From an uncultured Anaerolineae bacterium (GTDB taxonomy: Bacteria > Chloroflexota > Anaerolineae > Anaerolineales > Villigracilaceae), in assembly GCA_903875215.1 (NCBI GenBank), contig CAIQVH010000009.1:1-64000 (forward strand): DNA of 64,000 bases, in the 5' to 3' direction. The position numbers and the translations under genes are program-made. How positions within the stretch are numbered: the stretch's first letter is position 1; each line of letters begins with the position of its first letter. Shown piece after piece: positions 1 to 64,000 of the stretch. Under the pieces are notes generated by a model. It was given only the letters and a program-made list of their open reading frames with translations. It ran no database searches and had not been told where the DNA came from.

Positions 1-112
1 GGCCCGTAACCAGAAAACGGCTCAAACTGCACCAACTTAAGCTGCATGGCGCAAAAACTGGTTCGTTTTGTAAGGTTTCAATCCCGTCCGTAACATCTTT
101 TGCCGGATTGGT

Positions 113-331
113 CTATCTTCTGTTAGCGGAAAGTAAAGTTTCTGAGAGTTTCATAAATGTTTCGGTGCGAGAAGTTACCCCTAATTTGGAATAAATATTG
201 CCCAAATGAAATTCTACTGTTCTATTAGAAATGCCAAGTTCTAAAGCAATCTGTTTATTGCTTTTTCCCTGCAATAAAAGTTTGATAACATCTTTTTCGC
301 GCTCGCTGAATTGTTTACTGTCAATACTCAT
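113..331 (-). CDS. Orphan LuxR/NarL-type HTH DNA-binding protein
   Basis: A 72-aa protein that is almost entirely a LuxR C-terminal helix-turn-helix domain. It opens the domain with FSEREKDVIKLLLQGKSNKQIA and continues through the recognition-helix region SNRTVEFHLGNIYSKLG, typical of NarL/FixJ output domains. There is no receiver or sensory domain: the ORF starts with ATG just before the HTH and an unrelated AT-rich sequence lies upstream. It is therefore either a genuine stand-alone transcriptional regulator (GerE-like) or the remnant of a larger response regulator. Base composition is clearly AT-richer than the genes from 0.7 kb onward, suggesting separate acquisition. No convincing Shine-Dalgarno sequence is visible. 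Targets are unknown. Confidence 0.8.
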   Translation of the reverse strand: MSIDSKQFSEREKDVIKLLLQGKSNKQIALELGISNRTVEFHLGNIYSKLGVTSRTETFMKLSETLLSANRR

Positions 332-746
332 TTTTCACTTTTGTTTGGACTATGTGTTAAGCGCCTAACTAGGTGTTTACCCGCCAAATAGCGGGTGAAT
401 AGCTTATAGGCCGCCATAGATTAAAATAGAATGAGTAGCTTGTGCTGGCTGGCAAGGCGAAAACAAAGCTTGGTTTTCAGGCATTGCTGATCAGTCCAAA
501 CTGACAAAACCATAAAAGCCAAATAACAAAAACCACTAATCGGGAAACTAAAACCAATCCACCCAGACCGCTGCCGGAAGACCCGGCAAAAATCACTGCC
601 CACCACTAATGGGGTTATTTTACAACAAAAAACGCGCCGGGTGCAAGAGTTGAGATCATCAAGGCAGGCTGAATGTGGCTCAGCCCAATTGCGCTGTCTT
701 TCTTCAACCGGAATCCATCTTCCCGCGTCATTTTGGTTCGACCGCT
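332..746. other. AT-rich intergenic stretch without a supported gene
   Basis: No convincing coding sequence. A 61-codon minus-strand frame (421-606) has no recognisable domain or ribosome-binding site and is not called. Small inverted repeats occur at 356-369 and 379-396 (ACCCGC/GCGGGT with a 6-nt loop). The latter could be a weak terminator or part of a leader for the neighbouring luxR-type gene. Confidence 0.5.
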
Positions 747-2393
747 TTACTTTTGCGGCGCCAGGTCATCGGGCATGGCGAAAAAGGCCTGCCACTTGCC
801 ATCCTTCAGGTCTTTCAAAACCGAATTGGTCGTCATGATGCTGACAAAGGTCCGGCCCGGTTTGAGCGGGAAGGGCTGCCGGTCCGCGCCGGTAAAGTGG
901 ATCGGGCGCAGCAGGCCGGTTTGCTGCTCCCAGGCGCGGTTGGTGGTTGACCAGCGGATTTTGTACATTTGCCCATCGCGGAACAGGAAGGCGTAGCCTT
1001 CAAAGCCGCAGCACAGGTCAATGTCATACTGTCCGTGGCGAAAGACCTGGTAATCGGCCAGGATGACGGCCACATTCTCAAAGGCCAGCTGCCGCCCGGT
1101 CAGGCGGTCGCTATCGGCGTGGAAGTTGCCCAGGCCATCGACGTCATCCGTCTGGCGCAGGTAGGTGCCCGAAACTGCGTCATACTGCCAGAAAGACTGC
1201 GCGAAGGCGTGGAAATACGTCCACAACGAGGCGGCGGGCTGGCCCCCGGCGGGCGGCGCGGGGTCAAACAGATGCCCGGAATAATTGACCGGCTGGCGGG
1301 CGATTTTGCTGTTCTGGGCCAGCTCTTTCAAATGGCTCACATCCAGCAGGGCGGTGTTCGGGCTCTGGCCGGGCTGTTCGCCGAAAATGATCTCGCAGCC
1401 CTGCAACTGCTGGCGGATGCCATCCCCGGCGCTGGCGTAAACCAGGCAGCTGGCGGGATACAGGCGCACAAAGTCGTTGTACGTCAGGCGTCCCGAGCGA
1501 ATCGGGCCGACATAGGTGCGTTCCGGGGCGATATCGGAGGGGGAAAAAGTGGGCGGCGGAGGCTTGACCAGGATCAGACCGGCATCCCAGCCGGGGTCGG
1601 TCTCGCCGTTATGGATGAGCGCGCTGCGCCCTGTGACGGGGTCGGCGTCGCTGTCTTGGTCATCGTTGCTCACGTTGGGGCTGGTGAAGCTGAAGCCTGC
1701 CGGAAGCTTGAACTCAAGCTGATAGGCTTTGTCCGCTGAAAGCGCCGCGGCGTCGAAGGCGAAATAGCCATTTGAGTCAGTGCCGCTGCTGGCCAGAACG
1801 CTACCGCTGGCAGCCTCCAGCAGGCTGACGCAAATCCCGCCGACGCCCGCCTCCCACGGATCCTGGATGCCATCCTGGTTCTCGTCGAGCCAGACGCGGT
1901 TGCCAAGCCACGCGCCGCCGGGCTGGAAGGGCGCGCTGACAGGCGCGCAGTCGCCAGTGGCGTTAGGGATGCGGCGCGGCAGGTCACCGTAGAACACGCT
2001 CATGAAACGCGTGGTGCCCTCGCCGATGAACATTTCGTAGATCCAGGCCGCGAAACTGGTTCCGGCCTGCGGGCGGGCGGTGACCGGGCTGTTGCTGATC
2101 GAAACCAGCACAGCGGGCAGTTCCAGCATGGAAGGGTCTTGCTGGCGCAGTCCCGTCAACGGGTTGATGCCGGGGGCGAAGTTTTCCACGTCCGGGCCGG
2201 AGGGCAGCGCCGTCAGCCGCGGCTGTGGCGTGAGAGTCAGGGTGGCGGTCGGGGTGGGGGTTGGTATCAGCGTGGCGCTGGCCGAGGGCGTGGGAGAAGC
2301 AGTCAGTGGGGTGGTTTCGCGCGCGGGGACGGTTGGGGCGCCGGCGCAGGCCCATAGTCCGAGCATCAGCCAGGGCAGAATGAGTCGTTTCAT
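747..2393 (-). CDS. DUF3048-family lipoprotein with an inserted SdrD-B-like domain
   Basis: 548-aa exported lipoprotein. The N-terminus is a lipoprotein signal peptide ending in the lipobox LWAC, followed by a Thr/Pro/Ala-rich linker (about 20-60). Residues about 65-145 match the start of the DUF3048 (YerB-type) fold, with the motifs INPLTG, ARPQAGTSFAAWIYE and GEGTTRF. Instead of continuing, the chain is interrupted at about 158-275 by a region with SdrD-B (Cna-B-like) hallmarks: VWLDENQDGIQD, TDSNGYF and DDQDSDADPVTG. DUF3048 then resumes (GPIRSGR through to KPGRTFVSI). Cna-B-like domains are usually structural and surface-exposed, so the protein is likely attached outside the membrane; no enzyme activity is assured. 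A TATAAT lies only 6 bp before the ATG. Confidence 0.8.
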   Translation of the reverse strand: MKRLILPWLMLGLWACAGAPTVPARETTPLTASPTPSASATLIPTPTPTATLTLTPQPRLTALPSGPDVENFAPGINPLTGLRQQDPSMLELPAVLVSISNSPVTARPQAGTSFAAWIYEMFIGEGTTRFMSVFYGDLPRRIPNATGDCAPVSAPFQPGGAWLGNRVWLDENQDGIQDPWEAGVGGICVSLLEAASGSVLASSGTDSNGYFAFDAAALSADKAYQLEFKLPAGFSFTSPNVSNDDQDSDADPVTGRSALIHNGETDPGWDAGLILVKPPPPTFSPSDIAPERTYVGPIRSGRLTYNDFVRLYPASCLVYASAGDGIRQQLQGCEIIFGEQPGQSPNTALLDVSHLKELAQNSKIARQPVNYSGHLFDPAPPAGGQPAASLWTYFHAFAQSFWQYDAVSGTYLRQTDDVDGLGNFHADSDRLTGRQLAFENVAVILADYQVFRHGQYDIDLCCGFEGYAFLFRDGQMYKIRWSTTNRAWEQQTGLLRPIHFTGADRQPFPLKPGRTFVSIMTTNSVLKDLKDGKWQAFFAMPDDLAPQK

Positions 2394-2526
2394 TTCTCCA
2401 TTATAGTATGCCAGAGCGCGCGATCAGCATCCTAAGAGCGCCTTCTTTCGGCATTCCCTGCGCCAGGCTTGCCACAGAGGCGGAAACTAATCGCTGCGCT
2501 GGATTGTCTGAACGTGAGATTTCTGC

Positions 2527-2566
2527 AAAACAGGGAGCGGCGGTCGCATGACCGCCACTCCCTGTT
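2527..2566 (-). terminator. Intrinsic terminator of tRNA-Arg
   Basis: Stem of about 17 bp (one G/T-type mismatch) around a short loop, with a T run on the minus strand immediately after it. It begins 8 nt downstream of the tRNA-Arg 3' end, as expected for its transcript. Confidence 0.8.
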
Positions 2567-2573
2567 GGGTTTG

Positions 2574-2646
2574 TGCCCCCGGAGGTACTCGAAACCCCAA
2601 CCTACTGATCCGAAGTCAGGCGCTCTGTCCATTGAGCTACGAGGGC
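2574..2646 (-). tRNA. tRNA-Arg (anticodon TCG)
   Basis: 73-nt cloverleaf. Acceptor stem GCCCTCG pairs with CGGGGGC (one T-G wobble) with discriminator A73. The D-arm begins TAGCTC. The anticodon stem is CTGA/TCAG with loop CTTCGGA, giving anticodon TCG. The T arm is GGGGT-TTCGAGT-ACCTC. CCA is not encoded. It reads CGA arginine codons. Confidence 0.93.
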
Positions 2647-2741
2647 GTGCGCAGAATTATACCGCACTTGGGGGCGAGGGCTGGGCCTGGGATGGGGCAG
2701 CAAGGGTTACTTTTGGGTCTCCAGCCGGCGGCGCGTGATGC

Positions 2742-2770
2742 TTGTCCGGCGCATCAAACTCACTTACAAT
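2742..2770 (+). promoter_or_regulatory. Sigma-70-type promoter for the moxR operon
   Basis: TTGTCC (2742-2747), a 17-bp spacer and TACAAT (2765-2770), ending 33 bp upstream of the moxR ATG. Confidence 0.55.
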
Positions 2771-2803
2771 CAGGTGCATAATCGATCGGGAAAGGAAAAC
2801 AGC

Positions 2804-3754
2804 ATGAAAAATCTTCAAACATTGGGCGAAACCTTATCGCAAAATCTCGAAAAAGTGGTCATCGGCAAGCGGAATGCCATCGAATTGGTCATGATTGGTC
2901 TGCTCTGCCAGGGCCACGTCCTGATTGAAGACGTGCCCGGAGTGGGAAAAACCGTGCTGGCCCGCAGCCTGGCGCGCTCACTCGGCTGCGATTTCAACCG
3001 CCTGCAATTCACCCCGGATATGCTGCCCTCCGACGTGACCGGCGTCTCGATCTTCAACCAGGAAACCCGCAAATTCGAATTCCGTCCCGGCCCGATTTTT
3101 GGGCAGATCATCCTGGCTGACGAGATCAACCGCGCCACGCCCAAAACCCAGGCGGCCCTACTGGAAGCCATGGATGAGCGCCAGGTCACCGTTGACGGGC
3201 AGACTCATAGCCTGCCGCGGCCCTTCATGGTGCTTGCCACCCAAAACCCGATCGAATACGAGGGCACTTTCCCACTCCCAGAAGCCCAGCTGGATCGTTT
3301 CCTGCTGCGCGTCCGCCTCGGCTACCCCAGCGCGCTCGATGAAGTCAGCGTGCTGGAAGGGCAGCAGCTTCGCCACCCGATCGAAGCCATCCGTTCCGTT
3401 CTGACCGCCGAGGAAATCCTCGCCGCGCTGGAAACCGTCAAATCCGTCTACGTTGCGCCCGCCCTCAAGCGCTACATCGTCGAACTGACGCACCGCACCC
3501 GCAACCATGGCGATGTGTACCTGGGCGCCAGTCCGCGCGGCTCGCTGGGGCTGTTCCGCGCCGGGCAGGCGCGCGCCGCGTTGGCCGGCCGCGACCACGT
3601 CCTGCCCGACGACCTCAAGGCCCTGGCCCAGCCGGTTCTGGCTCATCGCATCATTGTCAACCCGGCGGCGCGCCTGCGCGAAGTCACCGCCGAGCGGCTC
3701 ATCCAGGAAATCCTGTTCTCAGTGCCGGTACCGGGCGGCAGCTTCGACGCCTGA
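2804..3754 (+). CDS. MoxR family AAA+ ATPase
   Basis: 316-aa AAA+ ATPase. MoxR proteins act as chaperone-like ATPases that mature partner proteins, frequently von Willebrand-domain or DUF58 proteins encoded next door. Visible motifs are Walker A VPGVGKT (about 44-50), Walker [10 protein letters not shown] (about 104-112), sensor ATQNP and the EAQLDRFL arginine-finger segment; the C-terminal lid is complete. The ATG at 2804 is preferred over in-frame codons further upstream because GGAAAGGA precedes it at good spacing and the family homology begins there. The next gene follows after 14 bp, so moxR and the DUF58 gene form one operon. The substrate is not determinable from sequence. Confidence 0.93.
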
Positions 3755-3768
3755 AAGCCCTCCGCTCC

Positions 3769-5094
3769 ATGCAAAAACCCCACACCGGCTGGATCTTTTT
3801 TCTCATCATCTTGCTAATCGGCGCGCTTGGGATGGCAGCCACTGGTTCGCTGGTCTACATCCGCCTGGTGTATCTCAGCAGCCTGGTGCTGCTCGTCGCC
3901 TGGGTCTGGACGCGGTTCTCTCTCGCCGGGGTACGTCTCAGCCGGCAGGCGCGTTCCCTGCGCGCCAGCGTGGGTGATATTTTTGAAGAGACCTTCGAGG
4001 TGACCAACCTTAGCCCGATCCCGCGCCTCTTTCTCGAAATCCGGAACGAATCCAACCTGCCGCAGGCCTCCGGCTCGCGCCTGGTCACGCTCGTTGGCCG
4101 GCAGGAGCGGCGCACCTACCTGGCCCGCACCTGGCTCACGCGGCGGGGCAGCTTCCCGCTTGGGCCCACCAGCATCCGCTCCGGAGATCCATTTGGATTC
4201 TTCTCGGCGCGGCGCACTTTCCCCGCCAAGGCCTCCCTGCTCGTCCTGCCGATGATCCTCCCCATTGCCGATTTTCCCTCGCCGCCCGGCCTGCTCCCGG
4301 GCGGCAAGGCCATCCGCCGCAAATCTGCCGAAGTCACCCTGCATGCCAGTGGCGTGCGCGAATATGTCAGCGGCGACCCGCTCAAACGCATCCACTGGCC
4401 TTCCACCGCCCGGCGCGGCCGGCTGATGGTCAAGGAATTTGAGCAGGATCCGCAGGCCGAGCTGTGGATATTTCTGGATGCCCAGTCTGGTCTGCAGGCC
4501 GAACTGGCTGGTGAAACTCCGCAAGCCTGGGATGACTGGATGTTCGCCCGCCGGCCCGAACTGAAATTGGCCTCCTCCACGGTGGAGTATGGCGCCTGCC
4601 TGGCGGCTTCGCTGGCGCATTATTTCATTGCAGAACGGCGCGCCGTTGGGCTGGTCACCAATGGCCCGGTTTACACCGCCATTCCCGCCGAGCGCTCCGA
4701 ACGACAGGAGAGTAAGGTGCTGGAGACCCTGGCCTTTGTCAATGGGGAGGGGGAACTATCGCTGGCCAGCCTGGTGGATTTGCAGTCACCGCGCCTGCCG
4801 CTGGGTTCCAGCGCCGTGCTGATCACCCCTTCCACCCGCGATGACCTGCTCCTGGCGGTGGAGCTGCTTCAGCGCCGCAACCTGCACCCACTGGTGTTGC
4901 TGCTGATGGCCGAAAGCTTTGGCGGCCTGCCCGGCTCTGAAGCGCTGTCACAAAAACTGGAACGGCGCGGCGTGGCGGTCTGCAAGGTTTATAATCGTGC
5001 TGATCTTGGCGAAGTCCTGCGCTCCTTCGCCGCAAACCACAAAGCACTGGAGAACCGAACTTGGCAAGCACTCCCATCCTTCCCATCGATTTGA
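3769..5094 (+). CDS. DUF58 domain-containing membrane protein
   Basis: 441 aa. Two N-terminal membrane helices (about 9-45) are followed by a beta-rich region and the DUF58 signature (GDPLKRIHWPSTARRG, about 200-215). The C-terminal half has a von Willebrand A-like fold lacking a complete MIDAS motif. DUF58 proteins accompany MoxR ATPases in nearly all bacteria and are thought to be their membrane partners, sometimes with transglutaminase proteins in cell-surface processes; no transglutaminase gene is present here. The gene lies immediately behind moxR and overlaps the next gene by about 34 bp, indicating translational coupling. Confidence 0.88.
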   Translation: MQKPHTGWIFFLIILLIGALGMAATGSLVYIRLVYLSSLVLLVAWVWTRFSLAGVRLSRQARSLRASVGDIFEETFEVTNLSPIPRLFLEIRNESNLPQASGSRLVTLVGRQERRTYLARTWLTRRGSFPLGPTSIRSGDPFGFFSARRTFPAKASLLVLPMILPIADFPSPPGLLPGGKAIRRKSAEVTLHASGVREYVSGDPLKRIHWPSTARRGRLMVKEFEQDPQAELWIFLDAQSGLQAELAGETPQAWDDWMFARRPELKLASSTVEYGACLAASLAHYFIAERRAVGLVTNGPVYTAIPAERSERQESKVLETLAFVNGEGELSLASLVDLQSPRLPLGSSAVLITPSTRDDLLLAVELLQRRNLHPLVLLLMAESFGGLPGSEALSQKLERRGVAVCKVYNRADLGEVLRSFAANHKALENRTWQALPSFPSI

Positions 5095-5972
5095 ATTTTC
5101 AGGGACGAACAAATACCATCGCCGCCTACCTGCTCAGGCATAGCACCGGCCTGGTGCTGGTGGAATCCGGCCCCGGGTCGACCGTTTCCACGCTGCAAAA
5201 TGTCCTCGCTACCCAGGGCTTTTCTCTGCGCGATATCACCCATGTCCTGCTGACTCATATCCATCTCGATCATGCCGGCGCGGCGGGATTCCTGGCCAGG
5301 CAGGGCGCGCAGATTCTCGTGCACCCGGTCGGCGCGCCGCATATGCTCAACCCGGAAAAATTGCTCTCCAGCGCCACCCGCATTTATGGCGAACAGATGG
5401 GCCCGCTCTGGGGCGATTTCCTGCCTGTCCCGCCCGAAAAACTGACCACGCTGGAGGACAACCAGGAAGTGGTGATCGGCGCATTGCGGCTGCGCGCGCT
5501 GCACACCCCCGGCCATGCCGAGCATCACATCGTCTATCAGTTTGAAGATTTGTGTTTCAGCGGGGATGTTGGAGCGGTGCGCATTCCCGGCCACCCTTAT
5601 TTACGCCTGCCCTTTCCCCCGCCCGAATTCCACCTCGAAAAGTGGCGCGCTACGGTGGCCCGACTGCAGGGGCTGGGCTTCAGGCGCATTGCCCCGACCC
5701 ATTTTGGGATTTTTGACGATGTCGACTGGCATTTTCAGGCCATGTTGCGCGTCCTCGATGAAGCCGAGCGTTGGATGACGGCCACTTTTCCTGCCGAACC
5801 CCCCGCCGACCTTCTGCATGAGCAGTTCATCAGTTGGATGAGCACACAGGCACGCACCGCCGGGCTGAGTGAAGCGGAAATTGAAGCCTACCGGCTGGCC
5901 AATCCGCTTGGGATGAGCGTGGACGGTCTGCTGCGCTACTGGAAGAAATATCGCAGCCAGGCGCTGTCCTGA
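5061..5972 (+). CDS. MBL-fold metallo-hydrolase
   Basis: 303 aa. Carries the metallo-beta-lactamase signature HIHLDHAG (about 71-78), further metal ligands in HTPGHAEHH (about 151-159) and FSGDV, and a C-terminal THFG. The HxHxDH pattern indicates a binuclear metal hydrolase of the glyoxalase II/lactonase-like branch; the substrate is not predictable. The start is a TTG at 5061 inside the end of the DUF58 gene, preceded by GGAG, and no ATG lies near. The C-terminal helical extension (about 225-300) is longer than in glyoxalase II. It is the last gene of the moxR operon. Confidence 0.88.
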   Translation: MASTPILPIDLNFQGRTNTIAAYLLRHSTGLVLVESGPGSTVSTLQNVLATQGFSLRDITHVLLTHIHLDHAGAAGFLARQGAQILVHPVGAPHMLNPEKLLSSATRIYGEQMGPLWGDFLPVPPEKLTTLEDNQEVVIGALRLRALHTPGHAEHHIVYQFEDLCFSGDVGAVRIPGHPYLRLPFPPPEFHLEKWRATVARLQGLGFRRIAPTHFGIFDDVDWHFQAMLRVLDEAERWMTATFPAEPPADLLHEQFISWMSTQARTAGLSEAEIEAYRLANPLGMSVDGLLRYWKKYRSQALS

Positions 5973-6084
5973 AATCAGTACAAACATCAAGCCGAAACGT
6001 GACATTAGCCTGCCGGCAGTAAAATTGCCTGTGATACAATTTCCGGCGTGCGGGAGTCCATCCCGCCACCCTTTAATTAAATAG

Positions 6085-6112
6085 CCTCTCGACTGCGCGG
6101 CGCTCGGGGCGA
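6085..6112 (+). repeat. 28-nt direct repeat, copy 1, in the argF leader
   Basis: Differs at only two positions from the copy at 7158-7185. It lies 32 nt before the argF start codon, almost the same distance as the second copy from rocD. Confidence 0.8.
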
Positions 6113-6144
6113 CACCTTCCAATTTCCACAAGGAGACTGAAAGC

Positions 6145-7065
6145 ATGAAACACTTCCTCGATGTGTCCGATTATTCTCCCGCAGAAATCCAGGACATGCT
6201 TGACCTTGCCGTTCGTCTGAAGGCGGAATATTTTGCCGGCGGCAACCAGCCGCTGTTTAAGGGCAAGGTGCTGGGGCTGATTTTTCAAAAGCCCAGCCTG
6301 CGTACCCGCGTCTCGTTCGATATGGCCATGCGCCACATGGGCGGTGATGCGCTCTATCTTTCCCCCAACGAAATCGGTCTCGGAAAACGCGAATCGATCG
6401 CGGATATTGCCCGTGTCATGTCGGGCTATGTTCAGGCCATGATGGCGCGTGTTTTTGACCATGCCCATGTCGTCGAACTGGCGAAGTGGTCAGCGGTGCC
6501 GGTCATCAATGGCCTGAGCGATTATTCACACCCCTGCCAGGCGATGGCAGATGCGCTGACTATAATTGAGAAATTTGGCGCAATGAAAGGCCTGAATGTG
6601 ACCTACGTCGGTGATGGCAATAATGTGGCGGTCTCGTTAATGCACATCGCCGTCATGCTGGGCGCCAACTTCACCATTGCCAACCCCGAAGGGTATGACA
6701 TGCCAGCCCCGGCCCTGGAAATCGGTACCCGGTTGGCCAGCGGCGGCGCAAAAATCACCTATCTGCGCGATCCATTTGCCGCCGTCAAGGATGCGCACGT
6801 CATCTACACCGACACCTGGACTTCCATGGGCCAGGAAGAAGAGACCGCCAAACGCGAAGCCGTCTTCCCGCCCTATCAGGTCAACCAGAAACTGGTCAGC
6901 GCGGCTCGCAAGGATGTGATTGTCATGCACTGCCTGCCCGCCCATCGCAACCATGAACTGACCGATGATGTCGCCGATGGCGAACATTCGGTCATCTTCC
7001 CGCAAGCCCACAATCGCTTGCATGCCCAGAAGGCCGTTTTGGCCCGGTTGTTTGAAGTAGCCTAG
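6145..7065 (+). CDS. argF: Ornithine carbamoyltransferase
   Basis: 306-aa cytosolic enzyme that makes citrulline from ornithine and carbamoyl phosphate in arginine synthesis, or runs in reverse in arginine catabolism. The carbamoyl-phosphate loop is SLRTRVSFD (about 53-61; canonical form STRTR), with HPCQAMAD (about 132) and the ornithine-site motif HCLPAHR (from about 262), which separates OTCase from aspartate transcarbamylase. Length is normal. RBS AAGGAG precedes the ATG. The gene sits directly ahead of rocD, so ornithine is the shared metabolite; no other arg genes are nearby. A 28-nt repeat in its leader recurs before rocD, hinting at common control. Confidence 0.95.
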   Translation: MKHFLDVSDYSPAEIQDMLDLAVRLKAEYFAGGNQPLFKGKVLGLIFQKPSLRTRVSFDMAMRHMGGDALYLSPNEIGLGKRESIADIARVMSGYVQAMMARVFDHAHVVELAKWSAVPVINGLSDYSHPCQAMADALTIIEKFGAMKGLNVTYVGDGNNVAVSLMHIAVMLGANFTIANPEGYDMPAPALEIGTRLASGGAKITYLRDPFAAVKDAHVIYTDTWTSMGQEEETAKREAVFPPYQVNQKLVSAARKDVIVMHCLPAHRNHELTDDVADGEHSVIFPQAHNRLHAQKAVLARLFEVA

Positions 7066-7093
7066 CCCCGGCCCCTCCGCCCCCCGGGAACAT

Positions 7094-7129
7094 CTCCCCT
7101 TTTCCACTGAATTATGCGGTAAAGGGGAG
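7094..7129 (+). terminator. Hairpin between argF and rocD
   Basis: CTCCCCTTT pairs with AAAGGGGAG around an 18-nt loop, followed by a G-rich tract rather than a T run. It may be a weak or Rho-assisted terminator, or an mRNA-processing hairpin. Confidence 0.4.
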
Positions 7130-7157
7130 GCGGGTGGGGGTAGGTGGGGGTGAGCCG

Positions 7158-7185
7158 CCTCCCGACTGCGTGGCGCTCGGGGCGA
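7158..7185 (+). repeat. 28-nt direct repeat, copy 2, in the rocD leader
   Basis: Matches 6085-6112 at 26 of 28 positions and ends 28 nt before the rocD start codon. Confidence 0.8.
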
Positions 7186-7213
7186 GCCGAATCATTTATA
7201 TACAAGGAAAACC

Positions 7214-8416
7214 ATGAATACGCAGCAATTTATCGAAATTGAAGAAAAATACGGCGCACACAACTACCATCCATTGGATGTGATTATTGAACGGGCGGAA
7301 GGCGTCTGGGTCTATGACGTGGAAGGCCGCAAATATCTCGACTGTCTCTCGGCTTATTCCGCTGTCAACCAGGGGCATGTCCATCCGCGCATCCTCGAAG
7401 CCATGCTGGCTCAGGCCAAAAAGGTAACCCTGACCTCGCGCGCCTTCCGCAACGACCAGCTGCCGCTTTTTTACAAAGAACTCTCCGAATTTACCGGTTA
7501 CGAAATGTCGCTGCCGATGAACTCCGGCGCCGAAGCGGTCGAATCCGCCGTCAAGCTGGCACGCAAATGGGCCTATCGCGTCAAAGGCGTGCCGCGCCAC
7601 CAGGCGGAGATCATCACTGCCAGCGGGAATTTCCACGGCCGCACCACTACCATCGTCTCCTTTTCGACCGAAGCACTCTACCGGGATGATTTTGGGCCGT
7701 TTACGCCCGGATTTGTCACCGTACCCTACGGCGACTCCGCCGCGATTGAAAAAGCCATCACACCGAATACTGCCGCCGTGATGCTGGAACCGATTCAGGG
7801 CGAGGCGGGGGTCATCATCCCCCCGGCAGGATACCTGGCCAAAGTTGCGGAAATCTGCAAAAAGAACAATGTCCTGTTCATCGCTGACGAAATCCAGACC
7901 GGGCTGTGCCGCACCGGTAAAATCTTTGCCAGCTTCCACGAAGGAGTCCGCCCCGATATGATCACCGTCGGGAAGGCGCTTTCGGGCGGTTTTTACCCGA
8001 TTTCTGCTGTCCTGGCGGATGCGGCCATTCTCGGCCTATTCACGCCCGGCGAACACGGGTCCACGTTTGGCGGGAATCCACTCGCCGCGGCGATTGGTCG
8101 GGCCTCGATCGCGGTTTTGCGCGATGAAAACCTGGCCGGGCGGGCCGCGGAGCTGGGCGCATATTTTGTCGAGCAATTGAGCGAAATCCCGAGCCGGCAT
8201 GTCAAAGAAGTGCGCGGTCAGGGCTTGTTGATTGGCGTGGAGCTGCACCCGGCGGCGGGTGGCGCGCGGCGTTTCTGCGAAGCGCTGAAGACTCGCGGCA
8301 TCCTGGCAAAAGAAACGCATGATCACGTCATCCGTTTTGCGCCGCCGCTGGTGATTGGGAAGGATACGATCGACTGGGCGTTACCAGCGATTCGCGAAGT
8401 TCTGCAAATGGCATGA
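7214..8416 (+). CDS. rocD: Ornithine aminotransferase
   Basis: 400-aa class III PLP aminotransferase converting ornithine and 2-oxoglutarate to glutamate-5-semialdehyde and glutamate. Visible features are MNSGAEAVE (cofactor loop), FHGRTT, the E-P-I-Q-G-E-A-G stretch, DEIQTG (PLP ring Asp) and the Schiff-base lysine in VGKALSGG (K254). Overall length and N-terminus ([11 protein letters not shown]) match RocD rather than acetylornithine aminotransferase ArgD. An AAGGAAAACC sequence precedes the ATG. With argF upstream and alanine dehydrogenase downstream, the set suggests ornithine/arginine nitrogen handling. Confidence 0.94.
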
Positions 8417-8467
8417 ATGCTTTTGCGGGGTGGCTGATCGGTCGCCCCGTTGTCGAAAGGAGATTCT

Positions 8468-9556
8468 ATGAACATTGGCATTCCGAAGGAGCGGCGGCAG
8501 TTTGAGTTTCGGGTGGGCCTTTCGCCTGCCGGGGTTGAGATGCTCAATCAGCACGGGCATGTTATTTATGTGGAGCACGATGCCGGGTTGAGCGCTGGCT
8601 TTGTCGATGCGGAATATCAGAAGGCGGGGGCCAAGATCGTTTATTCTCCGCACGAGGTGTTTGGCCGGGCTGATCTGTTGTTGAAGATAGCCCGCCCGGT
8701 GCAATCGGAGATTGAGATGCTAAACCCGGGCGCCACCCTGATGGGGTTGCTGCACCTGGCTTCCACCCGCCAGGACCGCATTGAGGCGCTTTTAAAGAAT
8801 AAAATCACTTCGGTCGCGTATGAAGAGATCTGTCTGCCGGATGGCAACCTGCCTGTTCTGCGTTCGCTGAGCCAGATTGGCGGCATTATGACAGCCCAGA
8901 TTTCGGCCCGCATTCTGCAGAGTAATTTTGGCGGGAAGGGGATTTTGCTCGGAGGGGTGGCGGGTGTGCCGCCCGCCGAGGTGGTCATTTTGGGAGCTGG
9001 CACGGCGGGCACCTGCGCGGCAAAATCCTTTATGGGGTTGGGCGCGCATGTCACCGTGTTGGATAAGAATTTGGAACCGCTTCAACATATTGCCGAGCGA
9101 TATCCGCATGCGGTCACGATGATCTCTACGCCGCGCAACATTGAGCGCGTCTGCGCCTATGCGGATGTGGTCATTGGCGCGGTGCTGATTCCGGGCGAAC
9201 GCGCCCCGATCGTGCTGACGCGTGATCATATGAAGCGTATGAAGCCCCGCTCGCTGTTCATTGATCTTTCCATTGATCAGGGTGGCTGCGCCGAAACCTC
9301 CCGCCCGACCAGTCACGACCAACCGACTTTTGTTGAAGAGGGGATCATCCATTATTGTGTGCCGAATGTGCCCAGCGTGGTGGCGCGCACGGCTACGCAC
9401 GCTTTTGTCAATGCGGCCATGCCTTTCGTGCGCGAAGTGGCGAATTATGGCGTGGAACAGGCCATGACGAAGGATCCCGCCATCGAGGCGGCGGTCAATA
9501 CCCACCAGGGTGAATTGCGCCATGTGCATCTGTGGACCGCCGAGGAAGGTGATTAA
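8468..9556 (+). CDS. ald: Alanine dehydrogenase family protein
   Basis: 362-aa NAD-dependent dehydrogenase of the AlaDH/PNT family (alanine + NAD + H2O to pyruvate + NH4 + NADH). Substrate residues are recognisable: RVGLSP (Arg), LLKIARP (Lys) and LLHLAST (His). The Rossmann motif is ILGAGTAGTCAA (about 172-183), followed by IDQGGCAETSRPTSHD and HYCVPNVPS, as in true alanine dehydrogenases. The ATG at 8468 is chosen because AAGGAG stands 7 nt ahead. Two bases separate its stop from the next gene. Several side-chain segments differ from model AlaDH, so another small amino-acid substrate is possible. Confidence 0.88.
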   Translation: MNIGIPKERRQFEFRVGLSPAGVEMLNQHGHVIYVEHDAGLSAGFVDAEYQKAGAKIVYSPHEVFGRADLLLKIARPVQSEIEMLNPGATLMGLLHLASTRQDRIEALLKNKITSVAYEEICLPDGNLPVLRSLSQIGGIMTAQISARILQSNFGGKGILLGGVAGVPPAEVVILGAGTAGTCAAKSFMGLGAHVTVLDKNLEPLQHIAERYPHAVTMISTPRNIERVCAYADVVIGAVLIPGERAPIVLTRDHMKRMKPRSLFIDLSIDQGGCAETSRPTSHDQPTFVEEGIIHYCVPNVPSVVARTATHAFVNAAMPFVREVANYGVEQAMTKDPAIEAAVNTHQGELRHVHLWTAEEGD

Positions 9557-9558
9557 CG

Positions 9559-10869
9559 ATGAGCTGGCAAAGTATTTACCAGTCGAGGGTTTGCACGCCG
9601 GATGAAGCCGTGCGGGCGGTGCAATCGGGAAACCGCATTTTTCTGACCGGGAACGTCTCGGTGCCGAAGACCGTTTTGGCGGCACTGGTGAGACGCGCGC
9701 CGGAACTCACCAATGTCGAAATCTGCCAGGCGCTGACGGTTGGCCCGGCGGATTATGTGGCCCCCGCCATGGAAGGCCACTTGCGTGTCAATACCATGTT
9801 CATCAGTGCCAATGTGCGCAAGGCGGTTCAGGAAGGGCGTGCCGATTTTACGCCGGTGCTGCTTTCGGAATTTCCGCTGCTTTTCAAGAACGGCAACCTG
9901 CCGTTGGATGTGGCCATGATCCACGTCTCGCCGCCTGATGAGCACGGTTTTTGTTCTCTGGGCGTGGAAGTCGGATTGACCAAATCTGCCGCGGAGTCGG
10001 CCCGGATTATCATTGCCGAAGTCAATGAGCAGATGCCGCGCACCCTGGGCGATTCCTTCATCCATGTCAGCCGCCTGCACCATATCATCCCGGTCAATTA
10101 TCCGATCTCGGAATTGCTGATGGCCGAAGAAGGCGATCCGGTCATCATTGAGAAAATTGCCGGTTGTATTGCAGATCTGATCCCGGATGGGGCCACAATG
10201 CAGATGGGCATTGGCGCAATTCCCGATGCGGTGCTGAAATACTTGTTCCACAAGAAAGACCTCGGCATCCACACCGAATTGTTCGCCGAGGGCGTGATCG
10301 ACCTGGTCGAGGCGGGTGTGTTGACCAATGCGCGCAAGTCCATCCATACTGGCAAGATTGTGGCCGGGTTTATTCTTGGCACCCAGCGCTTGTATAACTG
10401 GGTGGATGATAATCCGCTGATTGAATTGCACCGCACCGAATACGTCAACGACCCCTTTGTGATTGCGCAAAACGACCGCATGGTGGCGATCAATTCAGCC
10501 ATCGAGGTGGATCTGACCGGCCAGGTGTGCGCCGATTCGATTGGGCCGAAACTGTACTCCGGCGTTGGCGGGCAGTTGGATTTCATCTATGGCGCTTCCC
10601 GCTCGAAAGGCGGTGTGCCGATCATTGCCATGCCGAGCACCTCGGTGCTGCGCGATGGCACGGTGTTGAGCAAGATCACCCCGATGCTCAAACAGGGCGC
10701 GGGCGTGGTGACCACCCGTAACCATGTCCGCTTCGTGGTGACTGAGTTTGGCGTGGCCGAGCTGTACAGCAAAACCATTCGCCAGCGCGCGCAGGCCTTG
10801 ATCAATATCGCCCATCCTGATTTTCGTGATGAATTGACGCGCCAGGCCAAAGCCTTGAACTATCTGTAA
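9559..10869 (+). CDS. Acetyl-CoA hydrolase/4-hydroxybutyrate-type CoA-transferase
   Basis: 436-aa member of the acetyl-CoA hydrolase/transferase (Cat/AbfT) family, which moves CoA between acetyl-CoA and acids such as butyrate or 4-hydroxybutyrate. The catalytic glutamate is likely the one in NSAIEVDLTGQV; the family glycine motif GVGGQLDF and the segment ATMQMGIGAIPD are intact, and the length fits the transferase subgroup. The start codon follows the ald stop by two bases, so the genes are translationally linked. That suggests amino-acid fermentation in which the CoA-transferase conserves energy; the actual acid acceptor is an inference. Confidence 0.87.
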   Translation: MSWQSIYQSRVCTPDEAVRAVQSGNRIFLTGNVSVPKTVLAALVRRAPELTNVEICQALTVGPADYVAPAMEGHLRVNTMFISANVRKAVQEGRADFTPVLLSEFPLLFKNGNLPLDVAMIHVSPPDEHGFCSLGVEVGLTKSAAESARIIIAEVNEQMPRTLGDSFIHVSRLHHIIPVNYPISELLMAEEGDPVIIEKIAGCIADLIPDGATMQMGIGAIPDAVLKYLFHKKDLGIHTELFAEGVIDLVEAGVLTNARKSIHTGKIVAGFILGTQRLYNWVDDNPLIELHRTEYVNDPFVIAQNDRMVAINSAIEVDLTGQVCADSIGPKLYSGVGGQLDFIYGASRSKGGVPIIAMPSTSVLRDGTVLSKITPMLKQGAGVVTTRNHVRFVVTEFGVAELYSKTIRQRAQALINIAHPDFRDELTRQAKALNYL

Positions 10870-10900
10870 CTTGGCGGGGATGTTTAGTGTAAAATAACCA

Positions 10901-10926
10901 TACAGGGGCGCCTGAGCGCCCCTGTA
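10901..10926 (+). terminator. 11-bp GC-rich hairpin between the CoA-transferase and pyk
   Basis: TACAGGGGCGC pairs perfectly with GCGCCCCTGTA around a CTGA loop. No T run follows, so it may act as a leader hairpin for pyk as much as a terminator. Confidence 0.5.
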
Positions 10927-10952
10927 GTTCTGTCAATGAATAGGAAGCGTTT

Positions 10953-12392
10953 ATGGATCGGAAAGCCAAAATCGTTGCTACCATCGGCCCGGCCTGCCAG
11001 GAGCCCGCCATGCTCCAGTCGCTGCTGCATGCCGGGATGAATGTCGCCCGGCTCAATTTCTCGCATGGGACACATGCCGAACACGAAGCGCGTATTCGTT
11101 GTTTGCGTGACCTGTCGGACGAGTTGGGAATTCCACTTGGGATTTTGCAGGATTTACAGGGACCGAAGATTCGGGTGGGGGTATTGGATGTGCCGCTGGA
11201 GTTGGTCGAAGGTGAGCGGGTTCTGCTTCTGGCCGAAGGGCTGGATTTGCCTGCCGGAGGTGAAAAAACCATCCCGGTCGCTTTTGTCGAGCTATTCGAA
11301 TCGGTCAGCGTTGGAGATCGAATCCTGCTCGATGACGGTCATCTGGCCCTGAAGGTCATCGAGACTCAGGCGGATCATTTGCGCGCCGAAGTCCTGGTGG
11401 GCGGCCGGCTCACCTCGCATAAAGGCATCAACCTGCCGGGTGTGCCACTGGCCATCCCTGGTTTCACCGAAAAGGACCGCGCCGACCTGGCATTTGGCCT
11501 GGCGCAGAATGTGGATTTTGTCGCTATTTCGTTTGTGCGCTCGGCACAAGATGTGGCCGCTGTGCGCGCCGCCATGGAAGAACTGGACGAGCAGGGCTCG
11601 CGCCCGCTGGTGATTGCCAAACTGGAAAAACCCGAAGCGCTGGATAATCTTGAGGAGATTTTGCAGGTGGCCGATGGTGTGATGGTGGCGCGCGGCGATC
11701 TGGGCGTGGAGATGTCGCCGGAGCGGGTGCCGATGGCGCAGAAGCGCATCATCATGGAAGCCAACCGCCACGGCCGGCTGGTCATTACAGCCACGCAGAT
11801 GCTCGATTCGATGATCAGCAATCCGCTGCCGACGCGCGCGGAAGCATCAGATGTAGCCAATGCCATTTTTGACGGCACCGATGCCGTCATGCTTTCTGGC
11901 GAAACGGCCAGCGGCGCATATCCGCTTGAAGCGTTGCAGATGATGGATCGCATTGTGCGTCAGGCTGAGGCCAATTTTGCCGATTGGGGGCATTTCAACG
12001 CGCCGCAGTCGGTCGGGCACGATGATGCCGCTTCGATGACGCGCGCGGCGCGCGAGCTGGCGCACGATTTGAATGTAGCGGCAGTGGCGGTCTTTACCCA
12101 CACCGGCCGCACCGCGCGCATGATGTCGAAGGCGCGCCCGCGCGTGCCGATCCTGGCATTTACCCCGGTGCTGCGAACCTGCGGGAAGATGACCTTGTTG
12201 TGGGGAGTGATGCCCTACCTGGTTCCATTGGCTTCGACCCTGCGCGAAATGGTCAATCAGGCCGATAGCAAGCTGGTGGCTGCCAAGTGGGTGGAGGCCG
12301 GACAGCAGGTTGTGGTGATCAGCGGTTTTCCTGTCAACGCCATGCGCTCGCCGAATATGGCTTTTCTGCACAATGTGGGCGAGAAGATTTAG
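10953..12392 (+). CDS. pyk: Pyruvate kinase
   Basis: 479 aa. Catalyses phosphoenolpyruvate + ADP to pyruvate + ATP. The N-terminus KIVATIGPAC and RLNFSHGTH, the substrate-lysine segment VIAKLEKPEALDN, metal motif MVARGDLGVEM and MLDSMI are all present, as is the C-terminal regulatory domain (about 345-479, with VFTHTGRTARMMS). Length is standard. Its stop overlaps the stop of the converging EamA gene by 4 bp. It follows the amino-acid catabolic genes, which also feed the pyruvate pool. Confidence 0.97.
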   Translation: MDRKAKIVATIGPACQEPAMLQSLLHAGMNVARLNFSHGTHAEHEARIRCLRDLSDELGIPLGILQDLQGPKIRVGVLDVPLELVEGERVLLLAEGLDLPAGGEKTIPVAFVELFESVSVGDRILLDDGHLALKVIETQADHLRAEVLVGGRLTSHKGINLPGVPLAIPGFTEKDRADLAFGLAQNVDFVAISFVRSAQDVAAVRAAMEELDEQGSRPLVIAKLEKPEALDNLEEILQVADGVMVARGDLGVEMSPERVPMAQKRIIMEANRHGRLVITATQMLDSMISNPLPTRAEASDVANAIFDGTDAVMLSGETASGAYPLEALQMMDRIVRQAEANFADWGHFNAPQSVGHDDAASMTRAARELAHDLNVAAVAVFTHTGRTARMMSKARPRVPILAFTPVLRTCGKMTLLWGVMPYLVPLASTLREMVNQADSKLVAAKWVEAGQQVVVISGFPVNAMRSPNMAFLHNVGEKI

Positions 12393-13261
12393 CCCTCGTT
12401 TGAGATCAGGATCCCAATGCCGATCAACACGCCGCCCAGGATGAAGAGCGGCGTGATTTTTTCCCCGAGGAAGAACCAGCCCAACAGCGTCCCGACGACC
12501 GGTTGGGCGAAAAACGTCAGCGAGGCGACAGCGGCGGGAAGTTCGGCGAAAGCATAATTCCACAAAAACATGGCGATGGCGGTGGAGATGATGCCCAGGA
12601 ACAGGATTCCACCGAAGATGGCGGGGGTGAGCGGGCCGATCCCGCTGGCGCTGATTTCCCAGGCGCCGGCGGCTAGGCTGGTGGGCAATCCGCCCAGCAG
12701 CATGACGGCGCTGGATTGGAGCAGATCCACTCCCGGCGAGACTTTGCGTACCAGTACTGAGTACAGCGCCCAGGTGACGGCGGCCCCCAACAGGCTGAGA
12801 TTGCCGAGGAACAGGTTGGAGGCCAGGTTGGCGGTGCGCGGATCGATCACGGCCAGTACTCCCAGGCTGGCAACACCGATTGCGACCAGGCGCCGGGGCG
12901 TAATCTGCTCTTTGAGCAGGAGAAAGGCAAAGGGCAGGACGAGCGCCGGCGTCGCCGAGGTGACGAGCGAGCCGTTGGCGGCGGTCGAAAGCTTGGTGCC
13001 CACGAATTGAAATCCCAGTGAGATGCCATATCCAACCACGCCCACACCAAAGGCGGCCAGGAACTGCGCCCGGGTCAGATTGAATCCGCCGCGCCAGGCG
13101 ATGACCAGCCACAGGGCAAGAAAACCCATCCCCAGGCGAATGCTGAGCAGGCTGAAAGGCGGGATGACTTCGAGCACAACCTTGCTGACGACGTACATGC
13201 CGCCCCAAATGGATGCGGCGGTCAGGCCAGAGAGTAAGCCAGTCAGAGAATGTTTGCGCAT
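12389..13261 (-). CDS. EamA/DMT-family transporter
   Basis: 290-aa integral membrane protein with about ten predicted helices arranged as two EamA repeats (first about 10-145, second about 155-285). The sequence SIWGGMYVVSKVV at the start and GWFFLGEKITPLFILGG near the end are typical of drug/metabolite exporters of the RhaT/YdcZ type. Substrate unknown. The start at 13261 (AAGGA at good distance) is preferred to a start 20 codons earlier that lacks family similarity. It is the distal gene of the minus-strand gntR-por-arfB-eamA run. Confidence 0.88.
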   Translation of the reverse strand: MRKHSLTGLLSGLTAASIWGGMYVVSKVVLEVIPPFSLLSIRLGMGFLALWLVIAWRGGFNLTRAQFLAAFGVGVVGYGISLGFQFVGTKLSTAANGSLVTSATPALVLPFAFLLLKEQITPRRLVAIGVASLGVLAVIDPRTANLASNLFLGNLSLLGAAVTWALYSVLVRKVSPGVDLLQSSAVMLLGGLPTSLAAGAWEISASGIGPLTPAIFGGILFLGIISTAIAMFLWNYAFAELPAAVASLTFFAQPVVGTLLGWFFLGEKITPLFILGGVLIGIGILISNEG

Positions 13262-13311
13262 GGGCGGTTCCTTATCACTTTTGGGCCGGGCTCGTAAAAA
13301 AGCAGATTCTT

Positions 13312-13737
13312 TCAGCCCCAATCGTCCGGGTCAATCTGCCGGATTTTCTTGAGCGCGCCGCGACGTTTCTTCTCGAAGACGCGCGCCGCGCTGGCGGCTA
13401 CGCCGGGGCGGGTCTTTTTTCGCACTCTGGGCTTTTCCAGCGCCTGGCGGATCAGGGTTGCCAGGCGGAGCAGCACCGCAGCGCGATTCTGTTCCTGGGT
13501 CCGGCTGTTTTTTGCCTCGATCACCAACACACCCTCGCCGGTCATTCGTGCGCCGGCCAGAGTTACCAGCCGCGCCTTGACATCCTCCGGCAGCGCGGAG
13601 GATGTGCGCACGTTGAAACGCAATTGCACCGCCGTGGAGACCTTGTTCACGTTCTGTCCGCCGGGGCCGCTGGCGCGGATAAACTCGAGCTGAATTTCGC
13701 GCACGTCAATCTGGATTGTTGGGGTGATTTCGAGCAT
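13312..13737 (-). CDS. arfB: Alternative ribosome-rescue factor, peptidyl-tRNA hydrolase ArfB
   Basis: 141 aa. Contains the GGQ catalytic motif of class I release factors (GPGGQNVNKVST, GGQ at 26-28) but no codon-recognition domain. The basic, disordered C-terminal tail (about 100-141, rich in Lys/Arg) is the part that inserts into the mRNA channel of stalled ribosomes in ArfB/YaeJ. It hydrolyses peptidyl-tRNA on non-stop ribosomes. The ATG within the gene is used rather than an upstream TTG that would lie inside the long hairpin at 13754-13798. Confidence 0.9.
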   Translation of the reverse strand: MLEITPTIQIDVREIQLEFIRASGPGGQNVNKVSTAVQLRFNVRTSSALPEDVKARLVTLAGARMTGEGVLVIEAKNSRTQEQNRAAVLLRLATLIRQALEKPRVRKKTRPGVAASAARVFEKKRRGALKKIRQIDPDDWG

Positions 13738-13753
13738 GGGGAAAAACCCTCCC

Positions 13754-13798
13754 GGCCTTTTGCCATTTGAGGGGCTGCCCCTCAAATGGCAAAAGGCC
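13754..13798 (-). terminator. Perfect 21-bp hairpin after porB
   Basis: Two perfectly complementary 21-nt arms separated by the 3-nt loop CTG, flanked by a further short inverted repeat (AACCCTCC near 13745-13752, GGAGGGTT near 13812-13819). It lies between the porB stop and the arfB start. Presumably terminator or transcript-stabilising element; a T run is present only weakly. Confidence 0.6.
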
Positions 13799-13817
13799 TT
13801 CTGGCAGGGCTGGAGGG

Positions 13818-14903
13818 TTAGAACATCAGATCGTTGATCTTTTTGATCGTTTCGGGCGCCGGGCGCAGGTCTTGTTCGGTCAGGCGGTTAAGCGGCGTTT
13901 CAGTCAGATTGCTTAGTTCGGTCAGGGCGGGTTTCCCGGTTTCAACGTAAATGATGCCGGTCAGGAGCCAGTTATTTTGCTGGGCCTCCTCTAAAACGCG
14001 CATAGCTTCAATGCGGTTGGTGGGGTTGTAATTCTTTTCGAGCGTTTTCAGCACAATGGAGGAGCCATCATGCAGCTTTACCTCGCGGATTTCTCCATCC
14101 ACCATATCAGCTTCGAGGGCAATCTCCGGCTTGTGCGGGACGTAGGAAATACTGCTCCCGCCGCCTTCTGAAGCGGCATGGAAGGAAATATCGTGCAGGG
14201 GCTCCTCATTGGCTTTGCCAAAATCGTAGGAGTAGTACGTGTTTTCCTGGTTATTAAAGGTGACACACGGGCTGATGATGTCAATGACCGCAATGCCGCG
14301 GTGCGAGAGCGCCGCCTTGAGCACTTCCTTGACCTGCTTGGCATTGCCCGCGAACAGGCGCGCAATAAACGTAGCGCGCGAAGCCAGCGCTTCCTGGCAG
14401 ATATCGACTGGCAGGTACATGTTCGTGCCCTGCTTTTTCAACTCCAGACCCTTATCCGCCGTGGCGGAGAACTGGCCTTTCGTCAGGCCGTAGACGCCAT
14501 TGTTCTCAACGATATAAACCATGTTGACGTTACGGCGCATGACATGCTTGAACTGGCCCATGCCGATGCTGGCGCTGTCTCCGTCGCCCGAAACGCCCAG
14601 ACCGCGCAGGCGGTAATCGCCAAACAATGCGCCTGTGGCGATGGACGGCATGCGTCCGTGCAGGCTGTTGAAGCCAAAGGAGCGGCCCAGGAAATAAGTT
14701 GGGCTTTTGCTCGAGCAGCCAATCCCGGAGAATTTGATGATATTTTCGGGGAGGATATTCATTTCGAAGCAGACGGCGCTGATCTGGTTGGCGATCGAGT
14801 TGTGGCCGCAGCCCACGCAAAGCGTGCTTGGCGCGCCGCGATAATCATTCTTGGTCAAACCAACCGTGTTGACCTGGCCTGCCATGGGGAGAGTGGTGCT
14901 CAT
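13818..14903 (-). CDS. 2-oxoacid:ferredoxin oxidoreductase, beta (TPP-binding) subunit
   Basis: 361 aa. The thiamine-diphosphate-binding half of a 2-oxoacid:ferredoxin oxidoreductase (pyruvate or 2-oxoglutarate to acyl-CoA + CO2 + reduced ferredoxin). TPP motif GDGDSASIGMGQ with ENNGVYGLTKGQ and the N-terminal CVGCGHNS cysteines are visible; no separate 4Fe-4S ferredoxin domain is present. It is longer at the C-terminus than common KorB/PorB proteins of about 290 aa. One base separates it from the alpha subunit gene. Acyl specificity (pyruvate or 2-oxoglutarate) cannot be decided from sequence. Confidence 0.92.
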   Translation of the reverse strand: MSTTLPMAGQVNTVGLTKNDYRGAPSTLCVGCGHNSIANQISAVCFEMNILPENIIKFSGIGCSSKSPTYFLGRSFGFNSLHGRMPSIATGALFGDYRLRGLGVSGDGDSASIGMGQFKHVMRRNVNMVYIVENNGVYGLTKGQFSATADKGLELKKQGTNMYLPVDICQEALASRATFIARLFAGNAKQVKEVLKAALSHRGIAVIDIISPCVTFNNQENTYYSYDFGKANEEPLHDISFHAASEGGGSSISYVPHKPEIALEADMVDGEIREVKLHDGSSIVLKTLEKNYNPTNRIEAMRVLEEAQQNNWLLTGIIYVETGKPALTELSNLTETPLNRLTEQDLRPAPETIKKINDLMF

Positions 14904-14904
14904 C

Positions 14905-16725
14905 TTATTTTTCCTCCTGCCCCGCCGGGATGTGCGAGGCCTGCGAAAGAATTGCCTGGCTGACGAACCTGGCCGTCAACGGCAGGCCGTCATTGTATGC
15001 AATCGACTGGAGCCGGGTAGCCATCCCGGGCAATTCAAGGATCAGGATTTCGTGCAGGTGCCCGTCCCGATTCATTTCCACAACGAAAACCTGCTCATGC
15101 GAGCGGATGAATTCCTCCACCTCGGCGGAAATCGGCAGGGCGCGCAGACGCAGGAAATCAGTAGCAACACCTTGTTGCTGGAGCATGGCCTGGGCCTCGA
15201 TGATGGCCGGTTCGGTTGAGCCAAAAGCAATGACGCCGATGCGGGCCGGGTGTGCAGCGGTATGCAGAACCGGTTTCGGCAGGATCGACCGGGCGGTTTC
15301 AAATTTCTTGCTCAGTCGTTCCATGTTGCGATACCAGACACCTGAATCTTCATTGTATTTGGCTTGTTCGTCATGCCCGGTGCCGCGTGTGAAATATGCG
15401 CTCAGCGGATGTTTGTTGCCAGGCAGCGTCCGGTAGGGAATGCCGTCGCCATCCACGTCGCGGTAGCGGCCCCAATCGCCCTTGATTTTTTCAAGATCCT
15501 CTTCCCATAACACTTTCCCGCGATCCATTGGGCTGTCGGGATATTTAAAGGGCTCGGTCATCCATTGGTTCATACCAAAGTCGAGGTCGCTCATGACCAG
15601 CACCGGGGTCTGGATACGCTCGGCAATGTCGAAGGCGCGCCAGCCAAACTCAAAGCATTCATTGACTGAGCCGGGTAACAGCACGATGTGATTGGTATCG
15701 CCGTGGCCCATGTGGGCGGCAAAGCCCAGGTCGCCTTGCGAGGTGCGTGTTGGCAGGCCGGTGCTGGGGCCCATGCGCTGCACATCCCAGATGACGACTG
15801 GAATTTCAGCGTAATAAGCCAGACCGTAAAACTCGGTCATCAAGCTCAGGCCTGGCCCGGAGGTGGAAGTCATGGCCCGCAGGCCAGCCCACCCAGCTCC
15901 GATGGACATACCAACCGCCGCCAGTTCATCTTCAGCCTGGACCACGGCATAGGTTTCCTTGCCAGCGGGGTTTTTGCGCAAGACTGGCAGGTAATCGTTG
16001 AGCGATTCTGCCAGGCTGGTGGCCGGCGTAATCGGATACCAGCCGATAAATTGCACTCCGCCGTAGATCGAACCGAGCGCGCCGGCGGTGTTGCCGTCAG
16101 CCATGATCAGCCCCTCGGTCTTGTTCATCGCTTCCACGTAAAAAGAATCTTTCTTGGTCAGGTTGGCGGCCGCCCACTCGGCTCCAGCTTTAACCGCGCC
16201 CATGTTCAGCGCCACCGGCCGCTCCTTGTTCTTGAAATGGAACCGGATCGCCATCTCGATTTTATCCATATCCATCCCAATCATTTGCGCCAGGATGCCG
16301 ACGTAAATCATATTCCCAACCAGGTCACGCAGGTTGGTGGGAATATCGGGATTATTTCGCACCAGTTCTTTGACAGGCATGGGATACGCAATGATATCCG
16401 TGCGGGTGATCGGCTGCTTGATGTCATCCGAGTAGAAGAAGGCGCCGCCAGGGGCGATCGCCGCCTGATCCTTGGCAAAGGAATTCGGGTTCATGGCGAT
16501 CACGATTTCATGGGTTTCGGTGCGCGCGGTGAACCCATCCTTATTGACACGGATGGTGTACCAGGTCGGCAGGCCTTGAATATTCGAGGGAAACAGGTTT
16601 TTGCCCGAGACCGGGATCCCCATTTTGAACAGGGCACGCAGGATGGTGTTGTTGGCAGTTGAACTGCCTGAACCATTGGCTGTGCCGACGGTGATGGAAA
16701 AGTCGTTCACAATGCGTTGGGTCAT
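14905..16725 (-). CDS. 2-oxoacid:ferredoxin oxidoreductase, fused gamma-alpha subunit
   Basis: 606 aa. Residues about 1-190 are the gamma domain (VGTANGSGSSTANNTILRAL at the N-terminus; MNPNSFAKDQ). About 215-600 is the alpha (pyrimidine-binding) subunit, with GWYPITPATSLAE, AEDELAAVGMSIGAGWAGLRAMTSTSG and LPTRTSQGDL. This gamma-alpha fusion is the KorA form common in bacteria. The ATG at 16725 is used because GAGGAG stands 8 nt ahead; the TTG further out overlaps that ribosome-binding site. It follows gntR by 27 bp and is co-transcribed with it and with the beta subunit. Confidence 0.93.
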   Translation of the reverse strand: MTQRIVNDFSITVGTANGSGSSTANNTILRALFKMGIPVSGKNLFPSNIQGLPTWYTIRVNKDGFTARTETHEIVIAMNPNSFAKDQAAIAPGGAFFYSDDIKQPITRTDIIAYPMPVKELVRNNPDIPTNLRDLVGNMIYVGILAQMIGMDMDKIEMAIRFHFKNKERPVALNMGAVKAGAEWAAANLTKKDSFYVEAMNKTEGLIMADGNTAGALGSIYGGVQFIGWYPITPATSLAESLNDYLPVLRKNPAGKETYAVVQAEDELAAVGMSIGAGWAGLRAMTSTSGPGLSLMTEFYGLAYYAEIPVVIWDVQRMGPSTGLPTRTSQGDLGFAAHMGHGDTNHIVLLPGSVNECFEFGWRAFDIAERIQTPVLVMSDLDFGMNQWMTEPFKYPDSPMDRGKVLWEEDLEKIKGDWGRYRDVDGDGIPYRTLPGNKHPLSAYFTRGTGHDEQAKYNEDSGVWYRNMERLSKKFETARSILPKPVLHTAAHPARIGVIAFGSTEPAIIEAQAMLQQQGVATDFLRLRALPISAEVEEFIRSHEQVFVVEMNRDGHLHEILILELPGMATRLQSIAYNDGLPLTARFVSQAILSQASHIPAGQEEK

Positions 16726-16752
16726 AATGCTCCTCAAAGGATAATGGATTGT

Positions 16753-17427
16753 TTACTTGAGCGGCCGCAAATCCAGAAGATCAGCCAGCATATCGGTGTG
16801 TTCGACCAGCGCCTGATGCCCGGCGGCATAATCTCCGCTGCAAATCGAATCGACCATTTTCTGGTGAAAGCTCCAGACTTCGCGCAGGTAGTTGTAATCG
16901 GTGAAAACATTCAGCCCGATCGATTCGTAGGCTTCCCAGTACGATTCGAGAATGCCGCTGACGAAGGGATTTTCGAGTCGACCAAAAATGGTCAGGTGTA
17001 ATTGTTTGTGCTCTTCGTGGGGAATCTGGATGGGCCGGCCGTTGAGTTTTTGCCAGGCCCGCTCGAGCACTGTGCGCAGTTTATCAAGATCCTCGGGCGT
17101 CAGCCGGGTGACCGCTTCGTACCAGTAGGCTGCCTCGACGTGTTTTCGCAGGTCGGCAAAGCGCTGAAAATTGGACTCGTCGAGAGCCATGGCGTAGCTC
17201 AGGCTTTGGCGAATGGAGGGCAGGAAGGTGTATGGTAACCGGCGGATGCCGGTGCGCGGGCGCACATCCACGAAACCCAATGCCCGCGCGACTTCAAGCT
17301 GTTCACGCAGGCTGGCCACGCTGACACCCAGCTCCTCGCTCAGGCTGGTCAGCGCCGGGAGGGTGTCTTCGGCCTGAGGGTGAGCGGCCAGGTAACGCAG
17401 GAAGTCTGAAATAGGGTTCATAACCAT
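16753..17427 (-). CDS. GntR-family (FCD-domain) transcriptional regulator
   Basis: 224 aa. N-terminal winged helix (about 1-75: LTSLSEELGVSVASLREQLEVARALGFVDVRPRTGIRR) and an all-helical FCD ligand domain (about 90-215) with the metal/ligand histidines in the segments EEHKQLHLTIF and HQALVEHTDM. FadR-subfamily members sense organic acids. It is first in an operon with the 2-oxoacid:ferredoxin oxidoreductase genes, so it probably controls them and itself. A 16-bp palindrome overlaps its own promoter. The start may be 17427 or the ATG two codons later. Confidence 0.9.
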   Translation of the reverse strand: MVMNPISDFLRYLAAHPQAEDTLPALTSLSEELGVSVASLREQLEVARALGFVDVRPRTGIRRLPYTFLPSIRQSLSYAMALDESNFQRFADLRKHVEAAYWYEAVTRLTPEDLDKLRTVLERAWQKLNGRPIQIPHEEHKQLHLTIFGRLENPFVSGILESYWEAYESIGLNVFTDYNYLREVWSFHQKMVDSICSGDYAAGHQALVEHTDMLADLLDLRPLK

Positions 17428-17461
17428 CGGTTAAGTCGTATAAATGCGATTAATCTGATAA

Positions 17462-17501
17462 ATAGTGATCGCACTATACCATCGAACAGGATGAAAGTCA
17501 A
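17462..17501 (-). promoter_or_regulatory. gntR-por promoter with overlapping palindromic operator
   Basis: On the minus strand, TTGACT (17496-17501), a 17-bp spacer and TATAGT (17473-17478). The sequence ATAGTGATCGCACTAT at 17462-17477 has 6-bp inverted arms (ATAGTG/CACTAT) and covers the minus-10 box, as expected for an autoregulatory GntR operator. Confidence 0.7.
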
Positions 17502-17644
17502 GCAGGGAATGTCGGAATCGGGAAAAATATCGCGTAACCACCATATCCTCACAGGATTCTAAAATTCCAAATATCGAGCTCTTGTTTTGGAGTGAAAAAA
17601 TGCAATTGCGCAACCGGTTGGGGTTATTCCCGCGTTCTTCAGCC

Positions 17645-17673
17645 TTGACAGAATTTCAAGGGTTGGATAAGAT
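17645..17673 (+). promoter_or_regulatory. csoR promoter
   Basis: Consensus TTGACA (17645-17650), exactly 17 bp, then TAAGAT (17668-17673). Initiation would fall at about 17680, right at the CsoR operator. Confidence 0.8.
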
Positions 17674-17683
17674 AGAGATACCC

Positions 17684-17703
17684 TACCCCCCTGGGGGGGG
17701 GTA
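17684..17703 (+). promoter_or_regulatory. CsoR operator
   Basis: TA, a run of C, a central T, a run of G, TA: the dyad known for copper-responsive CsoR regulators. It lies just downstream of the csoR minus-10 and 13 bp before the csoR ATG. Confidence 0.85.
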
Positions 17704-17716
17704 GAAAGGAAAAGCC

Positions 17717-17986
17717 ATGGCCGGTGCCACCACATTGAAACGGTTGAAAACCATCGAAGGACACCTGAAAGGGGTGGTCCGCATGGTTGAGGAAGATGCG
17801 TATTGCATTGATGTCATCCGCCAGATCCAGGCGGTGGAGGCGGCGCTGAATAAAGTCAGCGCGCAAATCCTGGAAGATCATCTGAATTCATGCGTGATAA
17901 CCGCCATTCGGGGCGACGACCCACAAGATCGCGAGCGGGTCTTGAAGGAAATTTCCGAAGTTTTCGAAATGGCGAATAAAGTCTAA
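17717..17986 (+). CDS. csoR: Copper-sensing transcriptional repressor CsoR
   Basis: 89-aa all-helical repressor of the CsoR/RcnR family. Cu(I) ligands appear in the right positions as Cys30 (DAYCID), His55 and Cys59 (DHLNSC), the C-H-C set that defines copper-responsive members. The basic DNA-contact residues LKRLKTIEGHLKG are at the N-terminus. Repressor is released when Cu(I) binds. The strong operator directly upstream predicts autoregulation of csoR and of the copZ-copA genes behind it. Confidence 0.93.
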   Translation: MAGATTLKRLKTIEGHLKGVVRMVEEDAYCIDVIRQIQAVEAALNKVSAQILEDHLNSCVITAIRGDDPQDRERVLKEISEVFEMANKV

Positions 17987-18012
17987 TTTTCTAACTTCAA
18001 GGAGCTAATCAA

Positions 18013-18228
18013 ATGACCACTGTCAAGTATTCTGTCCCCAATATTTCTTGCATGCACTGTGTGCATACCATTCAGACCGAAGTGGCCGACCTGGCTGGCG
18101 TGAAATCTGTCAAGGCGGATGCGCCCAGCAAGGCGGTGGAGATCAGTTTCGATGCGCCGGCCTCTGAAGAGGCCATCAAGGCTCTGCTGGCTGAAATCAA
18201 TTACCCGGTGGTGGGGCTGGCTCTCTAA
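18013..18228 (+). CDS. copZ: Copper chaperone, CopZ-like HMA domain
   Basis: 71-aa single heavy-metal-associated domain with ferredoxin-like fold. The metal site is CMHC (Cys13, Cys16), preceded by NIS rather than the usual GM. These proteins hold Cu(I) in the cytosol and deliver it to CopA. It sits between csoR and copA; AAGGAG precedes the ATG. The histidine inside the CxxC loop is a variation seen in some chaperones. Confidence 0.88.
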   Translation: MTTVKYSVPNISCMHCVHTIQTEVADLAGVKSVKADAPSKAVEISFDAPASEEAIKALLAEINYPVVGLAL

Positions 18229-18251
18229 GTGCGGGCAGCCGGTGCGTTATG

Positions 18252-18291
18252 AACAGTTATGTGCCAGGATATTTCCTGGCACATAACTGTT
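18252..18291 (+). terminator. Perfect 18-bp hairpin between copZ and copA
   Basis: Two 18-nt arms, fully complementary, with loop TATT, 43 nt ahead of the copA start. There is no T run after it. It may set the copZ:copA ratio by partial termination or by protecting the 3' end of the upstream transcript. Confidence 0.6.
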
Positions 18292-18333
18292 TATCAACAA
18301 GTGTGCGAAATATATGACAGAAAGAATGATTTC

Positions 18334-20808
18334 ATGGCTGAATCAAAGCAATTGACCCTGCCCGTGACGGGCATGACCTGCGCCAACTGTGTGGCGACGG
18401 TGGAACGAAATTTGAAGCGCTTGGAGGGTGTTTCCAGCGCGGTGGTCAATCTTTCCTCCGAGCGCGCCACGGTTGAATTTGACTCGGCCCGGCTCGGGTT
18501 GGCGGAACTGATTGGCCGTGTTGAGCGCGCCGGGTACGGTGTGGCGACCGGGGAGGCGGACCTGGTTATTAAGCGCCTGGCTGATGATAACGATGCGCGT
18601 CGATTGGAAAAAGCATTGGTCCGGCTGGAAGGTGTTCTTTCGGCGCAGGTGACTTTTGCCACTGAAAAGGCGCGCGTTCGCTACGTCCCGACCATCATTA
18701 CCCAAAGTGAAATTCGGCACGCCGTCAGTGCCGCCGGGTTCGAGGCGCTGGAGCTGGGTGGAGAGGCGCAGGATGCGGAAGCCCAGGCGCGTGAAAACGA
18801 AATCAATGAGCAGTATCGCTTGCTTGTGGTGGGTTTGATCTTTTCGGTGCCGCTTTTCCTGCTTTCAATGGGCAAGGATTTCAGCCTGCTGCCGGAGTTC
18901 TTTTATCTGCCCGGGCACGATGCAATGGCCTACCAGATGGGCGGAATGCACCCGGCCCAGCCGTGGTTCAACTGGCTGATGCTGGTCCTGGCGACGCCGG
19001 TACAGTTTTATGTCGGCTGGCAGTATTACGTTGGCTCTTTCAAGGCGCTGCGCAACCGTTCGGCCAATATGGACGTGCTGATTGCGATGGGGTCTTCAGC
19101 CGCCTACCTGTACAGCCTGCCAGTGACGTTTGGCTGGCTGGATGGGCACGTCTATTTTGAGACCGCCGCGGTCATCATCACGTTGATCAGGCTGGGAAAA
19201 TACCTCGAGGCGCGCGCCAAAGGCCGCACCAGCGAGGCCATTAAGAAGCTGATGGGTCTGAGGGCTCGCACGGCGCGGGTTTTGCGCGCAGGCCTGGAAA
19301 CCGAAATCGCGGTGGATGATGTGCGGGTGGGGGATGTGGTGCTGGTACGTCCGGGTGAGAAAATCCCGGTGGATGGGGCCGTCTTGGAGGGCCGCAGCAC
19401 GGTGGACGAGTCGATGTTGACTGGCGAATCGCTACCAGTGGAAAAACAACCCGGCGACGCGGTGATTGGCGCGACGATTAATAAACAGGGTCTGCTCAAG
19501 TTTGAGGCCACCAGGGTTGGCAAGGAAACCGCCCTGGCGCAGATTATCCGCCTGGTGGAGGAAGCGCAGGGCAGCAAAGCGCCCATCCAGAAACTGGCTG
19601 ACCAGGTTTCGTCAATTTTTGTCCCGGCGGTGATCGTGACGGCCTTCCTGACCTTTTTGGGCTGGTATTTCTTTGGCCCGCAGCTGGCGATCAATGCCGA
19701 TACCACGGCATTTACCCGCGCCCTGATCCACATGGTGGCGGTGCTGGTGATTGCCTGCCCGTGCGCGATGGGACTGGCCACACCGACGGCGGTGATGGTC
19801 GGCACCGGCCGGGGCGCGGAGTTGGGAATCTTATTCCGCAGCAGTGAAGCGCTGGAGCGGGCTGGAAACGTCAGCGTGGTGGTGCTCGATAAAACGGGAA
19901 CCGTTACCCGTGGTCAGCCGGCGGTGACGGATATCGTCGCCCGGACTCTGTTTTCGGAAGGGGAACTGTTACAGCTGGCAGCTTCTGTCGAAAGAGGAAG
20001 CGAACACCCGCTCGGGGAGGCCATCTGGGCCGAGGCCACCACCCGCGGCCTGACTCTCTTTGATCCGGCTGGATTCCAGGCTGAGGCGGGACACGGCGTC
20101 GAAGCGGAAATCGCGGGCCGCCGGGTGGCAGTCGGCAATGTGCGCATGATGGTGAAGCGTTCTTATCCGCTCAATGGTCTGGAAGATGAGATTGAACGCC
20201 TGCAATCTGAAGCCAAGACGGCCATGCTTGTGGCGGTGGATGGCCAGGTGGCGGGCATTATCGCCGTGGCAGATACGATCAAGGACAGTTCTGTCGAGGC
20301 GATTGCCGAACTGCGCCGTTTGGGATTGAAAGTGGCCATGCTGACCGGAGATAACCGCAAAACTGCCGAGGCCATTGCCCGCCAGGTGGGGATTGACCTG
20401 GTGCTGGCCGAAGTTTTGCCGGAGGGCAAGGCGGCGGAAGTGAAACGCTTGCAGCAAGATGCTGTGGTTGCCATGGTCGGAGATGGAGTCAACGATGCTC
20501 CGGCGCTTGCCCAGGCGGATGTGGGGCTGGCGATTGGCACAGGCACAGATGTGGCCATGGCTGCTGCGCCGGTAACCTTAATGAGCGGCGATTTGCGGGG
20601 TGTGGCGCGTGCAATTTTGCTCTCGCGCAAAACACTCGGCACGATCAAGCAGAACCTGTTCTGGGCATTTTTCTATAACGTCATCCTGATTCCGTCCGCC
20701 ATGCTCGGATTCTTGAACCCCATGCTGGCCGCCGGCGCGATGGCTTTCAGCAGTGTGTTCGTCGTCAGCAACAGCCTGCGTCTGCGCCGCCAAAAAATTG
20801 GCGCCTGA
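18334..20808 (+). CDS. copA: Copper-exporting P1B-type ATPase CopA
   Basis: 824 aa, inner-membrane Cu(I) exporter. HMA 1 carries GMTCANC (Cys16, Cys19). A second HMA-like region (about 75-145) has lost both cysteines. Core motifs are the membrane metal site CPC (475-477), phosphorylation site DKTGT (Asp519), the HP dipeptide in GSEHPLGEA and the hinge [11 protein letters not shown]. Later helices carry YN and MAFSS, which assign it to the P1B-1 Cu(I) group. A Met/His-rich loop ([15 protein letters not shown]) between helices 1 and 2 faces outward. The ATG at 18334 is preferred to a start 25 codons upstream lacking similarity. Confidence 0.95.
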
Positions 20809-20852
20809 GCAGAGTTATCTTCGCGCGAAACCATCAAGAAAGAAGGTGTCTA

Positions 20853-21365
20853 ATGAAAATCAAGCTCATTTTATTGCTCAGTGTTGTCCTTGCCTTGCTG
20901 CTGGCAGCCTGCGCCGCGCAGCCCAGCGGCCCAGCCAAAGCCGAGTTGCCGGCGGGCAAAGCGTATGCCGAAGGACAGGAAATATATTTTGTCCACACTG
21001 AAGCCTCCGATGCAGGCGTGGCCGACAAATTGACCGCCATGATGAAATCTCCAGTTTTGCTGGTGCCTTCACTGGCTTCCGTCCCCGATTCGGCCCTGGC
21101 GAACGTATACGTTTTCACCAACGGCCTGAAAGGTGCCGGCCCGTTCGGGTTTCAATCCGACGTATTTGACAACCCACCCGGAAGCGACGGGTATACACCC
21201 TTGCGCCGCCTCAACCTGGTCACATGGGCCGACGCGGCCAAAGCCCGAGAATTGAAATTCGCCGCCGATGTCCTTGCCGCCGAAAACGCCGGCGAGCTCA
21301 GCCTCGAACAGCCTGGCGTTGTCATCAATATGCCCTTCGTTGTCTGGAATGGCGGAAAGCGGTAA
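20853..21365 (+). CDS. Small conserved lipoprotein in the copper locus
   Basis: 170 aa. Lipoprotein signal peptide with lipobox LLAAC (cysteine near residue 20). The mature part has the stretch EIYFVHTEASDAGVADKL and MMKSPVLLVPSLA, and ends with VINMPFVVWNGGK. There is no CxxC or other obvious metal motif; Met and His residues near the start of the mature chain could contribute. I do not recognise the family with certainty. It lies between copA and the SafE-cupredoxin gene with short gaps, so it is probably a periplasmic or surface partner in metal handling, but that is inference from position. Confidence 0.7.
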   Translation: MKIKLILLLSVVLALLLAACAAQPSGPAKAELPAGKAYAEGQEIYFVHTEASDAGVADKLTAMMKSPVLLVPSLASVPDSALANVYVFTNGLKGAGPFGFQSDVFDNPPGSDGYTPLRRLNLVTWADAAKARELKFAADVLAAENAGELSLEQPGVVINMPFVVWNGGKR

Positions 21366-21374
21366 CGGGACCCT

Positions 21375-22421
21375 ATGCAGCCTTACCTGTTGGCATTTAT
21401 CACCGGCCTGACCACCGGAGGTCTTTCCTGCCTGGCCGTGCAGGGCGGGTTACTGGCCAGCTCGCTCGAGCGCCAGCTCGAAAGCGACCTCGCCGCGCGG
21501 GCTGGGAAAAAAGGCCGCACATCAACCCGCGCTGCGTTTCCGATCTTTCTCTTCCTGGCAGCCAAGGTCGTGGCCTACACCCTGCTTGGGTTCCTGTTGG
21601 GCGCACTGGGCGCTGTTTTCCAGCTCAACACGCTTACCCGCGCCATCCTGCTGATCGCCATCGGCATTTTCATGGTCGGAAACGCCCTACGGATGATGAA
21701 CATTCATCCGATCTTCCGCTATTTTGTGATTGAACCGCCCCGCTTTATCACCCGCTATATCCGCAAACAAGCCCGGACTGGAACCGAGTATCTGGCCCCG
21801 CTCTTCCTCGGCGCGCTGACAGTTCTTATTCCCTGCGGCGTGACCCAGGCTATGATGGCGGTGGCCCTGGCCAGCGGCAGCGCATTGCAAGGCGGCATGT
21901 TGATGTTTGCATTCACGCTTGGTACCAGCCCGGTCTTTTTCGTAGTTGCCTACCTGACCACCGAATTGGGTGCGCGGCTGGAAGGCTGGTTCATGCGCTT
22001 CGTCGCCGTTGTCATATTGATCCTTGGTTTTGTCTCGATCGATTCCGGCGCCACGCTGATGGGGTTCCCATACTCGTTCAACAACCTGACCCAACTTGCC
22101 CTCCATCGCGACACACCCGCTCTTGAACCCAGTGCGCCCGCTTCTGCTCAGGCCGCCACAGAGCTGACCCTCGAAGCGCGCAACAATGGCTACTTCCCCG
22201 ACCGCCTGGTGGCCAGGGCCGGTGTTCCCGTCACGCTGAACGTCGTCACCGACAACACCCAATCCTGTTCGCGCGGTTTTGTCATCCCTGATTTGAATGT
22301 GGAAACTGTGTTACCGGCCACCGGAACCGTCCCGATCCAGATTCCGCCCCAAAAAGCCGGCGCGCAGATATTTTTCTCCTGCTCGATGGGCATGTATACC
22401 GGCGTCATCACCTTCCAATAA
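21375..22421 (+). CDS. SafE/DsbD-like membrane protein with C-terminal cupredoxin domain
   Basis: 348 aa. Residues about 1-235 are a multi-helix membrane domain of the sulfite exporter SafE/DsbD-like family (Pro and Gly-rich helices, FLGALTVLIPCGVTQAMM with a membrane cysteine). Residues about 255-348 form a cupredoxin-like beta domain. Its potential copper ligands are Cys in QSCSRGF and the CSM of FFSCSMGMY. Similar SafE-cupredoxin proteins occur next to HMA chaperones and copper ATPases, and are thought to move or receive copper at the membrane. The spacing of 9 bp to the lipoprotein gene and 15 bp to the HMA gene indicates one transcript. Confidence 0.85.
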   Translation: MQPYLLAFITGLTTGGLSCLAVQGGLLASSLERQLESDLAARAGKKGRTSTRAAFPIFLFLAAKVVAYTLLGFLLGALGAVFQLNTLTRAILLIAIGIFMVGNALRMMNIHPIFRYFVIEPPRFITRYIRKQARTGTEYLAPLFLGALTVLIPCGVTQAMMAVALASGSALQGGMLMFAFTLGTSPVFFVVAYLTTELGARLEGWFMRFVAVVILILGFVSIDSGATLMGFPYSFNNLTQLALHRDTPALEPSAPASAQAATELTLEARNNGYFPDRLVARAGVPVTLNVVTDNTQSCSRGFVIPDLNVETVLPATGTVPIQIPPQKAGAQIFFSCSMGMYTGVITFQ

Positions 22422-22436
22422 CCCGGACTTTTGCGC

Positions 22437-22649
22437 ATGAAGAAAACCATCTATACCATCACCGATATGCACTGCGCCAACTGCGCCATGCACCTGGAAA
22501 GCCTGGAAGATATCTTGCCGGGCGTGCGCGCCATCGAGGCCAGCTACCATACCGGCAGGATGAGCATCGAATATGATGAAACCTGTCTGAGCGAAGCCGA
22601 GATCCTCGCCGCCATTCAGAAAAAAGGATATACCGCCCTGCAGGCATAA
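22437..22649 (+). CDS. Second HMA-type metallochaperone
   Basis: 70-aa HMA domain with the metal site MHCANC (Cys13, Cys16). A histidine precedes the first cysteine. It shares this arrangement more with HMA domains fused to SafE-cupredoxin proteins than with CopZ, and its gene is directly behind such a protein. It is likely the soluble metal carrier for that membrane protein. The ATG at 22437 is used rather than a TTG two codons earlier. A strong terminator begins at its stop codon, so it is the last gene of the copper operon. Confidence 0.88.
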   Translation: MKKTIYTITDMHCANCAMHLESLEDILPGVRAIEASYHTGRMSIEYDETCLSEAEILAAIQKKGYTALQA

Positions 22650-22687
22650 AAAAAATCCCCGGTTCAGTTCAGAACCGGGGATTTTTT
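22650..22687. terminator. Bidirectional intrinsic terminator
   Basis: AATCCCCGGTTC pairs with GAACCGGGGATT around a 6-nt loop, with A run before and T run after. It ends the copper operon on the plus strand and the solute-binding protein gene on the minus strand. Confidence 0.92.
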
Positions 22688-22691
22688 GGCC

Positions 22692-23612
22692 TTACTTCAG
22701 CGCCTGCACAATCAGCGTGACATTGTGCTTGAGCATCTCTATATATCCCGGCGCCGACTGGCTGGTTGCGTGGGTATACAACCCGCTGACGACCTGCACA
22801 CCAGTCTCCTGGGCGATCTGTTCGGCCAATTCCGGGCTGGAATTTGTCTCCAGGAAAATTGCTCGGGCGCCGCTGGCCCGGATGTGGTCAATCAGCGCGG
22901 CCATTTGGCGGGCCGAAGGGGAAGCGGCGCTGCTGGTGCTGGGGATGATCGTCCCCAGGATGGTGAAGCCGTAGCGGTCTGCAAAATAGCCAAAGGATTC
23001 ATGATTCGTCACCAGCTGGCGGTTTTTCTCCGGAATCTGACTCACCTGGGCCTGAATCCAGCCATCGAGTTCTTTTAACTGGCTGATATAGGTTTCCGCA
23101 TTTCGGGCATAGACGGCTGCCCCGGCCGGGTCGGCCTGTGATAAACCGTCACGGATATTTTCGACGTAGTGGATGCCGTGATTGGGGTCAAGCCAGAAGT
23201 GCGGGTCGCCGATGTGATCGGGATCGATGATTTCATTGGGGCTGGGCTGGCGGCTGGTCAGGCCGGCCGAGGCTTCGATCACCAGCCGCTGGCCGCCGGC
23301 GTTTTCAAGGGTTTTATCGAGCCATTCTTCGAGGTGCGCGCCATTGATGATCAGTACGTCGCTTTCGGCGATGCGGGCTACATCCTGCGGCGTGGGTTGG
23401 TAGGCGTGCGGCTCACTGCCAGCCGGGATGAGCGTGTCGATGGCGGCCCGGTCTCCGCTGACATGCTGGGCGATGTCAGCCAGGAAAGATTCGATCGCCA
23501 GAATTTTCAGCGAGGCGTGCGCGGGTTGGGTTTGCGGGGCAGGGGAGCAGCTGCTCAGAACCAGGCTGGAAAGAATCAGCGTGAAGAAAAATCTAAAAAT
23601 CCGGTCTATCAT
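22692..23612 (-). CDS. Metal ABC transporter solute-binding lipoprotein (ZnuA/TroA family)
   Basis: 306-aa lipoprotein (lipobox VLSSC) of the cluster A-I metal-binding family. Ligands are visible: SEPHAYQPTPQDV (first His), the FWLDP-containing DPHFW segment (second His), TNHESFGYFADRYG (third His) and a late acidic residue near LETNSS. The acidic/His-rich loop DPDHIGDPHF is short, unlike classic ZnuA loops, so zinc or manganese is possible. No permease or ATPase gene is adjacent: the nearby ABC genes at 24.3-26.2 kb are of the MacB/LolD type. An excellent promoter with a palindromic operator controls it. The start uses ATG at 23612, with GGAG at good spacing. Confidence 0.88.
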   Translation of the reverse strand: MIDRIFRFFFTLILSSLVLSSCSPAPQTQPAHASLKILAIESFLADIAQHVSGDRAAIDTLIPAGSEPHAYQPTPQDVARIAESDVLIINGAHLEEWLDKTLENAGGQRLVIEASAGLTSRQPSPNEIIDPDHIGDPHFWLDPNHGIHYVENIRDGLSQADPAGAAVYARNAETYISQLKELDGWIQAQVSQIPEKNRQLVTNHESFGYFADRYGFTILGTIIPSTSSAASPSARQMAALIDHIRASGARAIFLETNSSPELAEQIAQETGVQVVSGLYTHATSQSAPGYIEMLKHNVTLIVQALK

Positions 23613-23638
23613 TTTCTCTCCATTTTTTAATCGATGAT

Positions 23639-23657
23639 ATTGAAAATCCTTTTCAAT
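23639..23657 (-). promoter_or_regulatory. Palindromic operator at the metal-binding-protein promoter
   Basis: Perfect 8-3-8 palindrome, ATTGAAAA-TCC-TTTTCAAT, just after and touching the minus-10 box. Placement fits repression by a metal-responsive Fur/Zur- or DtxR-type regulator; no regulator gene lies in the window next to it. Confidence 0.75.
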
Positions 23658-23684
23658 TATAGAGGTGAAAGGGGGGCGCGTCAA
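23656..23684 (-). promoter_or_regulatory. Promoter of the metal-binding lipoprotein gene
   Basis: Minus strand: TTGACG (23679-23684), 17-bp spacer, TATAAT (23656-23661). Near-consensus. Confidence 0.82.
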
Positions 23685-23728
23685 GAATTTTGAGAGTTTT
23701 TGCGATACACGGATGATAAAATCTGGGC

Positions 23729-24331
23729 ATGAACAGGATATCGCATCTCAAGTTTAATGATTTGGCTCCGGACGTGGAGCTTCAATCGGTGGAGGGTAAG
23801 CCCCTCCGTTTGTCTGCTTTGTGGCAGGAGAGGGTGCTGGTGCTGGCTTTTACACGTCATTTTGGCTGCCCGCAGTGCAAGGAGATGATGGATCAGCTGG
23901 TGCAGTTCAAGCCCGAGATGGCGACGCGCGGCCTGGCACTGGCGGTGGTGACGCAGGGTACGCCAGAAAGTGCGCGCGCGTTTTGTTCCGAGCGGGCGCC
24001 GGGTGTGTTGTGCCTGGCAGACCCGGCGCGGGAGGCGTATAAAGCGTACGGCCTGGGCCGCGCCAGCCTGTGGCAGTCGGTTTTGTCGATGAGGGTGATG
24101 AAATCGAATCAGCGATTGGAGCGGGAACGCGGCTGGAAGCCTGAATTTCCGCCTGCCGGACAGGACGCGATGCAAATGTCTGGGACTTTTATCATCGGTT
24201 CCGATGGCCGCATCCGGCTGCCGTATTATTATGATGACATTGCTGATCATCCGCCCGTGGAGTTGTTGTTGCGCGGTGTGATGGGGATGGGCTGGTCGTC
24301 TCCGCTGGAATCTCCTATTAAACCCGAGTAA
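23729..24331 (+). CDS. Peroxiredoxin-like (AhpC/TSA-related) protein
   Basis: 200 aa, thioredoxin fold. The redox motif is FGCPQCKEMM (CxxC, about residues 48-51) at the usual position of the peroxidatic cysteine; this matches PRXL2-type peroxiredoxin-like proteins rather than classical AhpC. A long insertion (about 95-140) precedes FIIGSDGRIRLPYYYDD. Probable thiol-dependent antioxidant function in the cytosol; substrate unknown. A TAAAAT ends 6 bp before the ATG and there is no clear ribosome-binding site, so the mRNA may be leaderless. It lies 4 bp ahead of the ABC exporter genes. Confidence 0.8.
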   Translation: MNRISHLKFNDLAPDVELQSVEGKPLRLSALWQERVLVLAFTRHFGCPQCKEMMDQLVQFKPEMATRGLALAVVTQGTPESARAFCSERAPGVLCLADPAREAYKAYGLGRASLWQSVLSMRVMKSNQRLERERGWKPEFPPAGQDAMQMSGTFIIGSDGRIRLPYYYDDIADHPPVELLLRGVMGMGWSSPLESPIKPE

Positions 24332-24335
24332 ATCC

Positions 24336-25499
24336 ATGTATAGTTTAAGTCTTGCTACCTACCTGGCCTTGAAAGAGGTCTGGCGTAATCGTGGGCGCTT
24401 CTTTTTGGTCAGCCTGGTGATTGCGTTGATTACCCTGCTGGTGCTGTTCATCGCTGCGTTGGGCGAGGGCCTTGGCACCAATAATCGTGAATATATTTCC
24501 AAGGTGGATGGCCAGCTGGTGGTGTTCCTAGAAAAAGCGGATTACATCATCAGCGCCAGCCGGCTGAATCAAACCACTCTGCGGGCGGTGCGCCGCGTGC
24601 AGGGGGTGGAGGCCGCCGGGCCGCTTTCTGCGGCGAATACTGCCATTCTGTTGCCGGAGCAGAAGGTTCTGAAGGTCTCGTTGCTCGGGGTGGAAGCTGG
24701 CCGGCCGGGTGCGCCGCAATTGCAAGCCGGGCGGACGTTCCTTTCTGCCACTGCTCGTGAAGCGATTGTTGACCAGCGTGTGTTGGATCGCTCGGATATT
24801 CAGTTGGGTGATACCATTACCATCCGTTCCACCCAGGGCACCGACGATCAATTTTATGATCTGAAAGTTGTTGGCACGACCAGCGGGCAGGCGTTCTTTT
24901 TCCAGCCTTCAATTTTTGTGGCGCCATCGGTCTGGGAACAGGTGCGGCCCAAGTCGGAAGCGGAATTGAATAACACCACTCCGGCCATCAACATTATTAT
25001 CGTGCGCGCCAGTGACCCGGCGCAGGCGGCACAGGTGCAGGAAAATCTGCTTGCCAGCGTCAACAATATTGAGGTGGCCGACATCCCGACGACGATCAAC
25101 AATATCCCCGGTTATTCGGCACAGCAAGGCACGGTGCAAACCCAGGGCTTTTTCACCCTGCTGATTGGCGTGCTGGTGATTGGCGGCTTTTTCCAGATCC
25201 AGATTTTGCAGAAGGTGCCGCAGATTGGTGTGCTTAAAGCCATCGGGGCTTCCAACCCGGTGGTCGGGGCGTCGGCCATCATCCAGATTTCGGTGGTGAC
25301 GGCCATCGGTGTGGCGATTGGCGGTCTGCTGACTTACCTGTTTTCGCTGGGCTTTCCTCCCACCGTGCCGCTGGCTTTTGACGGCAAGTCTTCGGCCTTC
25401 GCAATTGCGGCTTTGCTGGCGATTGGCCCGCTGGGAGGCCTGGTCTCGGTCTTTTACGCGGTGCGGATTGAACCCCTCAAGGCATTGCGCCTTTCTTAG
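24336..25499 (+). CDS. ABC transporter permease (MacB/FtsX-type)
   Basis: 387 aa. One N-terminal helix (about 25-47), an extracytoplasmic MacB-like periplasmic core (about 50-255) and three C-terminal helices (about 275-385), the classic type VII ABC arrangement with FtsX domain. The motif IGVLKAIGASNPVVGASAI, which contacts the ATPase, is clear. These systems use mechanotransmission rather than pore transport. The ATPase gene follows after 9 bp. The substrate is unknown; a DevC-like exporter role is possible. Confidence 0.9.
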   Translation: MYSLSLATYLALKEVWRNRGRFFLVSLVIALITLLVLFIAALGEGLGTNNREYISKVDGQLVVFLEKADYIISASRLNQTTLRAVRRVQGVEAAGPLSAANTAILLPEQKVLKVSLLGVEAGRPGAPQLQAGRTFLSATAREAIVDQRVLDRSDIQLGDTITIRSTQGTDDQFYDLKVVGTTSGQAFFFQPSIFVAPSVWEQVRPKSEAELNNTTPAINIIIVRASDPAQAAQVQENLLASVNNIEVADIPTTINNIPGYSAQQGTVQTQGFFTLLIGVLVIGGFFQIQILQKVPQIGVLKAIGASNPVVGASAIIQISVVTAIGVAIGGLLTYLFSLGFPPTVPLAFDGKSSAFAIAALLAIGPLGGLVSVFYAVRIEPLKALRLS

Positions 25500-25508
25500 G
25501 AGAACCCA

Positions 25509-26231
25509 ATGAGCGCGATTGCTTTGGAAGTTCGTGACGTTATCAAAACCTTCGAGACCGATACTGGCTCGATCAATGCCGTGGATCAGGTTTCGTTTTC
25601 GGTCAGCCATGGGGAATTTGTGGCCCTGGTTGGGCCGAGCGGTTCTGGCAAGACCACCATGCTTTCCATCCTGGCGGCTTTGCTGACTCCGACCAGCGGT
25701 CAGGTATTAATCGATGGGCAGGATCTGGCCAGGATGGGAGAGGCGCAGCGGGTGGCGCTGCGGCGTGAGAAAATCGGTTTCACTTTCCAGTCGAATAATC
25801 TGATCCCGTTCCTTTCTGCGCTGGAAAATGTGGAATTCATGCTGCGGCTGAACCAACGCTTCGACAAATCCGGAAAGCTGCGGGCCGCGGAACTGCTCTC
25901 GCGCCTCGGCTTGGGAGAACGCCTGAACAATCTCCCCAACCAGATGTCTGGCGGACAACAGCAACGCGTGGCAATTGCCCGGGCCCTGATCCACTCCCCG
26001 ACGCTGGTGCTGGCCGACGAACCAACCGCCAGCCTGGATACGGAACGCGCCTTCCAGGTTGTGCAGACATTCGCGGCGCTGATTCACGAAAATCAGCGCG
26101 CCGGAATTATGGTCACGCACGACCTGCGAATGGTGCAGTATACCGATCGCGTTCTGCAAATGCGGGATGGCAAACTGGTGAAGATTTATTCGGATAAGCA
26201 GGAAATCCTGGCGCTGGCCAAAGGGGAATAG
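25509..26231 (+). CDS. ABC transporter ATPase (LolD/MacB/DevA-type)
   Basis: 240-aa cytosolic nucleotide-binding subunit. Walker [10 protein letters not shown] (about 41-49), Q-loop FQSNNLIPF, signature [15 protein letters not shown] (about 140), Walker [12 protein letters not shown] and the switch His in MVTHD are all intact. The length and lack of extensions fit the LolD/DevA subfamily and pairing with the preceding FtsX-type permease. It converges on the GTP cyclohydrolase-like gene with only 5 bp between stops. Confidence 0.93.
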
Positions 26232-26236
26232 TGTGG

Positions 26237-26746
26237 TCACTTGAGCGGCAAGATGTCGCTCACCTGCAATCCATTACTGCGCAATTGGGCGATCTTCCCG
26301 GCGTTATTCGTCAGCAGGGTGATGGATTGGATTCCCAGCTCGTGCAGGATCTCGGCGGCCGGGCGGTAGGTGCGGGCGTCGGCGGGGAATCCAAGCTGCT
26401 GGTAGGCTTCTGCCTGCGAGAATCCGGCCTCTTTCAGGGCGCGGCTTTTCAGCAGGGCCAGATGCCCGTTGTTTTTCCCATCCTGATCCAGCCAGATGAT
26501 CACGCCGCGCCCGGCCTGTTGGATTAATGTCTGCGCCTGCTCCATTTGTTCGCGGCAGTCACATTCAATGCTGTTGAACAAATGCGCGGCGATGCAATGG
26601 GAGTGCACCCGGCACAGGACATTTTCCTGCCCGGCGACCTCGCCCATGACCAGGGCGATGCTTTCTTTTTGACCGTCATAATACAGGATTTGGTTAAAGA
26701 TGCCGAAGCGTGTGCGTAGCGCTGCTTCGGCGAGACGGATGATCAT
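26237..26746 (-). CDS. Divergent GTP cyclohydrolase II-like protein
   Basis: 169 aa, covering most of the GTP cyclohydrolase II fold (first step of riboflavin synthesis: GTP to a diaminopyrimidine and formate). The zinc cysteines are kept (HSHC, CDC) and so is the catalytic Asp-x-x/Arg region (DARTY). Several canonical residues differ: the usual tyrosine before the QEG motif is tryptophan, and the conserved R-Q-E-G-R appears as D-Q-D-G-K. The C-terminal segment after DILPLK is missing (about 25 aa short of E. coli RibA). No other rib gene is nearby. It may be a specialised paralogue with another product; the fold call is firm, the activity is not. Confidence 0.8.
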   Translation of the reverse strand: MIIRLAEAALRTRFGIFNQILYYDGQKESIALVMGEVAGQENVLCRVHSHCIAAHLFNSIECDCREQMEQAQTLIQQAGRGVIIWLDQDGKNNGHLALLKSRALKEAGFSQAEAYQQLGFPADARTYRPAAEILHELGIQSITLLTNNAGKIAQLRSNGLQVSDILPLK

Positions 26747-26791
26747 GGCAGGGTTTGCTCCTTGGAAAATGGGGTGTGGATTGCGCGAATT

Positions 26792-26822
26792 AAAAACAGC
26801 CGCTCAAAAGAGCGGCGTTTTT
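26792..26822. terminator. Terminator after the ROK kinase gene
   Basis: GCCGCTC-AAAA-GAGCGGC stem-loop with T runs on both strands. On the minus strand it ends the chitobiose operon and separates it from the GTP cyclohydrolase-like gene. Confidence 0.88.
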
Positions 26823-26838
26823 CTTGTTTTTGGATGGG

Positions 26839-27876
26839 TTATCCACGAGATTTATAAAGCGCGACCAGGGCTGCACCGATGGCCTGCGAAAGGTCGCCGA
26901 GACTGGCGGGGACGATGGTCAGGCGTGCGCGCTGGGTCGGCCAGAGGTAGGGCATGGCAGTATCGTGGATGATGCCAAGGTAGCGTGCGCGGAAAGTGTC
27001 GGTGGTGGCTTCCGGGTCCATCAGCCCTCCGCCGATGACGACAAAGGTTGGGTCGAGGGCGATGGTCAGGTTGGCGACGTGGAATCCGAGCGCTCGGGCC
27101 TGGAAATCAAAAATTTCGGTGGCCAGCGGGTCTCCTTTTTGGGCAAGACTGCGCAGGGAAAGGACTTTTTCCTTGATCGGGGCGGAAGTTTTTGCCAGGT
27201 CATGGTCGGGGTATTTTTCCAGCTTTTCAGCCAGCAGATAGGGCAGCCCGGAGATGGTGGTATAGACCTCGACGCAACCCCAGTCTTTGCCACATCCGCA
27301 GGGGTAGGTGCGAGCGCCAAGCATGTGCAGAGGTGCGGGCATGTGCCCGCCTTCCATTCCTGCCAGGGTATCGCCGTCGAGCGGCAAGCCGTGACTGTCG
27401 ATGTAGGCAACTCCCAGGCCGGAGCCGGGTGCGAGCATCAGGACGCTGCTCTGGCTGTTGCCGCGCACGCGTTGGGCTTCGGCCACGCCGCCATAATTCC
27501 CATCGTTCCCGACGACCAGGGGAATGGCGCGTCCGGCGCGCTCGGCGAGGGCCTGGCTGTATTCGGTGTGCACGTCCCAGCCGGTGAAGCTGGCGGGCAG
27601 GTTGGCAGAGCGGTCTAGCACACCGTAGCGTTGATAGGGGCCGGGAATGGCCAGGCCAACACCCTGCACCTGGTCCCAGCTCAGAGAGTTATCGGCCAGG
27701 TAGGCGCTGATGCCATCCACCCAGCCGCGGATGACGGCTGCCGTGCCGGCCTGGGCATTGGTGGGCTGTTGCAATAAGCGGGTCGAGATGGTGGTACCAT
27801 CGCTCCAGACGCCGCCAGTTTTGGAGGTGGTGGCTCCGCTGTCGGTGCCGAGGAAGATTGCTGGCGATTGGGTCAT
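26839..27876 (-). CDS. ROK-family sugar kinase
   Basis: 345-aa ASKHA-fold kinase. Phosphate-1 motif GTDSGATTSK at the N-terminus; the catalytic aspartate is likely in VVGNDGNYGGVAEA. The ROK zinc site is present as GGH followed by PCGCGKDWGCVE. ROK kinases phosphorylate glucose, N-acetylglucosamine, N-acetylmannosamine and the like. Being in an operon with chitobiose phosphorylase, GlcNAc to GlcNAc-6-P is the natural guess. There is no N-terminal HTH, so it is an enzyme, not a repressor. Last gene of the operon, followed by a terminator. Confidence 0.9.
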   Translation of the reverse strand: MTQSPAIFLGTDSGATTSKTGGVWSDGTTISTRLLQQPTNAQAGTAAVIRGWVDGISAYLADNSLSWDQVQGVGLAIPGPYQRYGVLDRSANLPASFTGWDVHTEYSQALAERAGRAIPLVVGNDGNYGGVAEAQRVRGNSQSSVLMLAPGSGLGVAYIDSHGLPLDGDTLAGMEGGHMPAPLHMLGARTYPCGCGKDWGCVEVYTTISGLPYLLAEKLEKYPDHDLAKTSAPIKEKVLSLRSLAQKGDPLATEIFDFQARALGFHVANLTIALDPTFVVIGGGLMDPEATTDTFRARYLGIIHDTAMPYLWPTQRARLTIVPASLGDLSQAIGAALVALYKSRG

Positions 27877-27924
27877 ATTAAAATTCGTGCCTTTCATGGA
27901 GTGATTGATTCTGGGGTGGGAATT

Positions 27925-28803
27925 CTACGCGGTGAGCAGCTGCTGAAGCCCGGCAGGGATGAAGGGCTGGTTGACTCCTTCATATAGTTCCCAGGTTTCG
28001 GTGTGCTGAATGGTCTCGCCTGGGGCAAGCCGGGTCAGCGGGCCAAGACTTTCCAGTTCGATGAATTGGTGGTTGGTGTATGTTTCGGTATTGCAGCCGC
28101 CGTCGGGGAATGGCGCGCCGGGGTGCGGATCGAAGCGCTTGATGAACAGGGTGCCTTCCAGAAAATAGCCCTGCCAGCCGTGCGGGTTATAGTAGCCGAC
28201 TTTTACCGGCGGCAGGCTTCCGCTGGCGCGCAGCAGGATATAGTCATCGCGCAGGATCAGGCGTGGGTCGTCAATCCGGGTGTAAGGCCAGAGGGTCAGC
28301 TGGCGGTTGGCAAGCAGACCGGCCGGGTCGGTATTGCCTGTCGGCTGGGGGAAGATTCCTACGCCGCCCAGCCGGAACATGGTCAGTGCCCAGGGGGCCA
28401 ATTCCACGGTCCAGGGGCCGTCGTTGCGCAGTTCGTGGTGTAAAACTACCTGAGGGCGCGTCTCGTTGAGACGGATTTCGATACTTTTGGCGATGTGCGT
28501 CCAGGATTCGGTGGGCTGGTCGAAGCGCAGGCCGCCTGGAACCAGGCTCATCACCGCGCCTTCGTGATCTGGAATGTAGGTGCGCGGCATGGCTTCGGGG
28601 GCGTGCCACAGGCGGTGACCTCCGTGGAAGTAAAACGGGCCATGGGGGGTTTCAAGCGGCGTGTCGGCGAGTTCGGCGAAAAGGTTGGGCCTGCCGGAAG
28701 GGGAGAAGCGCACGATGCGTGGGGATGTGGCCAGACATTCGATTTTCACAAAATCGTTTTCCAGGATGTGCGTGGGTCGGCCGTTAAAATTTCCGTGTTT
28801 CAT
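27925..28803 (-). CDS. DUF4380-like / mutarotase-fold protein
   Basis: 292 aa, no signal peptide. The sequence shows the conserved block FYFHGGHRLWHAPEAMPRTY (about 55-75), WTVELAPWALTMF and a C-terminal PGETIQHTETWEL, resembling DUF4380 proteins with the galactose-mutarotase supersandwich fold. The His residues could support anomeric proton transfer. In this operon it may interconvert anomers of GlcNAc or chitobiose so that the phosphorylase or kinase gets its preferred form; that is inference. The open frame extends 197 codons further upstream, but that portion overlaps the upstream gene out of frame and is not coding. Start is ATG at 28803. Confidence 0.75.
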   Translation of the reverse strand: MKHGNFNGRPTHILENDFVKIECLATSPRIVRFSPSGRPNLFAELADTPLETPHGPFYFHGGHRLWHAPEAMPRTYIPDHEGAVMSLVPGGLRFDQPTESWTHIAKSIEIRLNETRPQVVLHHELRNDGPWTVELAPWALTMFRLGGVGIFPQPTGNTDPAGLLANRQLTLWPYTRIDDPRLILRDDYILLRASGSLPPVKVGYYNPHGWQGYFLEGTLFIKRFDPHPGAPFPDGGCNTETYTNHQFIELESLGPLTRLAPGETIQHTETWELYEGVNQPFIPAGLQQLLTA

Positions 28804-28904
28804 GAATATGCCTCGAAGTGTTTGCCATGGTCTCCATGGTCTGAGCCATGCCAGCAGTGTTGCGATATTACTTTCATTGATGGATCGCGTCAAGGCGGCT
28901 GGTT

Positions 28905-31076
28905 TCAACTGCTGATGTAATTTCTGATCCAGTCGACCAGTTCCTGGGCTTTGGCCTGTGTCCCGGCTTCGGCGAAGATGCGCAGGACTGGTTCGGTGCC
29001 TGAAAAGCGCAGCAAGGCCCAGTTGTCTTCGGCCAGCAGGAACTTGGTGCCATCGTAGTGGGAGGTGTTGAGAATGCGGTATGGGCCGAGGGCTTCCAGC
29101 GGGTGTTCCTTGATGCGCTTGGGGATGATGTAGCGCATTTCGGGCATGGCGGGCATGCCAGCTTCCACGCTGTACAGCCGCCCGGTCAGCCCGTAGACGG
29201 TCTCGCGCAGCTCCGATATTTTCTTGCCGGTAGCGGCCAGCATCTCTACGAACAAGGCGCAGGCGAAGATGCCGTCTTTGCCGAGGATGTGCCCGCGAAT
29301 GGTCAGGCCGCCGCTCGATTCGCCGCCCAGCAGGGCGTTGTGTTCGAGCATCCCGGCAGCAATATGCTTGAACCCAACCGGCACTTCGACGCATTTCTCG
29401 CCGAAATGGGTCGCCAGCCGGTCCAACAGGTGTGTGGTGGCGAGATTGCGCACCACGCCTCCGCGTTCGCCGCGCACTTCGTGCAGGTACCAGTAAAGCA
29501 TCAGCAGGATGTCATTCGTCTCGATGTATTCGCCTTTTTCATCGATGATGGCAATGCGGTCGGCGTCGCCGTCCATGGCCAGGCCCAGGTCGTAGCCGCC
29601 TTCGCGCAGGTGGGTGATGAGCAGGCGCAGTGTATCCAGGTTGGGAGCCGGGGAGCGCCCGCCAAAAAGCGGATTGCGTCGTTCGTTGATGAAGGTCACG
29701 CGACAGCGGGCTTCGTTCAGGATGATGCCCAGCGTCAGCTGGCCGACTCCATACATCGGGTCGGCGATGACTTTCAGCCCGGCCTGGCGGATAATCCGCA
29801 GATCGATGAATTTTTCAACGGCGTCGACGTACAGGTTGGTATAGTCGCGCTTGATGACAATGCCGGCTTTCAGGGCAATGTCCAGGTCAAGTTTGACGAC
29901 TTCCTGGCTCGTCAGGCGGTTAGTTTCGGCTTCGATGCGGTCCGTTTCATCGGTCAGCAGCAGCGAGCCATCGCCATGAAAGACTTTCAGGCCGTTCCAT
30001 TCGGGCGGGTTGTGGCTGGCGGTGAAGCATAGTCCCAGGGCAGATTTTTCCAGGGCGGTGGCAAATGTTACCAGTGGAGTCGGGGCGTCTTCAGGCAGTA
30101 AAATGGCGGGGATGTTGTTTCCGGCAAAAACTTCGGCGGCGGCGTCTCCGGCAAAATCGGAGAGGAAACGCCGGTCGTAGCCGATGATGACGCCCTGTTT
30201 TTCCAGCCCGAGGCGGGTGATCTCGTTGGCGAGCGCCTGGCAGAGCCGCCGGACGTTGTGAAGGGTGAAACCCTCGCCGATGATGGCGCGCCAGCCACCC
30301 GTGCCGAAGGTGACGATGTTCTCCTCCTCGATGCGGCGCGGGCGGTAGATCCGCTTCTGTAAAATCAGCTCGGCCTGGGCCAGGTCGGCAGGGGTGTTGA
30401 TGCCGAGAACTTCATCCTGGTCGTAGACCTGGTAGCTTTCGACACGCAGCCCGGAGCGAATCAGCTGGTGGGCAGTATCCGTTAAACGGTATTCGCCGTC
30501 GCTGGCGGAAAGTTTGTTCAGGGCTGTGAATATTTTTCCGGCTTCGACGACGTATGCGCCCATGTTAAGCTCGCGGATGGCGCGCATTTCTGGCGAGGCA
30601 TTCTCCTCTTCGATGATATCCACGATCCGGTTGCGCGCATCGCGGAGGATGTGCCCGTAGGGCAGCGGCTGTTCGACAATTGCCGTCAGCAGGGTGAGAT
30701 GGGCCTCGCGCAGGCGATGGCGATTGAGCAGCCCGCGGATCGAGGCCGGGCGGAAGAGAGGCGTGTCACCATAGAGGATCAGCAGATCGCCGGCGAAATC
30801 CTTTAGCAACGGTTGCAGTTGCAAAACGGCGTGCCCGGTGCCGAGTTGTTCCTCCTGGGTGACATAGTTGTAATTTTCACCCAAATGCGCCCGGACTTCA
30901 TTCTGCTGGTAGCCGACGACGATATACAAATCTTTGGGCGTAACCACCTGCAGGGCATTTTTCACCATGTAATCGATGACTTTTTGATCACCGAGCGGCT
31001 GGAGCAGGATTGGCTGGGCTGCGGTTGCCGGGTTTTTCCCCCCGGCCAGGATGACGGCTTTTAGTTCTTTGGTCAT
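28905..31076 (-). CDS. Fused GlmU-like nucleotidyltransferase / phosphohexomutase
   Basis: 723 aa. Residues about 4-235 are a sugar-1-phosphate nucleotidyltransferase domain close to the N-terminal half of GlmU (EEQLGTGHAV, ILYGDTPL, ELNMGAYV, LGINTPAD). About 255-722 is a complete alpha-D-phosphohexomutase: phosphoserine loop CFTASHNPPEWNG, metal loop MDGDADRIAI, sugar loop GGESSGG and phosphate-binding RFSGTEPVLRI. There is no left-handed beta-helix acetyltransferase. The nucleotidyltransferase signature G-x-G-T-R-M...P-K is degraded to GGKNPATAAQP, losing the catalytic Arg and Lys. Start at 31076 with GAGG ahead. In the operon it would act on GlcNAc-1-P released by the phosphorylase. Confidence 0.88.
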   Translation of the reverse strand: MTKELKAVILAGGKNPATAAQPILLQPLGDQKVIDYMVKNALQVVTPKDLYIVVGYQQNEVRAHLGENYNYVTQEEQLGTGHAVLQLQPLLKDFAGDLLILYGDTPLFRPASIRGLLNRHRLREAHLTLLTAIVEQPLPYGHILRDARNRIVDIIEEENASPEMRAIRELNMGAYVVEAGKIFTALNKLSASDGEYRLTDTAHQLIRSGLRVESYQVYDQDEVLGINTPADLAQAELILQKRIYRPRRIEEENIVTFGTGGWRAIIGEGFTLHNVRRLCQALANEITRLGLEKQGVIIGYDRRFLSDFAGDAAAEVFAGNNIPAILLPEDAPTPLVTFATALEKSALGLCFTASHNPPEWNGLKVFHGDGSLLLTDETDRIEAETNRLTSQEVVKLDLDIALKAGIVIKRDYTNLYVDAVEKFIDLRIIRQAGLKVIADPMYGVGQLTLGIILNEARCRVTFINERRNPLFGGRSPAPNLDTLRLLITHLREGGYDLGLAMDGDADRIAIIDEKGEYIETNDILLMLYWYLHEVRGERGGVVRNLATTHLLDRLATHFGEKCVEVPVGFKHIAAGMLEHNALLGGESSGGLTIRGHILGKDGIFACALFVEMLAATGKKISELRETVYGLTGRLYSVEAGMPAMPEMRYIIPKRIKEHPLEALGPYRILNTSHYDGTKFLLAEDNWALLRFSGTEPVLRIFAEAGTQAKAQELVDWIRNYISS

Positions 31077-31112
31077 TTTGCCTCGCTTGGGGGTGCATCG
31101 CACCCTCTATTG

Positions 31113-33515
31113 CTATCCCATCACCACCATTACCTCATTGATCGATCCGGCCGGCTGCTGCGGCACCACGTTACCCGTCATCTGTTGACCATTCACCCTG
31201 ACAGATTTCACACCTTTTTCGATGTGAGCCGGATTCTGCACTGTGATGTTATACGTCGCCCCGCGCCACTGGCGGACGACCTCGAAGCCCTCCCACTCTG
31301 CCGGGAGACACGGGTCGATGACGAGACCCTCAAAGCTGAGCCGCACCCCGAGGATGTACTTTGTTGCGGCAGTGTACATCCAGCCGGCGGTGCCGGTCAG
31401 CCAGGGGTGGCGCGCCCGTCCGTGGGCGCTGTGATCGCGCCCCATAATGAACTGACAGTACGAATACGGTTCGGCCTGCCGGATTTCGATGATGTCATTC
31501 TGGTTGTAAGGCAAAATCGCGTCGTAGAACTTCATGGCGCGCGCCCCGCGGCCCAGCAGGCACTCGGCGATGATTGGCCAGGCGTTGGGATGGCTGAAAA
31601 TGGCGCCGTTTTCCTTGATGCCCTTATAGACGCGCGTCACATAGCCAATATCATCGTTCGGCTGGCTGTAGGCTGGCCAGAGGAGATGATTTCCATAGTT
31701 GGAATAAAGATGGCGGTCAATGGCATCCATGGCGCTCAGGGCGCGTTCGCGCGGGGCAATCTCTCCAATTACCGCCCAGGCCATATGCTCGAGGAAGATC
31801 TTTCCTTCCGTGTTGTCCTTTGAGCCGATTTTTAATCCCTTTTTGGTAAAACCGCGCAGGTACCACGCGCCGTCCCACAGCTCGCGGTTGCAGGTTTCTT
31901 TTACGGTTGCTGCCAGCATCGTGTATTTTTCCACATCGGCGCTGCGGCCCAGGTAGCGGGCTAATTCCAGGAAGGCGTTGATGGCCCAGACGTGCAGGAA
32001 AGAAACCAGCGCGCTTTCTCCACCGCCCAGGTTCAGACAGTCATTCCAATCTGCGCGCAAGCCTTTGCAGACGCCGTTGGCGCCGGTTTGTGAAGCAGAA
32101 AAATCAAGGGCGCGTTTCATATGGTCGTATACGCTGGCCGGTTCACCATCGGCAAAAGGGATCACCTGCTCCAGAAAGTCCAGGTCGCCGGTTTCTTTAA
32201 CAAACTCGACGATGGTTGGCACCAGCCAGAGATGATCATCGGAGCAGGTATCCTCCAGCCCGTGGATAATTTCATCCATGCTTGGGGTGGGTACCACTGT
32301 CGGCAGTTTCACGCCGGGCAGCTTGTTTTCTTGCGGCTCGAACACGGCGGGGTCAAACAAGTGCAGCCCGTACCCGGCGCTGACCTGTCCCCGCAGTAAT
32401 TCGATGATTCTCTGGCGGCATTTGGTTGGGTTGGTGTGGATGACGCTCAGGATGTCCTGGGCGGTGTCACGGTAGCCCAGGCCGGTGCGCCCGCCAACTT
32501 CAATGAAGGAGGCGAAACGCGACCAGACCACGCAGGTCTCGGCCTGGAACAGAGTCCAGGTATTGAGCATGGTATTCATGCCCCGGTGCGGGGTTTTGAC
32601 CTGTAAAACGGCTTGCTTTGCCCGCCAGTACTCCGCCAGTTCGGCAAAGGCGGCATCCACATTCGAGAAATTGGAATAGCGGGACTGGGCGGCGCGGCCG
32701 GCGCCTTCGCGCGAGCCCACGCCTAGCAGAAAGACGAAGCGCGTATCTGCGCCTGGCGCGAGGGTAAAGCGTTTGTGCAGTGCGCCGCAATGATTGCCGC
32801 CCAGCTCGCTGGAGCCCGAGCACTCGCCGCGCTGCACAGCGGCGGGGTCGCTTTCGGTGTGGTAGACGCCGATGAACTGGTCGCGCAGGCAGTCGTAGCT
32901 ATCGGGGTTGAAGTTGGCGGTGAAAAAGTGGTACATCCAGGGTTCGTAGAAAAAATCGTACTCGATTATGCCGTCTTTGTAATTCGTTCCGCTGGCGTAC
33001 AGGCTCATTTGCAGGTTCTGGTTGTCAATGTCAATGTGGTGATAGGAAAACTCGCAGTAGCTGAAAATGCTCATTTGGCGCGTTTTTCCCCCGCTGTTGC
33101 GGATCTTGACATCCCAGATTTCCAGCGGATCATGGACGGGGATAAATAGCGTTTGCTCGGCCTGGATATCCTGGTAATCGCAGGAAAATTTGGAGTAGGA
33201 CAGCCCGTGCCGCGCTTCATAGCGGGCTTTTTCGAGTGGTTTTCCCACCGGCTGCCAGGATAACGACCAAAACTCGCCCGTTTCATCGTCGCGCAAGTAA
33301 ACATAATGCCCGGGCCGGTCGAGCGGCACGCTGTTGGGGCGGAAACGGGTAATGCGGTGGTGCTGGGCAGTTTTATAAAAAGAATATCCGCCTGCATTGT
33401 GAGAAATCACCGTGCAAAAATCTTTGACGCCCAGGTAATTTGTCCATGAAACAGGCACATCGGGCCGTTCGATGACATATTCCTGCTTAGACTCGTCGAA
33501 AAAGCCATGACGCAT
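31113..33515 (-). CDS. chbP: GH94 N,N'-diacetylchitobiose phosphorylase
   Basis: 800 aa, full length for GH94. Splits chitobiose with phosphate into alpha-GlcNAc-1-P and GlcNAc. The N-terminal beta-sandwich begins near SWTNYLGVKDFCTVISHNAG. The alpha/alpha-barrel contains RFASFIEVGGRTGLGYRD, CSDDHLWLVPT and the catalytic acid in RADWNDCLNLGGGES (Asp489). These segments resemble Vibrio-type chitobiose phosphorylase more than cellobiose phosphorylase, which lacks FIEVGGRTG. No signal peptide, so the disaccharide must be imported; no importer is in the window. First gene of the operon, with a LacI-type operator on its promoter. Confidence 0.9.
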   Translation of the reverse strand: MRHGFFDESKQEYVIERPDVPVSWTNYLGVKDFCTVISHNAGGYSFYKTAQHHRITRFRPNSVPLDRPGHYVYLRDDETGEFWSLSWQPVGKPLEKARYEARHGLSYSKFSCDYQDIQAEQTLFIPVHDPLEIWDVKIRNSGGKTRQMSIFSYCEFSYHHIDIDNQNLQMSLYASGTNYKDGIIEYDFFYEPWMYHFFTANFNPDSYDCLRDQFIGVYHTESDPAAVQRGECSGSSELGGNHCGALHKRFTLAPGADTRFVFLLGVGSREGAGRAAQSRYSNFSNVDAAFAELAEYWRAKQAVLQVKTPHRGMNTMLNTWTLFQAETCVVWSRFASFIEVGGRTGLGYRDTAQDILSVIHTNPTKCRQRIIELLRGQVSAGYGLHLFDPAVFEPQENKLPGVKLPTVVPTPSMDEIIHGLEDTCSDDHLWLVPTIVEFVKETGDLDFLEQVIPFADGEPASVYDHMKRALDFSASQTGANGVCKGLRADWNDCLNLGGGESALVSFLHVWAINAFLELARYLGRSADVEKYTMLAATVKETCNRELWDGAWYLRGFTKKGLKIGSKDNTEGKIFLEHMAWAVIGEIAPRERALSAMDAIDRHLYSNYGNHLLWPAYSQPNDDIGYVTRVYKGIKENGAIFSHPNAWPIIAECLLGRGARAMKFYDAILPYNQNDIIEIRQAEPYSYCQFIMGRDHSAHGRARHPWLTGTAGWMYTAATKYILGVRLSFEGLVIDPCLPAEWEGFEVVRQWRGATYNITVQNPAHIEKGVKSVRVNGQQMTGNVVPQQPAGSINEVMVVMG

Positions 33516-33548
33516 GGGGAAGCCTCCCGGTGGAATGGAATAGGCTTG

Positions 33549-33585
33549 ATTCTACCTTAATACCGGCGGACTGTAACCGGTTACA
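33549..33585 (-). promoter_or_regulatory. Chitobiose operon promoter with LacI-type operator
   Basis: Minus strand: GTTACA (33572-33577) at minus-35, 17-bp spacer, TAGAAT (33549-33554). The perfect palindrome TGTAACCGGTTACA at 33572-33585 has the central CG and TAACCGGTTA core of LacI/GalR operators and covers the minus-35. No LacI-type gene lies in the window. Confidence 0.78.
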
Positions 33586-33649
33586 TTGCGCGAACCCGCA
33601 CACGGTTGGTGATCTTTGCCCGCTGGCCTTTTGATTTATAATGCAGCTC

Positions 33650-35056
33650 ATGTCTGATCTTTTTGACCACGCCATGCAGGAACGGATGAAATCCGAGGCG
33701 CCGCTTGCCGCGCGCATGCGACCGCGCACGCTGGAGGAATATATCGGCCAGGAACATATCATCGGCGCTGGAAAGTTGCTGCGCCGCGCGATTGAAGCTG
33801 ACCGGCTGTTTGCCTCCATTATCCTATGGGGGCCGCCCGGGACAGGAAAAACGACCCTCGCGCAAGTCATCGCCAACCAGACCCGGAGTCATTTTGAGAC
33901 ACTTTCGGCTATCCTGGCCGGAAAAAGTGAACTGCGCGAGGTGATCGACCGTGCCCAGGAGCGCAGCCGTCTGTATAAGCAAAAGACAATCCTTTTCGTG
34001 GATGAAATCCATCGCTGGAACAAGGCCCAGCAGGATGCGCTGCTGCCCTTTGTGGAAAATGGTACCGTTACCCTGATCGGCGCGACCACCGAAAACCCGT
34101 TTTTCGAGGTGATCAAGGCCCTGGTCAGTCGCTCGCGGATTTTCCAGTTGCGGAATCTTAACCAGGCTGAAATTGGTGTGCTGCTCGACCGGGCGATTGC
34201 AGACCCGGAGCGGGGCTACGGCACGCGGCGTATCCACTTGGCGCCCGATGCGCGCGCCCACCTGGTGGATATGGCGACCGGTGATGCGCGCAATGCGCTT
34301 AATGCGCTTGAGCTGGCTGTCGAATCGACGCCCGTCGATTCGGATGGCGTGATCCAGGTCACGCTGGATGTGGCGCAGGAATCGATTCAGCGCCGGGCGG
34401 TGCTGTATGACAAGGATGGCGACGCGCACTACGACACCATCTCGGCCTTTATCAAATCGGTGCGCGGCTCAGACCCCGATGCCGCCCTGTACTGGCTGGC
34501 GAAGATGATCTATGCTGGCGAGGATCCGCGCTTTATCCTGCGCCGCCTCGTCATCCTGGCTGGCGAGGATATAGGGCTGGCCGATCCGCAGGGGCTGGTG
34601 GTGGCGGCTTCGGCGGTGACGGCTTTTGAATTTGTCGGCCTGCCGGAGGGGATTTATGCGCTCGCCGAGGCCACGCTGTACCTGGCGACCGCGCCAAAAT
34701 CGAACAGCGCCACGTCTTATTTCAAAGCCATGCAGAGTATTGAGCAGGAGGGCGCCGGGTCGGTGCCGAAACATCTTCAGGATGGCAACCGCGATCGCGA
34801 GGCGACCGGCCAGGGCCAGGGTTATCTTTATCCGCACGAAATGGAAGGCCATTTTACCCCGCAGCAATATTTGCCCAGGCGCCTGCTTGGGACGTATTTT
34901 TACACCCCTTCCAACGAAGGCTACGAATCGCAGGTGGAAGCGCGCCTGGCGCGCTGGCGCGCTGCCCAAAAACTGGCCCTCGGTATTGAACAGGAGCGCC
35001 ATTTGCCCGATCTGCCGCAGGAACGGATTAACGACCTGAAAAGGAATATCAAATAG
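33650..35056 (+). CDS. rarA: Replication-associated recombination protein A (RarA/MgsA)
   Basis: 468-aa clamp-loader-like AAA+ ATPase active at stalled forks. Opening motif ARMRPRTLEEYIGQEHI, Walker A GPPGTGKTT, Walker B LFVDEIHRWNK, sensor GATTENPFFEV and the C-terminal MgsA domain with NSATSYFKAM and PRRLLG are all present. The second ATG (33650) is used because a TATAAT at 33637-33642 overlaps the first ATG. Transcription from it would start at about 33650, and no Shine-Dalgarno is visible. It is divergent from the chitobiose operon and overlaps nothing downstream. Confidence 0.93.
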   Translation: MSDLFDHAMQERMKSEAPLAARMRPRTLEEYIGQEHIIGAGKLLRRAIEADRLFASIILWGPPGTGKTTLAQVIANQTRSHFETLSAILAGKSELREVIDRAQERSRLYKQKTILFVDEIHRWNKAQQDALLPFVENGTVTLIGATTENPFFEVIKALVSRSRIFQLRNLNQAEIGVLLDRAIADPERGYGTRRIHLAPDARAHLVDMATGDARNALNALELAVESTPVDSDGVIQVTLDVAQESIQRRAVLYDKDGDAHYDTISAFIKSVRGSDPDAALYWLAKMIYAGEDPRFILRRLVILAGEDIGLADPQGLVVAASAVTAFEFVGLPEGIYALAEATLYLATAPKSNSATSYFKAMQSIEQEGAGSVPKHLQDGNRDREATGQGQGYLYPHEMEGHFTPQQYLPRRLLGTYFYTPSNEGYESQVEARLARWRAAQKLALGIEQERHLPDLPQERINDLKRNIK

Positions 35057-35704
35057 ATGCCACTGTTTCTTTTGATTCGCCATGGTGAGAATGATTTCGT
35101 CAAAACGGGCCGCATGGCTGGCCGCCTGCCAGAAGTTCATCTGAATGAGCGCGGGCGCCAACAGGCCGTTGATCTGGCAGAAGCGCTGGGGCAAGTGCCG
35201 CTAACCGCGCTTTACAGTTCGCCGCTTGAGCGGGCCAGGGAGACAGCCGCGCCGCTGGCAGAAAAGCGCGGCCTGGCGGTGGAGATTCGCGCCGGCCTGA
35301 TGGAAACCGGTGTCGGCGATTGGGCTGGGCAGGAGCTAAAAGCACTGCGCAAACGACCGGAATGGAAAACCGTGCAGGAAGCCCCTTCGCGCTTCCGCTT
35401 TCCCAACGGCGAATCATTTGCCGAATGCCAGTTCCGGCTGGTGAATGAAGTCGAGTCGCTGACCCGGGCGCACCCGCCGGAAGGGATCGTGGCGCTGGTC
35501 TCGCATGCCGATCCGATCAAGCTGCTGGTGGCTTATCACCTTGGGATGCCGCTCGATCATTTTCAGCGCCTGAGCTGTGAAACCGGCTCGGTGACTGTGT
35601 TACAGCTGGGAGAGCATGGCGCGCACCTGCTGCGGTTGAATCTGCGCCCGCCGTTTCTATTTCCCGTCCCCGAAAAACCATCCGGAAAACGCCGCAAATC
35701 CTAG
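35057..35704 (+). CDS. Histidine phosphatase family protein (GpmB/MSMEG_4193-like)
   Basis: 215 aa. The phosphohistidine motif LIRHGEN is at residues about 6-12; the second catalytic His is in VALVSHADPIK, and Glu in LMETGVGDW. The fold is that of cofactor-dependent phosphoglycerate-mutase-like phosphatases; the sequence pattern resembles the MSMEG_4193 subgroup of uncertain substrate. It begins immediately after the rarA stop. Placed ahead of aroC with a 35-bp gap, so possibly co-transcribed. The basic C-terminal tail is probably disordered. Confidence 0.87.
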   Translation: MPLFLLIRHGENDFVKTGRMAGRLPEVHLNERGRQQAVDLAEALGQVPLTALYSSPLERARETAAPLAEKRGLAVEIRAGLMETGVGDWAGQELKALRKRPEWKTVQEAPSRFRFPNGESFAECQFRLVNEVESLTRAHPPEGIVALVSHADPIKLLVAYHLGMPLDHFQRLSCETGSVTVLQLGEHGAHLLRLNLRPPFLFPVPEKPSGKRRKS

Positions 35705-35739
35705 TCCGGCGCGATTCATTTTTTCTTGCAGGAGTTCGC

Positions 35740-36918
35740 ATGCCTTTAAGTTTCCTTACCGCCGGAGAGTCACACGGCCCGGCTCTGACCGCCATCCTGG
35801 ATGGAATCCCGGCCGGGTTGCCATTGCCAGATGAAATCATCAACCGCGAGTTGTCGCGCCGCCAGCAGGGTTATGGCGCGGGTGGGCGCATGAAAATAGA
35901 AAAAGACACCGTCCAAATTTTGGGCGGTGTGATGGCCGGGTTGACGACTGGCGCGCCGTTGGCTTTGTTGGTAAAAAATTCTGACCATAACAAATGGCAA
36001 GGGCAGTCCATCCCGCCGCTGACCACGCCCCGGCCTGGTCACGCCGATTTGACGGGCGCGGTCAAGTATGGGTATCGCGATCTTCGTCCGACACTGGAGC
36101 GCTCCTCGGCGCGTGAGACGACGATGCGGGTGGCGGTCGGCGCCATCTGCAAGCAGCTGCTCGGGCAGTTTGGGATCGTCGTCGGCGGCTATGTAAAAAG
36201 CATCGGCGAGGTGGAAGGCAGTTTTGACGGTCTGCCGTATGCGGCGCGGTTTGAGGCGGCGGAGGCTTCGGAGGTGCGCTGTCCTGATCCGTTGGCGGCT
36301 GAAAAGATGCGGGCCCGCATCCAGCAGATCATACATGGCAAGGATACGCTCGGCGGTGTGCTGGAGATCGTGGTGCTAAATCTGCCGGTTGGGCTGGGCA
36401 GCTACGCCCAGTGGAATCAACGCCTGGAGGCGCGCCTGGCGCTGGCGGTGATGAGTGTGCAGGCCATGAAGGGCGTGGAAATTGGCGAGGCGTTTGAAAA
36501 TACGCGCCGCCCCGGCACGCTGGCCCATGATGCAATTGATTTGGAGGCCGCTTCTGGCGCGCTGTTGCGCCCTTCCAACCGCGCGGGCGGGACGGAAGGC
36601 GGCATTAGTAACGGCCAGCCCCTGGTGATTCGCGCCGCGATGAAGCCGATTGCGACCACGCTGACGCCGCAAAACACGGTCGATCTGGCGACCGGCCAGC
36701 CCGGCCCGACCCAATACGAACGCTCCGATTTCTGCCCGGTGCCGCGCGCAGTGCCGATCCTGGAGGCGATGGTGGCGTTTGTCCTGGCGGAAGCTCTGCT
36801 CGAAAAACTGGGCGGTGACGCGCTGGAGGACTTGAAGCCGCGTTTTGCGGCCCTGCGCCAGGCGCGCCTGGCCGACCTGGAGATGGATAATCACGGGCAT
36901 ATCTGGTGGCCGGAATGA
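35740..36918 (+). CDS. aroC: Chorismate synthase
   Basis: 392 aa. Converts 5-enolpyruvylshikimate-3-phosphate to chorismate using reduced FMN. Visible signatures are GESHGPALTAILDGIPAG near the N-terminus, the RPGHADLTGAVKYG segment, RSSARETTMRVAVGA and the family hallmark GGTEGGISNGQP. Length and conserved arginines are normal. A GGAG precedes the ATG. Its TGA stop overlaps the ATG of the next gene (ATGA), so shikimate-pathway genes aroC, aroKB and aroQ are translationally coupled. aroA, aroE and the DAHP synthase gene are not in this window. Confidence 0.96.
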   Translation: MPLSFLTAGESHGPALTAILDGIPAGLPLPDEIINRELSRRQQGYGAGGRMKIEKDTVQILGGVMAGLTTGAPLALLVKNSDHNKWQGQSIPPLTTPRPGHADLTGAVKYGYRDLRPTLERSSARETTMRVAVGAICKQLLGQFGIVVGGYVKSIGEVEGSFDGLPYAARFEAAEASEVRCPDPLAAEKMRARIQQIIHGKDTLGGVLEIVVLNLPVGLGSYAQWNQRLEARLALAVMSVQAMKGVEIGEAFENTRRPGTLAHDAIDLEAASGALLRPSNRAGGTEGGISNGQPLVIRAAMKPIATTLTPQNTVDLATGQPGPTQYERSDFCPVPRAVPILEAMVAFVLAEALLEKLGGDALEDLKPRFAALRQARLADLEMDNHGHIWWPE

Positions 36919-38468
36919 AGACCATCTTTATGTATGGCCCGCCAGGGGCCGGCAAGAGCAGTGTTGGGCGCGCGCTGGCACAGGCATTGGAGATGGCGTT
37001 TGTTGACCTGGATGTCGAAATTGAGCAGTCCAGCGGGTCATCCATCCCGCAAATCATGGCCGAGTGGGGCGAGGCGGGCTTTCGGGATATTGAAAGCGCG
37101 GCCCTGCGGCGCGTGTTGAAAAACCCCGGGCAGGTGATTGCGCTGGGCGGCGGGGCGCTGCTGCGCGAGCAAAACCGCGCTCTGGCCGAATCCAGGGGCC
37201 GGGTGGTGGTCCTGATGGCCGAGCTGGAAACGCTGCTGCGCCGGCTGGAGCAGGATGCCAATCAGCGTCCGTTGCTGGCGGGTGATCGGCGCGCCCGACT
37301 CTCTGCCCTGCTCGATCAGCGCCGGGAGCATTATCACTCCTTTGGGCTGCGCGCCGTCACCGATGGCCTGACCTGCGAGGAGATCTCCTGGTCGCTGCAA
37401 ATCGGGTTGGGAGCTTTCCGCGTCAAGGGCATGGGGCAGCCCTATGATGTCCTGGTTGAGCCAGGCCGGTTGGACGCGTTGGGTAGTCTGTTGCGCGAGA
37501 ACCAACTTAATGGCCCGCTGGCCGTGGTAAGCGATGAAAACGTCGCGCCACTCTATGCCGGGCCGCTGCTGGCCAGCCTGCAGGAGGCGGGTTTTGCGGC
37601 GGCATTGGTGACCATTCCAGCTGGGGAAAATTCCAAAACAATCGAAACCGTCGCCGAACTGTGGCGCAATTTTCTGCAATTGGGGCTGGATCGCAAAAGC
37701 ACGGTCCTGGCGCTTGGCGGGGGCGTGGTGGGCGACCTGACTGGCTTTGCGGCGGCAACCTTCATGCGCGGAGTGCCATGGGTAGGTTTGCCGACCTCAC
37801 TCCTGGCCATGGTTGATTCTTCTCTGGGAGGAAAAACCGGCTTCGACCTGCCCGAGGGGAAAAACCTGGTGGGAGCTTTCTTCCCGCCCCGGCTGGTGGT
37901 GGCCGCTCCGGAACTGCTCGGCACGCTGAGTCTCTTCGAGCTGCGCTCCGGCCTGGCAGAGGTGGTCAAGCATGGCATCATCGCCGATCCGCTCCTGTTT
38001 GGGCTGTGTTCCAGCGGCCTGCCGGCGGTGCAAACCAACCTGGTCGAGATCGTCCAGCGCGCGATGGCTGTAAAAATCAAGGTGATTGAGGCCGATCCGT
38101 ATGAGCGCGGATTGCGCGCGGCCTTGAATTTTGGTCATACGGTTGGGCATGCGCTGGAAAAAGTTACCAATTACAGCCTGCGCCATGGCGAAGCCGTTGC
38201 GATAGGGATGGTTGTCGAAGCGCGGCTGGCCGAAAAATTATGGATCTGCTCGAAAGGATTTTCCAACCAGCTTGCGGCTGTGCTCTCGAATTTGGCGTTA
38301 CCGGTGGCAATTCCGCCCGGCCTGCCGCGCGCTGACCTGGTGGCGGCGATGCGGAACGATAAGAAGCGTGCTGCCGGTGTGGTGCATTTTGCCCTGCCGG
38401 AAGAAGTCGGGACGATGCAGGTCGGTGTAAAAGTTGAAAATCTTGATATGGTATTAGGAGACTATTAA
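36915..38468 (+). CDS. aroKB: Fused shikimate kinase / 3-dehydroquinate synthase
   Basis: 517-aa bifunctional protein. Residues 1 to about 165 are shikimate kinase (Walker A GPPGAGKSS at 8-16, the acidic VDLDVEIEQSSG, GGGALL). About 175-510 is 3-dehydroquinate synthase, with NAD site GGGVVGDLTGFAAATFMRG, SSLGGKTG and the zinc/catalytic residues in NFGHTVGHALE and LRHGEAVAIGM. Both halves look catalytically intact. They run steps five and two of the shikimate pathway, so the fusion is not of sequential enzymes. Start chosen at the ATGA overlap with aroC. Confidence 0.94.
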   Translation: MKTIFMYGPPGAGKSSVGRALAQALEMAFVDLDVEIEQSSGSSIPQIMAEWGEAGFRDIESAALRRVLKNPGQVIALGGGALLREQNRALAESRGRVVVLMAELETLLRRLEQDANQRPLLAGDRRARLSALLDQRREHYHSFGLRAVTDGLTCEEISWSLQIGLGAFRVKGMGQPYDVLVEPGRLDALGSLLRENQLNGPLAVVSDENVAPLYAGPLLASLQEAGFAAALVTIPAGENSKTIETVAELWRNFLQLGLDRKSTVLALGGGVVGDLTGFAAATFMRGVPWVGLPTSLLAMVDSSLGGKTGFDLPEGKNLVGAFFPPRLVVAAPELLGTLSLFELRSGLAEVVKHGIIADPLLFGLCSSGLPAVQTNLVEIVQRAMAVKIKVIEADPYERGLRAALNFGHTVGHALEKVTNYSLRHGEAVAIGMVVEARLAEKLWICSKGFSNQLAAVLSNLALPVAIPPGLPRADLVAAMRNDKKRAAGVVHFALPEEVGTMQVGVKVENLDMVLGDY

Positions 38469-38469
38469 G

Positions 38470-38925
38470 ATGACCGTCATTCTTGTGTTGCATGGCCCAA
38501 ATCTGAACCTGCTCGGCACCCGCGAGCCGGGAGTGTATGGCAGTCTGACGATGGACGAGATCAATGCCCGATTGCTGCGTCTGGGCGCGAACCTGGGCGT
38601 GGAAGTACGCGCGGCGCAGTCCAATAATGAGGGGGCGCTGATTGATGCCTTGCACGATGCGCGCCATTGGGCGGCCGGGGTGATCTTCAATCCCGGCGGT
38701 TACACCCACACCTCCGTAGCCCTGCGTGATGCCATCGCCGCGATTGGCATTCCGGTCATCGAAGTGCATCTTTCCAATGTGTATGCGCGCGAGGAGTTCC
38801 GCCATAAGAGCCTGGTTTCCGCGGTTTGCCGGGGCAAGATCAGCGGATTGGGCTGGCATTCATACGCGCTGGCGCTGCGCGCCCTGGTGGAAATGGCGCA
38901 GGAGAATGATTCGGCGCAGGGTTGA
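38470..38925 (+). CDS. aroQ: Type II 3-dehydroquinate dehydratase
   Basis: 151-aa dodecameric-type enzyme of shikimate synthesis (step three). Family motifs are complete: HGPNLNLLGTREPGVYG at the N-terminus with the catalytic tyrosine and arginine, NPGGYTHTSVALRDA, the catalytic histidine in EVHLSNVYAREEFRHKS. One base separates it from aroKB, closing the aroC-aroKB-aroQ operon. Confidence 0.96.
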   Translation: MTVILVLHGPNLNLLGTREPGVYGSLTMDEINARLLRLGANLGVEVRAAQSNNEGALIDALHDARHWAAGVIFNPGGYTHTSVALRDAIAAIGIPVIEVHLSNVYAREEFRHKSLVSAVCRGKISGLGWHSYALALRALVEMAQENDSAQG

Positions 38926-38949
38926 TTTTCGGTACAACAGGTGTAGAAT
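38922..38949 (+). promoter_or_regulatory. tldD promoter
   Basis: TTGATT (38922-38927), 16-bp spacer, TAGAAT (38944-38949), 51 bp upstream of tldD and overlapping the aroQ stop. Confidence 0.65.
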
Positions 38950-39000
38950 CAGTTTGGGTGAAAATAATCACAAGCGAAGGGTAAAAAAGGAGCCAAATCT

Positions 39001-40455
39001 ATGCTACAGCAGATTCAGCAACAGATCAAACGCTTGAAAGCCAGGGGCGCGACATATGTGGATACGCGTTGGTATCCCTATGAAAAAACCGATGCGCTGA
39101 CGATGTGGAATGGCAATCTAAAAAATGCTGCTTCGGCCAGTGAAAGCGGCGCCGGAATTCGTGTACTGTATAAGGGCGCCTGGGGTTTTTCTGCCGCCTC
39201 CGACCTGGCCGATTTGGCCGGATTGTATGACCAGGCCTTTGACAATGCCGCCGCAGCGGCAGAACGGGTCAGCTTCCCGGTGCGGTTGGCGGAAAAGGAC
39301 GCCTTGCAGGCGCAGTTTGCCAGTCCTTGCCAGGTCAATCCTTTTGATGTGCCGCTGGCCGAGAAGGTGGCTTTTCTCAAGGAGATGGATGCCAGGCTGA
39401 ACCAGGAGGGCGTTTTTCAGCGCATCAGCGATGCGACCTTCGTGCGCAAGCAGATTATTTTTGTCGATTCGGAAGGCAGCGAGATCGAAAAAACGATCAC
39501 CGAGGTCTTTTTCACCCTGCAGGTGGCCGGGCTCGATGAGCAGGGTGAGATGCACGAGCGCAAGTTCCGGCTCGGGCGGCGCGGAGAAAGCCGCGGCTGG
39601 GAATCGATCGACCGGGAATATCTCTCAGAGCAGGCCGAGCGCATTGTCCGCGAAATGAACCAGGTGCGCACCGCTCCGCAATGTCCCAAAGAAGAGCGCT
39701 CGGTCATCCTGCTGCCGGGAATCATGTACCTGCAAACTCACGAGACGATTGGGCACGCTCTCGAGCTGGATCGCATTCTGGGATACGAGCTGGCCTATGC
39801 GGGCGGCTCTTTCGTCACGCTGGAAGATTTTGGCCGGCTGCGTTACGGTTCTCCGCGCCTGACTGCCCGCGCCGACGCGACTTTACCCAATTCACCGGGC
39901 AGTTTTGGCTACGATGACGACGGCGTCCCGGCACAGGATAACCTGCTCATAGATAAGGGCCTGCTGGTGGGCGCTATTACCGGGCGGCAAATGGTGGAAG
40001 AAGCCAACAGCAAGGCGCGCCGCGCCATCTTCAAAGGCAGCGGCGGCGCCAATCGCGCCACCGCCTTTTACCGTGTGCCGATTGAGCGCATGACCAACAT
40101 CAACATTGATGCCGGGCAGGATGGCTCGCTGGACGATATCATCCGCAACACCGAGAAAGGCCTGATGGTGGATGGCGACCGCAGCTGGTCCATCGGCTCG
40201 AACCGTGAGCAGTTCCATTTCGGAACCGAAATCGGCTGGCTGGTGGACGAAGGCCGGGTGACCGGCGTCGTCAAGAACTCCACCTACAAGGGTGATACCC
40301 TCAAGTTTTGGAACTCACTTTCCGCGGTGGGCGACAGCTCCACCTGGGAAGTGCGTTTTATCGAAAACTGCGGCAAGGGCCAGCCTAATCAGATCATGCA
40401 GCTTGGCCATGGCGTGCCGGTTTGTCGCTTCGACCATGTGACCATAGGAGAATAG
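39001..40455 (+). CDS. tldD: TldD-family zinc protease
   Basis: 484 aa. The metal-binding HETIGH (HExxxH, 247-252) and later GTEIGW with the third ligand region assign this to the catalytic TldD subunit. TldD/TldE heterodimers degrade unstructured peptides and mature small peptides such as modified microcins; the substrate here is unknown. The glycine-rich GSFGYDDDGVPAQ segment is characteristic. The stop is two bases before the start of tldE. AAAGGAG lies upstream of the ATG. Confidence 0.93.
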   Translation: MLQQIQQQIKRLKARGATYVDTRWYPYEKTDALTMWNGNLKNAASASESGAGIRVLYKGAWGFSAASDLADLAGLYDQAFDNAAAAAERVSFPVRLAEKDALQAQFASPCQVNPFDVPLAEKVAFLKEMDARLNQEGVFQRISDATFVRKQIIFVDSEGSEIEKTITEVFFTLQVAGLDEQGEMHERKFRLGRRGESRGWESIDREYLSEQAERIVREMNQVRTAPQCPKEERSVILLPGIMYLQTHETIGHALELDRILGYELAYAGGSFVTLEDFGRLRYGSPRLTARADATLPNSPGSFGYDDDGVPAQDNLLIDKGLLVGAITGRQMVEEANSKARRAIFKGSGGANRATAFYRVPIERMTNINIDAGQDGSLDDIIRNTEKGLMVDGDRSWSIGSNREQFHFGTEIGWLVDEGRVTGVVKNSTYKGDTLKFWNSLSAVGDSSTWEVRFIENCGKGQPNQIMQLGHGVPVCRFDHVTIGE

Positions 40456-40457
40456 CC

Positions 40458-41843
40458 GTGAACGAGCGAATTTTGACCACCTTGCGCGCCCTGCGCCAGT
40501 CGGCGCTCGAAAAAGGCGCGGATGCCACCTTCTTGATTCACGAGGAAAACAGCTACCTGATGCGCTTTGCCAACTCCGCCATTTCGCTTAATACCAATGA
40601 GCACCTGGTGCGCCTCGAAATCACCGCCTACGACGGCAAAAAGCGTGCCAGCTACGGCATGATCACCGACCTGAACCAGCTCAATGCCATGCGGGAAGGC
40701 CTGGATACCGCCATTGCCATGGTTGCCCATGCCATGCCACTCGATTACCAGCCTACCGTCCCGGTATACACCGAAACCTTCATCGACGAAAGCGGCTATG
40801 ACCTGGCCCTGGCCCAACTCAGCAACGCCGAAAAACTGGCCTACTTCAACGCCGCCGTCGCCCACCTGGAGACGGATGACATCCGCCTCTCCGGAATTTT
40901 TTCGTGCGGCGCGAACATCATGGCCATGATCGGCACCCGCTCCGAGCACCTGCAATACTTTGCCAGCACCGATGCCCAGGTCTCCATCGTCCTGGCGCAT
41001 GCCACCCTCAAGTGGGAAGTGACCGCCGAGCAATCGGCCTGGCGCAAAGAAGATCTCAACCCCGCTGCCCTGCACCGCGACCTGGCGCTGCTACTCGATC
41101 ATTATCATCACGACACCCCGCAGCAGATTCCGCTCGGCGCGTATGATGTCGTCTTCGGCCCGGCTGCCATCGCCGAAATGGTCAGCTTCATGGGTTGGAT
41201 CGGGTTCAACGGCGGCCTGATGAAGCGCGGTTTCTCCTTCTTAAGTGAAGAACAGATCGGCCAGAAAATCTTCTCGGATCAGATCACGCTGCAGGATGAT
41301 CCCGGCCGCCTGGAGACATACCCGTTTAAACGCGATTTCCTCGGCCTGCCGCGCCGGAGCTTTTCGCTCTTCGAAAAGGGCATTTTCCAGGCCTTTACCT
41401 GGTACCAGGATGACGCCGATGAATTTGGCGCGCCGGCCAGCGGTCACACCGTCCCCCATACCAGCCTGAGCCTGGCGGGCGGCCGGCAGGAGGTCGCCAC
41501 CCTGGCTGAACTGCTTGCCCTGCCGCGCGAAAAAGACTTGCTCTACATCCCCTTCCTGCACTACATGAATATCGTCAACCCCTCCAAGGCGCTGGTCACC
41601 GGCACCTCACGCTTTGGCGCGCTGCTGCTCAAGGCTGATGGCTCGGTCGTCGTACCCTATAACGTGCGCCTGACCCAAAGCCTGCTGGAGATTTTTGGTG
41701 AGAAGGTGGCCTGGGCTTCCCGTCAAACCCTGCCATACAACACCTCCCAAAGCTACGGCGCGCGCAATCCGACCGCTGTGGTCGTCCCCGCCTTTCTGCT
41801 TGTCCGCGACCTGGAGATTTCGCACTCCAATTCCTCCTACTAA
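40458..41843 (+). CDS. tldE: TldE/PmbA-family protein, TldD partner
   Basis: 461 aa, same fold as TldD but without an HExxxH motif, as in the non-catalytic TldE (PmbA) subunit. The N-terminal DUF-type domain with VRLEITAYDGKKRASYG and C-terminal SGHTVPHTSLSLAGG fit the family. A GTG start at 40458 follows GGAG and the tldD stop by two bases; extending upstream would only re-read the end of tldD. No RiPP precursor or modification gene is adjacent, so a housekeeping role is more likely. Confidence 0.9.
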   Translation: MNERILTTLRALRQSALEKGADATFLIHEENSYLMRFANSAISLNTNEHLVRLEITAYDGKKRASYGMITDLNQLNAMREGLDTAIAMVAHAMPLDYQPTVPVYTETFIDESGYDLALAQLSNAEKLAYFNAAVAHLETDDIRLSGIFSCGANIMAMIGTRSEHLQYFASTDAQVSIVLAHATLKWEVTAEQSAWRKEDLNPAALHRDLALLLDHYHHDTPQQIPLGAYDVVFGPAAIAEMVSFMGWIGFNGGLMKRGFSFLSEEQIGQKIFSDQITLQDDPGRLETYPFKRDFLGLPRRSFSLFEKGIFQAFTWYQDDADEFGAPASGHTVPHTSLSLAGGRQEVATLAELLALPREKDLLYIPFLHYMNIVNPSKALVTGTSRFGALLLKADGSVVVPYNVRLTQSLLEIFGEKVAWASRQTLPYNTSQSYGARNPTAVVVPAFLLVRDLEISHSNSSY

Positions 41844-41867
41844 GCTGCGGCTGGCCTGCACACATCC

Positions 41868-41907
41868 AAAAGCCCGCGCGTTCTGAAACAGAACGGCGGG
41901 CTTTTTT
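41868..41907 (+). terminator. Intrinsic terminator after tldE
   Basis: Stem built of GCCCGC/GCGGGC and CGTTCTG/CAGAACG with one bulged G, A-rich before, T run after. Ends the tldDE transcript. Confidence 0.88.
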
Positions 41908-41951
41908 CTTTTTAGGGGTGCTGTGCGTGGTGGCGCTAAAAGAACAGGTTC

Positions 41952-42716
41952 TTAGATGGCAAAGTCGATGCTCTCCCAGGCTTCCCCGACTGGCGCGTAC
42001 AGAGGATCTTGCGACCGGGCCTGCCCTTCGACGATGGCTTCCAACTCGGTCACGCGCGCCAGCAGGTCTTTCAGCGTCACGCCGATGACATCGGGCAGGG
42101 AGGCGTGATTCAGATCGGGAGCATCGTCAGCGGTGTGCTGTCGGGCGCGCTTGACGATCTGTCCGGGCACGCCCACCACGACCGAATTTTCTGGCACCGA
42201 CCTGACCACCACGGCATTCGCGCCGATGCGGCTGTCGTTGCCGACCAGGATATTGCCGAGCACCTTGGCGCCTGTGCCGATGGTCACCCGGTCACCGATG
42301 GTAGGGTGGCGTTTGCCCTTCTCCAGCGAAGTTCCGCCCAGCGTGACGCCATGATAGAGGGTGACATCGTGCCCGATTTCAGCAGTTTCCCCGATCACCA
42401 CGCCCATGCCGTGATCAATAAACAGGTTCATGCCGATTTTCGCCCCGGGATGGATCTCGATTCCGGTTAGTCCGCGGGCCAGCTGAGAGAGCCAGCGGGC
42501 GATCAGTTTCGAGTCGTGTGTCCATAACCAGTGGCTGATGCGATGCACCCAGATGGCGTGCAGGCCGGGGTACAGGATCAAAATCTCGAGCGCAGAGCGC
42601 GCCGCAGGGTCACGTTCCAGCGCGGAGTAAATGTCGGAGCGCATCAAGGTGAAAAAGTTGGAGAGGCTCTGCCAGGGATGAATCTCCCGGCGAATGGGGA
42701 TGGGTTCGAGGGTCAT
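41952..42716 (-). CDS. cysE: Serine O-acetyltransferase
   Basis: 254 aa. Makes O-acetylserine from serine and acetyl-CoA for cysteine synthesis. The N-terminal helical domain (about 15-80) is followed by a left-handed beta-helix of hexapeptide repeats with catalytic His in [17 protein letters not shown] and YHGVTLGGT. The C-terminus is unusually long (about 45 aa past the hexapeptides) and ends in the sequence DFAI: the final isoleucine is the residue that docks into cysteine synthase in known CysE-CysK complexes. It follows cysK by 7 bp. Confidence 0.94.
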
Positions 42717-42723
42717 GCTGTTC

Positions 42724-43659
42724 TCAATCGGCCAGATGCTGGTACAGCGCGGAGGATAAGTAGCGCTCGCCGAAGGAGGGGATGATGACCAGGATCAGTT
42801 TGCCGGCGTTTTCCGAGCGCCGGGCAATCTGCAGGGCTGCCCAGGTCGCCGCGCCGGAGGAAATCCCAACCAGCAGGCCTTCTTCGCGGGCCATACGGCG
42901 GGCGGTATCCATGGCATTGTCATCCGAAACGCGGATGATTTCATCGTAGATGTTGATATTCAGCACGGCTGGCACGAACCCGGCGCCAATGCCCTGGATT
43001 TTGTGCGGACCTTTGAGCCCGCCCGAGAGGACAGGGGAAGCCTCCGGCTCGACCGCCACCACCTGGAAACCGGGTTTGCGGCTTTTGAGCACTTCACCCA
43101 CCCCGGTGATCGTCCCGCCGGTGCCGACCCCCGCTACGAGGATATCTACCTGCCCTTCGGTATCGCGCCAGATCTCCTCGGCGGTGGTGTTGCGGTGGAT
43201 TTCGGGATTGGCCGGGTTTTTGAATTGCTGCGGGATGAAGTATTTCTGTGGGTCTGATGCGGCGATCTCCTCGGCGCGTTTAATCGCACCGCTCATGCCC
43301 TCCGGGCCGGGGGTCAGGATCAATTCAGCACCGTAGGCGCGCAATAACATGCGTCGTTCCTTGGACATGGTTTCGGGCATGGTCAGGATGCAGGCGTAGC
43401 CCTTGGCGGCGGCCACCATGGCTAGCGCGATGCCGGTATTGCCGCTGGTGGGCTCCACAATGGTCATGCCGGGCCGCAGCGCGCCCGATTTTTCCGCCGC
43501 GTCGATCATGGCAAAGCCGATGCGATCCTTGACGCTTTTGGCCGGGTTGAAAAATTCCAGCTTGAGTACCACCTGGGCGGCGGCGCCTTCGGCCAGGCGG
43601 TTTAAGCGTACGAGCGGGGTGTTGCCAATCAACTCGGTGACATTGGATGCGATTTTCAT
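42724..43659 (-). CDS. cysK: Cysteine synthase A
   Basis: 311-aa PLP enzyme, O-acetylserine + sulfide to cysteine. The Schiff-base lysine is Lys44 in [11 protein letters not shown]; the substrate loop is PTSGNTG and the cofactor phosphate loop [12 protein letters not shown]. Length is normal. First gene of a cysK-cysE operon, with an AGG-type RBS. Its 5' leader is about 220 nt long and strongly structured, implying control after transcription starts. Confidence 0.95.
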
Positions 43660-43702
43660 GAGGAATCTACCTTTCAGATGAACTGGATTTGATTAATCTA
43701 AA

Positions 43703-43810
43703 ACGCCCTCTGACCTTTTGCCTGCTGGGCAAAATAAAAGAACGGCGCGCAAACGCCATGTGCTGGGGTCACATGCGGGATTCGCGCACCGTTCTTCGGT
43801 CAGAGGGCGT
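43703..43810 (-). promoter_or_regulatory. Candidate structured leader RNA (riboswitch-like) of cysKE
   Basis: A 13-bp closing helix (ACGCCCTCTGACC with GGTCAGAGGGCGT) encloses three smaller helices: an imperfect arm AAGAACGG...CCGTTCTT, within it CATGTG/CACATG, and beside it TTTTGCC/GGCAAAA. A further GC hairpin (GCGGCGG/CCGCCGC, 43823-43848) lies upstream in the transcript. The closing helix is followed by TTTTA. It lies between the cysK promoter and start codon. No T-box or SAM-riboswitch consensus is evident. Confidence 0.6.
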
Positions 43811-43886
43811 ACTTATTGCGAAGCGGCGGTGGCTACGAACCCCGCCGCATACAGGAACACTGTAAGGGGAAAAACATCATGAGATG

Positions 43887-43914
43887 ATTTTATCCGGTTG
43901 ATGGTGAAAGTCAA
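43887..43914 (-). promoter_or_regulatory. cysKE promoter
   Basis: Minus strand: TTGACT (43909-43914), 16-bp spacer, TAAAAT (43887-43892). Predicts a 5' leader of about 220 nt for cysK. Confidence 0.72.
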
Positions 43915-43943
43915 GTAAATTGGGTAAATTCTATCTGATTATT

Positions 43944-43975
43944 AACAAAAAACCGAGGAGCGCAGGCTCCCCGGT
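43944..43975 (-). terminator. Terminator of the EF-G-like gene
   Basis: ACCGGGGAGC/GCTCCTCGGT stem with one mismatch, followed on the minus strand by six T. It separates this gene from the cysKE promoter. Confidence 0.85.
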
Positions 43976-43992
43976 GATTGGTCTGGATTGGA

Positions 43993-46074
43993 TTACTCCT
44001 CTTTCTTGGCTTCCATCTCGCGCTTGTGCGCTTCCATGATCGGCTGGGCCAGCTGTGGCGGGACGACATCATAGTGGTCAAATTCCATCATGAAGTAGCC
44101 GCGTCCGCCGGTCAGCGAGCGGAGTTGGGTGGTGTAGCGCAGCATTTCAGCCATCGGTACGTGCGCGATGACGGTCGTGTTGCCGCGTTCCGTTTCGGTG
44201 CCCTGCACGCGCCCGCGGCGGGTGTTCATATCGCCCATCACGTCGCCCATGTTGGTATCCGGAACGGTCACTCGCACTGACATGATCGGCTCAAACAGCA
44301 CCGGGCCGGCATCCTGTACAGCCAGCTTGAAGGCTTCTCGCCCGGCGGTTTCAAAGGCGACTGGCTTGGAGTCTACCGGGTGTTCCTTGCCATCGTAAAC
44401 AATCACTTTGACGTTGCTGAGCGGATAACCCGCGAATACGCCGTGTTCCATGGCGGCGCGGATGCCTTTTTCGATCGGAGGTAGGTAGGATTTGGACAGG
44501 TTCATACCGACCAGTTCGTCGGTAAATTCAAAGTCCGCATCCTGGTAGGGCTCAATGCGCAGATGTACTTCGCCAAATTGTCCTGAACCACCGGTCTGCT
44601 TTTTGTGACGGTACTGGGCCGCGGCTTTGCGGGTGATGCCTTCGCGGTAGGGAACCTTGGGTTCCTCAGTCACCAGCCCGACCTGGAATTTAGTGTGTGC
44701 GCGGCGGATGGCCACGTCGATGTGCTGATCACCCATCCCTTGCAGGATCGTCTGGCCGGTGGAGGCTTCGTTGTGCCAGGTCAGGGTCAGATCTTCTTCG
44801 CACAGGCGGGTCAGCGTGGGTGAGATCTTGGCCGCATCGGCCTGCGTCTTGGGGTGGATGGCTACCTGGTAGAGTGCGGCCGGGTATTTTGGCGCTTCCA
44901 CGGTCAGCGGGTGGTTTTTGTCGCACAGGGTATCGCCGGTGGTGGTGACGCTTAACTTCGAGACGACGGCAATATCTCCGGCGTGGATGTTTTTCATCGC
45001 GATTTGTTCTTTGCCGCGCTGCAGATGCAGCCCGCCCATACGCTCATCGCCGCTCTTGGTCTGGTTCCAGAAGTGCGCATCTGCGGCGATTGTGCCGGAG
45101 ATGACTTTGAAATAGGTCATCTTGCCGACAAATGGATCTGCAGTCGTTTTCCAGACATACAGCGCAGCTGGACCGGTATCGCTGGCGGTCAGTTTTTCTT
45201 CGCCGCCCTTGCCGTGGGCCAGCACTTCGCCGCGATCGGCCGGGCTGGGCATCAATTCGATGATGGCATCCAGCAGCGTACTGACGCCTTTTTCGTGCCC
45301 GGCGGCAGCCACGAAGACCGGGACGAACGAGCCGGAGCGGACAACCTGCTTCAGGCCGCGCAGCAGTTCCTCGCCGGTTAATTCACCGGTCTCGAGATAT
45401 TTTTCCAGGAGCGCATCTTCGCCTTCGGCGGCCGCTTCGATCAGCTGCATGCGCGCTTCTTCGACGGCATCCTTATATTCAGCCGGGATTTCGACTACCT
45501 TTTTCCCATCGCCCTCGTATGCTTTCAAGTGAATCAGGTCGATCACGCCCTTGAAGTCCAGTTTTTCGCCCCAGGGTAGTTGAACCTTGATCAGACGCGT
45601 CCCGGCGGCGTGGGCAAAACCCTCCACACTCTGGTAGGCTTTTGCAAAATTGGCATTTTCCCGATCCATCTTGTTGATGACGATCATGCGCGGCAGTTTG
45701 AATTGGTCGGCGTAATTCCAGGCCAGCTCGGTGCCCACTTCTACACCAGAGACCGAATCGACCAACAGCAGCGCGCCATCTGCCACGCTGAGCGCGGAAA
45801 TCATTTCGCCGATGAAATCGGTGAAACCGGGCGCGTCCAGAAAGTTGATTTTATGGTCGCGGTACTCAACCGGGATGACGCTGGTGTAGAGCGAAATCTT
45901 GCGGCGAATTTCTTCTTCATCGTAGTCCGAAACCGATGAGCCGTCATCCACTTTGCCCAGGCGGGTGGAAGCCCCGGTCAGATGAAGAAAAGCCTCCGCC
46001 ATCATCGTCTTCCCGGCGCCGCCATGAGCGACCAGTGCGATGTTGCGGAGGGATTCAGTCGTGAACTCTTTCAT
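43993..46074 (-). CDS. EF-G-like translational GTPase (EF-G2 type)
   Basis: 693 aa, five-domain EF-G architecture. G1 is AHGGAGKTMMAEA (usually AHIDAGKT), G3 DAPGF, G4 NKMD; domains IV and V end in the usual GRGYFMMEFDHYD. The altered G1 and a shortened switch region place it with EF-G paralogues (FusA2-like) rather than the main EF-G, whose gene normally lies with rpsL/rpsG/tuf. The role could be in ribosome recycling, back-translocation or stress; unresolved. Single-gene transcript from a strong promoter. Confidence 0.9.
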   Translation of the reverse strand: MKEFTTESLRNIALVAHGGAGKTMMAEAFLHLTGASTRLGKVDDGSSVSDYDEEEIRRKISLYTSVIPVEYRDHKINFLDAPGFTDFIGEMISALSVADGALLLVDSVSGVEVGTELAWNYADQFKLPRMIVINKMDRENANFAKAYQSVEGFAHAAGTRLIKVQLPWGEKLDFKGVIDLIHLKAYEGDGKKVVEIPAEYKDAVEEARMQLIEAAAEGEDALLEKYLETGELTGEELLRGLKQVVRSGSFVPVFVAAAGHEKGVSTLLDAIIELMPSPADRGEVLAHGKGGEEKLTASDTGPAALYVWKTTADPFVGKMTYFKVISGTIAADAHFWNQTKSGDERMGGLHLQRGKEQIAMKNIHAGDIAVVSKLSVTTTGDTLCDKNHPLTVEAPKYPAALYQVAIHPKTQADAAKISPTLTRLCEEDLTLTWHNEASTGQTILQGMGDQHIDVAIRRAHTKFQVGLVTEEPKVPYREGITRKAAAQYRHKKQTGGSGQFGEVHLRIEPYQDADFEFTDELVGMNLSKSYLPPIEKGIRAAMEHGVFAGYPLSNVKVIVYDGKEHPVDSKPVAFETAGREAFKLAVQDAGPVLFEPIMSVRVTVPDTNMGDVMGDMNTRRGRVQGTETERGNTTVIAHVPMAEMLRYTTQLRSLTGGRGYFMMEFDHYDVVPPQLAQPIMEAHKREMEAKKEE

Positions 46075-46125
46075 GGAGATCTACTCCTCATATAAAAAGA
46101 TTTACAAAAGATAGCAGTGGGCTGA

Positions 46126-46154
46126 ATTCTAAAAGAAGTCGGGCTAAATGTCAA
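46126..46154 (-). promoter_or_regulatory. Promoter of the EF-G-like gene
   Basis: Minus strand TTGACA (46149-46154), 17-bp spacer, TAGAAT (46126-46131). Confidence 0.8.
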
Positions 46155-46278
46155 AGAGAATAACGCTTAATTGTACCTTTTTTCCTGCGCGTTAAGTCAC
46201 GAATTTTTATCCCTGGCGTCCAATTTCAAGAACTCCGGCGGAAAATGATAGAATTGCCTATCACGAAAGCATTGTCCG

Positions 46279-46839
46279 ATGAACATACTCCGCCGACTCT
46301 GGTTTATCTGGCTTTACATGCGCCGTCCACGCTGGGATAGCGGCCTCACCCCGCCCGAATTGACCGAATTTCTGCATAATCGCCCGCCTGGCCGGGTCAT
46401 TGACTTGGGCTGCGGCACCGGCACCAATGTTCTGACCCTCGCCGCCCGGGGCTGGCAGGCGACTGGCGTAGACTTTGTCCCTGCCGCCATTCGCCAGGCC
46501 CGCGCAAAAGCTCGTCAATCCGGCCTGACGGTCCAATTCATCCAGGCTGATGTCTCGCGATTACCGCCCGGGTTGGCTTCTTTCGACCTGGTCCTCGATA
46601 TTGGCTGTTTTCACGGCCTCGAACCTGCCGCCCGGTCGATGTACCTCGACCAGCTGGATCAGATCCTGCGCCCGGACGGAATCTGGTTCTTGTACGCCTT
46701 CCTCTCCGAGAAATCCGCCCCAGGGCTGGCCTCCGCAGACCTGGAGCGGATTCTGGCCCGCTTTCATTTGCTCTCCCGCCAGAACGGCACCGACCGGGGC
46801 CAGCAAACCTCTGCCTACCTGATCCTGCAAAAAAGCTGA
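46279..46839 (+). CDS. Class I SAM-dependent methyltransferase
   Basis: 186 aa. Rossmann-like methyltransferase: motif I VIDLGCGTGTN (about 39-49), acidic end of strand two VDFVP, motif post-I QADVSR and motif IV LVLDIGCFHG. There are no extra domains; the N-terminal hydrophobic-aromatic stretch RRLWFIWLYMRRP could associate with the membrane. The substrate is unknown. It is 5 bp from the following phosphatase-superfamily gene, so they are co-transcribed. Confidence 0.87.
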   Translation: MNILRRLWFIWLYMRRPRWDSGLTPPELTEFLHNRPPGRVIDLGCGTGTNVLTLAARGWQATGVDFVPAAIRQARAKARQSGLTVQFIQADVSRLPPGLASFDLVLDIGCFHGLEPAARSMYLDQLDQILRPDGIWFLYAFLSEKSAPGLASADLERILARFHLLSRQNGTDRGQQTSAYLILQKS

Positions 46840-46844
46840 AACTC

Positions 46845-47750
46845 ATGTCCATCCTTTTCCTGTTCCTGGATGGCGTCGGGCTGGGTGCTGATGACCCATC
46901 GAGCAACCCTTTCGCGCTCGCCAACCTGCCACATCTATCCACGCTGTTGGGCGGGCAGCGTCTGCTTGCCCGCTCCGCGCCGCTCGAAACCGAATCGACC
47001 ACACTGCTCAGCCTGGATGCCTGCCTGGGCGTGGCCGGTCTGCCTCAATCGGCGACCGGTCAGGCCACTTTGCTGACGGGTCGCAATATTCCCGCCGAAA
47101 TTGGCTACCACTATGGCCCCAAACCGGATTCTGCCACCGCCGCCACCCTGCAGGATGGCGGCATCTTTGGTGCATTCTCCCGCGCGGGCCGGCGCGCCGC
47201 GCTGATCAATGCCTATCCGGACGGGTATTTCCACGGCATTCACTCGGGCCGCCGGCTGTTTTCATCCATTCCCCTGGCAGTTACCAACGCCGGGCTGTCT
47301 CTGCGCACCGCTGTAGATTTATGTAACGGACAGGCCATCTCCGCCGATCTGACCGGAGACGGGTGGCGTGAGCGTCTGGGACATGCGGAAATCCCTCTTC
47401 TTACTGCCAGGCAGGCTGGCGCACGCCTTGCCGGGCTTTCCGCCAGCCTGGATTTTGCCTTTTTTGAATACTGGCTGACGGATTATGCCGGCCACCACCA
47501 GGATATGTCTGCGGCGCTGACCTTGCTGGAGCAATTCGATGCTGTTTTGGGCGGCCTGCTGGCGGCCTGGGATTTTGACCGGGATCTGATCCTGCTGACT
47601 TCTGATCATGGCAATCTCGAAGATTTATCCACCCGGCGGCATACCGCCAACCCGGTACCGCTGCTCCTGGTTGGAAGCCCGGCCGCACGCGCCAGATTTT
47701 CCAGCGTTGTGTCATTGAGCGGGGTGGCGCCGGCCATTTTATCCGTGTAA
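46845..47750 (+). CDS. Alkaline-phosphatase-superfamily metalloenzyme
   Basis: 301 aa. Binuclear-metal site of the alkaline phosphatase/phosphomutase superfamily: LDGVGLG with Asp9, nucleophile segment SATGQATLL (Thr), DYAGHHQD, TSDHGNLED and the last ligand in RHTANPVPLL. The pattern resembles cofactor-independent phosphoglycerate mutase and phosphopentomutase but the protein is much shorter than either. It has no signal peptide, so it works in the cytosol. Substrate unknown. Confidence 0.83.
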   Translation: MSILFLFLDGVGLGADDPSSNPFALANLPHLSTLLGGQRLLARSAPLETESTTLLSLDACLGVAGLPQSATGQATLLTGRNIPAEIGYHYGPKPDSATAATLQDGGIFGAFSRAGRRAALINAYPDGYFHGIHSGRRLFSSIPLAVTNAGLSLRTAVDLCNGQAISADLTGDGWRERLGHAEIPLLTARQAGARLAGLSASLDFAFFEYWLTDYAGHHQDMSAALTLLEQFDAVLGGLLAAWDFDRDLILLTSDHGNLEDLSTRRHTANPVPLLLVGSPAARARFSSVVSLSGVAPAILSV

Positions 47751-47884
47751 GGTTGATAGTTTCGCTGGCTGATCGATTCTGCGCAGAATTGGGCGAGAAT
47801 TAAGCCCAGACGATTTCTGCAAGATGATCCCCATAAAGACAGAGCAGAATATTATTGGAATATACTAGAAAAATATCATAAATA

Positions 47885-47913
47885 TTGACTTTTTCCGCCC
47901 GGTTTGCTATAAT
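47885..47913 (+). promoter_or_regulatory. suf operon promoter
   Basis: TTGACT (47885-47890), exactly 17 bp, TATAAT (47908-47913), 90 bp before sufC. An AT-rich stretch with partial dyad symmetry lies just upstream (about 47850-47884). Confidence 0.85.
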
Positions 47914-48003
47914 CGGGGCCAGTTTCTATATCCCACGGAAGGTAGCTCAAAAAAACGGGGCGTTAATCGCCCTTGGATAGGAAAATTTTCAGGAGCGGAA
48001 CAC

Positions 48004-48774
48004 ATGTCTCAGCTTGAAATCAAAAACTTACATGTCAGTATCGATGGCAAGGAAATTCTCAAAGGTCTCGATCTGACCATTGAGCAGGGCGAAGTCCACG
48101 CCATCATGGGTCCCAACGGCACCGGCAAATCGACGCTGGCGTACACCTTGATGGGTCATCCCAATTACACCGTCACCGAAGGTGAAGTCTGGTTTAAGGG
48201 GAAAAATATCCTTGAGATGGAAGCCGATGAACGCTCCCGCGCCGGGATATTCCTGGCTTTTCAGTACCCGGTCGCCATCCCCGGTGTGACGGTTGCCAAC
48301 TTCCTGCGCTCGGCCATCAACTCCCGCCGCCGCGCTGAAAATCCCGAGGATAAGGGCATTGCCATCCCCGAGTTTCGCAAACTGCTCAAAGAGAAGATGG
48401 CGATGCTGAAAATGGATTCCGCTTTTGCGGGCCGATACTTGAACGATGGTTTTTCTGGCGGCGAAAAGAAGCGCGCCGAGATTTTGCAGATGGCAACTCT
48501 CAGGCCTGAAATTGCCATTCTCGATGAAACCGATTCGGGGCTAGACATCGATGCGCTGCGCATCGTCTCGGAGGGCGTCAATGCCCTGAGCGGCCCCGAG
48601 CTGGGCGTGCTGGTGATCACGCACTACCAGCGTTTGCTTAACTACATCAAGCCGCAGTTCGTCCACATAATGATGGGCGGTCGCATTGTTGAAAGCGGTG
48701 GTCCCGAACTGGCCTTGCATCTTGAAGAGCACGGCTATGATTGGGTGCGCGAGAAGTATGAAGAGGTAGCTTAG
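48004..48774 (+). CDS. sufC: Fe-S cluster assembly ATPase SufC
   Basis: 256-aa ABC-type ATPase of the SufBCD scaffold. Walker [10 protein letters not shown] (about 37-45), signature [15 protein letters not shown], Walker [18 protein letters not shown]. The E-T-D-S-G-L-D variation after Walker B is diagnostic for SufC. ATP hydrolysis drives the conformational change in SufB-SufD. AGGAG lies ahead of the ATG. First gene of sufC-sufB-sufD; a 64-bp spacer with imperfect inverted repeats follows. Confidence 0.97.
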
Positions 48775-48838
48775 TAATTGGCGATTGGTAATTTTGTGAC
48801 CACTTACCAACAACCATTTACCAATTACTGGAGTTTTT

Positions 48839-50248
48839 ATGAGCGAAGACGCAAAAATCCTTGATGAAATTGGCGATTACAAGTACGGCTTTCATGACCG
48901 TGATGATAATTATGTCTTCAAGTCGCAGAAGGGCTTAAGCCGCGAAGTTGTGGAGAATATCTCGCGGATGAAAGGCGAGCCGCAGTGGATGTTGGATTTC
49001 CGCCTGAAGGCGCTTGAACACTATCTCAAGCGCCCGATGCCAAACTGGGGTCCGCATCTGGCTGAACTTGATCTGGATAATATCTATTATTACGTCAAGC
49101 CGACCGAAAAAAGTGAAAAATCCTGGGACGACGTTCCCGACGATATCAAGCGCACCTTCGATAAGCTTGGCATCCCCGAAGCGGAACGCAAGTTCCTGGC
49201 CGGGGTCGGCGCGCAGTATGAGTCTGAGATGGTCTACCATTCCATCCAGGAGCATCTTGAAAAACAGGGTGTCATCTTCCTTTCCATTGAAGACGGCCTG
49301 CGCCAGTACCCTGATTTATTCCGCGAATATTTTGGCACGGTAATCCCGATTGAAGACAATAAATTTGCGGCCCTGAACAGTGCCGTCTGGTCGGGCGGTT
49401 CGTTCGTTTATGTGCCGAAGGGTGTCAAGGTCGATTTGCCGCTCCAGGCATATTTTCGTCTGAATACTGCCAATGTTGGCCAGTTTGAGCGCAGCCTGAT
49501 CATTGTCGACGAAGGCGCCCAGGTGCATTATGTCGAGGGCTGTACCGCGCCCCAGTACACCACCGACAGCTTCCACAGCGGCGTGATTGAGATCATCGTC
49601 AAGAAAGGCGCGCGCTCGCGCTACAGCACCATCCAGAATTGGAGTACCAACGTTTACAACCTGGTGACTCAACGCGCCAAGGTTTTTGAAAATGCCACCC
49701 ACGAATGGGTGGACGCCAACCTGGGTAGTAAAGTGACCATGAAATACCCTTCCTGCTACCTGATGGAACCCGGCGCGCACGGCGAGATGCTTTCGATGGC
49801 TTTTGCCGGGGCCGGCCAGATTCAGGACGCCGGCTCGAAAATGGTGCATTTTGCCCCGAATACCACCAGCAAAATCACATCCAAGTCGATTTCCAAGAGC
49901 GGCGGACGGGCCTCCTACCGCGGCCTGCTCAAGGTTTACAAGGGTGCGAAGGGCGTCAAATCCAACGTGGTGTGCGATGCCCTGCTGCTCGATCCCAAAT
50001 CGCGTTCGGATACATACCCCTACATTGAAATTGACGAGGATGACGTCACCATTGGTCACGAAGCCTCGGTCTCCAAGGTGGGCGAGGAACAGCTTTTTTA
50101 TCTGATGAGTCGCGGCCTGAGCGAGGAAGAAGCCACTACCATGGTCGTCTCCGGTTTCATTGAGCCGCTGGTTAAAGAACTCCCGATGGAATATGCGGTC
50201 GAAATGAATCGGCTTATCCAACTCCAGATGGAAGGGAGTATTGGTTAA
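48839..50248 (+). CDS. sufB: Fe-S cluster scaffold SufB
   Basis: 469 aa. Binds the nascent Fe-S cluster with SufD. Family motifs are [21 protein letters not shown]-like region near 190-205, VEGCTAP with a conserved cysteine (about residue 239), [10 protein letters not shown], and the SufD-contact region ending [11 protein letters not shown]. Length matches the long type of SufB. The stop codon falls two bases before the sufD ATG. Confidence 0.96.
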
Positions 50249-50249
50249 C

Positions 50250-51587
50250 ATGGAAGAAAAACCGAAAGTTGTGGTCTCCTCCCGCTCGCGCCGCTCTGAA
50301 ACCGCTGCCAGGGAATTCGCTTTTGTCCAGGCGGATATTCGCGCCGGGGTATTGAGCGAATATCGCCAGCGTGCCTGGCAGGCTTACACCCGCGCTGCCA
50401 TGCCGGCCACCAGCGACGAAGCCTGGCGCCGAACCGATTTACATGGTCTGCCCACCGAGAGTTTTCGCCTTCCCCAGCCCGGTGCTTATGAAGACCTGCC
50501 ACCCGTGCGCGCCGACCTGCTTCGTCCGCTGGCTGATGGTCAACATGGCGGGCAGATTATTCTCCTCCCAGGCGGGGCGACGATCGATCTGGATGAAAAA
50601 CTGGCCGGGCAGGGTGTAATCTTCACTGACTTGCTGACCGCTGAGCAGAAATATCCCGAACTGGTCACTCGGATGGCGGGTCAGACTGTCAATCCCGAGG
50701 AAGGCAAATTTGCCGCCCTGGCTGGGTCACTGGCACAGAATGGTATCGTTCTCTATGTCCCGAAAAATGTCCGTGTGGAGGCGCCGCTCCATAGCGTTTT
50801 GTGGGGTCCTGGCGCGTATGCCCATCTTTCCCACTTGCTGGTACTGGTCGATGAAGGTGCATCAGTGACTTACGTGCACGAATCGGCCTCACCTGATGAG
50901 CCCGGCCTGGATACGTTGCATGCCGGCCTGGTGGAAATCCAGGTGTTGCAGGGCGCCAGTCTCAAATTCGTTGAGTTGCAGTCATGGGGCAAACACGTCT
51001 GGAACTTCAGCCATGAGCGCGTGCGTGTTGAGCGCGACGCCCAATTGGATTGGATTTTCGGCGCGATCGGCTCACACCTGACGAAGAACTTCTCCGAGTT
51101 GGATCTGGCTGGGCAGGGCGCCCAGGGCCGCATGTCTGGTTTTTATTTTACCGACGGCAACCAGCACCTGGACCACGACACCCAGCAAAATCACCTGGCT
51201 CCCAACACCACCAGCGACCTGCTCTTCAAAGGCGCGCTGAAGGGCAGAAGCCGCTCTGTCTGGCAGGGGATGATCTTCGTGGCCCCCGGTGCACAGAAAA
51301 CAGATGGCTATCAGGCCAACCGCAATCTCGTACTGAGTGACCAGGCTCGCGCCGATTCCATCCCCGGCCTGGAAATTCTGGCAGACGATGTGCGCTGTAC
51401 GCACGGTGCGACCGTTGGAAAGCTGGAACAGGAACCCCTTTTCTATCTTAAATCACGCGGCATCCCGCAGGCTGAAGCCGAAAAACTGGTTGTGGAGGGA
51501 TTTTTCGACCCGATTTTCCAGCGTATTCCCTTCGAAGGCGTCCGCGAACGGTTTCAGGATTATATTGTCGCGAAAATGTCGAACTGA
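50250..51587 (+). CDS. sufD: Fe-S cluster assembly protein SufD
   Basis: 445 aa, paralogue of SufB that forms the SufBC2D complex. The C-terminal conserved block has the HGATVGKLEQEPLFYLKSRGI motif with the important histidine, then FDPIFQRIP. The N-terminal helical region is SufD-specific. The ATG at 50250 is used instead of a TTG three codons earlier that overlaps sufB. End of the sufCBD block; the rest of the pathway genes continue after a small unknown gene. Confidence 0.94.
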   Translation: MEEKPKVVVSSRSRRSETAAREFAFVQADIRAGVLSEYRQRAWQAYTRAAMPATSDEAWRRTDLHGLPTESFRLPQPGAYEDLPPVRADLLRPLADGQHGGQIILLPGGATIDLDEKLAGQGVIFTDLLTAEQKYPELVTRMAGQTVNPEEGKFAALAGSLAQNGIVLYVPKNVRVEAPLHSVLWGPGAYAHLSHLLVLVDEGASVTYVHESASPDEPGLDTLHAGLVEIQVLQGASLKFVELQSWGKHVWNFSHERVRVERDAQLDWIFGAIGSHLTKNFSELDLAGQGAQGRMSGFYFTDGNQHLDHDTQQNHLAPNTTSDLLFKGALKGRSRSVWQGMIFVAPGAQKTDGYQANRNLVLSDQARADSIPGLEILADDVRCTHGATVGKLEQEPLFYLKSRGIPQAEAEKLVVEGFFDPIFQRIPFEGVRERFQDYIVAKMSN

Positions 51588-51726
51588 TCAGGGGTGAAAC
51601 CGACTCTTTTATAGACTGGTTGTGCAGCCGGCTGCTCCGCCTGAAGGCAGGCGGGGTTGCATCGGCTGCTTTATTCCTTTTTGCATGATTGCCAGCTTTG
51701 TCGAATGTCTTTGGATTTGTGAAATA

Positions 51727-51756
51727 TTGCATTCAGCCGGGTAATTGTTGTAAAAT
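51727..51756 (+). promoter_or_regulatory. Second suf-cluster promoter (before the 123-aa gene)
   Basis: TTGCAT (51727-51732), 18-bp spacer, TAAAAT (51751-51756), about 46 bp upstream of the start codon. Confidence 0.5.
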
Positions 51757-51802
51757 ATAATGATTTACTTTTTTCTCTGCATCGATAAAACAGGCAGGTA
51801 TT

Positions 51803-52174
51803 ATGAAAACCGTACGTCCCGTTGTAATCCCGCAATCCGGCGAAATCAAGCGTAATGTGCGCGGCGGCTCCGCCGCATATTCGTTTATGCGCTCACCCAC
51901 CGCGCAATATTCCTTTGATGTCGGCGATGTGGTGGAAGCCCTGTGCGATCACGAAAAAGGCAGCGATCGCGTGCGCGGCTGGCTGAAAGGTATTGTTGTC
52001 CAGGTGGATAACAAAATGGTTGCTGTCCAGTTCCGCTCCAACGTCTTTTTGACCGATGGCTGGATGGTGCCTGATCGCATCCTGTGGTTCCCAACCAATT
52101 CCGAGCAAATCCGCCCGGCTGGGACCGGCAAACGCACCCCGCCGGTTGTCAAGAAAGACATCCCAGACTATTAG
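51803..52174 (+). CDS. Conserved small protein of unknown function
   Basis: 123 aa, no signal peptide, no cysteine-rich motif. The centre (about 35-95) is beta-rich, with FDVGDVVEALCDHEKGSDRVRG, GIVVQVDNKMVAVQF and WMVPDRILWF. It reads like a small SH3/Tudor-like barrel, a fold often used to contact nucleic acid or partner proteins, flanked by basic and Pro-rich tails. It sits between sufD and sufS with its own likely promoter, so a role in Fe-S assembly is possible but unproven. I do not recognise the family. Confidence 0.75.
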   Translation: MKTVRPVVIPQSGEIKRNVRGGSAAYSFMRSPTAQYSFDVGDVVEALCDHEKGSDRVRGWLKGIVVQVDNKMVAVQFRSNVFLTDGWMVPDRILWFPTNSEQIRPAGTGKRTPPVVKKDIPDY

Positions 52175-52197
52175 AAAGCGGGTCTTTTTTCTTGAAT

Positions 52198-53424
52198 ATG
52201 ACCTTTGACCTGACCCGAATTCGTAAAGATTTTCCCATCCTCCAGCGTGAAGTGCGCCCTGGCGTACCGTTGGTTTACCTCGATTCGACGGCCACCGCTC
52301 AAAAACCACTGGCCGTGCTGGATGCGATGGAGGCCTATTATCGCTTCTCCAACGCCAACATTCACCGGGGCGTGCATACACTCGCCGAGGAAGCTACCAC
52401 GCTCTACGAGCAGGCGCGCGAGAAAATTGCCCGTTTCATTCACGCGCCCTCACCCCGGCAGCTGATCTACACCCGCAACACGACAGAATCAATCAACCTG
52501 GTGGCGCATACCTGGGCGCGCGCCAGCCTGAAAAGTGGTGACCTTATCATTCTGACCGAGATGGAGCATCACAGCAACCTGGTGCCCTGGCACATGCTCG
52601 CGGCTGAACGCAACCTGCGCCTGGAGTTCATCCCTGTCACAGCAGAAGGACTGCTTGACCTGGCGGAATACCAGAAACTGCTCGAGCAAGGCCCCCGACT
52701 CGTTTCGTTTACGCAAATGTCCAACGTGCTGGGCACCATCAACCCGGCCAAAGAGATGATTAGGTTGGCGCATCAGGCCGGGGCGCTCACTCTGCTGGAT
52801 GGGGCGCAGTCGGTGCCGCATTTTGCCGTGGATGTGCAGGAGCTGGATGTGGATTTCCTGGCTTTTTCGGCGCACAAACTCTGCGGCCCAACCGGGATTG
52901 GCGCGCTGTATGGCAAAACAACTTTGCTGGAAGCCATGCCTCCCTTCCTGGGCGGCGGTGACATGATTCGCGAAGTACACTTGCGCTCTTTCAAACCCAA
53001 TGCGCTTCCTTATAAATTCGAAGCGGGAACGCCGGCCATTGCCGAAGCGGTTGGGTTTGGCGCGGCTTGCGATTATCTGACCGGGATTGGAATGGCAGCA
53101 ATTGCAGCCCATGAGCACGAAATTACGGCCTACGCGCTGGAGCGGTTGGAAGAAATTCCCGGCGTGAAGGTGTTCGGGCCCGGAATTAAGGATAAAGGGG
53201 GAGTCGCCGCGTTCACGCTGGAGGGAGTCCATCCCCATGATGTCGCCCAAATCCTCGATCAGGATGGTGTCGCTGTGCGCGCCGGTCATCACTGCGCCCA
53301 GCCGCTGCATGAAAAATTCAACATTCCTGCCACCTCGCGCGCCAGCTTTTACCTGTACTCGACCCGGGAAGATGTTGACAGGCTGGTGGAGGGTATTTAC
53401 AAGGTAAAAAAATATTTTGGGTAG
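52198..53424 (+). CDS. sufS: Cysteine desulfurase SufS
   Basis: 408-aa class V PLP enzyme (group II desulfurase). Supplies sulfur from cysteine. The Schiff-base lysine is Lys227 in FSAHKLCGPTG; the persulfide-carrying cysteine is Cys366 in RAGHHCAQPLH; EMEHHSNLVPW and DGAQSVPH are the PLP-site motifs. Partner SufU follows directly, as in Gram-positive systems where SufU accepts the sulfur. ATG at 52198; the long upstream extension of the frame overlaps the previous gene and is not coding. Confidence 0.96.
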   Translation: MTFDLTRIRKDFPILQREVRPGVPLVYLDSTATAQKPLAVLDAMEAYYRFSNANIHRGVHTLAEEATTLYEQAREKIARFIHAPSPRQLIYTRNTTESINLVAHTWARASLKSGDLIILTEMEHHSNLVPWHMLAAERNLRLEFIPVTAEGLLDLAEYQKLLEQGPRLVSFTQMSNVLGTINPAKEMIRLAHQAGALTLLDGAQSVPHFAVDVQELDVDFLAFSAHKLCGPTGIGALYGKTTLLEAMPPFLGGGDMIREVHLRSFKPNALPYKFEAGTPAIAEAVGFGAACDYLTGIGMAAIAAHEHEITAYALERLEEIPGVKVFGPGIKDKGGVAAFTLEGVHPHDVAQILDQDGVAVRAGHHCAQPLHEKFNIPATSRASFYLYSTREDVDRLVEGIYKVKKYFG

Positions 53425-53430
53425 GCCGTT

Positions 53431-53826
53431 ATGGACGATTTATACCGCGAAATCATCATCGAACATTATAAAAATCCAGGCTACAGGGGCAAACTTGACC
53501 CGCATGACTTTTCTTTTGCGGATAGCAACCCCTTGTGTGGCGATCACATTGAAGTGACTCTGCGCGTCGGTGCGGGCGGGGTGATTTCGGAAGCAGCTTT
53601 TGACGGGCATGGGTGCGCCATCTCGCAGGCGTCCGCCGACCTCTTGCTCGAATCGATCATTGGAAAGTCGCTGGATGAAGTGAAACAGCTCACCAAGCAG
53701 GATCTCCTCGACTTGATTGGCCTCGACCTGGGCCCGGTGCGCTTGAAATGTGCATTACTCTCGCTGAAAGTGCTCAAGGCGGGGGTATATGGTCTGGGCG
53801 CCGCCAGCGATGACCTGGTGGATTAA
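53431..53826 (+). CDS. sufU: SufU-type sulfur-transfer protein
   Basis: 131-aa NifU/IscU-fold protein. The three metal/sulfur cysteines are Cys36 in NPLCGD, the cysteine in GHGCAISQASADLL and the one in VRLKCALLSLKVL. The long insertion typical of SufU after the second cysteine is present, and the IscU histidine is absent, so it is a zinc-dependent sulfurtransferase partner of SufS rather than a scaffold. It begins 6 bp after sufS. Confidence 0.93.
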   Translation: MDDLYREIIIEHYKNPGYRGKLDPHDFSFADSNPLCGDHIEVTLRVGAGGVISEAAFDGHGCAISQASADLLLESIIGKSLDEVKQLTKQDLLDLIGLDLGPVRLKCALLSLKVLKAGVYGLGAASDDLVD

Positions 53827-53840
53827 GCTGAGGAGTTGGG

Positions 53841-54185
53841 ATGTTTAATTACACTCACTTTGAACCGGCACAGGTGAATTTTTACGAAATCAGCCCGGCT
53901 GATCTGCCAAACGGCGAGCGGCTGTTTGTGGAGATCGGAGACCGCCCGATTGTGGTGTTCAACCTGGCCGGGCAGTACTTTGCGATTGGCGATATCTGTA
54001 CGCACGATGACGGCCCGCTCGGAGATGGTGATCTGGAAGGGTTCAATCTTATCTGCCCCCGGCATGGCGCGGAGTTTGATATTCGCACCGGACAGGCGCG
54101 GCAAATGCCAGCCGTGGTGGATATCCCTGCTTACCCGGTGAAGGTTGAGGGCGGAAAAATTTTTATCGGTCTCCCGAAAGACTAA
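53841..54185 (+). CDS. Rieske [2Fe-2S] ferredoxin
   Basis: 114-aa soluble Rieske protein. Cluster ligands are Cys53-x-His55 (ICTHDDGPL) and Cys72-x-x-His75 (ICPRHGAEF), the spacing of bacterial oxygenase-type ferredoxins. No membrane helix or disulfide cysteines, so it is not the cytochrome bc1 subunit. It is placed at the end of the suf cluster, 14 bp after sufU; the same neighbour is seen in other suf operons. Probable electron donor for a cellular redox enzyme or for Suf itself. Confidence 0.93.
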   Translation: MFNYTHFEPAQVNFYEISPADLPNGERLFVEIGDRPIVVFNLAGQYFAIGDICTHDDGPLGDGDLEGFNLICPRHGAEFDIRTGQARQMPAVVDIPAYPVKVEGGKIFIGLPKD

Positions 54186-54197
54186 TGCGGGCAACCT

Positions 54198-54971
54198 GTG
54201 GAAGCTGAAGAAAGATTGACCGGTGGCAATCTTTCGGTTGTGGTGCGGGTGGGTGATACCGTCCGGCGTGAAGCCGGCCCCTGGACCGAACCGGTGCAGG
54301 CCTTGTTGCTGCATCTGCGCGGGATGGGCATACAGAAAGTGCCGGCTCCACTTGGTTTTGATGCGCAGGGGCGTGAGATCCTGTCTTTTATCCCCGGCCA
54401 GGTTGGGCATGATCCGCTTCCTGAAAATCTCCGTAGTGATGAAATCCTGATGGCTGCCGCTAAACTTCTGCGGCGCCTCCACGCTGCTACGACAGGCAGC
54501 GCATTATTGCGGCTCTCCGGCTGGCAGGCTCCAGTTCGTGAGCCGGTTGAAGTCATCTGTCATGGTGACTTTGCGCCTTATAACTGTGTCTTTGAACACG
54601 GAACGCTGGTGGGTGTGATCGATTTTGATCATGCTCATCCGGGCCCTGCAAGCTGGGATATCGCGTATGCGTTGTATCGTTTTGTGCCGTTGATGGCTTC
54701 CGGCAACCCGGATGGTTTTGGCACACTCCCGGATCAAATTCGACGGGCAAAATTGTTTTGTGATGCATATGGATTGACGGATCGCGCCCAAATTTCTGCG
54801 ATTCTCAAAGCGCGTGTGGCCGGCATGGCAACCTTTTTACGCGAAGGCGCCGCCAGGCGAGACGAACGTCTGCTGGCCAATATTGCGGCCGGACATCTGG
54901 CGAGTTACGAAGCCGATACCCTGTATCTGGAGAAAATTGAGATTGAGTTAAGCAGGGCTTTGACGTTTTAG
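54198..54971 (+). CDS. APH-family phosphotransferase
   Basis: 257 aa. Aminoglycoside phosphotransferase/choline kinase-like fold. The catalytic loop is ICHGDFAPYNCVF with HxDxxxxN, and the metal-binding motif is VIDFDHAHPG. The N-terminal P-loop-like region is short, GGNLSVVVRVGDTVRREAG. Such proteins phosphorylate antibiotics, choline, fructosamines or other small molecules, and neighbour context gives no substrate. GTG start at 54198 after the Rieske stop by 12 bp. Ends with a strong terminator. Confidence 0.85.
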   Translation: MEAEERLTGGNLSVVVRVGDTVRREAGPWTEPVQALLLHLRGMGIQKVPAPLGFDAQGREILSFIPGQVGHDPLPENLRSDEILMAAAKLLRRLHAATTGSALLRLSGWQAPVREPVEVICHGDFAPYNCVFEHGTLVGVIDFDHAHPGPASWDIAYALYRFVPLMASGNPDGFGTLPDQIRRAKLFCDAYGLTDRAQISAILKARVAGMATFLREGAARRDERLLANIAAGHLASYEADTLYLEKIEIELSRALTF

Positions 54972-54985
54972 CACACTGGTATGGT

Positions 54986-55031
54986 AAAAGAAACCGGGTG
55001 ACGTTCTCTGTAACGTCACCCGGTTTCTTTT
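54986..55031. terminator. Strong bidirectional terminator
   Basis: 20-bp perfect stem (AAAAGAAACCGGGTGACGTT with its complement) and a 6-nt loop, T run after. Ends the suf-APH transcript and the converging PIG-L transcript. Confidence 0.93.
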
Positions 55032-55065
55032 ATTTTTAGTTCGCCAATCCAGCGTCGATCCGGAC

Positions 55066-55698
55066 CTACTTTTGAAAGGTGCCCACCACGCGCAGGATGT
55101 CGAAGCCCTCGGCAAACGGGACTTCGGCCAGCGCGCCGTGTCGTATCATGATCGAGCGGGTCAGTTCGGCATTGAAATAATACTTGTCACGATAGGTTTC
55201 ATATTCCGAGAGGGCCTCGATTTTCATATTGACATCTTCTTCGCTGACTTCCACCAGGAAGTGCGGGAAAAATCCATACGAGGAGCGTACTACGTCGAAA
55301 CCGAGCACCGTGATGCCGCGGAAGGCGCGCAGGGCTTCGTCGGTGATGGTGTTGTGATCCTGGTGCACATCGGCTTTTGAATGGACGAAGATCAAATCCG
55401 GGTTGAAATCGTGGCGCAGTTTTAGAAAAAATTCCAGAATTTCCTGCCGGGCATCTGGAAAGATGCGCGTGGTAAACGGCCCGAGCATGACATTTTCTGG
55501 TTTCACGCCCAACACTTCCATGCTGCGATGGTGCTCGTTGACCAGGTTGGTCAGCAGGGGATTCTTTTGATTGTCGGAGAGTGTTACGCACAGAATGTCG
55601 GTCTGTGAAGCAATCTGGTGGATTAGCGCTCCGCAGCCCAGCTCGATATCATCCGGGTGCGCGCCGACGAACAAAATTCGTTTACCGTAGAAATTCAT
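55066..55698 (-). CDS. PIG-L (LmbE)-family deacetylase
   Basis: 210 aa. Zinc-dependent de-N-acetylase fold. The metal motif is GAHPDDIELGCG (AHPDD, His14, Asp16, Asp17), the later ligand lies in SKADVHQDHNTI. These enzymes deacetylate GlcNAc-containing glycolipids or glycosides, e.g. in bacillithiol, mycothiol or lipopolysaccharide routes. It is cytosolic, 12 bp behind a methyltransferase gene. The substrate is unknown; GlcNAc metabolism elsewhere in the window is not evidence for a link. Confidence 0.9.
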   Translation of the reverse strand: MNFYGKRILFVGAHPDDIELGCGALIHQIASQTDILCVTLSDNQKNPLLTNLVNEHHRSMEVLGVKPENVMLGPFTTRIFPDARQEILEFFLKLRHDFNPDLIFVHSKADVHQDHNTITDEALRAFRGITVLGFDVVRSSYGFFPHFLVEVSEEDVNMKIEALSEYETYRDKYYFNAELTRSIMIRHGALAEVPFAEGFDILRVVGTFQK

Positions 55699-55710
55699 CT
55701 ATTGGTCCGT

Positions 55711-56514
55711 CTATTTCGTGGCCAGAATACCGCCGACAACCTTGGTCATGACCAGTTTGCCGTCGCGTTCGAACCAGCGCGTGGCGACTTGCTGAATTTT
55801 GCCGATCATGGCTTCGTATTCTTCTTTGCCGTTGAACATGCTCGTCCACAGCTTGCGGTCTTCGCTCAGAGAAGCGCGCACGTAATCGATAAAGGGGGTC
55901 ACTTCGGGGAAGGTGAGCGGATTCTCAAAGGTCAGCAATTCGGTTTTGGCGAAGATTCCGCTGATGGTGGCGAAAATCTCGCCCTTGAAGCGGCTGGAAC
56001 CGGGCATCGGCGGAATCGATTGGCCGGTGGCTTCCTTGATGATGTCGTAAAACATCTTCTTGTTTTCGGGCAGCGGTCCGGTCACGAACAGGCGTCCGCC
56101 CGGCTTGATGACGCGGTGAGCTTCGCTAAAGGTGAAGTGCAAATTGGCGGCATAGTAAATCGCAAAGGCGCTGGAAACAAAATCGAAGGAGTTATCGGCG
56201 AAGGCGAAGGGTTGGTTAAAATCCAAAAATTGAAAGCTGACGTTCGAGTCGCCGCGCTCGGCCAGTTTGGCGCGCGCTTTGTCGAGCAGTTCGTTCGAAA
56301 AATCGCCGCCCGTGATCTCGGCCTGGCGTTCAGTGTGGTCACTGTACAGGAAGCACTGCTTGCCCGCGCCGCAGCCCACGTCCAGAATCTGGTAGCCGGG
56401 CTGGGGGTTGAGAACTTCGATATTCCACTGGTCAATGTTGCGGGCGCCATATTTTTCGTGAATGTCAATGCGCGCCAAAAGGTCTTTGCTGGTTTCCTGA
56501 TAATTGATTTCCAT
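55711..56514 (-). CDS. Class I SAM-dependent methyltransferase
   Basis: 267 aa. Motif I LDVGCGAGKQCF (about 54-65), GGDFSNELLDKAR, then FDFVSSAFAIYYAAN (motif IV region) and PGGRLFVTGPLPENKKMF. Ubiquinone/menaquinone-type methyltransferase fold without further domains; substrate unknown. The ATG at 56514 with AAGGAG at proper distance is preferred to a start 14 codons upstream. Forms an operon with the PIG-L deacetylase, so the two may modify the same molecule. Confidence 0.88.
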   Translation of the reverse strand: MEINYQETSKDLLARIDIHEKYGARNIDQWNIEVLNPQPGYQILDVGCGAGKQCFLYSDHTERQAEITGGDFSNELLDKARAKLAERGDSNVSFQFLDFNQPFAFADNSFDFVSSAFAIYYAANLHFTFSEAHRVIKPGGRLFVTGPLPENKKMFYDIIKEATGQSIPPMPGSSRFKGEIFATISGIFAKTELLTFENPLTFPEVTPFIDYVRASLSEDRKLWTSMFNGKEEYEAMIGKIQQVATRWFERDGKLVMTKVVGGILATK

Positions 56515-56685
56515 GGGATTCTCCTTGTTTTGGAGTGCCGAAGCTCGCTTCTGCACACTGGTTTGGGATTATACCAAATCCATCTCTAAATTCAACTTCT
56601 GAATATTGAAATTCCTCACGCAAAAAGGCGGTTGGCGCTCGAATCGACGGTAAAATAAGACCTTCATTCATCACAGAGGTTAGTT

Positions 56686-57975
56686 ATGGCATCCAAATCG
56701 TTGATCCAATCCGTCAAAGGCACGCGCGAATTCTATCCCGAAGAAATGGCGCAGCGCAATTACATTTATGAAAAAGTTCGCCAGGCCTCGCAAACCTTCG
56801 GCTACCAGGAATGGGACGCGCCTTTTCTCGAAACCATCGAACTCTACGCTGCCAAATCCGGCGAAGAGCTGGTCAAAGAACAGTCCTTCGTCTTCCCCGA
56901 TCGCGGCGGCGACCTGATCACCCTGCGCCCTGAGTTGACGCCTTCACTGGCGCGCATGATTGCCCAGAAACAGGGCGAGCTGGCCTTTCCGGTGCGCTGG
57001 TGGTCGTTTGGGCCGTTCTGGCGCTATGAGCGGCCGCAGCGTGGACGCTCGCGGGAATTTTTCCAGTGGAATGTCGACATGTTGGGAGTCAACTCGCCCG
57101 AGGCGGATGCCGAATTAATCGGCGTGGCTGCCACCTTTTTGAAATTGACCGGACTCACGCCTCAGCTGGCTACCATTTACGTGAACAATCGCCGCCTGAT
57201 GGATGCCCAGTTCGACGCCCTCGGCATTTTGCCCGAGAAACGGATGGATGTCTCTGGCGCGGTGGACCGCCGCACCAAGATGGACGCCGTCAAATGGGAT
57301 GAATACGTGCTGGAAATGGGTCTCAGTCAGAGTCAGCTGGATGGCCTGAAGCAAGTTCTCGCCGATTACGATCTGTGGCAGAAATCTGACGAGCTGGTGC
57401 GCCTGTTCAAGGCGCTGGAAGCGCTCGGGGTCAAGGATTACGTCAAATTTGACCCGAACATCATGCGTGGCTTGCTGTATTACACCGGCACCGTCTTCGA
57501 GGCCTTTGACGTATCCGGCAGCGTGCGCCGCGCCATTTTGGGCGGTGGCCGTTACGATAACCTGTTGCGCGACGTGGGCGGTGATCCGCTCTCGGGCGTC
57601 GGCTTTGCCATGGGTGACGTGGTGATTGGCATTATCCTGAAAGAAAAAGGGCTGATTCCGGCTTTTGTGCCGACCCCGGCCCCGGTGTTGGTCACCATCT
57701 TTGACGAAGCGCTCTGGATGGAATCCTACAGCCTGGCTGCCGAATTGCGCGCCGCCGGACTGAAAGTGACCAGCTACCCCGAACCGGCCAAACTCCCCAA
57801 GCAATTCAAATTCGCCGACCGGATGGGCGCGCGCGCCATCATCGTCATTGGCCCCGACGAGGCCGCCGCCGGGAAAGTGACCGTCAAAAACCTATCCAAT
57901 GGTACCCAGGAGACAGTTGCGCGCGCCGAAGTTGAGAAAGTCGTTCGCAAAATCCTTGAAAGTGCCGGTTGGTAG
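56686..57975 (+). CDS. hisS: Histidyl-tRNA synthetase
   Basis: 429-aa class II aminoacyl-tRNA synthetase. Motif 2 is the FWRYERPQRGRSREFFQW loop, motif 3 lies in GGGRYDNLL, and the histidine-A loop reads MRGLLYYTGTVFEAFD where RGLDYYT is more usual. The C-terminal anticodon domain (about 330-429) has the typical IIVIGPDEAAAGKVTVKN. Residues about 180-235 hold an extra helical insertion. A GAGG precedes the ATG. The tRNA it charges is encoded 27 bp downstream. Confidence 0.95.
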   Translation: MASKSLIQSVKGTREFYPEEMAQRNYIYEKVRQASQTFGYQEWDAPFLETIELYAAKSGEELVKEQSFVFPDRGGDLITLRPELTPSLARMIAQKQGELAFPVRWWSFGPFWRYERPQRGRSREFFQWNVDMLGVNSPEADAELIGVAATFLKLTGLTPQLATIYVNNRRLMDAQFDALGILPEKRMDVSGAVDRRTKMDAVKWDEYVLEMGLSQSQLDGLKQVLADYDLWQKSDELVRLFKALEALGVKDYVKFDPNIMRGLLYYTGTVFEAFDVSGSVRRAILGGGRYDNLLRDVGGDPLSGVGFAMGDVVIGIILKEKGLIPAFVPTPAPVLVTIFDEALWMESYSLAAELRAAGLKVTSYPEPAKLPKQFKFADRMGARAIIVIGPDEAAAGKVTVKNLSNGTQETVARAEVEKVVRKILESAGW

Positions 57976-57984
57976 TGATATAAT
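57956..57984 (+). promoter_or_regulatory. tRNA-His promoter inside the end of hisS
   Basis: TTGAAA (57956-57961), 17-bp spacer, TATAAT (57979-57984). It overlaps the last codons of hisS, so the tRNA can be made independently. Confidence 0.78.
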
Positions 57985-58001
57985 CGGCGGGCTTTACACA
58001 T

Positions 58002-58077
58002 GGCGGCTGTAGCTCAATGGCAGAGCACTTGACTGTGGATCAAGATGTTGTGGGTTCGAGCCCCATCAGCCGCCCCA
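58002..58077 (+). tRNA. tRNA-His (anticodon GTG)
   Basis: Cloverleaf with acceptor GCGGCTG/CAGCCGC and the extra G at position -1 facing C73, the identity element of tRNA-His. D-arm TAGCTCAATGGCAGAGC; anticodon stem CTTGA/TCAAG with loop CTGTGGA; T arm GTGGG-TTCGAGC-CCCAT. The 3' CCA is encoded, unlike in the tRNA-Arg of this window. Confidence 0.96.
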
Positions 58078-58097
58078 AGGTTTTTCTTTTTTGTGCG

Positions 58098-58128
58098 CCG
58101 CTCCCGTTTGGTCGGGAGCGGTTTTTTT
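58098..58128 (+). terminator. Intrinsic terminator after tRNA-His
   Basis: CCGCTCCCG/CGGGAGCGG stem, 6-nt loop, seven T. Confidence 0.93.
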
Positions 58129-58164
58129 GCGCCGACGGCTTGAGCGGGAGGCAGAATTTGATTG

Positions 58165-58192
58165 TTGACAGAGCAACAAAATAGGCGATAAT
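58165..58192 (+). promoter_or_regulatory. Promoter of the MFS transporter gene
   Basis: TTGACA (58165-58170), 16-bp spacer, GATAAT (58187-58192). A CCGTG/CACGG inverted repeat (about 58198-58215) follows the minus-10 and could be an operator. Confidence 0.7.
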
Positions 58193-58287
58193 TCAGCCGT
58201 GGTGTGAGCACGGTTGCTGGAATCAAAGTTCGGGCGCTGGCGTAAGCAACCACTTTCCATTTCTAAATCAACTTAATCAGGAGACCA

Positions 58288-59559
58288 ATGATGACTGCAT
58301 TGTCCATGGATCGCAAGAAGGAAGCGTGGCGCGACTATTATATCTGGCTGGAGGCCATTTCGTATTTCTTCCAGGGATATTACATGTCTGGGTTGAGCGT
58401 CTATATGGCGGTGATGATGGCCGGATGGAAATTGCCGCTTTCGGCTCAAGCAGTCATCGCAGCGATCGCATTTATTCCCGGTTATTTGAAAATGTTCACC
58501 GGCCTGCTGAGCGACCGCATCCCGGTGTATTCCTGGGGCCGGCGAAAACCGTATATTGTTCTGGGTGCGGCACTCTATATTCCCGCTTTTGTTTTGATGA
58601 TCCTTATTCGGGATTTTTCCTGGTTCTGGGTGGCTGCGGTGGGCATGGCCTTTTTTGCCTGGGTGCTGGTGGATGGGACCCTGGATGCGTTGACTGTGGA
58701 TGTTACCCCCGAAGAAAAGGCTGGCACAATCCAGGGCGCAGCCAATGGCGCGCGCGCCGTGGGCTATGGGTTGGCGGCGTTGTCCATTCCTTTTCTTGGT
58801 CCAAAGCTGGGCTGGGCGCTGGTGATTGGAATGATCGGATTGTTCGCCTTTCTGCAGGCGGTGGTGGTGCTGTTGTTTCGTGAACTCCCGATCACCCGTC
58901 AGGAACTGCAGGAAAAGCTGCCGGTGGGCAAGGTTTTCAAGCAGACGTTTGGTCATGCCCGCAGCTGGCTGGCGATTGGCTTTGCCTTGTGTGTTCTGGC
59001 CCCGGCCGCCATTCGAAATGTCTCCCAAAGCTACCTGATGACGACCTTGAAATGGGGCGAAAGCCCGGCCCTCCTGCAGGCTTATGGCATCGTGGTTTTC
59101 ATTGCTTATTTTGGCAATCTGGTGGGTGCACTGCTGGTAGGCCCGCTTCTGAAACAGCATGAGCAGGACTTCAAAGCTTATGCCTGGATCACCCTCGCTA
59201 GCTGGTTGGGGATTGCCACCTGGTTGTTACTCCTGGTCTATGAGCCCACCCCGTTGCTGGTTGGCTTTATCCAATTCTGCTTTGGGCTGGGCCTTGGCAT
59301 GATTACAACCTCGGCCTATGCAATTGTGATGCAAGTAACCCCGGCCTCGATAGAAGGATTTTTCTTCGCCACGCTTACTTCAGCCATGAACATCGGCTCG
59401 ATCGGCCTTGGTCCCATCCTGATCACGCGGGTTGGTGATGCAATTGGAAGCATGATCCCGGCTTTCAATGTGACGATTGTCTTCAATATCCTCGGCCTGG
59501 TTGCACTGTATTTCATTTTGAAGCAGCCCAGGCTGGATCAATTCCCGGAAGGGCGATAA
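58288..59559 (+). CDS. MFS transporter
   Basis: 423 aa with about twelve membrane helices. The loop between helices 2 and 3 has the MFS signature TGLLSDRIPVYSWGRRKPYI, close to the pattern of sugar/proton (SLC45-like) or folate-biopterin-type carriers. A long cytoplasmic loop lies at about 205-225. The substrate is unknown. Own promoter; AGGAG precedes the ATG. An imperfect 12-bp hairpin follows its stop (59569-59626). Confidence 0.88.
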   Translation: MMTALSMDRKKEAWRDYYIWLEAISYFFQGYYMSGLSVYMAVMMAGWKLPLSAQAVIAAIAFIPGYLKMFTGLLSDRIPVYSWGRRKPYIVLGAALYIPAFVLMILIRDFSWFWVAAVGMAFFAWVLVDGTLDALTVDVTPEEKAGTIQGAANGARAVGYGLAALSIPFLGPKLGWALVIGMIGLFAFLQAVVVLLFRELPITRQELQEKLPVGKVFKQTFGHARSWLAIGFALCVLAPAAIRNVSQSYLMTTLKWGESPALLQAYGIVVFIAYFGNLVGALLVGPLLKQHEQDFKAYAWITLASWLGIATWLLLLVYEPTPLLVGFIQFCFGLGLGMITTSAYAIVMQVTPASIEGFFFATLTSAMNIGSIGLGPILITRVGDAIGSMIPAFNVTIVFNILGLVALYFILKQPRLDQFPEGR

Positions 59560-59907
59560 TTGTTGAAAAAGGAGTTGTGGTTTTCTGGGGTGGGAAGTTT
59601 GATTTTCAAGAGGGCCACGACTCCTTAACGGGATCGTCTGGGTGGCAAAAGTCAGCTAAACGTGCGATCACGTCAGATAGCGCTTCGTGCCAGATAAACC
59701 TTCTGGACACGGAATTTCACGGATATTTGCTCGATTTTTCCGTGTGATCCGTGTCCAGATTTTGTTTTGTCAAGGGCTTTACGCGTTAGTACACCGTAAT
59801 GTAAGTCTTTCGAATTTTCAAACATGAGATCACGCAGACTTTCACCCTCACCCCCAGGGCGGATCGGCCAGATCCGCAAAATTAGCGTTTTGTTGATAAG
59901 GCAAAAC
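59560..59907. other. Intergenic region between the MFS gene and the IS
   Basis: No supported gene. Contains an imperfect hairpin AAGGAGTTGTGG/CCACGACTCCTT (59569-59626), which may terminate the MFS transcript, and the large inverted repeat described separately. Confidence 0.6.
59702..59759. repeat. Nested inverted repeat
   Basis: Outer arms TCTGGACACGGA and TCCGTGTCCAGA are perfect 12-mers; inner CACGGA/TCCGTG arms are also complementary, so the 58 nt can fold into one long hairpin. It resembles REP-like dispersed elements; only one copy is in this window. Confidence 0.65.
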
Positions 59908-61267
59908 GGCTCTCTGGGAATTAGCGTGAAAGAGCCAGATATGGTGGTCAGGCAAACAGACTGTAACCTTCGACATCGAGATAAATTCGCCGAAAAAGGT
60001 TGGCCAAATTGGTAATGCCATAGCATCGTCGCTTGAGAACTTTGAGCTTGTTGTTGAAACCTTCGACAAATCCGCTGGTTTCGCGGTCGACAAAATAGTT
60101 GAGAATATCATCCCACCAGTGGTCGAGAGTTTGGATGAAATCCTTGAAACAATTCACCCCGCTTTTGAAAACGGCGACCATCCACTTTTCGATCTTAGCC
60201 TTCGCGCTATCCATCGAGATATGTTCCTCAAATATGTCTGTGAGTTGATTTTGTAAGTCATAAGCAGTCTTCAAGTCTGGTGACAAGCGAAAGAGTCTCG
60301 TCAATGTTTTGCGCTCTTCCATCGTCAAATCTTGCCGTTCTTTGCGCAAGGCCCACATGCTTCCTTTGAGAAGTTTGTATTCTTGAGCAGATGATTCCTT
60401 TTTCAGGCGTTTGAGTTCTGATTTTCGCAAGGTGTCCAGCCCATCCCGATAAGTTCTTGTAACATGGAACCGATCAATTACCAGACGCACATGTGATAAT
60501 TCTTCTCGGATTGATTCGGTATAACCTTCGTACATATCACTACAGGCCGTTTTGATCGTCTTTTTCAGTCGTTCTGGGATCGAACGCAGGAATTCGACCA
60601 CCGTATTCTTTTCTCGGTCGGGTAAAACACCCAGGATTGAAATACAACCACTTTTTCTGGCGGTTACTATAACCACGAAATCCCGATGACCTTTTCTGAG
60701 CGCGATTTCATCCAATCCGAGAGTGCCAATGCTGGTGTGCCGCGACCAATCTACCTTATCACTGATTTGACGTTCTAAAATGCCAAGCACCCGATCATAA
60801 GTCAGCTTTTCTTTTACGGCCACATCTCCAATTGTAGAATTGACCAACTGTAAAAGAATGTGTTGTTCAAAATCGTAGCTATTCGGGCTGTTTGGATCAT
60901 GCCAGTCCAAGCGTTTTGTAGTGGTAGGGTGCCCATCACAATTTTCACAACGATACCGCTTAGGTCGATAACGTAGGTAGGTCAGATGCCCAAATACGGA
61001 TAAATATCGTATCTTCACCCAATCACCGTAACCATGAAATTTCCGTATGATCTTGCCACAACGCTGGCAAACCGTTGTTCCTTTTGTGTTTTCAATGGTA
61101 ATGATGAGCTCACCTGCTTTGGTCAGTTCACTTTTGAGCACTTGCACATCGGCTATTTCTAAAGGAATGGCTACTTGTGGCTTTGTCATACGCACCTTTT
61201 TTGCTCAATTTTACTCTGCCGAGCTACCCCCACTCGTGGGGGATACCACGCTAATTCCTAAAGAACC
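59908..61267. mobile_element. ISL3-family insertion sequence
   Basis: About 1360 bp bounded by imperfect terminal inverted repeats: GGCTCTCTGGGAATTAGCGTG at the left and the complement of GGTTCTTTAGGAATTAGCGTG at the right (18 of 21 matching, the inner 12 perfect). The single transposase gene fills it. The 8-bp flanks (left GGCAAAAC, right ACCGGAAT) do not form a target duplication, so it may be an old copy or the product of rearrangement. It is AT-richer than neighbouring genes. Confidence 0.88.
59948..61189 (-). CDS. ISL3-family DDE transposase
   Basis: 413 aa, full length. N-terminal zinc finger (CQRCGK, CENCDG at about 39-80), a helix-turn-helix region and the DDE catalytic domain: first Asp in GLDEIALRKGH, second in CSDMYEGY, Glu in FVEGFNNKLK, the classical ISL3 arrangement. 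No stop or frameshift, so it may be active. The ATG at 61189, preceded by AAAGG, is chosen over a GTG two codons upstream. Confidence 0.95.
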   Translation of the reverse strand: MTKPQVAIPLEIADVQVLKSELTKAGELIITIENTKGTTVCQRCGKIIRKFHGYGDWVKIRYLSVFGHLTYLRYRPKRYRCENCDGHPTTTKRLDWHDPNSPNSYDFEQHILLQLVNSTIGDVAVKEKLTYDRVLGILERQISDKVDWSRHTSIGTLGLDEIALRKGHRDFVVIVTARKSGCISILGVLPDREKNTVVEFLRSIPERLKKTIKTACSDMYEGYTESIREELSHVRLVIDRFHVTRTYRDGLDTLRKSELKRLKKESSAQEYKLLKGSMWALRKERQDLTMEERKTLTRLFRLSPDLKTAYDLQNQLTDIFEEHISMDSAKAKIEKWMVAVFKSGVNCFKDFIQTLDHWWDDILNYFVDRETSGFVEGFNNKLKVLKRRCYGITNLANLFRRIYLDVEGYSLFA

Positions 61268-61351
61268 ACCGGAATGTGTGCCGCCAAGCGACTGAGCATG
61301 TATAATAACCAGATTATTTGACTGGGATTCACGGCTTAAAGGTGGCTCTGT

Positions 61352-64000
61352 TTGCTGCAAAACTGGTACTTAACCCCCGCATCTGTCAACTTTCTGGCTG
61401 AAATTGTGCTCAGCCTGGTGATAGCACTTTTCCTGACCGTCATCACCATCCGGTTGAGAAGGCATGATGTTAAACGCAGCCACGATCTGTTGATTGTGAT
61501 GTACTTCTGGCTGTCGGTAATTATCAATGTGCTCTCTTTCGTGATTTCCGTCCGCAGCCATGCCCTGAGCCGATCGCTTTTTTTCTTGCGCGACCCCTTC
61601 CATATTCTCGGCCTGCTCTTTTTAATGCAATTTGCTTATCGCTTTCCGGTTATCTCGTCCAGACATACCCGGGAGCGCATCGTGGTCTTTATTCTGCTGG
61701 GTTTTTATGAGCTGCTCCAAATCATCGTGGCGGCAAACCAGCTCGAACTGCTGACCAAACCCAACCTGCCAGCGCATATTCCAGGGTCGGGTGCGATTTA
61801 CGGCCTGATCATGGCCTGGATCCTGTTCGTTTTTATCCGGCAGCAGAGCGAAAGCGCAGGTTTGCCCGGGCCGTGGTGGCGCGCCGTCAGGCAGCTGCCC
61901 GCAAAAGAAGCGAGCCGGGTGCGGTATTTTACAATCGTGACGCTGATTTATTTCAGCCTGGACCCGCTCCAAAGCGCCCGCATGACCCAGGCCATTTCTG
62001 ATCAGACCTTTGACCTGAGTGTGACCAATTTGATGCTGGTGGCGCTCTTGTTGATGGCCACCATCTACCTGGATGCACTGCCCGGCACCACCACTTTCAT
62101 GGCCAAGCTGGTGGGCATCAGCATGGTGAGCAGTTACAGCATTATCGCGGCGGCGGGCTGGCTCATGCTGCCATCCATTCTCAACTCGGCGGGCAGTCTC
62201 AGCGCCTTTCCGAGCGCCCGCACGCTGCAATTTCAACCTGGCTCCCAGGGCGGCTACCAGGTTGCTTCCATCCCGTTCCACTTTGAGACTGAATTGGGCA
62301 CACGCCTGGCGCTGAGTGACGAAAGCAGCCAGGAAGTGCGGCCCGACTTTGCGTTTCCGTTCTACGGCATCCGTTACGACCATTTGCATGTTTCTGATAA
62401 TGGCTTTGTCACCTTCACCGATGGGGCTGGTTGGCTTGACAACTATGGCCTGAATGGCGGTGTCCCCAAAATCATTGTGTTCCTGATGGACCTGGACCCG
62501 CAAACGGCAGCGCCGGGCGGCGTATACGTGCGCAGCGCACCCGAAAAGCTGGTGATTACCTGGAATCAGCTGCCCATGAAAAATGGGCGCAGGCTGACAT
62601 TTCAACTATCCCTGAGCCCCGACGGGAAGTTTGAGCTGTCCTATGAGAAAATTCCATTATCGGCTGCCAACCTGCTTGAAATCCCCACCCTGAACAGTGT
62701 AAGCGGGATTGTGAATGGCAGCCAGACCAGCGGATTCCGTTATGTGAACCTGGCGGCTGACCTGCCGCAGAGCGTGGCAGCCGGGGATGGGCTGGTTGAC
62801 AATACCTATTTACGCCTGCGCGAAAATGCCCACAGCCTGCTGCTGCCGCTGGTGATCCTGCTGCTGATCGCCAGCCTGGTCAATTTCCTCATCTTTCCGC
62901 TTTTTTCATGGCTGACCGTGATCCGTCCGCTGGATGTTTTCCTGGATGGAGTGCGCCGGGTTAATGAGGGGGATCTGACGGTGGATATTCCCATTCAGAC
63001 CCAGGATGAGATCGGTTTTCTAACCCGCTCTTTTAATGGCATGGTGGCCGAACTGCGCCAGCTGGTCAGCACCCTGGAACAACGCGTCTTTGAGCGGACG
63101 CGCGAACTGGCCGAGGCCAACCAGGAGCTGCTGGAAGAGAACCGTCAGCGCGAAGCGGCCGTGGAAACCAACCTGCAGCAGCAAAGACTGCTGGCCATGC
63201 TGGATGAACGCGAGCGCCTGGGGCGTGATCTGCACGATGGGCTGGGGCAGGTCATGGGCTCTCTCAACCTTAAAGCGCAGGCCGCCGGGGAATTTCTGGC
63301 CCAGGGCCAGCTCGAACGGGTGAAGTCCAGCCTCGAACAGATGTCAAAGCTGGCGCAAACCGCCCACCAGGAAGTGCGCGGCTTCATCATGGGTTTGCGC
63401 ACTCCCCAGGAGCCTAAAAACCTACAGGCGACGCTGGAACTATATCTGCAGCAGCTGCAGGAGAATCATAACCTCCAGGCCAGCCTGAGCCTGCCAGATG
63501 AACCGCTGCCGGAACTACCGGCGCAGGTTGAAGAGCAGATTCTGCGCGTCATCCAGGAAGCCCTGACCAATGCGCGCAAGCATGCCCAGGCGAGTAAGGT
63601 CGAAATCATCTTCAGTTATAAACCTGAGCGGCTCCAGATCATCATCCTGGATGATGGCCTGGGGTTTGATTTGGAGCAAGCGCGCCGCCGGGCGGGTGAG
63701 GGGCACTATGGGTTGGAGATCATGCGCGAGCGCACCCGTTTGGTGGGCGGCAGCCTGGAGATCCGCTCACGTCCGGGGGCCGGGACCAGGGTGCTGCTTG
63801 AATTTCCACTTCAACCGGCGCTCAGAGTGACGGATGAGCGTGAACTCAACGCCATCCGCCAGCTGCGCCTGCTGCTGGTGGATGATTCGCCGCTCTTTCT
63901 GGATGGATTGCGCAATTTATTGATGGCGACCGGCTTTAGCGTGGCCGGTGAGGCCCACAGCGGGTTGGAAGCGCTGGAAAAAGCGCGGGAATTGCGCCCG
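61352..64000 (+). CDS. Membrane histidine kinase fused to a receiver domain (3' end cut by the window)
   Basis: At least 883 codons, open to the edge without a stop. Residues about 10-270 contain seven or so membrane helices. About 285-480 is an external beta-rich domain with FPFYGIRYDHLHVSDNGFVTF. One more helix (about 490-510) leads to HAMP (about 512-565), a coiled coil, and a NarL-type HisKA_3 domain with phospho-acceptor His628 in RDLHDGLGQ. The ATPase domain follows (N box about 728, G box DDGLGF about 767), then a receiver domain from about 839 (LRLLLVDDSPLFLDGL). An upstream in-frame stop at 61337-61339 and AAAGGTGG at 61338-61345 point to a TTG start at 61352. Confidence 0.85.
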   Translation, partial: MLQNWYLTPASVNFLAEIVLSLVIALFLTVITIRLRRHDVKRSHDLLIVMYFWLSVIINVLSFVISVRSHALSRSLFFLRDPFHILGLLFLMQFAYRFPVISSRHTRERIVVFILLGFYELLQIIVAANQLELLTKPNLPAHIPGSGAIYGLIMAWILFVFIRQQSESAGLPGPWWRAVRQLPAKEASRVRYFTIVTLIYFSLDPLQSARMTQAISDQTFDLSVTNLMLVALLLMATIYLDALPGTTTFMAKLVGISMVSSYSIIAAAGWLMLPSILNSAGSLSAFPSARTLQFQPGSQGGYQVASIPFHFETELGTRLALSDESSQEVRPDFAFPFYGIRYDHLHVSDNGFVTFTDGAGWLDNYGLNGGVPKIIVFLMDLDPQTAAPGGVYVRSAPEKLVITWNQLPMKNGRRLTFQLSLSPDGKFELSYEKIPLSAANLLEIPTLNSVSGIVNGSQTSGFRYVNLAADLPQSVAAGDGLVDNTYLRLRENAHSLLLPLVILLLIASLVNFLIFPLFSWLTVIRPLDVFLDGVRRVNEGDLTVDIPIQTQDEIGFLTRSFNGMVAELRQLVSTLEQRVFERTRELAEANQELLEENRQREAAVETNLQQQRLLAMLDERERLGRDLHDGLGQVMGSLNLKAQAAGEFLAQGQLERVKSSLEQMSKLAQTAHQEVRGFIMGLRTPQEPKNLQATLELYLQQLQENHNLQASLSLPDEPLPELPAQVEEQILRVIQEALTNARKHAQASKVEIIFSYKPERLQIIILDDGLGFDLEQARRRAGEGHYGLEIMRERTRLVGGSLEIRSRPGAGTRVLLEFPLQPALRVTDERELNAIRQLRLLLVDDSPLFLDGLRNLLMATGFSVAGEAHSGLEALEKARELRP

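Follow-up and report, generated by a model that had tools for sequence, protein, structure and literature searches.

A predicted LacI-controlled operon for chitobiose phosphorolysis, with a mutase fused to a GlmU-like domain that has lost its uridylyltransferase signature

We analyzed a 64,000-nucleotide stretch of DNA from an uncultured Anaerolineae bacterium (here called the window). Its minus strand carries an operon best explained as a LacI-controlled system for chitobiose phosphorolysis in which a dead GlmU domain would act as a ligand sensor (probability roughly 0.6). The chitobiose phosphorylase pathway is already known, and the operon in the window would be a variant of it. What is new here is the loss of the uridylyltransferase signature from the GlmU-like half of a fusion protein that retains the UDP-GlcNAc pocket. 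No description of this fusion was found among the listed titles and abstract openings of the open-access literature.

The minus strand encodes four open reading frames; the −35-like element lies within an exact operator palindrome, and a bidirectional terminator is also present. The original prediction had named the four codirected genes, the palindrome, and the terminator, and the open reading frame list and motif scan recovered all of them. The features are as follows.

33572 to 33585, no strand assigned: operator palindrome TGTAACCGGTTACA, exact match
33549 to 33577, minus strand: promoter-like site, GTTACA, 17 bases, TAGAAT (consensus scan, 9/12)
31113 to 33515, minus strand: predicted GH94 N,N'-diacetylchitobiose phosphorylase, 800 amino acids, first gene (PF17167, 587 bits; PF06165, 273 bits)
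28905 to 31103, minus strand: fusion of a GlmU-like N-domain and a phosphohexomutase, 732 amino acids from a GTG start (Met10 is an alternative start)
30342 to 31067, minus strand: N-domain of the fusion, residues 13 to 254, GlmU uridylyltransferase fold lacking the NTP signature (modeled structure and alignments)
31008 to 31037, minus strand: degenerate loop, residues 23 to 32, replacing GxGTRM...PK (alignments)
28908 to 30314, minus strand: phosphohexomutase domain of the fusion, residues 264 to 732, motifs intact (Z of 44.8 to 1tuo)
27925 to 28803, minus strand: mutarotase-like protein, 292 amino acids (NF052227 TTE1925 mutarotase, 249 bits)
26839 to 27897, minus strand: ROK-family sugar kinase, 352 amino acids (PF00480, 85.6 bits, over the cutoff)
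26799 to 26816, both strands: intrinsic terminator GCCGCTC-AAAA-GAGCGGC, 7-pair stem, T-rich tails on both strands

The −35-like GTTACA (33577-33572) falls within the operator, and the −10-like TAGAAT ends at 33549. The promoter scan, which returned 6 promoter-like sites in the region versus 2.9 in shuffled sequences, is weak taken alone; the terminator scan returned 10 terminator-like sites versus 7.8 in shuffles. The start of the mutarotase-like gene was chosen by us, and the mechanically called reading frame is longer.

The first gene is predicted to encode a Vibrio-type chitobiose phosphorylase, closer to the chitobiose than to the cellobiose enzymes. Both the catalytic and the supersandwich domains of GH94 are present by Pfam, and the protein matches 1v7v over its full length with 1183 bits, while the next match scores 550 and the best cellobiose phosphorylase 517; 8bou, likewise named a chitobiose phosphorylase, reaches a mere 550 bits. 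D492, which we take to be the catalytic acid, aligns with D492 of 1v7v in a common DWNDCL motif. The original assignment to chitobiose rather than cellobiose is thus borne out by sequence, and cellobiose specificity is disfavored by the more than twofold higher score to the Vibrio-type enzyme.

The second gene encodes the fusion, for which the AF2 model has a pLDDT of 85.7 and a pTM of 0.87. The modeled N-domain aligns with GlmU in complex with UDP-GlcNAc and Mg2+ (1g97) with a VIA-align Z of 34.3 and an rmsd of 1.5 Å over 241 residues, and it looks like a former GlmU uridylyltransferase domain. The fusion shares with GlmU the fold of this domain and the UDP-GlcNAc pocket; it differs in lacking the GxGTRM signature and in having a mutase where GlmU has its acetyltransferase half. 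In place of the C-terminal, left-handed beta-helix of that half are PGM/PMM domains, beyond which the C-terminal half of the fusion has no Pfam match at E 1e-3.

GxG[TS]R occurs in 0/70 fusions versus 30/31 GlmU controls, and R18 and K25, each present in all 31 controls, are kept in 4 and 3 of the 70 fusions. Across the loop, where the alignment is ambiguous, entropy is 2.74 bits in the fusions versus 0.45 in GlmU; elsewhere in the N-domain the values are 1.32 and 1.14. In the model, residues 21 to 30 have a mean pLDDT of 56. In the UDP-GlcNAc/Mg pocket, by contrast with the loop, Q76, G81, T82, Y103, D105, G140, E154, and N169 are each found in 70/70 fusions, followed by N227 (68/70), A13 (66/70), and G14 (61/70); Y103 is present in only 25/31 GlmU controls. 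The residue list and numbering are those of the E. coli GlmU structures. The 70 fusions examined have all lost the triphosphate loop, a point that the original prediction did not note, so the N-domain should not make UDP-GlcNAc and is not to be assumed to be a second catalytic domain; it is very probably not a working uridylyltransferase.

The mutase half, judged by its motifs, is intact. TASHN is found in 71/71 alignment rows (P366 in 69), DGD and GESSG in 70/71 with one gap, and SGTEP in 69/71 with two gaps, so that the catalytic Ser and the metal, sugar, and phosphate loops of the alpha-D-phosphohexomutases are all in place. Its best structure matches are phosphoglucomutase/phosphomannomutase. 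Motifs and genomic partners together predict that the fusion most likely converts GlcNAc-1-P to GlcNAc-6-P, perhaps under UDP-GlcNAc control; the partners described below support the earlier proposal that it acts on GlcNAc-1-P.

We propose that the N-domain would be regulatory, sensing a ligand and keeping the mutase in step with the UDP-GlcNAc pool, much as GMPPA regulates GMPPB. An excerpt of PMC11228364 describes GMPPA as an inactive sugar-nucleotide pyrophosphorylase paralogue that binds nucleotide sugar and acts as a feedback regulator of GMPPB. Both systems include a catalytically inactive pyrophosphorylase relative with a nucleotide-sugar pocket, and for the fusion we infer both the inactivity and the regulation; GMPPA, however, is a eukaryotic protein in its own right whose target is a pyrophosphorylase, whereas the domain here belongs to a bacterial catabolic protein and has a mutase as its fusion partner. 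The assignment of UDP-GlcNAc as the sensed ligand is tentative. Slightly more tentative is the wider proposal of a GlmU-derived dead UDP-GlcNAc sensor in amino-sugar mutases, through which, once the cell wall precursor pool is full, bound UDP-GlcNAc would set the split of chitin-derived GlcNAc-1-P between catabolism and GlmU.

Alternatively, the N-domain could be a dead remnant or a structural piece, involved in stability or oligomerization and having no ligand role, with the mutase alone of importance. We consider this doubtful. The loop does drift freely, and in one related locus (L111) a mutase without the N-domain adjoins GH94, so the domain is dispensable at least there. However, the eight pocket residues identical in 70/70 fusions would hardly be expected of a decaying remnant, and in alignment A1 11 of 13 pocket columns are invariant (L11, A12, Q76, G81, T82, Y103, D105, G140, E154, N169, and N227, the two exceptions being A13 and G14) versus 27 of the approximately 240 columns of the whole N-domain. 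It is rather unlikely that the N-domain is instead a docking or channeling site that takes GlcNAc-1-P from the phosphorylase and passes it to the mutase: the sugar-1-phosphate and Mg ligands are retained and GH94 is often adjacent, as NahK sometimes is, but the uridine-side residues Q76, G81, and T82, which a GlcNAc-1-P site does not need, are equally strict (70/70).

Comparison with related loci separates the conserved core of the operon from its companions. The expectation that the four-gene set would be conserved failed: a tblastn search (1e-8) of 84 related loci, four of them duplicates, gave no relative of the mutarotase-like gene and one of the ROK gene (28%). A conserved four-gene unit is therefore rejected, and the conserved part is the phosphorylase-fusion pair. 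GH94 adjoins the fusion on the same strand in 26/70 other fusion loci. In the taxonomic family, 5/152 genomes encode the full fusion, and the same five carry this GH94 clade at 69 to 100% identity; the remaining GH94 matches in the family (E 1e-150 or better) have 36 to 40% identity. Loci were collected as the best 80 of 96 matches to patterns from the window's own fusion protein, some of them in the N-domain and none in the degenerate loop, which favors fusions over bare mutases. Besides Chloroflexota, Acidobacteriota, and Alphaproteobacteria, the fusion family was seen in single MAGs labeled Verrucomicrobiota and Actinomycetota.

The partners in these loci include genes of amino-sugar metabolism. 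In Rhizomicrobium electricum (L091), the order is GntR regulator, NagB-II-like gene, NagA (above the cutoff), GH18-domain gene, MFS, fusion, and GH94. NagA is present in five alphaproteobacterial fusion loci, and GlcNAc 2-epimerase is among the partners in related loci. In L080, L099, and L105, the gene immediately before the fusion is a NahK relative, which in L099 matches solved N-acetylhexosamine 1-kinases with 309 bits. In the bifidobacterial lacto-N-biose route, NahK (N-acetylhexosamine 1-kinase) supplies N-acetylhexosamine-1-P, and we propose a similar supply in these three loci. Neighbors unrelated to amino sugars are a URO-D family gene and DUF4432 in L080 and NfeD in L105. GH112 was considered as another source of GlcNAc-1-P; PF09508 was found in 0/39 genomes, but the control genomes likewise gave no match, and the result does not establish absence.

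A NahK relative was detected in 15/38 fusion genomes without an adjacent GH94 versus 1/36 fusion-less relatives, a comparison in which the query came from one fusion genome, favoring that group, and in which MAGs may be incomplete. The accompanying Fisher value is uncorrected for relatedness. This GH94 clade was found in 0/38 of the former genomes, and no NahK relative was found at E 1e-30 in 23/38. In these 23, in which neither was found, the fusion may act on a different substrate or in a different direction.

Two further readings fare poorly against these partners. A bifunctional salvage enzyme taking GlcNAc-1-P to UDP-GlcNAc for the cell wall would account for the GlmU fold and pocket but is very unlikely: the NTP signature is missing in 70/70 fusions, disfavoring UDP-GlcNAc synthesis; a normal, complete GlmU is encoded elsewhere in the window's genome; and NagA with NagB-II beside the fusion in Rhizomicrobium, and NagA in the five alphaproteobacterial loci, point to catabolism. 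An operon for cellobiose or another glucobiose, with the mutase as a phosphoglucomutase, is highly improbable even though GH94 is a mixed family and the mutase best matches phosphoglucomutase/phosphomannomutase structures, given the more than twofold higher score to Vibrio-type chitobiose phosphorylase and the NagA, NagB-II, GH18, NahK, and GlcNAc 2-epimerase partners.

Control by a LacI-type regulator, also predicted originally, gains a candidate regulator and importer on another contig. TGTAACCGGTTACA has two exact copies in the 3.77-Mb genome versus 0.014 expected from base count, and the reversed control pattern has none; the exact palindrome is beyond chance. With up to two mismatches, the operator and the control pattern each have 10 genome sites, so the weight rests on the two exact sites only. 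The exact 14-mer occurs in 5/142 loci searched, all five from the window's own genome, and among 12 related operons exact palindromes of at least 14 bases within approximately 350 bases upstream were found in one (L062), with a different sequence.

The second exact copy (C16:103697-103710) lies 11 bases ahead of the ATG of a LacI-family gene, so that one predicted operator is common to a regulator gene and the target operon. The genome has seven LacI-type matches, all on other contigs, in agreement with the earlier statement that the window has no LacI regulator; the genome search suggested with that statement thus gives the LacI gene on C16 as the candidate for the missing regulator. Downstream of it, on the same strand, are an ABC sugar importer, probably the chitobiose importer, and a GlcNAc-kinase-like (BadF-type) gene. 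This run also includes a GH4 gene resembling alpha-galactosidases (below the cutoff) and a 466-amino-acid protein without a Pfam match at 1e-3, and its sugar is for these reasons uncertain. The candidate binding protein has no Pfam match at 1e-3 and only weak PDB matches, all to sugar-binding proteins (best, 36 bits).

The third protein had been called DUF4380-like, but it has no Pfam match at E 1e-3; it aligns with the TTE1925 mutarotase model over nearly its full length at 249 bits, below the cutoff of 550, and a PDB sequence search returned nothing at E 0.1. Its originally proposed role in adjusting the anomer is putative. With the curated NagK model, the ROK protein reaches 50 bits, below the cutoff of 380; the curated models assign it no substrate, and GlcNAc is a putative one.

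A phosphorolytic chitobiose pathway is quite probable. Chitobiose would probably be taken up by the ABC importer whose genes follow the LacI gene with the matching operator, and GH94 would convert chitobiose and phosphate to GlcNAc-1-P and GlcNAc. The mutase half of the fusion would then yield GlcNAc-6-P for NagA, and phosphorylation of free GlcNAc would fall to either the ROK kinase or the BadF-type enzyme encoded in the importer run. NagA is encoded elsewhere in the window's genome, in which the NagB-I model has no match. Such a route would be an energy-saving use of chitobiose.

The Vibrio chitobiose operon reportedly contains a GH94 phosphorylase, an unfused mutase, a kinase, NagA, and NagB. 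The two routes are alike in the formation of GlcNAc-1-P and GlcNAc by GH94, followed by mutase, kinase, NagA, and NagB; they differ in that here the mutase carries a GlmU-like pseudoenzyme domain, the operator is LacI type, and the kinase and mutarotase-like companions are different. An excerpt of PMC4814513 cites Park, Keyhani, and Roseman (2000) for the V. furnissii chitobiose phosphorylase pathway. The genome description of the acidobacterial strain SBC82 (PMC6252331, in excerpt) reports a chitobiose phosphorylase and an acetylglucosamine-1-phosphate mutase, a two-step route in common with the operon in the window; neither GlmU nor uridylyltransferase is mentioned in that text, so the fusion is not discussed there under those names.

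If true, the proposed role of the N-domain would give bacteria an equivalent of GMPPA, in which a pseudo-pyrophosphorylase has been put to new use as a sensor of metabolites, here at the junction of chitin breakdown and cell wall synthesis. One member of the family is encoded by a named culture collection strain, Rhizomicrobium electricum DSM 21034 (L091), which makes the proposal testable. It would also give the fusion family an assignable function and would warn against annotating its members as UDP-GlcNAc-making enzymes.

We located in the window a minus-strand run of four genes, flanked by a palindrome and a stem-loop:

33572-33585: palindrome TGTAACCGGTTACA upstream of the operon, overlapping a −35-like hexamer
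33515 to 26839, minus strand: GH94 gene, two-domain fusion, mutarotase-like gene and ROK kinase
26799-26816: stem-loop downstream of the operon, with T-rich tails on both strands

Neither neighboring gene looks connected with the operon: one, on the plus strand, encodes an MgsA-type AAA ATPase, and the other, past the terminator, a GTP cyclohydrolase II. We infer all functional steps of the operon pathway from sequence. The GH94 protein matches chitobiose phosphorylase 1v7v, a Vibrio protein, over its full length at 1183 bits (best cellobiose phosphorylase, 517 bits), and an alignment of the two shows a common DWNDCL stretch that includes D492. PDB entry 8bou, likewise named chitobiose phosphorylase, scores only 550 bits; distant GH94 enzymes could therefore also act on chitobiose.

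The original prediction expected the four-gene set to recur in related genomes; the mutarotase-like and ROK genes instead fell outside the conserved unit. The full fusion is present in 5 of 152 genomes of the taxonomic family, and the same five carry the window-type GH94 clade (69-100% identity); remaining family GH94 matches (E 1e-150 or better) show 36-40% identity. None of the 10 other genomes of the window's genus encodes the full fusion. In public genome contigs, the fusion occurs at 55-74% identity in Chloroflexota, Acidobacteriota, and Alphaproteobacteria, and in one Verrucomicrobiota-labeled (L050) and one Actinomycetota-labeled (L107) metagenome-assembled genome (MAG), where binning error is possible. 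Of 70 other loci, 26 have a same-strand GH94 gene next to the fusion, placed after it in 23 and before it in 3, with gaps of 11-434 bases measured by match ends. On a tree, the GH94 label required 7 changes versus 21.5 in shuffles, indicating that it is clustered, yet with several gains or losses. Separately, locus L080 encodes a DUF4432 protein (L080:5833-7059) after a relative of N-acetylhexosamine 1-kinase (NahK) and the fusion; DUF4432 is similar to mutarotases, so a mutarotase-like companion may recur beyond the window. Mutases with 41-45% identity to the fusion's C-terminal half, and with no N-domain match, were also seen in Spirochaetota- and Bacillota-labeled MAGs (L115-L124).

The mutase motifs of the fusion are intact by alignment, and the genomic context points to conversion of GlcNAc-1-P to GlcNAc-6-P. 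At L091, from Rhizomicrobium electricum, a GntR regulator gene is followed in turn by genes for a NagB-II-like deaminase (345 bits; cut-off, 430), NagA (306 bits; cut-off, 226), a GH18-domain protein, an MFS transporter, the fusion, and GH94; relatives of this NagA (54-77%) occur in four further alphaproteobacterial loci. Acidobacterial loci carry MFS, fusion, and GH94 genes together, with a GH18 relative 3′ of GH94 in five (L056, L067, L069, L076, and L081). Among 38 searched genomes with the fusion but no adjacent GH94, none gave a match to the window-type GH94 clade (the L091 positive control was detected), and 9 encode another GH94 at 34-39% identity (E 1e-100 or better). A NahK relative (E 1e-30 or better) is present in 15 of these 38 genomes versus 1 of 36 fusion-less relatives (Fisher p about 9e-5, uncorrected for kinship of the genomes) and, at the same threshold, in 0 of 6 genomes having both fusion and GH94. 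It lies immediately 5′ of the fusion in L080, L099, and L105; its product in L099 reaches 309 bits against N-acetylhexosamine 1-kinases of solved structure. GH94 and NahK partners alike would yield N-acetylhexosamine-1-phosphate; 23 of the 38 genomes have neither. The window's genome encodes NagA, and a search of it with the NagB-I model gave no match. In four Chloroflexota loci without adjacent GH94 (L058, L088, L089, and L100), proteins of one cluster directly follow the fusion; the L089 member has a phosphodiester glycosidase domain (NAGPA, PF09992).

The GlmU-like N-domain lacks the GxG[TS]R nucleotide signature in all 70 fusions, whereas 30 of 31 GlmU controls retain it. The R18-aligned position is Arg in 4/70 fusions and the K25-aligned position Lys in 3/70 (31/31 controls for each); only L100 has both. 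The signature loop is free to vary (mean entropy, 2.74 bits versus 0.45 in GlmU), while conservation outside it is nearly equal (1.32 versus 1.14 bits). Of the residues that hold UDP-GlcNAc and Mg2+ in GlmU (GlmU numbering), most are kept: eight in 70/70 fusions, N227 in 68/70, A13 in 66/70, and loop-adjoining G14 in 61/70. Fusion N-domains form their own group away from GlmU (support, 0.875). In an AlphaFold2 model (pLDDT 85.7, pTM 0.87), the N-domain superimposes on 1g97, GlmU with UDP-GlcNAc and Mg2+, at 1.5 Å across 241 residues; its weakest stretch, N-terminus and linker aside, is residues 21-30 (mean pLDDT 56). A complete GlmU is encoded elsewhere in the window's genome. With the signature lost, the pocket kept, and the fold GlmU-like, uridylyltransferase activity of the N-domain is very improbable, and the domain likely retains ligand binding. 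The Bryobacterales locus L111 (L111:8780-8960) is a natural counter-example without an N-domain: a mutase stands alone between an MFS gene and GH94, with too little space for the domain, which is thus accessory there.

The original prediction found neither a LacI regulator nor an importer in the window, and a genome search located candidates for both. Exact copies of TGTAACCGGTTACA number 2 in the 3.77-Mb assembly (0.014 expected by base count). Allowing up to two mismatches gives no excess over a control pattern (10 sites each), so the evidence for the operator comes from the two exact copies. The second of these ends 11 bases ahead of the start codon (ATG) of a LacI-type gene, one of seven LacI-type matches in this genome. 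Its recognition helix is VSVATVSR, as in E. coli GalR, which has TGTAA half-sites. On the same strand, 3′ of this gene, lie a candidate binding protein and two ABC permeases (PF00528), and the run also includes a 466-aa protein with no match in a Pfam search, a GH4 enzyme, and a BadF-type kinase (solved relatives: MurNAc/GlcNAc kinase, 72 bits; hexokinase, 56; human GlcNAc kinase, 50). We infer that chitobiose is the cargo of this candidate importer; the run may serve another sugar, since the GH4 enzyme scores on an alpha-galactosidase model, though under its cut-off. Elsewhere in the genome, a near-operator, TGTTACCGGTCACA, lies at C31:493013-493026, 65 bases before the HTH-domain match (C31:493092) of a second LacI gene (L004), and again at C10:37776-37789 in opposite orientation; the pair is possibly a second small LacI regulon, although sites this loose do not exceed the chance number. 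Another locus, L062, has a perfect 20-base palindrome, GGACACGGTTAACCGTGTCC, 167 bases 5′ of GH94, perhaps an operator for a different regulator.

Vibrio is already known to use a phosphorylase–mutase–NagA–NagB route (cited in PMC4814513), and the route has also been recorded for an acidobacterium (PMC6252331). Among the open-access papers listed in our literature searches, we found no description of a conserved pseudo-GlmU–mutase fusion. A known parallel for the N-domain, predicted here to be inactive and ligand binding, is GMPPA: this paralogue of GMPPB is likewise inactive, and it binds GDP-mannose and acts as an inhibitor of GMPPB (PMC11228364).
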